Part shown: positions 1-64,000 of the stretch, one piece after another
Numbering within the stretch: the first letter of the stretch is position 1
Layout: the number at the start of each line of letters is the position of its first letter
Assembly: GCA_902728285.1 (NCBI GenBank)
Contig: CACVBU010000572.1
Coordinates: forward strand, 606,892-670,891
Source of the DNA: Clytia hemisphaerica
Taxonomy: Eukaryota > Cnidaria > Hydrozoa > Leptothecata > Clytiidae
Reading direction: 5' to 3'
DNA: 64,000 nucleotides
The notes under the pieces: generated by a model
Told to the model about the DNA's origin: nothing
The model's input: the letters and a program-made list of their open reading frames with translations, nothing else
Database searches by the model: none
Program-made: the position numbers and the translations under genes

Positions 1-749
1 AAAAAAATAGGAAAATGAAAAAAAGCAAAAACTGAAAAGAATGACTCTTTCAACAATGTAGCCCAATTTCTAGACACTGGCGCTTTGGAGGAAAATTGAT
101 TTGAATAAAAAAAATAACTGTTTCCATCAGAAAAAGGACCAAAAATTGTCTGGAGAACAGTCGCTAAAAAAGTCAACTTAAAAATCATAAAAATACTTCT
201 TGCAAAACACTTTGCATGAAAGATACACTATGAAGACTTGAAAATTAATTTCAGCGACTGGCACTAGAAGATTCCTCAGCCTTTTTTTAATGAAAGTGGA
301 AAGTTTCAGAGTCAGAAAGGTCTTTCCTCCACAGTCAGTGGTTGAGATTCTTCTGAACGTCCTTTCAAAAAAGTTGTCCCGCACTTGCTAAAACTTCGTA
401 ACATAGGTCATCGCCATGGCAACTATTGTTTCGAAAAATTAGCCCGTGGGTAATGTTATATATATCAACGGAAAGAGGAGAGGCTAAGCTTTTTCGTGCA
501 AAAAACCGCAGCTCCGTGTCAACCACCAAAACAAAGTTGCGACGCGAAGAAGAAGAGGCAAAATTCGACATTTTTTATTTTTGGCTAATGATTGCGCACG
601 GATCATGGAATGGCTACCACAACAATATATAGCTAGCCATTCCATCCGGGTTTGTTTGTTTTTTATTTGACGCTCATGAAAATCTTCAATTCTAGGTCCA
701 ACTTTGACAAGCAATTTTTCTTTGTGTAGTTGAGCTATACCGTGTAAAA

Positions 750-1701
750 GGGTAAGGCGATGGGAATTTGATGTTCTGTTTACCGTCGACCGCCCAGTCG
801 TGGCTTCTTCACAAAGACGAAAGACAGATCTGGACTTATTTCGTACTTTCCAGTCTCTTGTGCGTAGTTTTTCTGACTTTCTGGTTCTTTGTGAGTTATT
901 TTCTAACTTACTGAATGACTTACCAACAGATTGCCACCGGTGGGATTCAAACCCACTAAATGCAAAGTTCCGATGCGATGTTTTGAAACCCAATGCCTTA
1001 TCCACTGCGCCACAGATTCATGCCAGGATAGCGCTTCTGACGGCTATTTATATTGTACAAACTGCAGACCAGACTGTATTAAGAAAAAATCACAAAAGAG
1101 TGCTTGTTTTGAGCTCCAACCCTAACCCTAAACTGATAATAACCCAATTCTTAGCCAATCTGATACGTAACCACACCCAAACCACACCCATATCCAACCC
1201 TACCAGGTCGTCTGCAGGTCCTGACACTATTCCCGCATACCGGATCTTCACCCGACCGCTCGCATGCTCTTGAGCCACCGCTCAAAAAAGTTCATTATCT
1301 CTTAAAACTCATTATTTTTTTCGTTTCCTGTGCCAAGCTATCCAAAACACTCAAAGTGAATCAAAAATAACATCTTCGCTAACAAAATGTGCGCTTTGAG
1401 TAAAAAACATGGTTCCAATCACGTCCGCAAATGGGGAGGGCATTTTTTTAAGCAGTGGGCGGCTTCAAGGGCGTTTTAGAAATTCGCGTTTTAGACGCGT
1501 CTCGAACGCGTTTGAATTTTCGCGCATGTGATTTTGATTCCGAAAGTGAAAGCAGCTCGATTTCACGGTGGAATTCAACTTCGTTGGAGATTGGAAGCAC
1601 CAGGTAGGAATAATGAATAATGAATAATGAAATTTTGCCGCATCAAATATTTTTTGAAACGCGACGGTAAACAGAACATCAAATTCCCATTGCCTAACTT
1701 G
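750..1701. repeat. Inverted-repeat-bounded element around the tRNA-like segment
   Basis: The arm at 750-789 (GGGAATTTGATGTTCTGTTT) is repeated inverted at about 1661-1701, enclosing about 0.9 kb that contains the tRNA-like segment. No coding content seen. Confidence 0.55.
928..1012 (-). repeat. tRNA-like segment (SINE head or tRNA relic)
   Basis: Read on the minus strand: GGCGCAGTGGATAAGG (box A like), a long variable region, then GGGTTTGAATCCCACC (box B like) with CAA in the loop region. A long extra arm and CAA would fit a Leu-type tRNA, but the acceptor stem is not convincing, so a tRNA-derived repeat is the better call. Confidence 0.55.
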
Positions 1702-1895
1702 CATCAGTGGAGGCTAACATGCATAGCCCTCAAATGAAAGACCCAGCTTGCTGGTCATTAAAATACGAAAATAAATCAAAACAAAAATGGTAGAGTAGAG
1801 CTGCAAGCGGAGCTGCGTATGTGTATTTTAATGACCAGCCAGGTCATTCATTTGAGGGCTATGCATCATGTTAGCCTCCACTGATGCAAGTTACC
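1695..1895. repeat. MITE/hairpin, GCATCAGTGGAGGCTAACAT arms
   Basis: Arms of about 40 bp at 1700-1740 and 1848-1889 are near-perfect inverted copies. The same terminal word recurs degenerate at about 46665-46690. Confidence 0.7.
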
Positions 1896-1906
1896 CTTTT
1901 TCACAG

Positions 1907-2088
1907 TAGACCTTTTTTTAAAGAGGCAGCCATGCTGAGTAATTATGTACTCCAGCATAAAAACAATGATACAGCTATGCATAATTACTGTATCATGCAT
2001 ATTTAAAAAATTATGCATGGCTGTATCATTGTTTTTATGATGGAGTACATAATTATTCAACATGGCTGCCTCTTTAAAAAAAGGTCTA
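1907..2088. repeat. 182-bp palindromic MITE
   Basis: Starts TAGACCTTTTTTTAAAGAGG and ends with its reverse complement. The arms match over nearly the whole length, so the transcript would be a long hairpin. Confidence 0.85.
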
Positions 2089-2281
2089 TAAAATTAATTC
2101 TTTTTGAGTAATTTAGAGCTTTCTTTTAGCTTTCCAACAATATATAATATGCAGGTGTAATATTCTACACTTTTGTCTAAAAGTTTGTTCCAACTAAAAG
2201 GCCATTTTTAGAAAAATTAGATCTGCGGGACACAAAAAAATTTCAGACAGTAAAACTTCCATATTTATCAGAAAATACCTG

Positions 2282-2980
2282 CTCAGTTAAGTTATGGAAT
2301 GTCTCAAAAACCTGCCTGAAAATTACCATAATTTTTTAAGGCCATTAGCCAGCAGAAAATGAGGAAACCAATGATTTGCCACGAAAGGTACCATGATGAA
2401 GTTTCGCTGTAGAGGTGTTACCTAATTGTTTACGCCCTTATTTTCGCGAAAAACCGCAAAAACTAAAAAATGCTGACGTCAGCAAAACTTGTTTTTCAAA
2501 TAACTCCAATTTGGCTAAAGATAGAAGCATGAAATTTGGACTAGAGTTGTGTATCATTAAAAGAAAAATTAATTGCAAAAAACTTTTTTTGAAATTTTGC
2601 TGACATCAGCACTTTATTGCAAAATATCGTATTATGTTGATTTCTGCTGACAAAAGCAAAATTTCGAAAAGTTTTTTTTCGCAAAAATGATCCTTTTAAT
2701 GATATTCAACGTTGGTCCAAATTTCATGTTTCTACCATTAGCCAAACTGGAGATATTTAAAAAACAAGTTTTGCTGAGCTCAGTACATTTTGGTTTTTGC
2801 AGTTTTTCGCAAAAATAAGGGCGTAAACAATTAGGTAACACCCCTACAGCGAAACTTTATCATGGTACCCTTCGTAGCAAATCATTGGTTTCCCCATTTT
2901 CTGCCGGCTAATGGCCTTCAAAAATTATGGTAATTTTCAGGTTTTTGAGACATGCCCAGACATGCCATAACTTACCCGAG
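2282..2980. repeat. Fold-back element of about 0.7 kb
   Basis: The left arm (from 2282) and right arm (to 2980) are inverted copies for about 300 bp each, including GTTTACGCCCTTATTTTCGC. The centre lies at about 2620. Similar short peptides encoded on both arms are a by-product of the symmetry. Confidence 0.85.
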
Positions 2981-3077
2981 TGAGAAATCCAATGGTGCTA
3001 CACTCTGAAATAAATTCTTACATTAAAGCTATTATTTTTAACTTTTCATACTTTGGCAAGCATTTTCAGCCTGACAG

Positions 3078-3870
3078 TATAGACCTAACTCTTCATACAA
3101 AAATTACGGGAAACGCATGTTTGGACTATGTACCCTATGCTGCATGCAAGCACTTAAGCCAAAGTCCCTCAAAGGCTGGATAACAATCAGTAACAATCAG
3201 TTTTTTGAAATTTTCAAAAAAATGCCACATAGAAGACAGGCTGCATCATTTGAAAATTTCAGGCGTGTGGTCAATCACACTCCTAAAATCTTAATTTTAG
3301 TAATTTAGGCGTGTGATAAGGAGTGCTATGCACAACTTTCAGTTGTGAAACTTACTTTATGGGTGTGATTGATCGCACTCCTCAGACATTTTAGTGTGTG
3401 TTGACGTGTGCGCGTGCTATCGCACGCCTCAAATGATGCAGCCTGAGAAGATCTTTCAAATTCAGTATGTGAATAGAGCAGTAAAAAATACAACTTTTGT
3501 ATTTTTTCTTTTTTTTGCAAAAGTTCTAGGAATGAAAATAAAGCAACAATGATAATTGAATACTATCCATTGATGATCCGCGGCACTATCGTAAAGCTAG
3601 AATCGCTTCGCGCACTCTTTGCTTGAGAAAATGATTGACAGATTGAAGTTTTCACCCGCGTGGGCGTTCTGCAAGCATTCTCGTCTCAATCCTCACACCG
3701 CGCTAAAGATGATAGACTGAGCTGTGATACATCATTTTGATAGAAGTTGTTGGAATGTTTACAAGGCTCTTGACAGAAAATTGTTCGTTTTATTGTCAAT
3801 GATGACAGTGCGTTTATAAATTTTGTTAGATCTGACAAATTGATGTTTGTAAGTGTTCTTTATATAGTTT
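3078..3870 (+). repeat. Interspersed repeat copy 1 (homologue at 55.6-56.9 kb)
   Basis: Shares AGTATAGACCTAACTCT, CAAGCACTTAAGC, and the block around 3470-3870 with 55633-56900, in the same orientation. Interrupted by the 209-bp MITE at 3237-3445. Confidence 0.75.
3237..3445. mobile_element. 209-bp hAT-like MITE with 6-bp target duplication
   Basis: Ends CAGGCTGCATCATTTGA and TCAAATGATGCAGCCTG; AGAAGA is duplicated at 3231-3236 and 3446-3451. A second copy is at 44945-45156. The related repeat at 56.4-56.5 kb lacks this insertion. Confidence 0.88.
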
Positions 3871-4689
3871 TGATTCCCGTTGAAGAATCATATTCTGGTT
3901 TTCATGTTATTAGATGCTGTTTTAGAGCTTTAGAGCTAGCCTGCCTGAAAATGAGGACTAGAATTATAGAGAGTAGTACCAGTTAAAAATTTGACCCTTT
4001 TTTAGCTTAAAACAGTTATTGATTACAAAGATAGGTAGGTTCAGCAATTTTAACTTTCGCTTTATAACGTTTTTATTGTTTTTTGCAATGCAATGTCTTC
4101 TTTTTCAAAAAAATGTCTTTTCATTTCTTCCTTGAAGTGTTATCAAGCCATTACAAAAAGAATTTGATAAAAGTCTGCAGTCAAAATGAGAATATCTGGA
4201 ATATCTTGACTCAATACAAAAGCTTGAATTTTCAATTTTTGCAGCATATTTTGGTGCCGCAGAATATGCTATTTCTGGGCTAAATTGTCAACCTCAAATG
4301 TCTAAAAAGGTGCTATTTTAGCGGAACCAAAATCTCAATATCTCCGGAACCGCTTATCATTAGGAGGTGTATGACCCCTCATTTTTTTTCTTTTTTGAAG
4401 CTCTACAAGATGAACTAGGTTTGATTGCCACCAGAATAGTTTCAATTTGACCCTGGAATGACTAACAACAACAAAGAAAATTTTTGTTAGCCCAGTCAGA
4501 CGACGTGCATTTTTTAATTTTTTCTAGCTTTGGAAATAATTTTTCTTTTCCAGTGGTGGTCTGAAATTCCAATGAAAATCAGATGAAAATCGATGTACTT
4601 TTGCAAAATGCATCGGAAATTCCACTCTTTTTGCCTTTTTTAATTGGATTTAGTTGGAAAATATGCAAAACATATACAAGTTTTTTCGA

Positions 4690-5153
4690 AACCAACTTTT
4701 ACATCTTCGATTACACAATTTTTTCCAATCATGTCCGCCATCGCGTTGATCTCGCCTTTCCACCCACCATCGTTGAATTTTTGTCAATGTATTTGCACCA
4801 ACATTGAGTTTGTTCATACATGCATTGATATTGTTAATCAAAACGAAAGTTAAAATGACCCGATGAAGTTTTCGAAAGAAACGGTAGATTGCTGGCCAAT
4901 GAAAAAAAGGTTTTTTTATCAAATATAATTCAATACTGTACTTTTAAAGTTGCTAATTTGTGCGCGAAGGTGAAATCAAGTGAAATTGTATGCTTTCACT
5001 GGAGTTTGTGGACGAGATCAGAAAGAAACAGGCTGAAAAGATTTTCGTCCCAATACTTGTTTTTTTATCAGTATGTAGTTGGACCCCCCCACCCCCTTAT
5101 CAGCCTGATGCCAATAAAAAATTCAAAAGTTTTTTGTCGACGACCCCAACAAC
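4690..5153 (+). repeat. Partial copy of the 52.7-53.2 kb palindromic MITE
   Basis: Matches 52690-53247 in inverted orientation, for example GCATTGATATTGTTAATCAA and AGTTTTTTGTCGACGACCCC, but lacks one terminal arm. Confidence 0.7.
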
Positions 5154-5189
5154 AAGAGCCTTTTACAAATTTGTTCTTAAAGACATTGC

Positions 5190-5570
5190 ATATTCCATGC
5201 TTGCCACGTCTGCCGAAAATGTCTGGAATTTAGCAAAAGTCTGGAAATGTCTGGAAAAAGTCTGGAAATAGAGAAACATAATTCTGGAAAAATTCTTAAA
5301 ATAGATTTTTCAGTCTTATATAAACAACCTCTGAACACCCTCATACTGGGAATAACCTGTACTGTTTTCACTGTTAACTTTATCTTTGTTAAAGACAACC
5401 TTAGAATTTTGATTTTTGCATGTTTTTTTACTTGTATATACTTTGTCACTTATAAAAAAGTCTGGAAAATATTGGGGTTTTCTACCTAAAGTCTGGAAAA
5501 ATTTGGCGATTTTAAGCAACAATATCTGGAAAAATTGAGGTTTTTGGGCAAAAGTCTGGAATTTTGAAAG
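5190..5570 (+). repeat. Cluster of GTCTGGAAA words
   Basis: At least nine occurrences of TCTGGAA, mostly as GTCTGGAAA or GTCTGGAAAA, scattered over about 350 bp in one orientation, plus a palindromic feel around the centre. Function unknown; probably part of a degenerate MITE. Confidence 0.5.
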
Positions 5571-5639
5571 TTTCCTACCCATGGCAACCCTGTATTCTAT
5601 TTTCATGCCATTAAAAAATTCCACCAAGACGGAGTACAC

Positions 5640-6165
5640 ACATCAAACAAAACACGCAAGCTGAAAGCAGTAATTATGACGTCACACATTCAGCGCGGTT
5701 CAGATCAATGTTTTGATTTGATCGTTTGGTGCTTCTATTCCCAGGAGAATAATTTACCGTCAGCCGAATAGGGATTATTTTTGTACCTTCGCGGGTAGTT
5801 TTTCAGCTTGACTTTATGTCTAATGTTATGGTTTTTTGAAGTGCTTGTTCTAAGAGATGTGCGCATTTGATTATATTTTCTAGTTTTCAAAAGAAGCAAA
5901 TTTAATCTTTCTTCTACAATATTACACTTTATTATAATGCCAATTATGCATGTAAGTTTTATATTAATACTTTCTGTTTGCATATGTTTTGCATACTTTC
6001 TAAGGGAATTTCACCACAGCAATTCAGCCACCATAATTTTTGCATATAATTCAATATGGCGGATGGAAAGGCGAAAATGTCTATGGCCCAATAAATACAC
6101 CTTTCCTGTAATTCAAACTTCCCGGAAAGAATGTGCGCTCCACCGTTGTGTATAAAATTGCTTGG
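5640..6165 (+). repeat. MITE copy with intact (empty) TTATT site
   Basis: Homologous in inverted orientation to part of 53846-55050 (shared TTTTGATTTGATC, CCAGGAGAATAATTTACCGT, TGCATATGTTTTGCATACTT). The bases at 5743-5757 run straight through the position where the 458-bp element is inserted in the other copy. Confidence 0.8.
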
Positions 6166-6959
6166 GAGGTACACGAATGCATTATTGCCTGTAAGGGGTT
6201 ATAAATCAGTCATTAAATCAGTTTTTTATCAATAACATTAGTCAGTCCTGCAGGGGGTCGTAATTTCGATTAAAATCAACTATCGATCACAATCGATAAT
6301 TTATAGGCCGATATGGAATTTAATGTTATGTTTACCCTAAGCTGCCTGCATGTTCAAAAACCTGCCGCATGATGTTGTCATTATTTGCGATTTTTTTTGA
6401 AAAGTTGTCATTATTTTCCCTTCATCCCACACGAGAGAGAAAATTTCGTTCGCAAGACAAAGAAGATGATAGCGTCTGGAGTCTGGGAATCATTTAAAGT
6501 CATTTAAAATCTTCATAAGATTTGGTGTGTGTTGTAAAATAATGAAAAATGACAACTCACCCGCATTAAATTCAGAAAGTGGATCTTAAGGTAAACTTGA
6601 AATCAAATTCCATTGGCCATAGATACTGACAAGCTAAAATTGTGGAAGAAGTTTGTCAGATTAAACTAAAAGAGTATTATTCTTTAAATTTTAAGTTAAG
6701 CAGTCTAAGCTTAAACTCCTATCAGGATATATATTTGTTTCAATCTGCGATCATAAGGCTTAGGTTTTTTCTCATCTTTAATTTACTGAAGAAAGCAGGA
6801 ATTTGATGCGAGAGTTAGATTTCAACATAACAAAAAGTGCTGTAAAAAATCAGAAGAAGGACTTTAAATCTTAAATATTTTCATTTTGAAGAATTAGTGC
6901 AAAAAAGTGAAACATGGAAAAGTTTTATTTTTTATTGGTTCAATCGAAATTGGGGATTT

Positions 6960-7690
6960 GGAAAACTTTCTATGTTTGGTTTTTTGCACAAACTACTAGT
7001 AGAGGGAATTTTGTAAAATCGCTCGACTGTTTTGTTAGAAGCACTTGTTATACATTTTTGGAAAGCTAAGGGGTAGGGGAATCGAAATTACTATGTTTCC
7101 AATTTTTTTTCAGACACTTTGGTGTGATTTTCGGACAAATATGACGGTCTCAGGCAAAAATCATAGGGTTAAAAATTAATGAAAATTTTAGTTCGAGAAA
7201 ACGGAGACCTGTTGTATATTTTTGGAAAGCTCTCAAAAAATTAGGATTAGAGATATATTGTAAGTATAGGTGATTTCAGTACCTAACTCGAGATATTGAG
7301 CTTCAAAAAGCGCAAAAACTGGACAAAATAGCTGTTTCTGGCTGAAAAACACGGTTTTCAAGGGTTGATATCTCGAGTTAGGTACAGAAATCACCTATAC
7401 TTGCAATATATCTCTAATCTTAATTTTTTGAGAGCTTTCCAAAAATATACAACAGGTCTCCGTTTTCTCGAGCTAAAATTTTCATTAATTTTTAACCCTA
7501 TGATTTTTGCCTGAGGCCGTCATATTTGTCCGAAAATCACACCAAAGTGTCCGAAAAAAAATTGGAAACATAGTAATTTCGATTCCCCTACCCCTTAGCT
7601 TTCCAAAAATGTATAACAAGTGCTTCTAACAAAACAGTCAAGCGATTCCAAAAAATCGAACAAATTCCCCCTACTATACTGTAACTATGG
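6960..7690. repeat. Fold-back element, arms of about 330 bp
   Basis: Left arm about 7010-7330 and right arm about 7355-7680 are near-perfect inverted copies around a centre at about 7342. Shared words include AGAAGCACTTGTTATACAT and CAACAGGTCTCCGTTTTCTC. No coding content. Confidence 0.88.
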
Positions 7691-7882
7691 GCAAGCACTC
7701 CGTTGCTAAGAATTTGGCTTGAAATCAAAAGTGAAACCACTGAAAATGATTGTAAAATCGACCCGCACTCCAAATTCCGTAATCTTAAGCTGGTTTAATT
7801 AAGCATAGACTGTTAGGCTATATAAATACCATAACTTTGGTTGGTCTTTAGACAATAAAATTGCCAAAAGTTTTCAAAACAT

Positions 7883-8275
7883 GCAGCCCTATGAATTCAG
7901 ACAAAATCATATCGGCACATAAGCATTTTGCCGACCTAGAGGTCATTTTAGGTCGGCAAAGCCGTCCTAAGTAGCTTTTTTAGGTCAGCAAAGACAATAA
8001 ATTTCAAACAGTTAGTTTAACTATCCTTAATAATTGTGTTAATAAGTTTTATCTTTTATAAAGAGAATGGAATAAGGCTCGATTATCATGTGTTATCAAA
8101 TGATAACACAATTACATTAACCTAACAAATAATATTTTTCCTCTTTACCAAAACATATCTTTTGTCGGCACTCCGACCTAGAGTGTAAATTACGTCGGCA
8201 AACAAAAGCCGACTTCGGCTCAAGTTACGTCGGCTTTCAGGTCGGCATTGCCGAATGCCGACCTGGATTCACAGG
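7883..8275. repeat. MITE rich in GTCGGCAAA words next to the first LRPPRC exon
   Basis: Ends CAGCCCTATGAATTCAG and CTGGATTCACAGGGCTG match inverted at most positions. The interior alternates GCCGACCT and AGGTCGGC words at both ends. No clear target duplication. Confidence 0.65.
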
Positions 8276-8360
8276 GCTGTATTAACATGCATCCATGGAA
8301 GTGCTAAATTTCTTTTAGCTCCTGAACTTTCTTTTAGCTCCTGGACTTTATTTTCCATAG

Positions 8361-11300
8361 GTGAAGCTTTAACTTCAGAACAAGCATTTCACTTCATCAA
8401 ATCATGTGGTCCTCAAATGATTGGAGAATCCAGTGTTGTGCGAAATGAACTTGTTGACCAAATTTGGCAAGGGATTCAAAGTAATGGTAAGTATATTTTT
8501 TTAAACATAATATGCTGTAGAAATTTATTTCAATAAATTCATTATCCAGTTGAATATTCAATCATTATTGGCACTACTTTCTTTGGGTTCCAATAGGGAC
8601 ACATATTTAGAAAGTTGGTTGGTTATAAAAAAGCAATCACAAAAAATGTCTTCTATAAGCAAAAACTTTTTAAATGCTCATCCCTAATAATAACAGCTTT
8701 TTCCGTTTGGAAAATAAAACGAGTCCCAAAATTATCATTAGCTGGTTTATATTATTTGTTTTAAGGTGTACCACTGGAAATTCCTTTATGGAACACACTT
8801 CTTTCAGTGTTCATTGATAACAGATGTGTGGAATTTGAGCCGATTGACTTCTTAAGCAAGCTATGGGAAACTTCAGCTGCAGAGCCTAATTTGGTAAGGA
8901 TTTGACAAAGTAATCAATTTATTTACACAGACTAATTTCAATTGCAATAAGATTTTTGTGCATGTAAGACATGTCTGTTATTACTTTTAATAACTAGTTA
9001 TGCATCTTTGTCAAACAATGAATTTCTTCAATTTCTATTTCTATTTCATCCTCTTGCTGTTAATCTCAGTGATTTTTTTCTATTTAGACAACTTTCAATC
9101 TCTTGATACGGGCTTATGCAATGAAAGCGGATCCTGTTGGAGCAATGTAAGTTTGTTTCATACCATATTAAATTGATATCCCAAAAAGTTAGTATTGAAT
9201 TATTCTGATTCAAATTAACTATAGCATGGTCAAAATGCTCGACAACTGATGGACGGCCCTGGTTGATAGTTTCATCACTCCATATGTTTGCTAGTACAAA
9301 CGAAATCAAAATATAATAGACGTTGATTCAGTCAATGAGACCTGTCTAATTTTTATAAAAGTTGGTTAGTAAAGCAGCCAGGGGGGGTCCATGTACAAAA
9401 AAGCGACATGTATCATGGGGTGGGTAGGTGTTTTCAAAATTTTTTTGCTGTTTAGTACTTGTCTACTATACATGGGGGTGTCAGGGTCAAATTTCTGATT
9501 TGCTGTTTAGTATACTTGTACTATACAGGGGGTGTCAGGGTCAAATTTCGGATTTTCTGCTTAGTATTTGTGTACTAAAAAGCCAAAATCAAATCAAATT
9601 GTGATTTATTTTAGATTTTTGTCAAAAAAAATTTTAAATTCTCAATTGTTTTTGTCAATTTTCGAGAAAAAATTTTGAAAATTTTTTTATGGGAAGAATA
9701 AAAAACTTGCCCCAAAGTTTCAAGTTTTTTTGGCTAAAAATTTTTATTTTATGAAGGGGTGTAAGGGTATATTTGGTAGTTTTCTGGATAGTATATTGTA
9801 CTATGTAAGGGGGGTGTTGGGGTATATTTGGCAGTTTGCTTGATAGTATATTGTATTATACAGGGGGTGTCAGGGTGTATTTGGGAGTTTGCTGGATAGT
9901 ACTGGATAGTATATTGTAAAATATAGGGGGTGTTGGGGTGTTTTTGGGAGTTTGCTGGATAGTATTTTGTACATTTTGTACTATAGGGGTGGGTGGGTGT
10001 TGAAAATCGAAATTTGCTACAAAGTACTGATACATGCCGCTGTTTTGTACATGGACCCCCCCCCTGAAGCAGCATCCGTTTTGTTTATTTAGAACTGGCC
10101 CTAAAAGGGATTCAAGTCTTGATACTTTAAAGTACCACTTGTTAAAAGTCACAACTTTTTGTTAAATTTAGGAAAATAGTGGATTACATGGTGAAAAACA
10201 ATACAAGAATGACTGAACAAACATACAGCTGGTTGATTCAAGCTTTTGCCAAAAAGGGGTATTTTCTATATTATTTTGTTTTTTGGACCTACCCCGGTGG
10301 AGGTCCTATAAATTAACCTGTGTTTGTTTTTTCGTCCGTCCGTTCGTTCGTCTGTTCGTCTGTTACCAACTTTTCTCAGGATTGAATCATAGGAATCTTT
10401 TGATTTTTGGTACAAAGGTGCAAAATAGTGGTGGCCAAAATGTGACGGAGCCCGATTTTCGAAAAAAAAATTTTTTGGACCAATTTGGGCCAAAAAAAGG
10501 CTAAAAAACGGGTTTTTTAGACTTTGTGAAAAATTGGGTCATTAATTTTTTCTGATTTTTTGTATGAAAGTAGGGTACCATCATAGGTAAAAGATGGCTC
10601 AAGCAGATTTTTGCAAAAAAATTTTGTTGGCTCAAAAAATGCATGTTTATCTATAAGAATCACTATTAATAAGCATACATCAATGTTCTTAGTCAAATTA
10701 CTCAATTTTTTTATGAGATAGATGTTTTTTTTGCTCATGAGGGCTTACTTTTAGAGAGTATGTGTGTTTAGACATGAAATTTTGGTTACTTAGCGTGTTT
10801 TTATAGAAATTCGAATTCGGTATTTTTTTATAAGCACATTATCAATTACTTAGGTATTAGCTTTTCTTGAGATTAGCTCTTTCATTCTTTATGATTTTTT
10901 GCACAAAGATGCATAACTTTAAACCCTTAAATGTGACGGAGCCCGATTTTCGAAAAAAAATGTTTTTGGGCAAATTTGGGCCAAAACGGCTAAAAAAAGG
11001 GTTTTTTGGACTTCGTGTGAAACATTGGATCATTGTTTTTTTCTGATTTTTTACATGAAAGTAGGTAAAAGATGGCTCGAGCAGATTTTTGTAAAAAAAG
11101 AATTTTTCAGCTAAAAAAACGCATCTTTATTTATAAGAATCACTATTAATAAGCATACACCAATGTTCTTAGCCAAATTACTCAATTTTTTTATAAGAAA
11201 GATGTTTTTTTTTGCTCACGGAGTCCTGAATATGAAAGATTATTTCAAGAGCATGAAATTTTGGTTTCTAGACGTTTTTTTTATAAGAAACAAACGACTA

Positions 11301-14300
11301 ATTTTAATAGATCGTCACTATTTCTGTTCTGAATGATTGTTTAACGGTCATGCTCACGTAGATATCAATTACATTTGTTAAATGCATAACCAGGTAGGTC
11401 CATAAAAGTATCACTTGTTTATATTTTATTTTTATTTGTTTTACCGTGAAAAGTGAGATTCAAAAGGAGTAAAACAGGACATGAAAGCTATTTTGTGCAG
11501 GCTCTGTGTGGTTCTTTTTGTTCAATTTAATTTCTTCCTTCATTTTTTACAAGCTCTACTAATAATTTGAATGTTTTTTCATTTTCACCCTTAGAGATAC
11601 AAAAGCTGTTGATGAAATCCTTTCCACAATGGGGTACGTATATTATAATACTTGCTGCTACTATTAAAATAGTTTTGGTCTAAATTTTCGTTGTATTCCT
11701 TAATCTTCAGCTTTGAGATGATGAAAAAACTTTTTGCAGATATTACCAAAACGTTCATTAAAACAGAAAGACTAAGAAAGAATTAATCCACTCTTAGTAC
11801 TTGTATTGTAATATGTCTCCCTTTGCGCCAACTAGATGTTACTCACTTACGTTACATAATATTAGGGATAGATATAGTAAGAAAAAAAGTTTTTTTTTCT
11901 TATGATTGTCATATTAACTTTTTCGCAGGGAACTGGGTATCAAACCAAGGCAAGTAACTTATGGACGATTGATTGATGCTTATGCTGAAAATGGTGATTT
12001 AGAGAGTATCAACAAGGTGAAAATTATATTTATTGTATCTAAAATGTAAAATGTTATTACAACTTTTATTCATACATCCTTTGATAAATGGCAAAGCAGC
12101 ACTAAAAATCCCAATTCTCTTTTGTTGCCTGATACAGATCATCAACGAAATGGCTGAAAACAATGTATACCCATCCTCACAAACATACGTCTACATGTTG
12201 GAAAGCCTTGCACACGGTGGTCACCTTAACCTCCTATCAACAGTGTGGGAAAGAATTCAAAACGTGGAATGTTTAGCTGAAGATGTTAAGCCACTCGTCC
12301 TAACATGCGTTATAAATGGCTATTATGATTTTGCTTTTGAACTGCTCCAATTGACAACTCAAAAGACGAGCTCCAGCAAGAGTAGTTATCACTTCTACAT
12401 TGAAAGAAGGCTGTTTAACTTGCTTTACTACTGCCGAAAGGTAAGGCTTTTCCTCTATAAGAAAATTCTTGTCTCTATCTCTCCAAGGGAGTTTCTGTGG
12501 TGCATTTCTGGTAGATAGGGGAGCGTAGGTTTAAGTACAAAGTGGATTTATTAGGGCAATAAAAATTTTCCAGTATTCATTTTTTAGTTGAAATTATTTT
12601 GTTTTTCTATATGACGTGAGAGCTAATTTTTAGTGTTTTGAAAAACTTTGTCTCATCGAAACAGGGAATTGTATACATTATTGTATACATGATGATGATG
12701 GATTTGTCCGTTATTTAACGATGGTGCCAATCTTTTGTTCGATTCTTCCCATCCTTTGTTGGTTTTGAGGTCGTCTACATCTGTGCGTGTTTGTGCCTAA
12801 AATGGATTAAGTTCCTGAAATGCAACGTGAGGAAATGTGTTAAGCAGTACTATTGATAGAAAAAAGTGGTTCTTACCTTATGGCCGTTTCCAAAGTAATG
12901 GTTTTTTTACTTGTGGTTTTTTGCTTGATAGGTTTTGTAAGAAAGAAATTGGTTATGATTTTTTATTTTTTGTTCAGGTTTGTGTGTTTATGACAGTGTA
13001 TATGTATATACAGTCAGGGAAATCCCTCAATTGCGGTATACCGCAATTGCGGTAGTGGAATTTTCATCGGGGAATCATTTTACCGCAATTGCGGTATCTA
13101 TTTTCCATTTCAAATAAGTACCGCAATTGCGGTATAACGAACTTTTCATATACCGCAATTGCGGTAAAATAAATACTTAAAACTTGTTATAATACATCAG
13201 AACACTTCATTTCCATCATAATAACATAACAATGAAGCGGAGAAGTTGTGCATCAGAAAGTGACTTTTCAAAAGAGTGTAAGTGTATTGTTCACGACAAA
13301 ACGGTATCATCAGAAAAGGCATGGCATATCGAGACCTCGCGAGTGTTCCGGCCCGTCATTATAGACGAGTTGAAAAAACAAAACCTGCTACCAGAGAGGG
13401 CAAATTTCTTGTGCGCTACATGTTACGGGCGATACGGCAAACGACTTTGCCCTATATCCTCTGCGTTCACCCGAACAGACAAGTCCGTCGAACCACTTTC
13501 AAATTTCATCCCACCAATAAACCCACCCACTGAACAAGCGTTGAATTCGACTTCACCAACAGTCCAACCTATCGAAACCCCAGATGGTTCATACCCAATT
13601 AGTTCCTCAAATTTTTCAATTCGTGATGCACTTTTGCAAATGATCAATGTTTTGATGAATCACTCGTCAGACAACCTCTTGATACCACATAGCTGACAAA
13701 CATTCATCTTTCGCTTTCTTGCTCGTGAAGGCGAAGAAGCTTCAAGCTCTTGGAGTGTAGGCTCGTCGTACATGTTCTTTGTTGTTTGATTATAGTCAGC
13801 GTTGAAAAGATGTTTGTTTGTTGCGTAGCGAATGATTTGGGGTGGTCTGTTCGGAAAATGTCTATGATGTTCGATCAAAGTATCATCGTCTGTTCTGAAC
13901 TTTAAATCCCGCATCTTAGAAATAAGTCCATTAATATGGTTGCTTCGTGATTTAGCAGCCTCGAAACTATTCTCACATCTTTTTTGGTATCGTTTCCCTC
14001 TCACTTTATCTTTGGGCGTCGAAGCCTGGATTTCTTGTTGGTGTTGAGTTAGTTTGCGTTTTTTGGATGTCACGCATGTTCCGTCTTCTTTGTAAACATT
14101 GAAATCGTCGAGCGACGGAATTTGCTCTTTAGTTATCGAAGAAGTAGGTCGGTCTTTAGTTATCGAAGAAGTAGGTCGGTTAATGATTGAAGATATTGGT
14201 GACGCTGTCGATACCAAAATTTCTGAATCTTCATCATAAAAAGGAATTTGCGTGTCTGCATGAGTAGGTGTTAATAAAAAATTTTCTGAATAGTTTATCG

Positions 14301-17300
14301 ATTTTAAGGCGTTGAAGTATGTTCGTTTGTATCAAAAAGTGATGTTTGCGTGTTCGAGAATTGCTCTATTATATCTGTGATATCTTCAAATTGACTCATT
14401 TTATGTTCTATTCACGCTGAAACGAAATAAGTAATGAGTTTTAAGAATATTAATTTATCAAATCAGACGCAAAACGATTCTATCATTGATTGTATAAAAA
14501 GTTTTATCCTACTGACTAATAATTAATGAGAAGCAATAATAACTAGGGTAAAAAGCACAAAGTTATTTTAGACAATATCGTGATATCACCCCAGATTTTT
14601 TTTTCATTTAACAAAATTATGTTTAGATCGTAAATATAAACATTTTAGTAACAAATTCTTTCAATGTCTTGTTTAGGGATGTTGCCCTCGAAAAGCTTTT
14701 TGATTCCTCCAAGTCTTTGATTTATAGGTAAATTCATATTTACAATCAAAACAGCACCACCACCATTTTTATCATACGGACGACCTTGCTCAAACTTGCC
14801 AGTGTAGTTTTTTAGCCTGTGCACATTGTTCAAATAAATACACCTGAAGTCTTTGCCTAGACTTGGAGCTTAGCATACGAAAGGCGCGACAGAGATTCGC
14901 CGGGACTCTACCGACGGTTTTTCGTTCTTTTTTTGTCTTAACTAGGACAGCATAAGGGTCGTATTTGTTGTCGTTCTCCTTGTAAAGAAGCATTTCCTCA
15001 TTATCATTAGGTCTAATTTTGAAAACGTGATAGCCACTTACAAACCAGTGTATTTCGGCCTTTTTTTTCCATTTTTTAATCGAAACTACAATAGAAAGAA
15101 AGACAATGTAAAGGACCCTGCGTCAATTAGTGACCTGACCTTATAATCAACATAAAAGCTCCTTCTCAATGTAATTTAAATATGACCTTAACAAACATTC
15201 GAATCAATATTCGAAAAAAAACAACATTCGACGAAAAGATCCTTTTCCTTGTCAAAATAAAAATAAAAACAGATAGAGCTAGAAGGGAAAACATGGAAAA
15301 TGTGAAACAGTATTTTTAACTTTCAAAAGAACTTTTTTGAGATTATTTCAAAAAGAACCTGGCAGCGCTTTATCATTTGAAAGAGAGAGAGGTAACATCG
15401 TTTTAACCCATTATACCCAGAGAAAGAGTGGAAAGACTATGAATTTAATTTCTTGTTAACTTTCAACAAGATCTCCCAACCGTTATCCGTTCATTTTTAA
15501 TTTACAACAGATTAGATAAAAACTTGATCAAACATGCCATTATAGTATTAATCATATACCATTTTTCATTGTAACCACCAATCTTTTCCACTTTTCTGTG
15601 TTCTTTACTTCCCAAAAGTTTATTTAAAAATGGGTTGTATCGATAATTTTATAGTTATTTATACCACAGGGAAGATTCACTTTAAATAGGCATTGGAATC
15701 AGTTTGTTCCTTTAAATAGACGTTCGAATCAGTTTGTCCTTTTAAATAGACGTTCGCTTTAAATAGGCATTGGAATCAGTTTGTTCCTTTAAATAGACGT
15801 TCGAATTAAACAGACATTCGAATCAGTTTGTCCCTTTAAATAGACGTTCGAATCAGTTTGTCCCTTTAAATAGACGTTCGAATTAAACAGACATTCGAAT
15901 CAGTTTATCCCTTTAAATAGACGTTCGAATCAGTTTGTCTCTTTTAAAAGACGTTCGAATCACGGTGTCCCGCCCTTTTGAAAAAACGTTCAAACGAGTC
16001 TGTCGTAATAAATAGTTATTTGAAATGTAAGTTAGAGTTGAAAAATGTTCGCTACCGCAATTGCGGTATAAGTAGATAATTGACGTCAAACCTACCGCAA
16101 TTGCAGTAGATAAAAACCCAAAACTTTTTTTGGACTTCTTTTATGTTACATAGGGTCACTGATTGGCTTATAAAAAAAAAATGCATAGATAGATTTTTTT
16201 TTCCGTAGATGAAATTCTAGACGAATAAATTATCTTCCTTAAGTTGTAATTTTTGTTAGGCGATGACCGTTTGTTTTCGTCGACCAGCGCTATACGTTTT
16301 TGTTACAACCTTTTTCAGGCTAAACAGAAAATTCCACTACTGCAATTGCGGTATACCGCAATTGAGGGATTTCCCTGACTGATATATCACGATTCTTTTT
16401 TTGTTTTTTTGGACCTACCCCGGTGGGCTGTAGGTCCTATAAATTAACCTCTGTTCGTTCGTTCGTCCGTTCGTCCGTTCGTCCGTTCGTTACTAGCTTT
16501 TCTCGGGATTGGCTCATTAGTTTTTCCTAATTTTTGGCACAAAGATGCAAAATGGTAATGCCCAAAATGTGACGGAGCCCGATTTTCGAAAAAAATTCAT
16601 TTCCGGCCGAAAATGCCGGAAATATGCCGGAAAACCCGGTTTTTTGGCATTTTCTCGAGATTTCATCATTAGTTTTTTCTGATTTTTTGCACAAAGATGC
16701 GTATTAATTAGCAATGCCTAAAACATGGATTAGTCCGATTTTTGAGAAAAATTCTATTCCGGCTGAAAATGCCGGAAATATCCCGGAAATCGCCGTTTTT
16801 GCAGATTTTCATTGGACTTTTTCCTTATATTTCGTTGTTTTTTCACACAAAAACATTATTTGTAGCAATGCCCACCATCAAGCATGGTTTAATTGTCAAT
16901 ATAAGTGATTTTTGAAGCCGGAACTTTCTAAAAATCGCCGGAACCGCCTATTTTCGCCGTAAAAACGGTATTTCTTGAATTTCTCGAGCTGTACTTTATA
17001 TTTTTTCATGAAATTTTGCACACTGATGCAAAATGGCAATACCTAAAATATGACAGAGCCTGATTTTCAATTAACGTACTTTTCCGGCCGAAAATGCCGG
17101 AAATATGCCGGAAAAACCGGTTTTTTGGCATTTTCTCGAGATTTCATCATTAGTTTTTTCTGATTTTTTGCACAAAGATGCGTATTAACAATGTCTAAAA
17201 CATGGCCTAGTCCGATTTTGAGAAAAATTCTATTCCGGCTGAAAATGCCGGAAATATCCCGGAAATCGCCGTTTTTGCAGATTTTCATCGGACTTTTTCC

Positions 17301-20300
17301 TTATATTTCGTTGTTTTTTCACACAAAAAGATTATTGATAGCAATGCCCACCATCAAGCATGGTTTAATTGTCAATAAAAGTGATTTTTGAAGCCGGAAC
17401 TTTCTAAAAATCGCCGGAACAGCCTATTTTCGCCGGAAAAACGGTATTTCTTGAATTTCTCAAGCTGTACTTTATATTTTTTCATGAAATTTTGCACAAT
17501 GATGCAAAATAACAAGACCTAAAATGTGACCGAGCCCGATTTTCGAAAAATATTTTTTCCCGTTGAAAATGCCAGAAATATGCCGGAAAACCGTTTTTTT
17601 TTACATTTTCTCGAATTTTCATCTTTAGCTTTTTCTGATTTTTTGCAGAAAGATGCGTATTTGCAATGCTCAAAACATGGCCGAGTTCGATTTTTGAGAA
17701 AAAATTTTTTCCGGTTGAAAATGCCGGAAATCGCCGTCTTTGCAGATTTTCATTATATGTTTTCCTTGTATTTCTATGTTCTTCACACAAAAACATTATT
17801 GATAACAATGCTCACCATCAAGCATGATTCAATTGTCAATAAAACTGATTTTTGCGACCAGAACTTTCTATTAATTATTCCCTACAACCCTTCCCTCTCC
17901 CCCCATCAACAATCAATGATGAATTTATTGCGTTATGCATTTTCGCTAAACGATATATTTTCTGACTGATTTTTTTCTCCTCGCATTGCTATCTAACTTT
18001 CATCATCAGGTAGGTCCATTCAGCATCTAGCTTGTTTTTAATGGTTTATGGTGTAATGAGGAGTTTTGTGTTGGTCGAAATCTGGAAAATATCGATATCT
18101 GTGTTGATTGATGACGTTATTCGGATTGTTTGTAGCTGAGATAAACCATTTTTTTGCTAAGGTGTGTTTTCTGTCATAAACTTTTTCTATTTTTACTCGT
18201 CGACGTAGTTCATCTGTTCTTGTGTGATAATCAGTTCTTAATAGCGTTCTAAGGCAATTGTTCTGGCATGCTTCTAATTTGTTGTTGTTTTGTTTAGAGA
18301 GATTTAATAATGCCGGGCTTCCATTTTCGATTATGCTTCTACCAAGTGAAAGGTAGATTTTACGTTTTGTTGATAAGTTGATGTTTTTTTGTAGATTGTT
18401 TAGTTGATGGAGTATGCCGCGGCATTTTTGTGATTTTTGGATTGTAATGTCTACGTGTGTATTGAAAGAGAGTCTTTTGTCAAATGTGATTCCAAGAAAG
18501 TACATTTCGTTTGTTTGAGTAATGTTTTTATTGTTGATTTTGTACGTTCTGTTGATTTCTCTTGTACTTTTTGTGAATGATAAAGATTTAGTTTTTCCAA
18601 TGTTTATACGTAGTTTCCATTTTTCACACCAGACTATTATTTTGTTTAGAAGTTTTTGTAGTTTTTCGTTTTTATGGTAATTATTGTTTTTTGTCATTGC
18701 GTAGATTGCTAGATCATCTGCGAACTGTGATAGAAAGACGCCTAGAGCGGTTGGAATGTCGCTTGCAAAGAGTATAAAAAGGAGTGGACTTAGGCAACTG
18801 CCTTGTGGTAGTCCTTCTTTTGGTTCGAATTTGTTGGATCTTTCATTTTCAATCTGTATAAAAATTTGTCTATTGTGTAGGAAACTGTTGATTATGTTCA
18901 AATCTTTTTGTGGGATGTTGATACTGTTTAATTTGAATAAAAGTCCTTTTTTCCAGATTTTGTCAAAACATTTTTCAAAGTCGATGAAAATTGTATCAAC
19001 ACCCTGTTTTCTGTTAAATGCTTCTGTGATTTTTTGAGTTAATAAAAATAGTTGATCATTTGTGCTTCTTTTTGCTCTAAATCCAGATTGTTCTTTATTG
19101 ATGATGTCGTTATCTTCTGCCCATTGTCTAATTTTTTTTTCTAATGTTTTTTCGAATATTTTACCGAATTGATTGAGTAGTGTAATAGGTCTGTAGTTTT
19201 TTGTGTCGTTTTGTTCTCCTTTATTTTCAAATAACATGATTACTTTTCCCTCCTTCCATCTTTCCGGAAAGTATCCGATGTCGTAACAACTGTTGAATAT
19301 GGTGGTGAGGATTTTAGAGAGACTGGGTTCAAGATATTTTATAAGGACGTTTGTTGTGCCATCGACACCAGGTGCTTTGTTATTTTTGAGGTTTTTTATG
19401 ATAGATGATATTTGTTCTGAATTGAAATAATTTTCGTTTGTTCGTTCTTCTGTGGTAAAGGGTTGTTCCCTGTACCAGTTGTTGACGTTTTCTTCATGAT
19501 TGTGATCTTTTGTTTCATTACCCGAGAATATTTCATTTTGTGCAATTTTAAATAGTTCAGCTATTTCACTTTTTATTGTCGTATCTGTTTTTGTGGCTGG
19601 ATTGTAAATTTTTTTGATTGTGCTTTTTGGTTTTTTTCCTAAGATTTTATTGATTCCTTTCCAGCTTTCTTTTGAGTCTTTAGAATTTGCCTGGTCGATG
19701 TTTTTGTTCATGAATTTTTTTTCTGATTCTTTTATAGCCTGATGAATTTTTTTTGTTAACCTGTTGATTTTGGTTTTAGTGATAGGGTTTCTGGTTCTTT
19801 TGTATTCCTTTAGAAGTTTTCTTTTTTCTTGTATGTCTTTTCTTATATTGTGGTTTATTCCATGGTTGGTGCGTTCTATTGTTATTTCCGGTATGAACCT
19901 ATTTACTGTGCTGATATTTCTTTCTAGTTTATTGATGACGTCATCGATATCTTTTTTTGATTTTGGTTTGGTTTTATATTTTTCTATGAATAGGTTGTTG
20001 AGGTTTTGCCAGTTGACTTTGTTGTATTGTTTAATTTTGTTGTTTATTTTGATTTTTTCTAGATTTTCTTTTAGATTTATTTTGAAAGTTACTGGGGTGT
20101 GGTCACTACCAATGTCGTTTTCGTTTTTGGTTACAATGTCGGAAATTATTCTTTTTGGGTCCCAGAGGGCAATGTCTATGGTGCTTTCAACCCCTGTTCC
20201 GGGGTGTTTGTATGTGTATTCAGTATGTGTTGAATGAGTTAAGTCGTGGTTTTGGATAGCATTGTTTAGACTAATGCCCCCTGGGTTATTTTGTGGATTA

Positions 20301-23300
20301 TTCCAATTTTTATGCTTGCAGTTCAGATCGCCTATTATAATCGAGTTTTTATTTTTTATTAGATTTTTTATGTTGTTTGTGTCAATTAGATTGGTTTCAG
20401 GATTGTAGTAGTTGATTATTTCAATGTTGCTATTTTTGGTTTTTATTTTTGTGCACTGAAATTCATTTTGGTTTATTGTATTTTCTTTTTCGTCGATTAT
20501 ACTTAGGTCTTTTCGAATTAGGCTCATTAATCCTCCACCGGGAGATCTGTTATTGTTTGGTAGATTGTCTCTTCGGTGTTCGTTGATTTTATAATTAGGA
20601 TGATCGAATTTTAGTAATGTTTTTTTATTTAATTTTGTTTCTTGTATCTGAAGAATGTCTGGTTTGACATCATTATTGTATACATACATTTTGAAATGTA
20701 TATATGGGATAATCTTTAAAAAATAATGATGAAGGCACTGAATTGTTATTTTCAAAACAATTAGCACTAGTAGACACTAATTGATTAAAACATGATCACC
20801 TAATATCCCCAGCTATATGTAAGCCAATTAGCATTGATTTTTTTTCACACCTTACCACAGTATAAAAACTTGTTTTAAGACAGTTCATAATTCACTTACT
20901 GGCGTTCATAGGCTTTTTTAAGTCACAAGGTTGTCAATAAGGGGCGTGATAAAATGTTAGAGCCCATCTTAAATTAATCGTTAGTGCGAATGTAAAGAAA
21001 GTTTAGCTTAAAAAAAAACTATATAGTTTATATTGCAAGATATATGCAATGTATCCTGTATTTAAATTTACTTCACGGGATTCAGATACACAAGTAATAG
21101 AGAAGCATTTTATTACTCGTCATGAAGATCCCAACATCAAACTTTAGCTTTATGATGACCACTTAGGCTTAGGAATTACTAAGTGGACAGATACGAAGCT
21201 TACAAAGTTATTTATATTTTTTACTCTGCTTATTGCTGAAGCCTGGGTTACTGGGTGAATTGCAGAAAAATCATACAATGTCCCGTCCAAAAGCTCCATT
21301 TATGCTTACAAGCCAAGATCTGGGAACTAGAGGACCCCCACTTTTGTTTTGTTGTGACATACTAAAGGCTTTCTTCCGTTAACCCTTTGAGTGCCAGGGT
21401 CTTTTTTTCTAAGTTTTTTTTTAAAAATCGCTAGTTCAAACTTTAAAGGCTTATATCTCCTGATCTAGAAAGAATTAGAAGCTCGTATATAGCTCGTTGG
21501 ATAGCTTAGAGTCTCCTCTTTCTTTTGGGCGCCTTCGGCGCCGCCCGATTGAGGAAGGGCGTGGTGGGCGGCGGCCAAGGGGGGGGGTACGTTAGGGGAA
21601 TTAAAGCAGTCAGGCCCGCTGCGCGGACCTGACTGAACTGATGGAAAGGTGCCCAGTGGTAAACTTCAAATCAATTCACTAGAAGACAGAATAAAGTAAA
21701 ACAGGGCCAAATTTGGAGGTTCTTGGATCACTCGTTGACCAAAAATAGTCAAAAAACGGTCAGAATCTCAAAAAAGTGAATTTTTGTCAATTTTTTGCAT
21801 TTTTTTGACTTTTTTGCTTAAAATCTCGCTGGAAAGACTCATTTTTGAAATTCTTTTTGCTTGACCATAAAGGACAATCTAATTCCTACGAGTTCGACCA
21901 AAAATAACGATTTCTAACTCAAACTGGGCATTACAGGAGGGCTTCGCCCTCCTATATAGCCCATGTCGTATATATACGACATCGGCACTTAAAGGGTTAA
22001 AGACATTTGTTGCCTTTGAAAAATATATTCTGAATTTTTTAACTGGTAAAAACTAATACGGTCCAAAAATTTGTCCCGTCCCCAACGGCACAAAAGTCTT
22101 AATTTCTCATTTTTTGAGACATCTTTAATATTCTAACTGTATCAGGCCAATAAACTATAGGGAACTACATGCTTTTTGCAGCAGTATCATTTTTCTTGAC
22201 TTTACATGTAATAGCTACGAGTGAAAAACTTTTTTGTCCTGTCCGCAACAAAGTGTCCCGTCCGCAACATTTTTCTCAAGATTTGGGCTTTAACAAAAAA
22301 AATCTATAACAATCCAAGGAAGGCTATTTAGTAGAGTTCACAAAAATGTAAAGTTCAAATGCATTTGCCAAAGTTGAGTCATGGGTCCCATGGCTTCACC
22401 CCCCCCCTGCTCGCAGGGGGGGGTTAAAAGGTCTCAGGGCAACTGGTACCTACAAATAGTCTTTGGCCAGGGGCCACCTACTGAGCTAGGGGGGACCTTT
22501 AAGTAGCTATTTTTAAAACTGTTGTATTTAATTACACTTGACAAAAAAGAAAGTTTTTCTAAAAGTATATCTACGATTTCAATTTTTAGCTTTTTTCGAT
22601 TTTTGAACTTTTAGGGGCCACCTAGAATATTTTTCCAATAGGGGCCACCTAAATCCTAGGGGGCACCTAAATTCTTAGGGGGGACCTAGGACCTGCTTAT
22701 AAGCCATGGGTCCTCAAAAAGTGCCTGTTGCGGACGGGATATTGTATGATTTTTCTGCAATTTACCCTATTTTGTAAATTAGAGGAGGAAATTTTTTCAA
22801 CCTTTCGTTTACCTTCTCAAAAGTGAATTCTTATTCCTTTCACAGGTTATACTTGTCGCTTTGGCCAATGCCTATCTTTATCCACATCCACTAGTCGTAA
22901 AAACGTCTTTGAATCTTTTTTTTTTTCAGAACACAAATGAATATTTGAAGGCGTTAACATTGACTGAAAAGGTTTTCGATCAACCACCAAACTCGAGACT
23001 TCGCTATCTTATTGAATTCTTTGTCTCTAAAAATGACACTGGTAATTTGTTTTTTTAACTAACCTAATGGATTTTTCTTTCATCGTTTCACATACTATTC
23101 AGCAGGAGTCTCTATTTATTATTGCCTTTAAAAAGGGTCTAATATTTAAGCATCTGTTCAAGTAAACTGCATTTTTTGAGAAACTTATGCTTTGACCAAT
23201 CCCAGATAAAGATATATTGAAGATGACACTTTTAAAGAACCTTTTATCATTAATGTCACAGATACATTTGAAAGTATTGAAATATTAGGTATCAATGAAA

Positions 23301-26300
23301 AGTTATCATCTCTGTGTTGGTCAAAATTAATAAAGGGCAATTTATCGGGGGTTGGGGTCAATTTTCCAGGGGAAGATTCCTTGAGACTAATTTCCTAGAA
23401 TCGTAATTGGGAACAAAAATTATTTATAATATTTCTGATTATAGATAAAGCTATTGATTTGATCAAGGAGCTTGAACCAAGTCAAATGAAGACGCAATTG
23501 TTTCATCCGATCTTAAGAGGAGCTGCTGCTCAGAAAAATGTCGAAGGTACTTTTTGTTAAAAATTAAAAAATAAATCTCCTAAACAAACGATTACTCTTG
23601 TTTTCGCTTCAATTTATTTTGCTTCCACTAAAATCTGAAATTATTTTCCACTAAAATCTGAACACTTTCAGCTAAAACGAAATGTTTAAGCGTTATAACT
23701 GGTTTTGATTACAGTGTAATCTCTAGCCTTCTAGACAAAAGCTAAGAAAATTGGTTTAACGAGAAGGTACTGACTACTTTAACTCTTACCTCTATAACTC
23801 GAATGTCTCCTTAAACTCAAATAAATTTTATGGGTCCTTCAGTTAAAATGTTTTATAAACCTTACTCCATAACTCGAAATTTCCTATACTCGAACAGATT
23901 TGTGTTCCCCCAAGTTAAAATGTCTCCACTGTATAAACACATTTGAAAGGTTTTATATAAAATACTGCTTTCTATTATTTTTCAGCAATTGTTGATGTTT
24001 TACAAGAAATGTCCAATTTAAATGTGCCTGTTGATTTTTACTGGTGAGTTCCGCCCCTAGTTATTGTTTTAGCTAACAGTTTTTTCAGAAATCCATGTAT
24101 GAATGCATTCGCAAAAGCTTGATATCCACGCAAAATTTCGTGAATTTGTAATATCGTGATTCGAGACAACACTTATATAGAACACAGATGGACGAGCTAT
24201 GAAAATGTAAACGTTTTCATTCTCTCTCACCGCTAAATTTTGCACAATTGAAGATAGAATATTAAATTTAAAATTCCAGACAAATCCGACGAAGTTTTTT
24301 TTTCTCCAGCGAACACTTCAGCTAAAGTATGGGGACAAGCTGGAGTTTTTACAAGCTCTTATTTGATTTGGTTGGTCGTTAACCAGTAATAAAACAATTT
24401 TAATACTTTTTCTAAAGAACGCGTCATCTCTATCACTTCAAATGACCAATTAGTGAAGTATCTTGTAAAAACTCCAGCTCATCCCAAAGTATGGAAGACA
24501 TTTGACCTCATTTAACTTCTGGCAAACTTTAACCGTATACCTTTATCTTGTTAAGGTTTTTCGGTTGTATTGAAGTGAGAAAATTAAGAAGGCTCTACTC
24601 ACTGAGCTTTGTATAGACCTTGGAGGCAGTTTCTCAACCTCGACCAAGCAAAATATTTTAATCAGAGCTCTTTTTTTAAAGTGGTACTTTCAACAAGAGC
24701 GCTAGATATACTTTTACTTTTACATTAATGATGTTGCGCCTTTCATCGTTACAATGGCTTCTTTGCGGGTACCACTTTAAAGAAAACTCCGATCACAGAT
24801 GGCGGATATAGCAGGGTTTATAAAAGTCAGTGCTCTTCCTGGATAGTTGGTTAGATTTCCGGAGAAGATTGATTGGCTTGGATTTTCTCATTTCAGCACA
24901 AACATTATTTCACCAGCCGTTGGGGAACCAGGGAGCGAAGAACACAAATTATATGCCACTTCTCTCAAGGTTTTGATTTTTAGAGATTGTTTTTTTCCTT
25001 CTTCGATGATAAATAGTTTCTATGTTCCAATACATCCACTCTTGATTTCCTATAAGAAACAAATTCTAAAGTGCGAGTGAAGGCGCCCCTTAACTACAAA
25101 CATTTTTATTTTTCTTCCGATCTTCCCTTTGATATCCATACAGGGGGGTGGACGAACATTTCCAGACGGTGATGTGAGAAAATTTTCCAGGGGTGTTTTT
25201 TCATTTTTCTAAGGGGGTAAAAAGTTATTCTAAAATTTCCAGGGGGGGATAAAGGACTAATTTAATTTCGGCCACCCTCACTTTTTTTTTGGAAATTTTA
25301 CCAGGGGGTATCCACACATTTTCAATAATTTTTTTGCCTTAAAAAGGTTCGTCCATCCCTTGCTACGGTTTTTAATGGAACAGCCCAATCTGTAGGATTC
25401 CATTGTTCGTCTGTTTTTTAAACTGACATTTCTCAAGTTGAGATTTTAATTATTTGTTCTGGTTCAGAGAGGCAGTCTGCCTGAAGGCGTCATACAACTT
25501 CACTCATTTATTCAACTTCTTTTTTACAGGGAAAAGAAGACATTGGTATACCTTTTAACACACTGGCTGGACTCCTCCAAACTGACGATTGTAGTATTAA
25601 AGAACTCACATCATTAGGTAAGACACCAGTTTGGTTTTATTCTCTCGTTTTGTTTCTTTTTTTTTTATTACAAGGTACCGGGTGTGCCGAAAAATAAGTT
25701 TCTCTGTTTGAACACAATTCCCTTAAACTGGAAGTCACAGATATTTTTGCATTGGAAAGAACACAGGTCAACTTAAATTTTGATGTTTATTTTGGTTCAT
25801 TGACTCGAAAGGCAGTATTAAAAATATTGTTATCCTCATATCAATAGAAAAAATAGAAATATTAAGATTTAAACCTAAAACTGAAATTTGAGTGGGACAA
25901 CATTATGTCGCCATCTTTATGAAAATACAAAATTACAATGTTTTAAATGGATCGATATCAAAACACAAAAGGGTTTCCTAAGAATTATAGTTGTTCAAGC
26001 CTATTAAGTCGGCTGTAATTAAATAAGTTTCACAGAAAATTGAGTGACTTTTCTTAAATTTGATGAATTTCTTTTTCGATTCAGTAAAAAATGCTGCTTC
26101 TGGTGACGTGTTTGGCTCGCTTGTTCAAATCAAAAAGAAAGTCATCAGGTACGTAATCATGAACTCGCCTACCAATAGTTGTTTTGGAGAACGCGACGGC
26201 CTATTAAATAACTAATTACTCCACAAAAGTAAGTCTAATCAAATCTGACTATGTACAGGTTTTACAGGTGTATACGGGCGAAGTCGTGTTTAGAGCATTT

Positions 26301-29300
26301 TTAAATAGAATTATAAATATAAATACCTTGAAAACGACCATTGCCAAAACATGTTGGAAATTTCCAGCATCTAATGGTATTTTTGTCTCAATCCTCCGCC
26401 CAAAATGGGCTTTCTTTTTGAACGCTGTTTGTCTACGTCTGTATCAGACCCCTAAGATTTGTGAATATTTTAAATGCTTTCTTTTTTTTAAACGCCAAGA
26501 GTGTATGTTTACCTAGTTACAGTTAACTCTTGCTTATTCGAACTTCTATCGGGTGACCCACGAAAAAGTTCAGACGTTTCTCGACGTCTTGAGGCCGAAC
26601 AAATGTCCCAAAGTGCTTGGAGTTTAGATATTTAGAAAGTAGATAACTTAAAATTTGAGCTATCACTTTTTAAATTTGACCAACTTGTTCTCTACTTATG
26701 AGCTTTTAAAGTCAAAATTCACTTTTCGGAAAGTGTAAAAAACACGTAAAAAAGAGGTATTGAATTTATGCAATCAATTAGAAAATCACTTACAAATTGA
26801 CTTATTTAACGAGTTTTATGACATTAATGATTAATAAAAACACATTTAAAAGTAATTTTTGTTTAAAACAAGACTAGTTTTTATAAAAATTGGCGCTATT
26901 GTAGATTTTTCAGATTTTTTTCAAAAACTGTATATCAAAAACGTCTAAAAATACCAAATTTGATATTTGATGATAAGTTTTTTACACTTTCCGAAAAGTG
27001 AATTTTGACTTTAAAAGCTCATAAGTAGAGAACAAATTGGTCAAATTTAAAAAGTGATAGCTCAAATTTTAAGCTACGATATCTACTTTCTAAATATCTA
27101 AACTCCAAGCACTTTGGGACATTTTTTCGGCCTCAAGACGTCGAGAAACGTCTGAACTTTTTCGTGGGTCACCCGGTATTATTCAAATCTTCCTACGTTT
27201 CGCACTTGTTTCCAGGAGAACTTAGATAATTTCTATAATTCAAATTTCTCTGTAATTCGAACAAAAAAGATTCCCTGTTTGAATTCGAATTAGTGAGAGT
27301 TTGCTGTAACTTTCATTTTGCAAGGGTGATCTCTTCGAAAGAGCACGCGGTGACGCTCTTCAAACGTAGAACCACTTTATCTGTTTATCTCCATTTATTT
27401 TCCTTTGTTCGTTTTCAGCGAATTCAATGCGGACGATGCAAGCCAGGTTATTATTTACCGTTGAAGGATAATCTCATTAGAAAAACATTATTTTCCCACT
27501 AGTATGAAATCTTATATATCTCAAATAGCCAATATAAGAATTACCTGCTGATTGTAATTTGCTTTTATGGTATGTCACAATCATAAGACATTCTTAAAAG
27601 ACTTTCTACCTGTTTAGATATTTTCCTAAGCAAAAATGATTCTTATCTCATTGTCTTCTTCTTTTTTCCAGATCATGAAACTGTTACAGGAAAAAGGAAT
27701 GCGAGATATCAGTAAGATTCATACCGTACTTTCCTATAACAATACAAAAGTTCCAAAAAGCGCCAAAATCGTAAATATTGGGATAAGTGCTGCGGCACAG
27801 GCTTTTTGTCTTCTTGGCGCGTTTGATTGTTTAGGGAACTTTTGGATTGTTAACACGGTATCATACTGAATTCTATTGATCGAATTTTTCAATATTCGGA
27901 ACCTAATCTGAAGTCAGAATTATTTTTTTGAGTTTGTGCCTCCCTTGACCCAATCTCCTATTACGGAGAAATGCGAGCAGGGTATAGGATAATAATACGA
28001 ATAAGGACATTTTCTTAAATCAAAATATTCAATCCTCGCTTATCTTTATCTTCAGCAATTTTGACATTCGAAATCATTAAATCATTACAAACGGACGCTG
28101 AGGTTGTCGAGGGAATGAATTTTGTCAAGAACCTTATGGAACTTGTAAGTTGTCATTGTCATTATTTGTGTCAAACCCGAAAGTTTATTATAATAACTTT
28201 TATCCACAAGTGTTAAAAATAATTCGACTTAAAATTTTTGACTTCCCTAGAATTAGCTAATTCCTTTCTCCCTTGGTATTGCTCAAAATCCAGTATTAAT
28301 TCACAACATCGAGATTTTTTCTCTGCCATAGGATGTTCCCATCTCTTCTGAAACGTACACCAGTGTTTTGAGATCTCTAAGAAGACATGGATTATCTGAC
28401 GAATTCTTCATGGTGAGCTTACTTCTTTGTATGATTGTCGCTGATGGGTAGCTCAGTCAGTACAGTCATTCGCCTTACAAGCTAAGGGTTGTGGGTTCGA
28501 TCCCCGGTCACCGCCAACTCAGCGAAATAGGTTAGGTTTGGTAATGTGATCTAGGCGGTAAGTTACTGGGAGCTGAGAGTAGGTGTAGCACTCTACCTCA
28601 GCATTCGACCACCCAGGTCTGGCGCAAATAGAACAGGGGATAGACTCACTCACACTCGGGTGCGCCGAGAGCCACTAGGTGAATATACTCTCTCACTTAC
28701 TCATGATTGTCACTACTGGCCTATAATAGACTTGCACGTTCTGAGTCTTTATGACTGTGTTTTATACTTCTTTATCTTATCCAACTATGGATGATGTTAT
28801 CAAACGGGCGGATCGAATTTCTCAGCAAAACCAAGAAAAATATTATCTTCGTACATAGAAGCCGGTAATCGCTTCATTGAATTGTAGTTAAAAAAGTATT
28901 ATATTCCGTATTGTTTTAGTTTGTCCGGATAATGAAGGAGCATGGCATCGAACCGGACATCCACCAATACTATCAAATGCTCAATATGGCGGCCATGGTT
29001 GGCAACAGTATGGCTGCACAGTTCTGTTTCAACAAAGTTGTCGACACGTCAGAATTCAAGGAAATGCGTCCGAGGCTTTACAATTGGTTAATCAAAGCCT
29101 ATGGAAAGGATTCAGAAGCTAACAAAGTGCTACCGAACTATTTACGTGGTAATTTCTCTGAGAGCGCACAAAAGACTATAAACTTGTTCCAGGAAATGAA
29201 ACAAGCGGAATATGAACCGAGTCCGTTTACCGTGAGCACGGTAATCCGTAGCTACCTACAGAACGGCGATTTTGACGGCGCATCTCAACTGATCCAAGAA

Positions 29301-32300
29301 CACGGAGAGGACGAATTGAAAATGAACAACATTATACAAACGGACTTCATCCGCGCTTACATCACACAAAAGAGATATGAAGACGCCGAACTACTTTTCG
29401 AAAAGTTGAAGGGTGAATCGAAGGTGACGCTACCGCAATATAACGAGATGTTACGAATGTACGAAATAAGAGGTGGGAATCTTTTAATTTCTTTTGATTA
29501 TTTATACTCATAGAGTGCAGAGGGGTTGAAGCCCCCCTGAAGGTTCGGCCCCCCCCTGAGATTTAGCCCCCACCAAAATTCGAAATAGACAGCCCCCCCC
29601 CCTACCAAAATACAAAAAAAAAATTAATTTATGCTTAAAAATCTGAACTGTCAAATCTCCGTGAATGCCATCGACCCTTCACGGATCCTCGCTTTGGCTT
29701 ATTACTTTTCTGAGTTTCTTTTTTGTTCATCTATAACACAGACGAGGAGTATAATACCGAAAATTTTCCATAGAATATGAAGTTCACAATAAATTTATTG
29801 GCCTTGTATAGCTAGAGGAACATTTTCCTTCTATAAAAAATAAAATTTTATAAGAAAAGCAAACTGTTATTTTGAAAAAAGTGAGTAGAAGACAATTGTA
29901 ACTTAAGAAAATTGTAAACACCACATGAAAATAGCTGCGTTCTTTATTTGTCATTCATTTCAATAAACAAACTTTATCACATATCACACACCCGCACGCA
30001 CACACCACAATACAAAAAAAAACAAAAATGTTAGAATGGAAAAAATTTCAAACAATGCAAGGTCTTCATTTTCCATGTCCACACAAGAGAAAGAGATACC
30101 AAATGTATATGTCTTCTTTTGAAATTCTAATCAACAAACGTCAATAGTACGACTTTATTATTACACAAACAAAATACCAAAATGTAAAAAGAAAAATTTC
30201 TTAGTTCTTGGAAAAAGTTGTTAGGTTAGCCCCCAGTCAACAGACCTAAACAAATAGCCCCCCTCCCCTGAGTAAGTAGCCCCCCCCCTGATCTTAGGGG
30301 AAAAGAGCCCCCAACCGGAACTTTAGCTTCTAGCCCCCCCCCTAAGAGCCAGGGGTGCTGCATTCTATGATACTTATTAATTTAAATTTCATATTATATC
30401 ACGTGACTAGGCGTTTGCTTTATGCTTTTCATAAGAAACAATAAATTTCGGTTGATTTACCTTTTTGGACCTACCCCGGTGGGGTGGAGGTCCTATAAAT
30501 TAACCTGTGTTAGTCCGTTCGTTCGTCTGTTACCAACTTTTCTCAGGATTGAATCGTAGAAATCTTTCGATTTTTGGTACAAAGGTGCAAAATGATAGTG
30601 GCCAAAATGTGACGGAGCCCGATTTTTTGCATGAATTTAGGATACCATCATATAGGTAAAAGATGGCTCAAGCAGATTTTTGCTAAAAAATTTTGTTGGC
30701 TCAAAAAACGCATGTTTATCTATAAAAATCACTATTAATAAGCATACATCCATGTTCTTAGTCAAATTACTCAATTTTTTTATGAGATAGATGTTTTTTT
30801 GCTCATGAGGGTTTACTTTTAAAGAATATGTGTGTTTAGACATGAAATTTTGGTTGATTGGCGTGTTTTTATAGAAAAACTGGCCAAATTCGATATTTTT
30901 TATTAGCACATTATCAATTACTTAGGTATGAGCTTTTCTCGAGATTGGCTCTTTCATTCTTTATGATTTTTTGCACAGAGATGCATAACTATAAACCCTT
31001 GAATTTGACGGAGCTCGATTTTTGGAGAAAAAAATTTTGGTTAAATTTCAGCTAAAAAACGGCTAAAAAAAGGGCTTTTTGAACTTTGTGAAATATTAGA
31101 TCATTGTTTTTTTCTGATTTTTTGCATGAAAGTAGGTAAAAGATGGCTCAAGCTGATTTTTGTTCAAAAATAATTTTTTAAGCTAAAAAAACGCATCTTT
31201 ATCTATAAGAATCACTTTTAATAAGTATACATCAATGTTCTTAGCCAAATTACTCAATTTTTTGATGAGATGGATGTTTTTTTTGCTCACGAAGTCTTGA
31301 ATATGAAAAAATATTTTAAGAGCATGAAATTTTGGTTTCTAGACTTTTTTATATAAGAAACAAACGACTAATTTTAATAGATCGTCACTATTTGTGTTCT
31401 TAATGATTGTTTAATGGTCCGCTTACGTAGGTATCAATTATATATGTGTTAAATGCATAACCAGGTAGGTCCATAAAAGTATCACTTGTGATGTTTATTT
31501 AGGTTCAAATATTCTTGGATCGTCCTTTATATGCTCGCTAAAATCCCTACTCTGTACCAGACTGTACATAACTTGCTAAAATCCCTCCCTAACAATGGTG
31601 ACAATTTTGTTTCACAGGTGATGTCACGAAGTCAGAAAGCTTGTACCAAGAAATGTTACAAAGTGATTTCCGCCCGAACGCCTCAACGTATGCTGTCCGA
31701 ATCCGCACATACTTGACTGCGTAAGTTTCTAACCTTTTAATGGGCTTTTCCATTAAAAAACCATACAGGGGGTGGACGAACCTTTTCAAGTCAAAAAAAA
31801 TTATTGAAAATGTGAATTTACTCCCTGGAAAATGGCAAAATTTGTAAAAATATCCTTGGAAAAATTATTTTCTTCCCTTAAAGTGAGGGTGGACGAACTA
31901 AAATAGTCTTTTACCCCCTGGATTTCCCCTGGAAATGTTCGTCCTGCCCCCCCCCCTCTATGGATATAAAATGTAATGGCCCAATTTGATGCCTTTAAAT
32001 CCTATAGTGGGCCTGGAAAAATCGAAACAAATTGTAAACCTCAAGATGGTTTAAACTGCTGATTATTAAATTTGGACAGTGGGGTGTAAATACTTCGATC
32101 GATCAAGTATCCAACAATTTTACAATCTTCTCGGAATGTATTAAATCTTTGCAAGCCTCATTTCAAAAGTGTCGTTGTCAAAATTCATAAAATTCATTCA
32201 ACGTAATTATTTTTTGTGAGCGATTGCGCTCTTGTACCCAGATTGATTGCGGTTTACTTTCAGAAAGACTTATTCGCTCTATTCAATATGTAAATGTCGT

Positions 32301-35300
32301 TTTAAGTAGCTAGTTTTTTATTTATTTATTTTGTTTTTTTTTCTTTCAAAACGAGGCCTGTGATGATTTTTTTTCATTTCGAGAAGAGTCTATCCCCAAG
32401 ACATTTATGATGGGGAATTGTTTTTACCCCGGTAAACTATGAACACACACTCCTTCACATGGAAGCTTCTTTGACATTGATTGCAAATCTCTTCTCCTTT
32501 TAAGAAAACAACCCGAACGTTGTATTGAGATCATTGAAGAAAACATCAGTGGAAAGAATGATTTACGCGTCGAACTGTTCATGGTTGTATTGCGTAACTT
32601 GGTGCCTACTGGTCAAGTAGATTGTGTCAAGAAAAGTAAGCATGAACCAATCCCTACTGGACTTAGTGTCATCTGTACAAAATTTTTCTCACCATAAAAA
32701 TCATTTTTGTTGGTCAAATTTTGAAATTATGATGTAATAGATCTTATCGGAGTTTTTGATTTTTCTAAAAAAGCGATGTATTGTGGGATTGTTTCGGGGG
32801 TATTACAATAGAAACCTTGAAGGAATTCCCCGAGGGAATTCTATTGTAATAGAAAAATCAAAAACTCCGATAAGGTCTATAGAGCCAATCTACCAATAAG
32901 TGCTCAGAAATCAATTTGGGTGTTGAGCATACTTTTGGAATGACAGTTGAAAATACGGTATCTCTTCAATTCAAAATATTCATAACAATGAATTACCGGG
33001 CACTTGCCTCTTGTTACATTGTTTGAATCCAAATCTACAATCGTGGCCAGAATATGTTGTCATTTTTTTGTATGTCAGCGTTTTCAGAATTTAAAGTTCG
33101 GGCGAAAATCACAATTTCGGCCTCTCCACTTTATTCCATTGGATATTTCGATTTGGGAGGAGTTTATTGTCTTCCAGGCTATAATCTAAGCCATTTTTGA
33201 TCCTTTGAGCCTAAGGTCATAAGTCTTATATCTAATGCTAAAACTCTACTTTCCATCCCTAAGTTAGAGCACTTAAAATTCACTTGCGGTTTTGAAATTT
33301 TGCTGAGAAATTCTTTATGTCAAATATTATGGTAATGATTGTCGATGCCAACGCTCGGCCTTTTATGCTTCCATTTGTTTCTGAATAGCCGAGAATCTCA
33401 TTTTGTCGGTCAAATAAATTTACATTTACACCCTGGTCGTGGCACATAACGCAAGATTTATTGTCCAGTGTACACTAAAAGATTGTCTATCAATCAGCAA
33501 TAGACCTTATCGAAGTTTTTGATTTTTCTAAAAAAGCGATGCATTGTGGGATTGTGTATGTGTATTACAATAGAATTCCCTCGAGGAATTCCTAAGAGAT
33601 TTCTATTGTAATACACTCGAAACAATCCCACAATGCATCGCTTTTTTAGAAAAATCAAAAACTCCGATAAGGTCTATACTAAAAAGATGATAAAATAGCA
33701 ATCTTTTTATCTCTCACCAGTGATTGATTTGATCAAGAAACACCACAGTAGCAAAGTACCCCCACATCGTCTCAACGAAGCTTTGATTCTCGTCAACATC
33801 AAAGCTGGAAATATCGAAGAAGCATCTGCTTTATTACCAGTAAGTTCAGGTCGTTTTACACCTTGATATATTGGTTTACGCAGAGGCGAAAAGTCATATC
33901 AATCTCATTTTGTTAAGAATTTGTTTGTTTGTTTTTGCAAAGTAGTACTCTCAGACAGAGAGAGAGAAAGGTTGTGCTAATATTCATAAATATTTTATTT
34001 TCTAATGCAAAAGTCGACCTCTTGATCAAGCAGTGTATCTTATCGGGGAAAACTTCGTCAGGGAAAAGTGGTGACAAATATTTTTCCCCGGCGAAAATTT
34101 TCCCCGGCCTTAATGCGTTTACCAACTACCAGCAAGTGACGAATATTTTTCCCCGACGAAAGTTTTCCCCGATAAGGTATATGTTGGAAATACACTTCGC
34201 ATAAAACAATAGTAGTAAACGAATCAGTCTCAATTATGTTCAAAAGTGTCACGACTTCTCTTAATTTTCGAATATACAGAGAGCAGAAGAGCAGGCGATA
34301 TCAGAGGAGGAACAGACTTCCGAACCAGCACTCAATCCTTATCGAAAGGCTGCCAAATCTGCTCATCTCGACGGTGATGTAAGCACACTTTTTTTTGCGG
34401 TGCTGATCATCAGTAGTATGATTAGAACTTGTTCCGAAATAAAGTGCAAACCATTCATGATATTCATGGCGTAATGTAGTGGTAAATTTAAATTAGACAA
34501 AAGTTGTATAAAATTTGGCACTACTGGCAAAAACTGGGGTCTTTTCATAGAAAACATTACGTCATGAATATCATGAATAACACTGTAACCTGTCGTTACT
34601 TAATTATGAGGGTCTTATGTCGATGAATTCATCAGTGGACAAATTATCCCGCTTTTGGTCAACTTCCAACTAATAACTTTATTCATGGACGCCCTTTAGA
34701 TCTTTTTTCAATGAATTTGCAAAGGCTTGTAGGAAAAGGTACCTATGATCAATTTTTGTATTTTCCAGGTTGATTACATTGAAAACTTGATCAAGTTTTT
34801 GAAGAATAATGATTTGTATTATCAAACACTGGATACATTCTATTTACTGGCGTTGAGTAAGTTTGAAAATATTTCGGTCTGTAAATTATTTAGTTACACT
34901 CAACTCGCAGTTCAACTCAAAAGAAGGATATTTTTAATCGTTACTGGGGAAGCTTTGACTATTTTCTCTACAGTTTCCCCAACTTACTTTCACTTCAAAC
35001 ATAGACTGCTGAGTGCATGTAAACATTGAGCTTAGGGTCCGTCCTGGTCGGTTAGTGTAGATGCCAGCTACATGTAAACAAGAGATTCAAAAGAGTGTCG
35101 GTAATTTTTCTTCGAAACATTTAGAACTATTCTTTTCCCTAATGCAGATAAAATGAACAAAGTGGACGACATAAAACAACTTTACGAAGAAAGAATAGCT
35201 GAAGGGTTTCAGCCGACCGAGAAATTTATGTCGCTTTTACAACAAATCATCGAAGTCAGAAACTTGCAAGATTTTACGCAACGATCAGCTGTTGTAGATG

Positions 35301-35314
35301 AACCAGTTGAGTGA
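8361..35314 (+). CDS. LRPPRC: LRPPRC orthologue (leucine-rich PPR-motif protein), 24 exons, 5' end not found
   Basis: Mitochondrial pentatricopeptide-repeat protein. In characterised animals it partners SLIRP and stabilises and aids translation of mitochondrial mRNAs. Exons inferred from GT-AG sites with consistent phase throughout: 8361-8486, 8766-8893, 9088-9146, 10172-10258, 11595-11633, 11929-12016, 12138-12440, 22930-23041, 23445-23546, 23986-24043, 24897-24969, 25530-25617, 26085-26148, 27419-27446, 27672-27711, 28056-28144, 28332-28412, 28920-29472, 31618-31720, 32505-32635, 33721-33839, 34280-34378, 34769-34856, 35148-35314 (TGA). They join to about 940 codons of repeated helical-hairpin PPR units; the first reads EQAFHFIKSCG and the last VDEPVE. 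From memory the human protein is about 1,394 aa, so the mitochondrial targeting peptide and first repeats lie in an unrecognised upstream exon. Exon 18 (553 nt) is the largest. Introns are loaded with MITEs; intron 7 alone is 10.5 kb. Family assignment rests on colinear similarity to vertebrate LRPPRC recalled from memory; a paralogous PPR protein is less likely. Confidence 0.88.
9375..10075. mobile_element. About 0.7-kb TIR element with GGGGTGT sub-repeats
   Basis: The ends GGTCCATGTACAAAA / TTTTGTACATGGACC are inverted and lie beside G/C runs. The interior has direct repeats of TACTATACAGGGGGTGTCAG type. LRPPRC intron 3. Confidence 0.75.
10285..11401 (+). mobile_element. GGACCTACC-family element, copy A
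   Basis: Begins GGACCTACCCCGGTGG, then AGGTCCTATAAATTAACC, then TTCGTCCG-type short tandem repeats, and ends GGTAGGTCC. Contains about 490-bp internal tandem units marked by GTGACGGAGCCCGATTTTCG (10441 and 10931). LRPPRC intron 4. Closely matches copy C at 30467-31472, including the right flank ATAAAAGTATCACTTGT, so the true 3' end is a little beyond 11401. Confidence 0.75.
13232..13696 (+). CDS. Small Cys/His protein encoded in the 13-16 kb transposon
   Basis: 154-aa ORF whose ATG lies 66 bp after the last of four 16-bp palindromes, so the palindromes are placed like promoter operators. The N-terminal half has a possible metal-binding set: C16, C18, H21, H32, then C61-x2-C64 and C73. The C-terminal half is Pro/Thr/Ser-rich and looks disordered. 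No name recognised. It could be a DNA-binding protein of the element that recognises the palindromes; that role is inferred from position only. Its 3' end overlaps the end of the convergent minus-strand ORF by 37 bp. Confidence 0.5.
   Translation: MKRRSCASESDFSKECKCIVHDKTVSSEKAWHIETSRVFRPVIIDELKKQNLLPERANFLCATCYGRYGKRLCPISSAFTRTDKSVEPLSNFIPPINPPTEQALNSTSPTVQPIETPDGSYPISSSNFSIRDALLQMINVLMNHSSDNLLIPHS
13660..14217 (-). CDS. Basic hypothetical ORF in the 13-16 kb transposon
   Basis: 185-codon minus-strand ORF. The N-terminal part has a short direct repeat (RPTSSITK twice). The centre is Lys/Arg-rich with KKRKLTQHQQ, resembling a nuclear localisation signal, and the C-terminus ends with a CxxC pair (NVCQLCG) after RARKRKMN. 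The N-terminus may be incomplete if upstream exons exist. Not recognised as a transposase. Convergent with the plus-strand Cys/His ORF. Confidence 0.4.
   Translation of the reverse strand: MVSTASPISSIINRPTSSITKDRPTSSITKEQIPSLDDFNVYKEDGTCVTSKKRKLTQHQQEIQASTPKDKVRGKRYQKRCENSFEAAKSRSNHINGLISKMRDLKFRTDDDTLIEHHRHFPNRPPQIIRYATNKHLFNADYNQTTKNMYDEPTLQELEASSPSRARKRKMNVCQLCGIKRLSDE
14645..15082 (-). pseudogene. HIRAN-domain-like coding region, interrupted by a frame change
   Basis: On the minus strand, residues WFVSGYHVF, then KYDPYAVLVK and VGRVPANL, match the conserved order of HIRAN domains (VSGYHVY, D-x-YAV-V, VGxVP). HIRAN modules bind 3' single-stranded DNA ends in HLTF and related helicases. 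After about LQVYLF the frame goes to a stop at 14790, while the continuation (NYTGKFEQGRPYDKNGGG, ending at 14645) lies in another frame. The break is therefore an indel or an unrecognised intron within the domain. A polypyrimidine tract ending in TAG (about 15083) suggests an exon start. Stand-alone HIRAN ORFs occur in many animal repeat elements, which fits its place inside the transposon. Confidence 0.6.
15694..15975. repeat. 30-bp minisatellite inside the transposon
   Basis: About nine imperfect tandem units of TTTAAATAGACGTTCGAATC plus AGTTTGTCCC, with one partial shorter variant containing ATTAAACAGACATTCG. It lies between the HIRAN region and the right-end palindromes. Confidence 0.85.
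16411..18017 (+). mobile_element. GGACCTACC-family element, copy B, three tandem internal units
   Basis: Begins GGACCTACCCCGGTGGGCTG with a perfect GGACCTAC/GTAGGTCC stem, has TTCGTTCGTTCGTCCG repeats, and ends GGTAGGTCC. About 490-bp units repeat near 16560, 17045 and 17525, rich in CCGGAAATATGCCGG palindromes. Starts 29 bp after the 3.4-kb transposon and ends about 20 bp before the LINE ORF. LRPPRC intron 7. Confidence 0.75.
18038..20767 (-). mobile_element. Non-LTR retrotransposon ORF2 (APE endonuclease + reverse transcriptase), CR1/Jockey-like
   Basis: Uninterrupted 909-codon minus-strand ORF. The endonuclease shows IQET (residues 41-44), GDLNC (146-150) and SDHTPV (221-226). The reverse transcriptase shows APGVDG (465-470), NYRPITLL (524-531), SGFR (561-564), QGSCLSP (655-661) and the catalytic FADD (682-685), followed by a C-terminal region without an obvious RNase H. 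The first roughly 28 residues do not resemble the usual endonuclease start, so the copy is probably 5'-truncated just before the APE domain and ORF1 is absent. The open frame over 2.7 kb implies recent insertion. It lies in LRPPRC intron 7, antisense to the gene. Clade assignment (CR1/Jockey group) is from motif style only. Confidence 0.9.
21253..22767. mobile_element. Outer TIR element of about 1.5 kb with nested insertions
   Basis: The inverted ends share AATTGCAGAAAAATCATACA (left) and its complement (right). The CCCGTCC/GGACGGG word recurs. Interrupted by the TTAA-flanked MITE at 21379-22000 and by a C/G-run segment at about 22390-22715. LRPPRC intron 7. Confidence 0.75.
21379..22000. mobile_element. 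piggyBac-like MITE with TTAA ends
   Basis: Ends TTAACCCTTTGAGTGCC and GGCACTTAAAGGGTTAA; TTAA is the insertion target of piggyBac elements, and CCCTTTGNGTGCC-like termini are common in their MITEs. A GTCGTATATATACGAC palindrome lies inside at 21966. No transposase. Confidence 0.85.
24333..24490. repeat. Short MITE, AGCTGGAGTTTTTACAAG ends (copy 1)
   Basis: Inverted ends AGCTGGAGTTTTTACAAG / CTTGTAAAAACTCCAGCT. Second copy at 61335-61470. LRPPRC intron 10. Confidence 0.8.
25135..25380. repeat. MITE, CAGGGGGGTGGACGAAC ends (copy 1)
   Basis: GTGGACGAAC at the left and GTTCGTCCA at the right with G-runs. Related copy at 31760-31975. LRPPRC intron 11. Confidence 0.65.
26550..27175. repeat. 626-bp fold-back, CGGGTGACCCACGAAAAAGT ends
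   Basis: Ends CGGGTGACCCACGAAAAAGT and the inverted copy finishing GGGTCACCCG at 27175. Arms of about 300 bp are near-identical inverted. LRPPRC intron 13. Confidence 0.88.
28440..28702 (+). mobile_element. tRNA-derived SINE with 9-bp target duplication
   Basis: The 5' head is tRNA-like: box A TAGCTCAGTCAG, then CTTACAAG in the anticodon-loop position (TAC, valine-like), then box B GGTTCGATCCCC. The body runs to 28702 without a long A tail. ATGATTGTC flanks both sides (28431-28439 and 28703-28711), a clean target-site duplication. It is inserted in LRPPRC intron 17 in sense orientation. Confidence 0.9.
29508..30372. mobile_element. C-tract TIR element of about 0.86 kb
   Basis: TCATAGAGTGCAG at the left and CTGCATTCTATGA at the right are inverted. 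AGCCCCCC runs are frequent near both ends. No gene. LRPPRC intron 18, just upstream of copy C. Confidence 0.75.
30467..31472 (+). mobile_element. GGACCTACC-family element, copy C
   Basis: Same architecture as copy A: GGACCTACCCCGGTGGGGTG, TATAAATTAACCTG, TTCGTTCG tract, internal units with GACGGAGC, ending GGTAGGTCC. In LRPPRC intron 18, same orientation as the gene. Confidence 0.75.
31760..31975. repeat. MITE, GGGGGTGGACGAACC ends (copy 2)
   Basis: CATACAGGGGGTGGACGAAC at the left, GTTCGTCCTGCCCCCC at the right; inverted relative of 25135-25380. Begins about 40 bp after an LRPPRC exon. Confidence 0.65.
32738..32881. repeat. Palindromic MITE, CCTTATCGG family
   Basis: TAGATCTTATCGGAGTTTTT against AAAAACTCCGATAAGGTCTA. 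Relative at 33501-33676. LRPPRC intron 20. Confidence 0.8.
33501..33676. repeat. Palindromic MITE, CCTTATCGG family, fuller copy
   Basis: TAGACCTTATCGAAGTTTTT against the inverted AAAAACTCCGATAAGGTCTA. The arms include AAAAAAGCGATGCATTGTGG in both orientations. Same intron as the copy at 32738-32881. Confidence 0.85.
34036..34180. repeat. Palindromic MITE, TTATCGGGGAAAAC family copy 1
   Basis: CTTATCGGGGAAAACTTCGT against AGTTTTCCCCGATAAG, with TTTTTCCCCGGCGAAA inside. LRPPRC intron 21. Copy 2 at 39060-39169. Confidence 0.8.
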
Positions 35315-35687
35315 AAAAGGTTTCGTGATATAAAATGAATTATTAAAGAAGGCGGAGTACAGCATTTCACGCGAGAAAACTGATCTCCAGCAGTTCAACA
35401 CGTTGACTTTTACATCAAAGAGTCATTGAATGTTGAACCTACCATAAAATTGACAAACATTCGCCAAATTTTTATTGAACTCTTTTAAACGCGTTTAAAT
35501 TGGTGAGATGGAACTCATATTACTTTAAATTGCAAGTACACAACGTGCACTCATAAAAACGATATCGGATGTTAAAGCTATCAGAAACAGTAATGAAATG
35601 ACCAAATAGTCCCAAGTTGTTATTTTTATTACCATTTACGTCAGATTTGGTACGTGCGATGTTTTTTCATTTTCCACATGTATACGT

Positions 35688-35772
35688 AGTTTAGGTATAA
35701 ACTTATTTCTTTTTTATTATTTTTGTTGGCGAAACAAAAATCATAAAAAAGAAATAAGTTTATACCTAAACT
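35688..35772. repeat. 85-bp near-perfect palindrome
   Basis: AGTTTAGGTATAAACTTATT, a central loop at GTTGGCG, and the exact reverse complement ending CCTAAACT. It lies about 370 bp after the LRPPRC stop, so it is probably in the 3' UTR or just past it. Confidence 0.85.
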
Positions 35773-36596
35773 ATTTAATACGTTTTACAATCGTGTTCAA
35801 AGTAGCAATCTATACTTAAAGCATTCACAAAGAAAATGTAATCACAACCAAAAGATTTCAAAAGATTTCATCAATTTTCAAGATTAATTTCCTCCTTTGT
35901 CTCTGTGAATGTCGTCGACAAATCATTTATGAATGTTGAAAGAATGTTCCTCGTGCACTAGGTATTATTTTAGTTCCATTTTGTTTGTAAAAGTTTGAGA
36001 TGTTTTGTATCAAGTATATTATATTATGAAAAAGAATTTAATTTTCTATAGAACCGAGATGAATCTTAAATCTTTAATTTTTACCTCTTCTCGGCCAAGA
36101 AAACCATGATGAATGAAAATTCAGGTTCAAATATACAAACACCTTCACTTCTATGACAAAAATACCATCGTCAAAAAGTTTTCTCGCTGAACTCGTCCTT
36201 ATCTGGCACCCGATGTAGAAATTTTCTTCCAACACGCTAAAGCTCTGAAGGTCGGGAAAATTTTCAACATCTGGAAGAAATACATTACGGAATTTCGCCT
36301 GACCGCGTAATTTTTTAGAAAAATGGGCCCGAGTGCAATTTGGACAGGGAAGGTGTCATGGCCGACAAAATTTGGGTCAGAAAAAACTTCAAAAGGTTTC
36401 ACGAAATAAATTCAAATACAAAACTTTTTGGAGAAGGAATCATGCAAAATATTATCATTCTTTTCACAAGGAGGGCATGTAGAAATACTCAAATAAGTAT
36501 TTTTCCTTCTTTAAACTGATCACAGAAGCAAAAACAAATTAGAAATAACATTGTACACAAAAAAGCCTGAAAGAAGAGAAAAGTCATACACGTTTT

Positions 36597-36956
36597 TTTT
36601 TTTATTAGAACCTAGTTTATAAGAACATATAGGCTGAAATTCGTCGAAAAATTAAGAACATCTTAAGAACATGCTCAGCCTCAGTTTGGAAAAAAATGAC
36701 AAGAAACTACAATTTTTTCCTCTTTTTAAGCAGTTTTAACCGAATTTAGGGGTGGATCTTCAAAAGTCAAGAGTCAAATATTGTCCAAATTTTGCCAAAT
36801 TTAAGTGCTCTTTATTTTGTATCATATTGTCGATTTAGAGTAGTCTGAAAAATTAAGAACGCATTTAAGAACATTTTAGGCTGAAAATTGTTAAAAAAAT
36901 AAGCACATCCAGGCTCAGCCAAATTTTAGGTGTTCTAATAAAAAAAAAAACGTGTA
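36597..36956. repeat. 360-bp TIR element, TACACG termini
   Basis: TACACGTTTTTTTTTTTATT against AATAAAAAAAAAAACGTGTA. The interior repeats TTAAGAACAT and AGGCTGA words. Intergenic, non-coding. Confidence 0.75.
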
Positions 36957-37799
36957 ATCAGCATCTATAAATAACACTAAAAGAAAAACTAAAGCTATAG
37001 AAAATGAATACTAACCCTCAATGAACACTTTTGTGAAGTTTAATAAAGATTTTATCCAAACAACTTCAGTTCTGGACCACTGAAGTCGGTTTGTCAGTTG
37101 TCGGCCGGTGGACAACAGTTATATTTGGAGGACGGTCTAAGATAGATAACAACATGAAAGTTACTGATAAAAACCTAAGCCCATAGGAACATACCTGCTT
37201 TAGTTTCTTTGGTCTTTGAATGGTATAAAATTTGAGAAAGTGCAGGAAAAATCAGCCATCAAAACAAACAAAAACAAAAGTTATGATTATCAACTTTTCT
37301 GTGGTAGAAACACATTTTTTGGGTTGGTGCACATACAGAAATTACACTTGATACTAAAACTAATATTCAGGGAGTGAAAAGTACAGTTAAACTACAAAAA
37401 ATCCATCAAAAGAAACCAAAAACAACCATAACAGCACACATTTTTTGAAAATTACATCAGCCATGTTGTTTGTAATTTTTGCCGACATACTCATGACGTG
37501 GTAACTAACGACAGTGATTTGACGGTCTTTTTGAGGCGCCAGATCTCAAAAAAACAATTTTTGAGCGTTCAGCACGGCCCCGAAAATGAGGGCTAAACTT
37601 ATGTCGGCACATCAATGGATGACTACTATTTCTCTCCGATGGTATATTGGCCCGCTCCTTTAGAGCTTTAGCGTGGGCGGCCGCCAATACGCCATCGGAA
37701 TATCAGATAAAACTCGTCCCCATCGTAAACATGATTACCCTTAATTTCTCAGATGATAGATTAAGGGGTGTGCAAACAAAATGATTTTATTATAGATGC

Positions 37800-37910
37800 A
37801 TACCGGCGTGGAACCAGCTCCCAAAAAATGTTGTTAATGCTAAGTCAATCAAAGCATTTAAAGAAGAACTGACTCAGGCATGGATAAAGCACCCGTTGCG
37901 TTACGTAACG
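37800..37910 (+). pseudogene. LINE reverse-transcriptase C-terminal remnant
   Basis: A short frame reads IPAWNQLPKNVV, then SIKAFKEELTQAW, a pattern typical of the extreme C-terminus of CR1/L2-like LINE ORF2 proteins (WN-LP--VV---S---FK--L---W). No upstream RT domain is present, so this is a fossil 3' end in the LRPPRC-numb intergenic region. Confidence 0.6.
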
Positions 37911-39059
37911 TACCTTTTTCTAATCTTTTTCTGAACCATTTTCAAGAGCGCTTTGAAATCTAACAATCGTTCTCTAATTTTCTATTTTTCAAAGCTATTT
38001 TAAAGTCTTTCAACGACTCGAATGTCTGTCCACGATAATATGAATTAAAAGATACCTTGACTTTCAAAAAACCTCTACCATTTTCAACCTTTTTTTTGAA
38101 GTATATTCAGATTGTATGTTATTTTTCCTTGGATTTGGAAAATAAAAGAAATTGATCGATTTCCCTCGTCCCAAATACAAAGAAATGCGTTTTATTTATA
38201 ATTTTCCTTAAATACAACATAATTGTTTTACGGTTATTTTCCTTGAGAGATATAAAACATTTTCTTTACATAATTTCCCTTGGAAAATACATGGAAACGT
38301 TTTAGTCAATCAATCCACTCAATATATACAAGAAAATATTACTGTTCATTTTTCTTTTAAAATGCAAGAAATCGTTTACAAATTTCTCAAAAATGATAGC
38401 GAGTGAAGCGAAAGTCATCATGGTAAAGAGCCGTCTCGGACGACGTTGAGACGGCCAGTTAATAATGAGGTGAGAGGTTTTGTATCGAAACACATGGTTT
38501 TGTGTAAAAATCCCTAAATTCAAAGGATTTTCGCTTTCGGGAGCTTTAAATTTATCGGCTTTTAAACAATCCATATTTTTCAAAAAGTCGAGAGAGAAAA
38601 TCACTAAAAGTCCAACTGATTAAAAAAAATTAATTGACGTTTTTGAATAGTGCAACCTAGTCCCATTATTGTCCTTTAAGTGCTGGTAAATTACGATGCT
38701 AGGTAACGTAGCTAGAAATAAAAACCAAACTAACCCGCAGTCAATTTAAAAAATGTTTGACCTTTTTTACAGTAGAGCATTTTATGATGCTGTCAATATT
38801 ATTTTTTTCAAATTCAATTCTACCGGACAACTGGACCTCTCTGACTAATAGGATCATATCAGGTTTATATTATCCCGGCACCATTACAGCTCACGATACT
38901 TTCAAAAGTTGTCCTGGCTAATGCACTGCATACACTCTTATGCTTATCTCCCCCAGTCTTTTCAAACCTTGAATATCTGCTGACGGCACAGAAAAATTAC
39001 AGTTTTTGGACATTTTTGCCCATCGCTTCCAATTCTATTCAGATGGATAAGTTGAAATT

Positions 39060-39169
39060 TACCTTATCGGGGAAAACTTCGTCGGGGAAAGTTTTCGTCA
39101 GGGAAAAATATTCGTCACTTGGCCAAAATTTCGTCACTTTTCCCCGACGAAGTTTTCCCTGATAAGGTA
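39060..39169. repeat. Palindromic MITE, TTATCGGGGAAAAC family copy 2
   Basis: TACCTTATCGGGGAAAACTT against the inverted AAGTTTTCCCTGATAAGGTA. Intergenic. Confidence 0.8.
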
Positions 39170-40813
39170 TTTTGAGAACTTTTTTTGGCAGATTAATCTA
39201 ATAGTTTCATAAACTTTGATGTGGTTTTTTATTTTTTTGGTATTTTTACAAAATTATAACAATATTCTCTAGTCTGCTTCACTGGACTCGACGCCATCAA
39301 AATAATTAGAAAGCAAGGTTCTGATAAATCGCTTCAATAATAAAATGATCAAAAAAGAATTTAGAACTTTATGAATCGATTACGTTTCTGTTGGTTCTGC
39401 TCATCCTCTAGCGAAAAAGGTTTTTTAAAGATATATTTCTATATAGGAAGTAAATCTATAGATGTCTATGATTAAGACTAAGTAATCTTTATTTGGAATT
39501 ATAGCAACTAAGTACTTTATGTTTTGAAGGTGAAACCTGATTCAACAGGAATGGACGAGTACAAATCACTTTATGCCCACAATAGACTTTCGAAATACGC
39601 TTTATGCAGTATCAAACCAACGGTTAAAAACAAACATTTGGGTAGACCTTGTCCATAAAAAAACAATAATGACAGAGATTGTTTATGAGAAAACTATAAA
39701 TATTGTACATAATTAGATCATTACAATTTCAGTTAAAAATAATAATTAAAAGCATAAATGGAAGAACAAAATATAAATTCATGATTCGTGTAATTAGTGG
39801 TCATTTTGATTATCTTATTATATGTCAAAGTAAGACTACGTGGTCACAAAATGTATTTTTTTCGTTTGAGTGAAGAGTGTATTAAAATGACAAAGCTTAA
39901 GAAAAAAAAGAAGATTCACATAGATGATAAAGTTGAAACAAAAAGAACTTCCGAATCTTGACACGATGAGATCGAATTGAAAAAAAGAAAACAATTTCTG
40001 TTGAATAGATGGAAAAAATTAATAACAAAACCATTCTTGTTATCGATAACACCCAAAACATTCACCCAACACCGTCAAAACGAAAACTCCTTTTAAATTC
40101 CTTTAAAAAACTAAAACACATTATTTTGAAAAACAATTGTATTGTCAACATAACATTATAAAGTTAGTCAGTTAAAAAAAAGGGAAACCAAAAAAAATTA
40201 TCTATAAATTACTGTACGTAAAAAGGAGAATTAGCTGAAATGATAGATAAAAAAAAGTTCTGAAAACCAAGAAGCTCAATAAAAAAAAGACAAGTATCCC
40301 AAAAGATAACCCTATTATTTCATTGAAAAAGAAGGTTAGTTTGGTCTGGTTATCTCAATTAACTCAAAATATTATTATACAAAAAATGTATCCATGTAAA
40401 CACATTTAAAAACAATTATCGCGATCGTCATTAAAAGCATTTAATATACGATACGTTAAAATAAACAAAATTGTGATTTTATCATTATAAAAAACAAAAC
40501 AAAAAAACTGATAATACTAAAAGACTTAAAAAGTACAATCTAAATTTATCGACTTGCTTGTAAGAGAAGGCCTTGAGCAAACTCTATACTAGCTTCTCTA
40601 AAATAACACAAAATCTATACATAAAACAAGCGTGTAAAAATTTTCCATTTAAAACAAAATACAAAATAAAGATATCATGCTCCATACAAGAAAGAACACG
40701 GATTGCTGATGGAACTTTCATTTAAAAGAATTTTTCCAACATAAAGATTAAAATAGGTGCCATTTTCAATGTTCCCTTCATAATAATCCAACTCTAGACA
40801 TTCCTTATTCTAA

Positions 40814-40819
40814 TTTATT
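40814..40819 (-). terminator. Candidate poly(A) signal of numb
   Basis: TTTATT on the plus strand reads AATAAA on the minus strand, about 156 bp downstream of the numb stop codon. It is plausible as the poly(A) signal, but AATAAA is frequent in such AT-rich DNA. Confidence 0.35.
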
Positions 40820-40974
40820 AGTTTGAAAAGTATTTCCTCTGAAAGCACTACTTTTTGCGTCTGAGTGAATTCCACCTCGATTCAGCACCAGGTATGAGTA
40901 TACATATTATTATATATGTTAGCATTGTTATCCCTTTTGTTTTACACTTATGTGTGCCATAGTAGCCAAGTTTT

Positions 40975-43900
40975 TCATACAAATCTTTCAGTGAAAGGAT
41001 TAGCATTGTTAACAAATGGATTAGGACTTTGTTGTTCCGCGGCTGGAACTGGTTGAATGGGAGTGACTCCAGCCTGTTGTTGAATAACAAAAGGTTGCTG
41101 CGGTGTAGACATTACTGGCTGTTGACTGAAAGGGTTGGCTTGCGTTTGAACAGTCACAGTTGTATTTGTGGTGGCTGTAAATCCAGGTGTAGTGTTATTT
41201 AACCAGAATTCTTGTTCAGAATTTGGTGTCATGGGTGGGGGAGTAGTTGGTAGCCGAGGGGGTAATGGATCTTCTGTCAGAGCTTGGTAGGTAGATGACC
41301 CTGCAGATTTTTTAGCACGATATGGTAAAGAGGCGTGTCTTGTTAGTCCACCAATATCTGAGCCAGATCCACTCGGGCGTGGTCTTGGAGCAAATGCACT
41401 CGCTGGTGGTTGTTTTGATTGTGGTGTGGTTGGTGCTGGAGTTGCAGCTACACTAATATCAGCTGGGCCATTCATAGCACCTGATGTTGATGTATTGTTA
41501 AGCGTGTGGTTAGCTTTTTCTATTCTAGCAGTATATTCTGTTTCATTCAATTTTTGTAATGTGTCTACACTTTGTTGTGGAAGTTTTACACCATTTGGAC
41601 GACTTTCAAGCGTTTTTCTTGTTGAAGTTCCTCTCTATAAGTAAAATAATGCTCATTTTATTTAACACATTTTAAAATTTAAAAAGGCAGACAAATAGAC
41701 TAAAAATTCATTATTTCTTCAGAAAAAAGTATCCAATACTTCAAACATAAAATATTTTTAAATTTAGGAACACTGTAATTTAATTGAATTGAAATAAGGT
41801 TACACAAAAGAAAACAAACTATATATCAACAATCACCTGAAGGTTTTGCTGGTTCTGATTTTGTTGTTGTTTTTTGGCGAGACAGGCAGCAAAAGCACAA
41901 CCAACAGCGTGACTTATTCTTTCACCCTAAACAGGAAATGAAAAACAGATGTTAAGCATACATTTTTTTTTGAAACATTGGCGTAACTTACTATATAAAA
42001 AGATTAACTTATAAAACTTAACTTATTAAAAAGGACTAGCCGGTACCCGGCGTCGCACGCCGGTTTAGCTGTTTGCTGAACGCATTTAAAGTCCTTTGAG
42101 ATGTTGGGAAGGTGACTTAAACACGATGGAATCAAAATTATAAAGGGAAGAATTCTCTTCAAAGTTCGACTCTATCCCTCCCGGGTGACATATCTTTTAA
42201 CCAAACTTTGAAAAAGATTTTTGTTGCAAAAATGATCAGAAAACAGAAAGGGCATCATTCCCAAATTACACCATACCGGCGACCAGCAACGTCCGAGACG
42301 GCTCTGCAATTAGATTTTTTTTCTCGCTTCGCTTGCGTTATATTTGCCGTAGTTCTTGATGTTTAGGAAAACTTTGATGTCAAGATAAGCGGAGTGAAAT
42401 AATAGACATGACACGCGATTCTTCGAAAAAAAGGCAGCCCGGGGGAGGGGATACTTAGGCAAGAGAAGGGTATGGGTATGGGTATGTGCCAGCCTTAAAG
42501 GTGCCTTTTTTGAAACATGACAGTTTGAAAAATCGGAAAATCAAACTTCAGTCCCACTAAGAATTGGAAAAATAGGAAAATTTCAACTTTTTGCCCTTAG
42601 TAAGATAGAAATTTGGTCAAATTAGTTCCAAAAAGTGAATTAAAATTCACACAATTTCCCTTGTTTCTTCTCCTCTTTATTCTGCTAAGGGTCCGAGGGG
42701 CAGGGCCGAAAGTCAGCTCGCAACCATACTCCCCCCGGAAGGCAGCTAGGACACGCAGACAAAAAAGCGTGATAGATAGCTCAATTTTATGTTGCTTTTT
42801 TATGAAATAACTTCGTCATAACTTCAATAATTTTTCAAATTCAACAATGACTTAGATTTACAGCAAAATAATTATCGACATACATGTTTAAAGGTCCCTT
42901 TTTACGAAGAAGAATTCTGGTTTTTACCGCCTTTTGAATGTATTTTTAATGTTGCTGTTGTTCTAACAAACTTGTTATGTGATTCTTGTGTTTTATTTTA
43001 TATTTGTTCTTTTCTTTAACAGATTCTGTTTAAAAGATTTCTTTTGTTTTGAAAAGAATTCGAAGGTCTCAAATGAAATAAGGTCGTTAATTACATTCGA
43101 AAACATAAAACAAAAGAAAAGAAAGAAAAAAAAAGAAAAAGTCTAATCTATCAATCAAAACAAAGTCTTTATAAACGGCGCGAATCTGATTTAACACATT
43201 TGTGGAGCAAGAACAAAATAAAAGTCATCTTTTGGAAGAACAAAAACATTGCGTGCGAAAACGAAAGTAGCACAGACAGAAAGAAAGAAAGACGACAAAA
43301 CGACATACAGACTACCACTATTAATATATAGATGTTAAACTCAGAAGAACAAAACTTCAAATCATTTGAGCATGTGCCTAGAAGGTCAATTAATTTAGGT
43401 GTGAATTTTGATACTTCTAGACCAGACTCCCCCACTCGATACAATTGCAACTTTTTTTAATCGATGACTCATTGATAATCAATCGACTGATTGAATACTA
43501 ATTGATTCCGATAATCGATTGATTGGTTTGGATATTGAATGATTCCGATAATCGAAAGACAATTGAACTCATTCTGAAATCAAGACTTACTGAATCCTTT
43601 ATGCCTTTGAAGGAATGACAAAGCCATCTTCTTGAAGTCCCATCTCGACAGATGTAAGAGAACAATTTTTCATCGTGTGGATCAGGAGTACAAAATGAAA
43701 CTTTTTCTATGACCTGGTCAACCACAAGTGACTGAAAACCAAAGTATTCAAAAACACAATATAAGTTTGGCACCGAAAATTGGGGGTCTTAGGCAATGGT
43801 CATTTATATGTCAAACTAAGCATATTAGGATGTAGATTTCAGAGCTGCCTGTTAATAAAATTAATCTTATGTCTATTTTGAAAAATTAGGAAGAAAGTGC

Positions 43901-46900
43901 TTTATGATGTCATAATTGATGAAAGTTCTGAAAGCCATAAGTTACGCAAGATGTACTTTCATTGATGTGAAAATCCCTACCTTAGTTTCATCATCTGTAA
44001 CTCTCAATGTGTCTTCTGTTACCCAAAGTGTGACTCGTTGTTTTTTCTTACCAGCTGAACTCTATAAGAGCAAAAAGCTTTTTTTTATATAGTATGACTT
44101 GAAGTTTGATCGTTGATCTATGAAAATTTTGTTATACTTTTCAGAATGTTATAGATGCTGATAGATGAATATAGAAAATTATACATAAAAAAATTACATT
44201 GAAAATCACAGGTTCTGTCAGGTTCTGTTAACCTTTTTAGTATATGAAAGTGAATAAACTTTTATTATATTTAAATATTGAACAAAATACCTACCATTTT
44301 CATTTGATGAGCAGCCTGTGAACAAACTTGGGTTCCCCTTGACTCTGAAACCTCCAGACATCCTAAATACTAATTAAATGAAATAAAATAAAAAACTACA
44401 ATGTAAATTTTGTTTCTATGATTGTTTGTTACCTTTTCATTCATATTTCAATTAATAATACCCAATTTAGATTTATAAAAGGGGTTGCGTACCGATTTGG
44501 ATCTATTATGTTGTGATGGTTTGCACTATGGTTTGTTTCAGTGAAATGTATAATTATTAAACAGCTTTTCAAAATGAAGATGGCATGAAGTTGGAATCAA
44601 TAGTGTTCAGAACAACAACTAATTTTTTCATTCCCAAAATCGTGAAAAATTGATTGTACAAAGTAGTACAAAGCACTTCTTGACTTCATCAAGAATATAA
44701 TAAAGTTAGTTAGAAGGTAATAACTAAACTGTACTAAGTAACTTTATTGGAACTATAGCAAATATAATAATCTCAGTCAAAATAAACCACAGACTACATC
44801 CATATCTTTTGTTCAGAGAAATTTCAAGTTTTCTATTGGAATTTGACAGAATAAGGGGGTGTTAGGGGTGGTGTCAAACTCTATATCAATAAGAAAGTAA
44901 ATATTGGAATAATTTTTTTTTCAGCCAGTTTCTCACTTCTTTCTCAGGGTGCGTCATTAGAAAATTTCAGGCTAGTAGTCAATCATACTCCTAAAACCTT
45001 AATTTCAGTAATTCAGGCATGTGATATAAGAGGTGCTATACAGAACTTTTAGTTTTGGAACTAATGGGGGGGGGTGTGATTGATCACACTCCTCAGACAT
45101 TTTAGGGTGTGGAGGTGTGTACGTGTGTTATCACACGCCTCAAATAATGTAGCCTGCTTTCTCCTTCAACAACACTTCTTTCTAGCAGCTTGAACTTTAG
45201 CTTATGCTTTTACCTCCCAGCACAAACTCCCGACATTAAAGCTCAGTTTTTGAGTAGTCTGATCTCTATCTTTTACTCATCGAACATAATCGTAATCGAA
45301 CAAAATCGAAGATCAATCAAATGGAATTAACAATCAATTGAACCAATTAAACATAGTCAACTATCAATCGAACCAATGTAACATTACTTACCAAGGAATC
45401 CGCAGTTTGATTGAGATTCGATTACATTCAACAATTGAATTGCAATTATTCGATCGCGTTCAATTACGTTCTCTTGGTTCTGCGATTTTTGTTCGAAGTT
45501 GTTCGATAGATGACACTGGTGTCTGGATACACCCATTTCTTTTCTTGCTATACACTTATTTCTTTGCTATACACCCATTTCTTTTTTTGCTATACTTATA
45601 CACCTACCGTCAACTGCTCTAACTTGGGATGATTTGTCGAAACATGGGTCTGTTGATATCTGGCCTGTATTTTCACTTAAGCTGGGCTTAAAAAATTGTT
45701 GGTTTGCCGGCACCCGACCCTAGATGTTGGAGGTGGGTCGGTCGTTTGGAATTTTTTTTTATTTTGGCGATTTATGAAATTTTCGTCCATGGAAGGCATA
45801 GTGTCCTCCAGGGTTTGTTCCCCCCACCAAATTCTTGATTTTTTAAACTCTCTCCCCTCTTTTTTTTCCCCCAATGACTTTTCGGTTTTTTAGTTTCCCA
45901 CCTCTTTTTTGCTTTCCCCCCAGAAAATTCTGAAAATATCAGTTGCCCCCATATACCCGCATAAATTTCTCAAATTTCAACCTGACACAAACATAAAATT
46001 TTGCTGCAAAAGGAATACTAGACAAAATAGAACGAAAATTGGTTAATTTTTCAATCATGATCTAATCACATGATATCATGTGGACTGACCTTGGTTGCTG
46101 AGATAAAGTTGAAGTGATTTCGTACTTCCCCCCACCAAATTTGCCAACTATCGATGTTTTCCCCCTCTTTCCCCCCCCCCCTTTACTATTCAAATTTTCA
46201 TTTCCCCCCTCACCCATTCAAAATTGGAAAATTGGTTTCCCCCCCCCTTCATAAAGGAGGGGGAGGACACTATGGAAGGGTTAATAGTTAGTTTACATTT
46301 AGGTAATTTTGAATAAAAAGCAGAAGAGCTAGCAGGGAATTTATGATTCTTATGCTTGAGACAAACAAGATACAAGTTTTGATTTTTTATTGTTTGAAGT
46401 TTTTGAAGGAAAAATCTTCTTTAAAATGGCAATGAAATTGTTCGGGTCAGCAGTTTTCGAGGTAGGGTCGGTCGGTGACCAACAAACCAACAAGTCCAGC
46501 CTTACTGTTAAAAATCTCTTTGACAACAAATTTGTTTTGATACTTCCACCAAGTTTATCAACCTTCTGTCATAACATGTCACTACTCTACCATTTTTATT
46601 TTTATCTAACTTTGTATTTTAATGACTGACCAGAGACAGCGAAGGTCATTCATGATGGATATGCATGTTTGCCTCCACTGATACAAGTTACCCGACTTCA
46701 CGGTACCCATCAATCTTATAATATCAACTGAAACAGTTCTCAACTTTAGTAGCTGTCAATGTTTCTTAATCTTGATTTTTCTTTCCATCTCAACCACTCG
46801 GGAGCAAGTCTGTTGTTGTTTGAGTTTGACTGGTTGGGTGTACCAATTGTACTGATCTAAAATTTCTGTACCAAAAAGATTAGAAAAAAACTTACTTTCA

Positions 46901-47063
46901 CAGTAAAACTGACACCTCCTTGTTGTTTAATAGTCAGGGCATCATTTTCCCAATTCGAACTGGCCCCACCAGAGACAGTACCTCCAGTTTTGTCCTTCTT
47001 CCTTTTGCTTCGCCCTCTGAAGCTGAGTGTTCGCCTAAGTCGCCTTGATAAACTTCGTATCAT
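40975..47063 (-). CDS. numb: Numb orthologue, PTB-domain endocytic adaptor, 6 coding exons
   Basis: Cell-fate determinant and clathrin-adaptor protein that in animals antagonises Notch. Coding exons on the minus strand: 47063-46896 (ATG start), 44369-44295, 44061-43981, 43731-43591, 41926-41837, 41634-40975 (TGA). All junctions are phase 0 and give 404 aa. The N-terminus is Arg/Lys-rich ([17 protein letters not shown]). The PTB domain spans about residues 48-180, with [14 protein letters not shown] (residues 112-125), FSYICRDG (132-139) and then [12 protein letters not shown], all hallmark Numb sequence. The C-terminal tail is low-complexity Pro/Gln/Thr and carries three NPF motifs (352-354, 390-392, 397-399) that in this family bind EH domains of Eps15. 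The protein is shorter than vertebrate Numb (about 600 aa or more). A TTTTAG acceptor-like site lies just upstream of the ATG, so a 5' UTR exon further upstream is likely. An in-frame upstream Met at 47102 is the alternative start, but it lies before that acceptor. A single pre-bilaterian-type Numb rather than a Numb-like paralogue is inferred. Confidence 0.93.
42030..42370. repeat. Degenerate interspersed repeat in numb intron 5
   Basis: ACTAGCCGGTACCCGGCGTC start typical of dispersed repeats, with CGTCCGAGACGGCTCTGC near 42290. The GAGCCGTCTCGGACG word recurs inverted at about 38428. No coding content. Confidence 0.5.
44945..45156. mobile_element. 212-bp hAT-like MITE, second copy, 6-bp target duplication
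   Basis: Same family and orientation as 3237-3445. CTTTCT flanks it at 44939-44944 and 45157-45162. It lies in numb intron 1. Confidence 0.85.
45280..45510 (+). repeat. Interspersed repeat rich in CAATCGAAC words (copy 1)
   Basis: Shares GATTGAGATTCGATTACATT and neighbouring words in inverted orientation with 57480-57675. numb intron 1. Confidence 0.65.
45787..46285. repeat. TIR element with C-runs
   Basis: CATAGTGTCCTCC / GGAGGACACTATG inverted ends around a C-rich interior with several CCCCCC runs. numb intron 1. Confidence 0.65.
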
Positions 47064-48010
47064 GTTTAGGACAACTAAAAGAAGATGTAAAGGTTGATTC
47101 AATTATTTGAATACTCTTCAAGACATGACTTTTCTTCAGAAATAGAACGTAGAAAGAGTTGGTGTCTCAAAACGACTCCATTTTGAATTTTTACAGGCTT
47201 TTTACAACTTTGAGCTTTCCCAAAGTACTCGCCGCCCGTGTTACCGTCGAATGTTTTTAGCCAATGAAAAGGCAAGATTTTTCTGAATTTGAAAAATTCT
47301 CTGACATGTCGCAATCCGCAGTAAGATCCGCACGCTTGTTGACGTGACGTTTTTTTTTCATATGACGAGTTTTTTGTCATTAAATTATGACATCACCCGC
47401 ATCAGAGCAATTTCGTTAATTTGCTAGTTTATGTTTTCTTTGATTTTCGCACCACCTCTAACTTGTGATTCATCAACAAGTTTGTTTTGCCGACCGTCAG
47501 AGCTTCAGCGTGTCGGGCGGAATTAGGGGTTTTTTCTTGCTTACCGTAAATCCGAGAGCGGCGTCCCCTTATAACAATCTAAGCGCCAAAATCGCAAAAA
47601 GTCAGATATTGCTGCGGTAAAGCCACTTTTTTGCCAGTCTGGCGTTTTTTATTGTGGGTTTTTGCTTGCCGGACCATCTCTAAATCCTGACCCTTGGAGA
47701 GAGACTGGTTTTTGCTGAAAAAGTGACACCTTAGAGAACTTATTTTAATTTTTTTTTCTCAAAATCATATCACTGAAATTTCCTGAAAATCGTGAAATTT
47801 CCGGCCCTTAGAGACTGATTTAACATCATCAAAATAGAACTCACTAAGAAACAAGATGAAAAATCTCGGTTTTTTATAGTGAGGTGCTCGCTACCCTCCC
47901 CCCCCCTCTCCTGGATACAGCCCAGCCGCCGGACTTACCGAGCGAGAGAAAACTAATAAACTGAACGATCGACGAGCGACAAGTTTGCCACTTTTGATAG
48001 TCATGGCGTT

Positions 48011-48480
48011 CAGGGCTCGAAATAACGATATTTAGGTGGTCGGACACACTGTCCGATCAAAAATTGATTTGGGTCGGACATGTCCTAAGGCTTTTAAAGT
48101 AAAATGGGTCGGACATGTCCGATTGATTTTTATGTGGGGTATACTTTAAGTCTAATACAAGCTTCTGATAGAATTTTACATTGATCACGAAGAAGCTAAA
48201 CAAATGTCAATTTTTACTTGAAGCATGCTTTCATTTGTTGAGAAAAAGCATCACACAAAATGATCGCAACTTTGAGAGTTTTTGTGTGTAAATAAAGAAG
48301 TTACTAATTCTATGTAAATTACAATTTCTTTTGGAAATTTCACAACGCATCTGACAAATTTTTCGAAGGCACCGAAAGTAATTGGGTCGGACATGATGTC
48401 CGACTAGAATCAATTTGGGTCGGACATTTCAGCAATTGGGTTGGACAATGTCCGATGTCCGACCGTTATTTCGAGCCCTG
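48011..48480. mobile_element. 470-bp hAT-like MITE, CAGGGCTCGAAATAACG termini, 6-bp duplication
   Basis: Inverted ends CAGGGCTCGAAATAACG and CGTTATTTCGAGCCCTG; GGCGTT at 48005-48010 and 48481-48486. The interior has repeated GGTCGGACATGTCC words near both ends. Non-coding. Confidence 0.88.
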
Positions 48481-48910
48481 GGCGTTCCATAAAACTGAAT
48501 ATATAAGGAAATCACTTTTCAGACTTGTAAAATAAAACGGGTACCCAAAAAAAACATTTTCAGCATTTTTATTGTCGAAATCAGGCTTATTATGACGTCG
48601 ACGGGGAAACGAGAAATGAATTTTTTTTTTCTTTTTATCCAACCTCGATCCCTGCGTATTATCAGCTTTTTGGTTCTTACTGATAGCGCTAGATAATATT
48701 CTCTGGCGTCAATCAGTAACGTAAATAAAGCCTGGGATACACGGGGACGAGGTTGCTTTTTATCTTCTCTTTAATCACCAGTAAACCGGTATATCTAAAA
48801 AAACACGTTACAACTTTTGCTTTGATGAAATATATTATAATGAACATAAAAAAAAAAAAAAAAAAAAATGGAAATGGGGAATCCGTATGGCGCGCCAAAG
48901 CGGAAATAAA

Positions 48911-49095
48911 TACTATCTTTCATTTCGCGACACTATCTTTCATTTCGCGGCACTATCTTTCATTTCGCGGCACTATCTTTCATTTCGCGGCACTATCTTT
49001 CATTTCGCGGCACTATCTTTCATTTCGCGGCACTATCTTTCATTTCGCGAAACTATCTTTCAGTTCGCGACACTATCTTTCAGTTCGCGACACTA
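48911..49095 (+). repeat. 20-bp tandem array (left arm)
   Basis: About nine copies of ACTATCTTTCATTTCGCGGC with point variants (GGC, GAC, CAGTTCG). The open frames across it are only repeat translation. Confidence 0.92.
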
Positions 49096-51419
49096 TTTTC
49101 CCTAAAAAACATTATCATCTTAATTGAAACAATACTATCTTTTTCACAAGATACTATCTTTATTATGGAAGCCGAGAAGTGCCATCGAGAAAAAAATATT
49201 TAATTTTAGAAAAAAAATATTTAATTTTAGTAAGAAAAATTAAATTTAATTTAGAAAAAATATCAATTTAGAGAAAAAATTAAGTTCACTTCAGAAAAAA
49301 CTGTTTTTAGAAAAAAGTTTTTTTTGGGAGAGCCTGATTCCGTGCATGCTTACACCGTCCACCGTCTGAAAAAAAATTGAAAAAAGAAAAATTTTTGGCC
49401 TGATTCCTCCCGGGCCACACACTTACTTACAACTTTCGTTTTCATACTTCCTGGATTTCTTTTTGGATTTGACTTTTGTTCAGACCAGATTATTTTTTTG
49501 CACATCACATAGATGTCAATCCACAAACAATTCAAGTTGACAGAACCGATATTATGCTCAATATTTAATACCTTTTATTTATTGGGGAAAAAATGTCGAA
49601 GTTTTATTGAAAAAAGTATTTTACGAGATAAGTTTCAATTATAATTTTCATGGAAATTTTTAATCGACAGATTTAGCTTGGCGTCAGTTTTGTTTGGTTG
49701 ATGTTTGGTATTGTGATCATTAAAAGCAATGAAATGCCACACAGTCACTCTATACATGATGCCTCCAGCCATGATTGGTATCAGAATGTTGGAAAAAAAA
49801 TTATATTGACTTATTTTTACAATTTTGGCGGTGTGGGTTTAGTTGGTTGATAATGTTTACACTGTGGGATGGTTTTCAAAAAACTGTTATATTGATTGCT
49901 GTTTGTTGGAATTGATTACCAAAAAAAAGAGAACCTTTTTTTGATAAATATACTTTATTTTTTTCATGAATCGAAAAAACCGTTTGGATAGCATGTCTTG
50001 TAGTAACCAATGCAGTGTCTGTTTTCAAATTTTGAAAGCTCTATGCCTACTGAATTGAAGCTCTGTCTAGCTCTGTTTTAAAACTTTGAGCCATGTTTTT
50101 TTCTTTGTTGCTATTAAAGATAGATCTTTAAATTGTCGTAATGTAAATTTATTTGTAAAGTTTTAGTTTTTGAGTTTAGTTCATCAGTAGTACATACAGT
50201 AGTATTTTTTCAGTAATCCTTTCTTATAAATATAGTAGCATTTAACCAGACTCATTACCCTCATTATATTCGAATTTGTATTTTTTTAGGACTGATAAGT
50301 ACATATTTTTAAACACCAAAACAAAGCAAACAACATGCCAGTTCTTTCTGGACAAATATACTTTATTGTGTGCTTTGAGTTCTATTTTAATCAACCCTCT
50401 CAACTGCTGATCTTTCAACTATCATTTAGGAGTATAGAATGGGCTTCCATAATATGTATAGTACCATTTTCTCTAAGTATTTTGTGAAAATTGTCAACAA
50501 AGTAGACTTCTTGACTGTCCTTGTCCCTTATGTTAAAGTTGTTCTGATGGAGGAGTTGCTATTTTTGGTAGTTTTCACATATCAATAAGGAGCTTTGATG
50601 TAACTGTTTTTTTCTGATGAAATCATACTAATCTGAAACTATTAGGCCTTAATGAACTTTCTAGAACAATAATCTTGCTCCAATCTTGAGAAACACTGCA
50701 AAAATAGGTTAGCATTCCCTGCCATAATTTCACAGATTTCCTCTGCTTTCTGCTTGAAAACGCTGTCGTATAGCCGAAAACGAAAGTGAAACTGTGAAAA
50801 CGTCCGCAAATTCGGGCCCAGTCCCCTTCCGAGACGGAGGCTAAATTGAGTAAAAGTTTTTGGTCGGGAATAAAAAAATCGGGTAAAAAAAGTTTTGGTC
50901 AGGTGATGAAATTGGGAATAAATTTTGTTGGGGAAAAATTTCGTCACCCCTTCAAAATTTTCGTCACTTTCCGCTGACATTTTTTCCCATAATAACAACG
51001 TAGGTAAAAAAAATTCTGATTTTTTGCATAAAAGTAGAGTATCATAAATAGGTAGGTAACGGTTGCGTTAGATTTCGGTAACAAAAATTAAAACCCGCGA
51101 GAAGTAGTTCCAATTAATAAGGTATGTTTTAAGGTTTTAATTTTTTTTTACTAAAATAAAATTAAATATTTTTTTCCCAATTTAAATTTGTTTTTCTAAA
51201 ATTAAATATTTTGTTTCTAAATTTAAATCGTTTTTCTAAAATCAAATGTTTTTCTGTGAAATTAAATATTCTTTTATTCTAAAATTAATTATTTTTTTCT
51301 GAAATACAATATTTTTTGGTCGATGGCACTTCTCGGATTCCATAAAAAAGATAGTATTGTTTCAATTAAGATAATATTTTTTTGGAAAGATAGTATAGTT
51401 TTAAAAAAGATAGTGTCGT

Positions 51420-51600
51420 TTTAATAAAGATAGTGTCGCGAAATAAAAGATAGTGTCGCGAAATGAAAGATAGTGTCGCGAAATAAAAGATAGTGTCGCG
51501 AAATGAAAGATAGTGTCGCGAAATGAAAGATAGTGCCGCGAAGTGAAAGATAGTGTCGTGAAATGAAAGGTAATGTCGCGAAATGAGAGATAGTATTTAT
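51420..51600 (-). repeat. 20-bp tandem array (right arm, inverted)
   Basis: About nine copies of GCGAAATGAAAGATAGTGTC, the reverse complement of the left-arm unit. Confidence 0.92.
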
Positions 51601-51960
51601 TTCCGCTTTGGCGCGCCATAAATCCGAGGGATTCCGAATCCGAGGGATTCCGAATCCGAGAAAGAAAGAATAAGGTACCCGATTTGTCGAGTCCAGTATT
51701 GCACTTGGCACTTTTTCGTGTCGCTATCAAAGTAAGGCTACGAGAGAGCTTACCTTGATCATCAGAGTAAACCAGTGAAGCATTTGCTGAATTTACAAAC
51801 GTACTCCGTCATACAAAAGAGCTTATACTGAGCTCATACTTCGTTTCTACACAGAACACTGCACATTAGTCTGTCTAACTGCACATAAAGACAGAAAGTC
51901 AGAAGCTGGTTGTCCTTTTTTTACTTTTATATAGTATGTTTTGAAGTTTTAAAAAGCAAC

Positions 51961-54900
51961 ATGGCTGTCCCAGATGAACAATCAGGCTTTAGATGGTTGA
52001 GTGAATATGAAAAGACCTGGTAAGATTTGATTTTAATACTTACTGTATCCTACTAAATCGTACATTCTTGAATGATCTCAATTTCTTGTTGTTGTAGCTG
52101 TAGGTACACAAGAGTAGAGAGAAGCTGTGAGAACTTCAATGTTTAACCCCCATGAGGGCCCCTAGTGGTTTGCGTGAATGTGTAAACAGGCTTTTTCACT
52201 GACATGAAAAAAAAATTTGTTTGAATGCATGAGGGTCCCGGTCTAGCAAGTCCAGAAGATTTTTCAAGTTTTAATTTTTTTTTTTAAATCTATCCTATCT
52301 TGTAGAGCTTTAAAAAAGAAAGAAAATGAGGGGTCATAGGCCTCCAAAGGATTAGTGGTTGTAAAGATATTCAAATTTTAGTGTAAAAAAATTGACTAAA
52401 AATGTCAAAAAAAAGGTTAGGAAAATAGATTGGAAAAATTCGAAAAATGTGTCAAAAAAGAAAAAAAAGAAATTTTCCAGTCATGCTTCTTAAATTTTGC
52501 ATATCTCTTTTTCTAGTGTAGCTAGAGACCTGAAATTTGGAGGGTGAATTTGATGTTGTTAGAATATTATTATATAAAAATATTTGTAAACTATTTAGTA
52601 TATTTATCAAAATAACGAAAGATATATATATATATTTTTTTGAAAAAAGAAGACATCGCATTGTTTTATTTTTGTTTTTGAAGAAAAGTAGGGATCTTCG
52701 ACAAAAAACTTTCGAATTTTTTATCGGCATTGGGCCGATAAGGGGGTGGGGGGGGGGTCCAACTACATGCAGATAAAAAATCAAGTATTGAGACGAAAAT
52801 CCTTTCAGCCAATTTCTTTCTGATTTCGTCCACAAACTCCACTGAAAGCATATGAATTCACTTGCTTTCACCTTTGCGCGCAAATTCGCAGCTTTAAAAG
52901 TACAGTTTTGAACTAGCTTTGATAAAAAGCTCTTTTTTCATTGGCCAGCACGCTGCCTTTTCCTTCGAAATGTTGCGACTTCATCCCATCATTTTAACTT
53001 TCGTTTTGATTAACAATATCAATGCGGGTATGAACAAACTCAATGTTGGTGCACAAATAGACAAAAATTCGACGATGCCGGGTGGGAAGGCGATGGCCAA
53101 CAAGATTTGAGGAAATTGTGTCTTCGAAGATGTAAAAGTTGGATTTGAAAAATTTTGGCCGATAAGAGCAAGGGGGGGGGAGGGGGTCTGAAGCTTATCG
53201 GCCCAATGCCGATAAAAAATTCGAAAGTTTTTTGTCGAAGACCCCTAGCTTGGAAAAGGTTGAAATGAGTCAAAAAAGGTGGTAGGACCCATTTTCAAGG
53301 GGCCTCTGGAAATGGAGGAACAAAAACTTATGAGTAAAGAATAAGTTTTTCTGAAAGGAGAAACCCCAAATGAAAAGAAAATCCATTTCGGCAGAAATAA
53401 AAACTTCTTTTTGGGACATTCCCATGCTAAAGAAGCAAAAAAGTTAAAAAAACTACATGAAAATGAAAGAACTAGAATTAGCGATTGTGATTTTTGAATT
53501 CCTTACCCTTTTTCTGATAAACATACAAAGTTTCAGCCTCCAAATGCAAATACATTTTCCTCCGTTTCCAGACACATTTGTTCTTCGATAGTTGCAGATT
53601 TTTTTTCTCCCGTCGGCAAACAATTTTCAAAATGTTGCAAAACGTTCGGCATTTTACCAATTTGCCGTCTAGCCCGTGTCCACAGTGTTATTACCGCTGG
53701 AAAGCTAAGATCACGGGCTTTCATTTAGTAAAAACCGGAACGCTTTAGCATACATAGAAAAAAAGTTCCAAGGGTTCAAAGTTCACACAAAAATGAAACA
53801 TTTGGTTTGACGTCAACAAAAGTTGCATGACTTCTGGAGTAGACCTTTTCGCCTTTCCATCCGCCATATTGAATTGTATGTAAAAATTATGGTGGCCGAA
53901 TTGCCGTGGTCAAATTCCCTTAGAAAGTATGCAAAACATATGCAAAAAGAAAGTATTTAATATAAAACTTACATCCATAATTAGCATTATATTAAAGTGT
54001 AATCTTGTAGAAGAAAGATTAAATTTGCTTCTCTTGAAAACTAAAAATAATTATATTCCCTCATCTCTTAGAACAGGCACTTCAAAAATCCATAACATTT
54101 GACAAAAACTCTAAAACTGAAAAATCACCAGCGAAGGTAAAAAATAATCCTTATTTGGCTGACGGTAAATTATTCAGTCTGGGAAATCCTCTCAATTGGA
54201 CGCTTATCAAAGCGCGCCGTAAGCGCGCAATTGCACGGTTATCAAAATGGCAGAATTTTTATACACGCTTATCGAAATTGTTCTGAAACGCGCGGTAAGC
54301 GTTAAACAAGATTGACGGGTGATGGCTTTTGCGGTAAGCATGCAATTGCACGCTTTAAAATTTCCTATATTTTTGACACGCAATTCCTTCCGAAAGCTCT
54401 GTTGAATTTCAAAAGCCTAGGGCAGTTTTACTCACAATTTATCGTAGAAGAAGATTCCGTAAAAATGGATTGCCCGTTAAACCATTCCTTCGCCCGAATT
54501 AGAGAATTCTGAACCCCTTGAAATCCCTAAGCAATTTCAACAGGGGCGGGAGCAGGCGTAAATTATAACCATGCAATTGCGCGCTTACGCCCTCGGAACA
54601 TAAGCGTGCAATTGAGAGGATTTCCCAGACTGTTATTCTCCTGGGAATAGATAGAGCCGCCAAATGATCAAATCAAAACATTGATAATGTGTGACGTCAT
54701 AATTACTGCTTTTCAGTTTGCGTGTTTTGAAAGTTTGATTTGTGTACTCTGTCTTTGTGGAATTTCTTAATGGCATGAAAACAGAATATGCTATGTCTTT
54801 AAGAACAAATTTCTAAAAGGCTTTTGTTGTTCTGTGAATATTTCTTTTTAAGTTAAGAAATTTCATCTTATATTGTTCTAATGATTATAATATTTATTTA

Positions 54901-57900
54901 TAAGATGCTTTGTTGTCTTTTTAATCTTTGTGTAAACTTGCATATGTTTTGCATACTTTCCAACTAAATCCAGCCACAGCTTTTTCGTTCCTGTATTTTT
55001 GCATACAATTCAAGATGGCAGATGAAAAGGCGAAAAGGTCCATTGGAAAGGTTTGCATGAACAAAAATTGCGTGAATTGCGAAAAAAACTTTGCTTGAAT
55101 GAATTCGGGTTAAATAATTTGTGTGATTGCCTGAATTACATGTCCGCTGCGGGAGGGGGCCTCCATGAGGCTTGGAGATTTGGTTCAGAACTGTGAGCCA
55201 CACAGCGCTAAACCATACAGTTAGGTACTCACATCTCCTTCAAGACACAATAAACTTATCAAAAAACTGATTTTGATTGAGCTTAAACTTCAAAAATCTT
55301 TTAAAAGACACATCTCAACTTGAAGAGGAAAGCTATTAAAAATAACCCAAAATACTTTTACTCATATGCAAAACAATTTTCTAAAGTCAAAAACAAAATT
55401 GGACCATTACTATCCTAATCAGCGATCTGGAAAAGATGACAGACAGTTAGTGGAAGTACTTTGATTTGTGAAGCGTCTTTAAGTCACATAGAACAAAAGA
55501 AAATAGCAAAAGAACAAAGGAATTACCCATAGCCACCATTTCCCAACCATGGGGAATCACAATTTTACGGAAATGGGAATCTTCATATTATTAAAAAAAG
55601 AATCTTCTGAAAATTTCATTCTTCCCCATCAGTATAGACCTAACTCTTGATACAAAAATTACGGGAAACACATTTTTCGCTACCTTAATTCAAAAGGGGC
55701 CAGAAGGGGCCTAAGTCCATTTTTATGAAATTTGAGATCTTTGGTTTTTCTCAATCTCTGGCTCATTTGCTCTCTTTTGATGTACATAACAAGTAGTTTT
55801 CAAAGTTAAAAAGGCTGAAAACTTCATACTGAAGCTCTGATAAAAGTCATGTTTAATTCAAAAGAGGCCTAAGTCCATCATCTTTTTACAATAGAAGGGC
55901 CTATGTCCATCATCTTTTTACAATAAAGTCCACAAGAATAAGTTTGTTCAGTTTTGAAGAGGCCTAATTCCAATTGAATTGCAAATGGGCCTTGCATCCT
56001 AAAAAGTTTAATTGTTTTTTTTTTATTTTACTAAGATTGTCTTGAATCTAGATATCTAGATCTTGAATCTAGGTGTAAGTGGCTTTATTTTGGAATGTCA
56101 TATGTGCAGGTTTTGAACTTTAAAAGGCAGAAATTAACCCTGGCATGTTTTTCAAAGTTCATGTTTAATTCAAAAAAGGCCTAAGTCCACTCTGCAAGAT
56201 TTACTAAGTTGCACATGTTACCTACAAAAATGTCTACTTTCCAAACGAATACCTTTTCATTAGAAAATCAACTAAAGCAATGGCTTTCAGAAAACATTTA
56301 CTTCAAAGCTTTACCATCAAAAATGGTTTCAGAATCAAGGAAAAACTTTAATTGCAATTTTCTCAAAATGACCAAAATGGACTTAGGCCCCTTTTGAATT
56401 AAGGCTCACAGGATTTAGGCTCCTTTTGAATTAAGGTAGCGATTTGGACTTTATACCCTATGCTGTACGCAAGCACTTAAGCTATAGTTTGCAAAAAAAA
56501 CGCCACATAAAATATTTTTCATATTCAGTATGTACTGTAGATAGAGCAGTAAAAAATACACCTTTTCCATTTTTCCTTTTTTTTTGCAAAAGTTCTAGGA
56601 ATGAAAATAAAAGATAATGATAATTGAATACTATCCACTGATGATCCACAGCACTATATCGTAAAGCTAGAAACGCTTCACGTTTTTTCGCTTGAGAAAA
56701 TGATTGACAGATGAAAGTTTTTCATCCGCGTGGGAGCTAGTGGGCGTTCTGCGAGCGTTCTCGGCTCATTCCCTCAGACCGCACTAAAATGGTAGACAGA
56801 AAATCCTTTGTTTTATGTCAATTATAACAGTGCGGTTAATAATTTTGTTAGATCTGACATATTGATGTTTGTAAGTGCACTTTATAGTTTTGATTAACCC
56901 AAATACCAAATACCAACAAGAACTGTTATTAAACAGTAACAAATATCAACAAGAACAGTATATATAAAACAATTGTGATTTGATCTGTCAGACACATATC
57001 CACATCAACACAACATGAATATAACAAACAGGATCTGTCTTCCACAGCACCCACACGTGTCTATCAAACTGGATTGAGGTTTAGCAATATTTAGCCGTTT
57101 CTGAACTTTATGCCTAATCTACCTTTTGATTTGTGATACCATCTTATCTTCAGTTAATATTAGTGGTACAAAAACATTACTCCACAAAATAGCGTGATAA
57201 TAATAAATGAAATAACAAGATAATAACAAATAAAAAAGCAAAATAGCGTGATAATAATAATAGGGTGATAATAATAATATCGTAATGACTCCACAAAATA
57301 GCGTGATCATTATCCATGAGCTTAACTTTAATGCCATGTTTTTTCATATAACTAATAACTAAGCATCTATGCGCCGAGCTTAAAAGTGCACATACAAACA
57401 TTAGATTACAAAGTTTAAAAATGTCAAAATAGAGCTGAGACATTTTCAGGTCATGTTCAGGCCAAAGTTCCAGACGATGTCAATCAAACAACTTTGAACA
57501 AAAATTGCAATCAAACGTGATCGAATGATTGCAATTCAATTGTCGAATGTAATCGAATCTCAATCAAACGGCCAATTCCTGGGTAATATTCGATTGTGTT
57601 TGATTGTGTTTAGTCATTGTTAATTACATTCAATTAATCTTCGATTTCGTTCGATTACAATAATGTTCGATGAGTTTGATTGCGATTAAATTAAATTGGA
57701 TTACTCTGTTTGAGCTTTTTAGCGTTGGCGGCCGAGCGCTCAAGTACCGTACGAAAGCAAATAAAATCTATTATATTTTGGAAGCAATAGACTCTTTTTG
57801 TCTAAACCCAATCCCTGCATTGATAATTGTTCATTATTTTCCAGGGAGGTTATCCAAGAAGGAGACGATGGATCACTTCAAGCATCTATTGATGAAATCA

Positions 57901-60900
57901 TCCACAAAGCTAAAAGAAAAAGGTATTTTTATTATCCTTATGAAAATTGTATGTATGTGAAAAAATTTATAGAATTTCTGTCCAACTAAACTCTTTCAGG
58001 AGATTTGGGTGGCATAGCAGCATATACATTTCATCCTTATTAGGACTCGTCAGCACTGCATACTGCACCCTGACTTGGCGGGATCAAATTGCCTAGCATC
58101 TTACGCCATCTACTAACTGTGTATATATGAAAAGATTTATTCCATGAAATTATTTCTTTTCTCTGAAACTTCTATTTTTGGTAACATAGTTTTTAGTATT
58201 ATTCATTTGAAAATTCTAGTCTGAACTTGGTTTCTTTACTGTAGGCTCTTGTAGGCTGCTAATCAGAAAGTTCAATGAGTGGTCGATAAGTCAAGCTATC
58301 ATTTAGCGTCTAAAATTCAATATATTCAAAATCAAGAAACAGAAGAAAGCTTTTGAAGTTATACTTAGTAAGACTAGCTTTAACTATAAAGCCTAAGAGT
58401 TAATTTCCAACATAATAAAAAACAGTGCAATCTGATTTCTAAGATATATTCTAAAATTCCAATTTTAGGATTTTGGTGCGCAAGGGAAATGTCAGACTTG
58501 GGATGGTATGATCACTCTTTACTTTTATTCTACCATATGATTGCTTTTGACTAACTCTTGAGAGTCTTATAATCATTAAGCTCACCAAAATTTAAGTTGT
58601 ATCATCATTTTTTTAAATCAATGAAAAACAATGCCTTTAGATAATACTAATTTTTCACATTATATATTGAAAACAGTAAGCTCTGTGGTGTGAGAACTAT
58701 GATAGATAATGAAAAAGGCATTTTAAAAGATCATCGCCTATATTCTCTTCAAAACCTAACAAATCTTCATAACTTACAAATTTAATTTTGATTCCAGATG
58801 AGACATTTATTTATCATTATGGATATGTCAAGGTCAATGAAAGAGTCTGATCTTCTGCGTCCCAATAGATTGGCTTGTGTAACAAAGGTAGCTTAGTAAA
58901 AAACTTTTTTTGATAGGCCAATTTTCAGATAAGATAGTGTAAGATATTTCAACCATATCAAAGAGTTTTTAAAATTACCAATTTCTGGAATATTTTTACC
59001 TTGTTCTAAGGACAGGTTTTGTCAAAGTAGAGCCTAGTGTCCTTTGTTCTTTAAATTAAAGGTTGTTTTATTGATTTTAACTGTTTTAAAAACATTCTGT
59101 TTCAGCTTTTGGAATCGTTCATTATTGAATATTTTGACCAGAATCCAATATCACAGGTTATAGTTGTTTTTTTTGTAGTTGTATTTTACTGACTGAAGTA
59201 CATTGATTGTAAAAATAACTGCGTTCTAGCATAGTTGCGATTGTCTCAAATAGTGTAAATAAGGTATATTTAATATAACAGAAATTATCTATTTTCTATT
59301 ATATAGAAAATGTTTATGTTTTATTGTTTTTCATTTTTTGCTAGCTAGGTATAATAACCACCAAAAACAAGAGGGCAGAAAAACTAACAGAGCTAAGTGG
59401 TGAGTAATGTAAAACCTATTTTGTCATTGTTAAACTTTGGGCTAAACTTTGCCTAAAGTCTTGTAAAATCTTTAAAATTACAGATCAACCAAATTATGAT
59501 AAGTCAATTTTCATTACAGGCAACCCTCGTATGCATGTCGGCGCTTTACAGGCAGAAGCTTTGAAAGGGCCTGATGATGGGGAGCCTTCATTACAAAACA
59601 GTCTGAAATTGGCATTATCATTGTTGCGGTATAGACAATTTTAACGTATTTGATTTTTAATAATTTTGCTATTACACATTCTTTCTTGAGTGTTCTCATT
59701 ACAAGATAGTTCTTTTTTTTGTAAAAAGAACTAAGATTTATTTGGTTTGAAAGTAGAAGATCAGATGTGTCACAAACAATCTTGTACTTATTCACAAAAA
59801 TAATTTTGATGTTGCTGATGTTTTAGGCACCTGCCAAGCCATGCCAGTAGAGAAGTTCTCCTAATTTATGGAAGTTTAACAACTTGTGATCCTGAAGATA
59901 TTCACCAAACTATAGCAGTATGTCTTTTAAACATTCATAATTCATTTCTCCTTTAACAACTATATTATTGCATCATCAATAGGAGGAAGACTGTTGAATC
60001 CTATTTCAAGAAATAAATATTCAACAATTTTAGAATGTTTTTTTTTTGTGCATTAGAAATTTCTCTACTTGAAAGATTAAATTCAGCTGAAAAAGTGTAC
60101 GTTATGCAGTTAATGCTCCCAATTAATTTGAATTTTTTTTCAGGAGTTAAAGGAAAACAATATCCGCTGTTCAGTTCTTGGCCTGTCAGCAGAAATCAAA
60201 GTTTGTAAAACTATAACACAAGAAACAAATGGTATTCTTTTATTAAATTTAGTGAAAGAAGTTTCTTCAAAAGAGGCAATTCTCAAACAATCTGGGCTAA
60301 CTGACATTGTTGATGAAACAAACAGACTATTTCTTCCTAAGGATATCCTGCAAGTTTTTTCCAGCCATCGTATTTTGCATCATTGTAATTTATTTATCAG
60401 TCCTAAAGGAATGCATTTGATAGAAATCTTAACTCAATGACTTTCTGCCTGATGCATGTTATGCAATCCAAGTGAATGTATTATTTTATTTGTCAGGATC
60501 ATATCACGTCATACTAGATGAAAAACATTGTAAAGACTTGCTCCTAGAACACATTAGGCCTCCAGAGGCAAAGGTATCAATTTTTAACCTTTTCAGGCTT
60601 TGTGTTGTACTTAAAAAAAACAGAGATTTCTTTGGTAATTATCATTTTATTTTTGCCTCTAGGTATATAATAAAGCATATATTCAATAGATTTACGTTGA
60701 TTATGAATTTATTAACCCGGGGTGATGTAATATTCAACAAGGCGATGCTGAGTTGGATATAAATCACCAAGGGTTAATAAATCTCAATAACCAACTTTTA
60801 CCTATTGAATATCTGCTTAATGTCGACCTGAAATCATAGGGACTGGATATGAACCTAACTTACTCTTATTTCAGCTTCTTTCACCATACTGTAGTAAATT

Positions 60901-63383
60901 TAATTTCTGTTTTCCTGGAATTTCAAAGAACAGAATGAATATTTCTGGACTATCCTTTGTGCTATGGTTTATTGAATTGTCAGCTGGTTAAGTTTTCTTC
61001 TTTCACTCTCTGCTTTGTATAGCAACGATTGTTTTATTTGATTTTTAGGTCAATGTAGAGGCTTCATTGATACGAATGGGTTAGTTCAGATTAGTATATT
61101 TTCGCTAGGAAGTGTATGTTAATATTTTGTTCATATTATTGTCTTGGCTTTGAATGATTCAATGCAACCATTTTAAAAATCACACATTTCAAAAACTTTT
61201 TTCTTGGTGCGTGTCTCTATTGTTCTTTTTCTTTCCTTTTTAAGGTTTTCCAAAGCATTCATCCAATGAATATCCAGCACTTTGTTTATGGTAATAACCT
61301 TTTTTTGGTTCATTATTATGAGTGCATTAGACAGCATGGTTTAAGTTGGAGTTTTTACAAGGTCTTTTTTCTATTTGGTTGGTTGTTAACCTGTTATAAA
61401 ATATTATTTTTTCTTTTTCTAAAGAAAGCATTATCTCTATCTCTTATAAAAACTCCAGCTCACCCCAACAGCATAGGTATTTTAACTGTTATTAGGTATT
61501 TTAACTGTTATTGATAGAAAGGAACAATTTCTTTAAGTTGTTTAATTCTTTAATTTTTCTTCTGACAAATATGGCTCTCAGGCGAATTTAATTTCTATAA
61601 AATGACCATTTTAATGACTTTCATTTTCTTTTCAGTCACATCGAACAAGAGCAAAATGATCTGAAAGATGTTGGCTATTTTTGTCCCCAGGTAACATAGT
61701 TTCATCCCCCTATGTGTATGGGGGGTCTTTAAATTCTATGACATCCATGTAAGGGGGGTTTGAAAAAGTCTCTATTATTAGGGGGGTTTGAAAAAGTCTC
61801 TATTATTAGGGGGGGTTTGGCCTTTAGGGGGTTTGGCCTTTAGGGGGGTTTGGCCTTTAGGGGGGTTTGGCCTTTAGGGGGGTTTGGCCTTAAGGGGGGG
61901 TTTGGCCTTAAGGGGGGTTTGGCCTTTAGGGGGGTTTGGTCTTTAGGGGGTATGGTTATATAGGGGGGGTTCAAAATTTTTTACCAAATAAATTTATCAT
62001 TTTCAGTGTCATTCTCAGTCAGAAATTTGATCCCAAGTCTCGATCTCAGTTATTAAGAGGGGGTCTGAGAAATTTATATATAGGGGGGTTGGCCTTTAGG
62101 GGGGGTTGATTATATAAGGGGGTTTGAACCACCCAGGAAACTATGGGTAAAAAAATTGCAAATAATGATGGTGTATAGACATAGTCATCTTTGTGATTTC
62201 TTTTGTTTCATCACCTTATCAATTTATTTTATTTTATTCAGTGTTTCAGCCAATATTGTGAACTTCCAGTAGAATGTAAAATTTGCGGTAAGCTGACTTG
62301 TCATGCTTTATTTTAACTCTTCAATTAATATCATTTAGCTTAGCTTCCTAACCCTTTGCTTACACAACATTTATAAACAAAAGAAATAACTTTATTCCAT
62401 CCCCCCGCCGCTGTGTGGGTTTAAAATTTTGATAAATTCATGTGCAAACAATTCTTGATTCAAACAAAACCCGGAACCTGTGTATTTGTAATACTTTCAG
62501 GCTTGACTCTTGTATCTGCACCACATTTGGCACGTTCTTATCAACATCTTTTTCCGCTGCCTGCTTTTGAAGAAGTCAAGCAAAACGAAGAACAGCAAAA
62601 TGATAATACAAGGTAATCTATTTCACTCAATTTTTTTCTTTGCAGTCTTAAAAGTGAAAAACTGAAAGCTAAAACCAATTAGTATCCAGAGATTTCAAAG
62701 AATAAATCTGAAGCTATAGGTGCCTTCTCAGTAGCACCCAATACTGTTGTTCTTGATGCTTGATAATGCCTAGGTTTGATCTTTAGTTTATCTAAACTTC
62801 TTTGCTGAGAATTTCATCCTCGTCCCTGAAAGATACTTTTCCTTTTCATTTCCATTGTAAACTCTGTCATCAAAACAAAATTTGGATTCCTAATGGTTTT
62901 TCATTTCTCATGCTTATCAGATCAGCAACAAAAAGTTCAAAAGGAAGTCTCAAAATGAAGTTTTTTTCCTCTTTCTTTTTCAGGACCTGTCAAGGATGTC
63001 AAAATCTTTTAAAAGATCCCATTGTAAGACTTGTACATTGAAGCTCATCTTTACTTTCATTTTTCCTCATTTTATCTGGTACATTTTATTTTGAATTTGA
63101 ATTTTAATAAACTTGTTTTTTCAATTCATTTTTTTCTTTGCACAAAAAGTTAATTCTTAATATTGTATATATAGTTCAAGTGTTTCATTTTCTAAAAGTT
63201 TTCCTACTACAGACATAAAATGTGTAAAATTTCCTTCTTTCAATTTACTTACAGATATACAAATGCCAGGATTGTAGCAGTCTATTTTGCAACGATTGCG
63301 ATCTTTTCGTCCATGAAACTCTTCATACTTGCCCAGGGTGCAGTAGTCAGATTGGAAACATAGAAATGAATGGTATTGGCTGA
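51961..63383 (+). CDS. GTF2H2: GTF2H2 / TFIIH subunit p44 (SSL1), 17 exons, complete
   Basis: Core TFIIH subunit that binds and stimulates the XPD helicase in transcription initiation and nucleotide-excision repair; nuclear. Exons: 51961-52019, 57845-57922, 58469-58505, 58798-58887, 59106-59156, 59345-59399, 59520-59628, 59827-59917, 60144-60231, 60497-60573, 61049-61079, 61245-61290, 61636-61690, 62242-62287, 62501-62612, 62984-63023, 63255-63383 (TGA). Phases agree at every junction and total 1194 nt, giving 397 aa, against about 395 recalled for human. The vWA-like domain starts near residue 60 (MRHLFIIMD, with D67, S69 and S71) and includes [14 protein letters not shown] and [16 protein letters not shown]. 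The C-terminus has paired zinc motifs: [24 protein letters not shown], then a C4/RING-like module CQGCQ...YKCQDC...[18 protein letters not shown]. The first intron (5.8 kb) is nearly all MITEs. The other introns are small, except the one at 61691-62241, which holds a G-run array. AATAAA at 63568 is a plausible poly(A) signal. Confidence 0.96.
52690..53247. mobile_element. About 558-bp palindromic MITE, GGGATCTTCGACAAAAAACT ends
   Basis: The ends are inverted copies for about 50 bp, including TTTTATCGGCATTGGGCCGA, with G- and C-runs just inside. Full-length relative of the copy at 4690-5153. GTF2H2 intron 1. Confidence 0.8.
53846..55050. mobile_element. Large palindromic MITE carrying a nested insertion
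   Basis: The arms start AGACCTTTTCGCCTTTCCAT and end with the corresponding inverted word near 55045. About 1.2 kb including the nested 458-bp element at 54175-54632. Relative of 5640-6165. Confidence 0.8.
54175..54632. mobile_element. 458-bp MITE with CAGTCTGGGAAATCC termini, TTATT target duplication
   Basis: Perfect inverted ends (CAGTCTGGGAAATCCTCTCA and its complement) closely match the termini of the 3.4 kb element at 13011-16381. TTATT flanks it on both sides (54170-54174 and 54633-54637). The interior is rich in CAATTG and GCGCGC words. It is inserted in a larger palindromic MITE (53846-55050); the homologous MITE near 5745 has the same position uninterrupted, giving an empty site. 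A short ORF inside has no coding support. It lies in GTF2H2 intron 1. Confidence 0.85.
55633..56900 (+). repeat. Interspersed repeat copy 2, interrupted by a palindromic MITE
   Basis: Homologous to 3078-3870 but split by the element at 55678-56441 and lacking the 209-bp MITE. The two copies therefore serve as empty sites for each other's insertions. Confidence 0.75.
55678..56441. mobile_element. 764-bp MITE, CGCTACCTTAATTCAAAAGG termini
   Basis: Inverted termini CGCTACCTTAATTCAAAAGG / CCTTTTGAATTAAGGTAGCG. The word AATTCAAAAGAGGCCTAAGT and variants recur several times inside. No gene. Lies in GTF2H2 intron 1. Confidence 0.8.
57175..57310. repeat. AATAGCGTGATAATAATAA short repeats
   Basis: Five occurrences of ATAGCGTGAT or ATAGGGTGAT, each followed by ATAATAATAA or similar. 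AT-rich, non-coding. Confidence 0.6.
57480..57675 (-). repeat. Interspersed repeat (copy 2, inverted)
   Basis: Inverted homologue of 45280-45510; AATGTAATCGAATCTCAATC at about 57546. GTF2H2 intron 1, about 170 bp before exon 2. Confidence 0.65.
61335..61470. repeat. Short MITE, GTTGGAGTTTTTACAAG ends (copy 2)
   Basis: Same family as 24333-24490 (TTGGTTGGTTGTTAACC core). Lies about 45 bp after a GTF2H2 exon ending at 61290. Confidence 0.75.
61700..62145 (+). repeat. G-run tandem array TTAGGGGGGTTTGGCCT in a GTF2H2 intron
   Basis: About ten imperfect units of a 17-19-bp motif (AGGGGGGTTTGGCCTTT) at 61800-61960, plus scattered units to about 62120. The coding strand is very G-rich with runs of six or seven G and could form quadruplexes. 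Partial inverted ends (CATAGTTTC / GAAACTATG) suggest it is a MITE body. Confidence 0.85.
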
Positions 63384-63567
63384 TTTCTATGGAAATCTTC
63401 GCCAAACAATGTTGTTGTATTTTATGTTTCAATTTAGACGTTGTTTTGTAAAATAGGAGCTAGAGAAGACTTTCTTTATAATTTCTGTCCTATTTTCAAG
63501 CACCAATATACCTATTACATGAATATTAGGAGACGTGTAATTAACACGAATGGAAAATTTTCGTCCT

Positions 63568-63573
63568 AATAAA
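63568..63573 (+). terminator. Candidate poly(A) signal of GTF2H2
   Basis: AATAAA hexamer 185 bp downstream of the GTF2H2 stop codon, in a T-rich context. It is the nearest canonical hexamer in a sensible position for this gene's 3' end; cleavage itself is inferred. Confidence 0.4.
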
Positions 63574-64000
63574 ACCCTGTTAGTTTTTAAAGCAAAACAC
63601 CTAAAGTTTACACCTGTTTATTTTGATGTCGTGTTTATTTCAAGGCTGTTAAATACTTCTAAACTTATATTCATGTACTAGTAATAAGGTCGTCTGCGGT
63701 CTCATTTTCATAAATATAACTGGTAATTACATTAAAGGTTTGAGCTACGGAGAATCTATGGTCCAGGCGTTTCTACTGATAATATTTGTCTCGTTGTTAT
63801 ATTATTTCAGCTTACAAACCCAACCAGCTGTTGAAAACGAAAAAGTTATTATTTTTTATTAAGACCTCTATCATTTTTTTTATATTATAGGTTAGAAAAT
63901 TTTAGTTTTTTTTAAACCACCTTAGGAAGATGTTATATTGCTATATTTAATTTGTTTTTTAATTTTTCATAGCTTACATTGTTACCAGTTTTGAAAGAAA

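Follow-up and report, generated by a model that had tools for sequence, protein, structure and literature searches.

A DNA transposon family of Clytia hemisphaerica with a 5-bp target duplication, palindrome arrays at its ends and a large transposase-like protein

The window analysed here is a stretch of 64,000 nucleotides of the Clytia hemisphaerica genome (contig CACVBU010000572.1). Inspection of its sequence had placed a DNA transposon at 13011-16381, and these coordinates proved to be exact: both terminal inverted repeats (TIRs) and the flanking ATATA/ATATA were located, and the two TIRs match at 54 of 55 positions. The element is thereby confirmed as a genuine transposon with TIRs and a target-site duplication (TSD). 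It contains the following features (strand given where one applies).

13006-13010: left TSD ATATA, identical to 16382-16386
13011-16381, plus strand: DNA transposon, internal-deletion derivative of 3371 bp, derived from a 6533-bp form (alignment to L006)
13011-13065, plus strand: left TIR, 55 bp, with two tandem palindrome units inside
13023-13038: outer palindrome unit with 2 mismatches, the same change to its outer half-site being present in both TIRs
13039-13054: palindrome TACCGCAATTGCGGTA, exact
13081-13096: palindrome, exact
13119-13134: palindrome, exact
13151-13166: palindrome, exact
13232-13696, plus strand: 154-aa ORF, corresponding to the zinc-binding N-terminus (C-K-C-x2-H ... C-x2-C-Y) of the large transposase-like protein
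13660-14399, minus strand: broken remnant of a gene whose L006 counterpart has a PHD-like finger at its end; finger end deleted in the window copy
13680-13681: internal-deletion junction, joining full-length positions 670 and 3737
14648-15122, minus strand: broken HIRAN-domain gene, continuing in another frame
15680-15960: minisatellite (30/47/77-bp) in the right part of the element
16053-16068: palindrome, exact
16093-16108: palindrome, 1 mismatch (CpG to CpA)
16327-16381, minus strand: right TIR
16338-16353: palindrome in the right TIR, 1 mismatch (CpG to TpG)
16354-16369: outer palindrome unit in the right TIR, 2 mismatches
16382-16386: right TSD ATATA, its 5-bp length fixed by other copies

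Taken alone, the window TSD is ambiguous in length (3 or 1 bp would also fit), its target being a run of alternating A and T; the other family copies fix it at 5 bp. The chance identity of random 5-mers within the window is 0.0021. The host genome (417 Mb) was searched with the element ends, as the original prediction had proposed, and at least 38 places with a similar end were found. A consistent 5-bp duplication across copies had been set beforehand as the test, and all 23 two-ended copies tested carry it. They comprise the window copy (ATATA), L006 (CCTGT), L010 (AGGAA, a reading that requires its last base, which departs from the family end, to be assigned to the element) and all 20 of the short copies that were fetched; the count leaves out L007, L008, L009, L011, L012, L013 and L014, which have one recognisable end or none, and 11 of the 38 similar-end places. 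Together with two sister elements described below, these copies bear out a DNA-transposon family with a 5-bp duplication, and TIRs with a fixed-length TSD in independent copies place it among the class II (TIR) elements. Mean identity among 19 short copies is 96.1%, a value that would fit recent movement.

The long copy L006:1312-7844 measures 6533 bp. Its outer parts align with the window copy over 671 bp at 99.6% and over 2807 bp at 94.9% identity, whereas about 3.07 kb of the long form is missing from the window. The window copy therefore derives from a longer transposon by internal deletion. None of the 6.5-kb form was encountered with genes that are clearly intact; the large gene of L006 contains several frame changes, part of which could be explained by introns.

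The 154-aa ORF is the same protein as the product of L006:1494-1943, which matches residues 3-82 of an 855-aa ORF (L018) at 44%; the final residues of the window ORF come from past the deletion junction. The original prediction of a Cys/His ORF directly behind four palindromes thus held for the placement, the start lying 65 bp behind the fourth exact palindrome, but not for a whole protein: the ORF is an N-terminal fragment of a protein of about 850 aa. On the minus strand of L006 lie a gene for a PHD-like protein and one for a HIRAN protein. The HIRAN region noted earlier was verified in the window (PF08797, 25.6 bits at a cut-off of 24.7, minus strand, 14793-15122). A PHD-like C-terminus convergent to the large gene is present in L006 and, by eye, also in the sister elements L040 and L042; a HIRAN domain was not noticed in either of these two by the same inspection. 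Pfam revealed no Kelch domain in the partner protein of L006. Among open-licence PMC papers, none joined the HIRAN domain with a DNA transposon and a transposase, or HIRAN with transposable elements and a cnidarian, and none of those on HIRAN, transposons and domain dealt by title with eukaryotic transposons.

A core piece of the large protein gave 65 matches in the genome, some sharing one locus, and open frames of 855 and 882 aa were among them. The N-terminal residues C21, H26, C70 and C73 are each present at 10 of 10 covered loci, and acidic residues are conserved at D278 (21/22), D487 (23/24) and E705 (21/22), counted in one genome over loci that include the query itself and are not independent, several belonging to one subfamily. 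D278, D487 and E705 might, as a guess from this conservation, be a DDE triad; conservation is no lower at E576 (22/22), D637 (23/23) and E662 (23/23). The absence of a known transposase motif was upheld in a Pfam comparison of 45 stop-to-stop frames (at least 35 aa) of the element, in which HIRAN was the sole match over the cut-off. Longer relatives, which the original prediction had proposed to look for, encode the protein of about 850 aa as a putative DDE transposase. The long copy and 15 family members gave no Pfam match over the cut-off, and a PDB search with a 15-member profile returned nothing at E<=10. PDB matches of the 154-aa ORF (RelE-like, E 0.04) and of the 855-aa protein (E 0.22 and above) were rejected as chance, as were Pfam matches under the cut-off such as Meckelin, VGCC_alpha2 and DUF7830; matches in NCBIfam were sub-threshold only. 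AlphaFold single-sequence models of two window ORFs reached a mean pLDDT of about 51 and gave no usable fold. A close-relative search of viral_contigs yielded no confirmed relatives of the 154-aa ORF, the HIRAN ORF, ORF B or the core piece L006:3283-3627.

A scan of the window for the 16-bp palindrome TACCGCAATTGCGGTA at up to 3 mismatches gave nine matches, all within the element and clustered at both of its ends, against a chance expectation of 0.09. Five are exact, two have one mismatch and two have two mismatches. The first seven correspond to the 'seven exact or near-exact' copies reported earlier, whose spacings of 42, 38 and 32 bp were also correct; the outer units, in tandem within the TIRs, are an addition. 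All nine lie at identical distances from the ends in the window copy and in L006. Exact palindromes number 29 in the 417 Mb of the genome, on ten contigs, and a reversed control gave none. The start of the TIR was absent from the prokaryote collection and from viral_contigs. A close pair of palindromes was likewise absent from the prokaryote collection and occurred once in viral_contigs, in a phage (L001); there the two palindromes, 30 bp apart from start to start, appear by eye as T-A-I-A-V codons of a short frame (under the 80-aa listing threshold), and the match was dismissed as a coincidence of coding sequence. The 14-base core of the palindrome was not mentioned in open-licence PMC papers.

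The sister elements L040 and L042 have the CAGTCAGG ends and a 5-bp TSD (ACCAG and GTCAA, respectively) in common with the window family. In L040:836-6934 the core reads CCGCGATCGCGG in place of CCGCAATTGCGG and is still perfectly palindromic. Eight copies of CCGCGATCGCGG, six of them exact and two with a single mismatch, all lie close to the ends of this element, and its large protein also differs from the window type. The palindromes of L042 are imperfect. At least two subfamilies thus carry different perfect-palindrome sets at their ends, and the changed yet palindromic core of L040 gives indirect support to the view that the palindromes are a putative operator or cooperative-binding array. 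No clear TIR or TSD was recognised in L041, whose long open frame is the most divergent one, or in L043-L045.

We consider it likely that these elements form a cut-and-paste transposon lineage with a DDE-like transposase outside the families searched, and that the end palindromes are putative dimer sites of an element protein. In the long form, as in L006, the plus strand encodes the protein of about 850 aa with its N-terminal zinc-binding domain, facing the convergent PHD-like and HIRAN genes. The large protein would most likely be a transposase of the DDE type, with a 5-bp stagger at insertion, and its N-terminal domain, or another element protein, would most likely bind the palindromes in dimeric form. 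Within each TIR, the tandem units may define the ends to be cleaved, and the subterminal units may help to build the paired-end complex. We propose that the subterminal units also regulate transcription, because the gene begins shortly behind four exact units. Since the window copy keeps both ends and can still encode the N-terminal domain alone, it could be mobilised in trans and may serve as a repressor. A parallel to this truncation is the KP derivative of the P element, in which an internal deletion likewise leaves a truncated protein with an N-terminal zinc DNA-binding domain; the P element has an 8-bp duplication and a THAP domain, whereas the TSD here is 5 bp and the window ORF has no THAP match.

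There is some chance that the lineage is a divergent member of a catalogued one, be it hAT5, Transib/CMCT or a Repbase superfamily without a Pfam model, e.g. Academ, Sola or Dada. This would bear on novelty only and leave the proposed mechanism unaffected. Several Repbase superfamilies have no Pfam model; Academ, Sola and Dada have TSD lengths other than 5 bp. Structures of RAG1, Transib and Hermes are deposited, but the empty PDB search speaks against such kinship, as do the 15 members without a Pfam match over the cut-off. The 5-bp duplication and CA..TG ends resemble Transib and RAG-like transposons, and RAG-like elements have a pair of convergent genes of which the second encodes a PHD finger in some cases; however, Pfam and PDB returned neither RAG1 nor Transib for the large protein, and the ends differ from the CAC-type ends of that group. 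The family ends, CAGTC, are without the hAT-typical G at position 5, and no hAT domain was found among the Pfam matches of the 15 members at E<=0.1. The 5-bp TSD itself agrees with hAT5, and the CA..TG ends and TSD length with the CMCT clade in the broad sense (2-5 bp), as both are described in an excerpt of PMC12730594; Repbase holds many superfamilies (excerpt of PMC4455052). A CMCT-related transposase was not matched by Pfam in the 15 members, a test that covers families with a Pfam model. The TAYGG..CCRTA ends and 6-bp TSD of IS3EU (excerpt of PMC12730594) were not seen in family copies. Weak matches to DUF6589 (PF20231) occurred in 3 of the 15 members (best E 0.0064), those of L034 and L037 to the last part of the model; kinship was rejected at 15.7 and 15.3 bits against a 27-bit cut-off, and hhalign against two DUF6589 proteins gave probabilities of 0.2% and 0.0% on shallow alignments. 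No open-licence PMC paper on DUF6589 was found.

Spm/En has short TIRs and subterminal repeat arrays bound by an element-encoded protein, and in Spm/En and other CACTA elements defective derivatives are mobilised in trans and the repeat motif varies by family (excerpt of PMC2613891). The window family resembles CACTA (CMC) elements in its short TIRs and subterminal arrays, with binding predicted only. It differs in its CAGTCAGG ends, 5-bp TSD and perfect palindromes, compared with the CACTA ends and 3-base TSD given in the same excerpt, a combination not found in family copies; Pfam revealed no similarity to the CACTA transposase in 15 members. Membership in hAT5, Transib, CACTA or IS3EU was rejected on the transposase searches in Pfam and PDB, the ends or the TSD.

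In Spm/En the subterminal repeats are recognised by TNPA, which is separate from TNPD (PMC2613891, excerpt), and by analogy the palindromes could be bound by the minus-strand PHD-like or HIRAN protein instead of the N-terminus of the large protein. Each of the three long elements studied with both ends (L006, L040, L042) has the PHD-like partner gene, but the N-terminal zinc motif is kept at every covered locus, and we regard this assignment as unlikely. The usual targets of PHD fingers are histone tails, and those of HIRAN are DNA ends; to our knowledge, neither is a palindrome reader. That the palindromes are host transcription factor sites or DNA hairpins merely carried by the element is quite improbable: any dimer could recognise a perfect 16-bp palindrome and four exact units stand in front of a gene, but with only 29 exact copies on ten contigs it is not a common host site, L040 differs in both palindrome core and large protein, and the pair is missing from the prokaryote collection and found only in the one phage of viral_contigs.

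Our preferred reading of a cut-and-paste lineage with an element-encoded palindrome binder may, tentatively, extend to an undescribed superfamily, set apart from known families by Pfam, PDB and published descriptions only. It would be defined by a transposase of about 850 aa outside known families, the 5-bp TSD, CAGTCAGG ends, a convergent PHD partner, a palindrome code that tracks the transposase subfamily, and deletion copies that express the DNA-binding domain as a self-made repressor.

For the protein family, which gave no Pfam match over the cut-off and no PDB match with a profile, these results provide a mobile-element context together with defined ends and target duplications of 5 bp. 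The two natural end palindromes and their candidate binding proteins make recognition specificity directly testable. RAG1/RAG2 is a transposase paired with a chromatin-reading partner. If the reading as an undescribed superfamily is true, the convergent PHD-finger partner layout would parallel that of RAG1/RAG2-like transposons, and, should this layout be widespread, it would be a further case of a transposase with a chromatin-reading partner beside RAG1/RAG2.

The element that had been predicted originally from inspection of the window was borne out in its boundaries, its terminal inverted repeats (TIRs), its ATATA flanks and the clustering of its palindromes at both ends:

13011-16381: element of 3371 bp with 55-bp TIRs, matching at 54 of 55 positions and starting with CAGTCAGGG
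Both sides of the element: flanking target duplication (TSD) ATATA

A scan of the whole window for the 16-bp palindrome TACCGCAATTGCGGTA revealed nine copies with at most two mismatches, all within the element; the chance expectation in the window is 0.09 (up to three mismatches). Exact half-sites TTGCGGTA occur 14 times in the element versus 4 times in the remaining window. Each TIR comprises two palindrome units head to tail, and the outer unit is changed identically at both ends. The one-mismatch copies at 16093 and 16338 are both CpG transitions, which would fit methylation and deamination in these two cases. The CpG ratio is 1.28 for the element and 0.81 outside; this is not peculiar to the element, because 12 out of 243 sliding windows as long as the element attain 1.28 and the high run continues over the satellite to the right. 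A 476-bp tandem repeat with about 2.9 copies (16521-17870) is located near the right end. Pfam matches to PPR, a weak one left of the element (12021-12515, 18.9 bits, cut-off 30) and a clear one far to the right (28920-29513), lie on the same strand, suggesting that the element may be located in an intron.

The window contains additional repeats. A second TIR element (48886-51620, 2735 bp) has TATGG..CCATA ends, a 6-bp duplication AATCCG and arrays of a 20-bp tandem repeat inside both ends. Its ends and duplication match the description of IS3EU in an excerpt of PMC12730594, and the single ORF scanned (50642-51067, minus strand) gave no Pfam match. A 912-aa frame with endonuclease and reverse transcriptase domains (18038-20776, minus strand) belongs to a non-LTR retrotransposon. 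Two large foldbacks, 7008-7656 and 2315-2941, have arms of 305 nt (94%) and 297 nt (86%) and loops below 40 nt.

Searching the host genome (417 Mb, 951 contigs) for exact copies of TACCGCAATTGCGGTA yielded 29 on ten contigs and none of the reversed control. Outside this genome, two copies on a phage contig (L001:9550-9595), 30 bp apart from start to start, were judged to be a coincidence of coding sequence. The palindrome also led to a long copy, L006:

L006:1312-7844 (contig C128): long copy of 6533 bp with mutually identical 55-bp TIRs and a clean TSD CCTGT
L006, minus strand: 332-aa frame with a PHD-like finger at its end (22.9 bits against a cut-off of 24)
L006, minus strand: 144-aa frame with a HIRAN match (24.7 bits, equal to the cut-off)
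L006, plus strand: large gene, in pieces across several frames

The window copy corresponds to the two outer parts of the long element, one spanning 671 bp at 99.6% identity and the other 2807 bp at 94.9%, joined so that positions 670 and 3737 of the 6533-bp element adjoin; it is therefore an internal-deletion derivative of an L006-type element. All nine palindromes lie equally far from the ends in the window copy and in L006. With the deletion the window copy lost the PHD end of the minus-strand gene together with most of the large gene.

The predicted 5-bp duplication was found in all 23 two-ended copies, namely the window copy, L006, L010 and 20 short copies. L010 (865 bp) has the TSD AGGAA if the element is taken to include its last base, at which it departs from the family end. 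In the genome search with the ends 40 of 183 candidates were scored. By our count they represent 38 places, a rough lower bound, and one pair on contig C928 is separated by 219 bp. With 11 of the 38 outside the set examined, all 20 short copies taken from these places show the TSD. Loci L007, L008, L009, L011, L012, L013 and L014 showed at most one recognisable end in the stretch examined and stand outside the TSD count. Nineteen of the 20 short copies measure 319-379 bp and have a mean identity of 96.1%; 18 of these 19 align with the L006 right end over about 190-215 columns at 73-75%, and the nineteenth, L067, does so over 89 columns at 83%. L059 (1345 bp) corresponds to L006 at either end, with a middle of about 520 bp unmatched.

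Two sister elements were identified; L041, L043, L044 and L045 had no convincing ends:

L040:836-6934: ends CAGTCAGGC, TIRs 95% matching, TSD ACCAG
L042:1256-7263: left end CAGTCAGGCGC, TSD GTCAA

Eight CCGCGATCGCGG units, six of them exact and two with a single mismatch, lie in L040 no more than about 340 bp from its ends; the units of L042 are mixed and imperfect. Compared with the L006 type, L040 has a palindrome core that differs at two symmetric positions with palindromy retained, which argues against a generic host site. This one clear comparison is suggestive of a dimer-binding site under selection. In both sister elements the frame that converges on the large gene terminates, judged by eye, in a PHD-like Cys/His pattern, and by eye no HIRAN was noticed in their remaining listed frames.

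The 45 stop-to-stop frames with 35 aa or more in the window copy were all scanned with Pfam, and the outcome agreed with the prediction of a HIRAN region and no known transposase motif: HIRAN (14793-15122, minus strand, 25.6 bits, cut-off 24.7) was the sole match over cut-off. The 223- and 167-aa frames exceed random expectation in length, since among 1000 random sequences of matching dinucleotide composition the longest frame was 223 aa or more in a single case and the second longest was always shorter than 167 aa. The predicted 154-aa Cys/His ORF is present, but it does not amount to a whole protein: it has the same protein start as L006:1494-1943 and thus represents the N-terminal part of the large protein. 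L006:1494-1943 matches residues 3-82 of an 855-aa protein at 44%; this relative, on contig C419, contains the entire large protein in a single open frame, as does an 882-aa relative on C794.

A genome search with a 115-aa core gave 65 matches, some of which share a locus. Conservation was compared over 27 loci, which are non-independent because they include the query's own and several from one subfamily. C21, H26, C70 and C73 are each kept in 10 of 10 covered loci, and a second Cys cluster is located at 388-403. D278 (21/22 loci), D487 (23/24) and E705 (21/22) are a candidate catalytic triad; E576, D637 and E662 are at least as well conserved. No Pfam model scored over cut-off with the large-gene pieces of L006, with the 855- and 878/882-aa proteins or with any of 15 aligned members. 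In the PDB the single protein had no match below E 0.22 and the profile none at E<=10. DUF6589 was touched weakly by 3 of the 15 members, and kinship was unsupported in a profile comparison, with shallow alignments, to a pair of DUF6589 proteins from the host. DUF6589 (PF20231) itself, with 102 of 356 candidates scored, has at least 105 matches among those listed for the host genome, against none in 14 control genomes; because of its many copies it may be another mobile-element protein.

The duplication length agrees with hAT5, and both ends and duplication length agree with the CMCT clade, described broadly in the excerpt of PMC12730594 by CA..TG ends and 2-5 bp duplications. Pfam (15 members) and the PDB profile search revealed no similarity to the transposases of hAT5 or the CMCT clade. 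An excerpt of PMC4455052 gives the Repbase superfamilies as of 2015. On the Pfam and PDB comparisons, a new superfamily is possible but less likely than not.

The data establish independent insertions with a 5-bp stagger, common ends, long and deleted forms and the gene layout. In the likely mechanism the large protein would be the transposase, its N-terminal zinc domain would read the palindrome, and the end arrays would build the synaptic complex. The arrays may also control expression of the large gene, because four exact units lie directly upstream of it. By analogy with KP, a P-element derivative that acts as a repressor, the N-terminal ORF of the window copy is a possible repressor. We consider this full mechanism likely, at a confidence slightly lowered because the conservation counts are non-independent and other acidic residues are equally or better conserved. 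Its nearest documented working parallel, as far as the excerpt of PMC2613891 describes it, is the Spm/En system: its TNPA protein recognises subterminal repeats, transposition requires it, and it can control its own activity.
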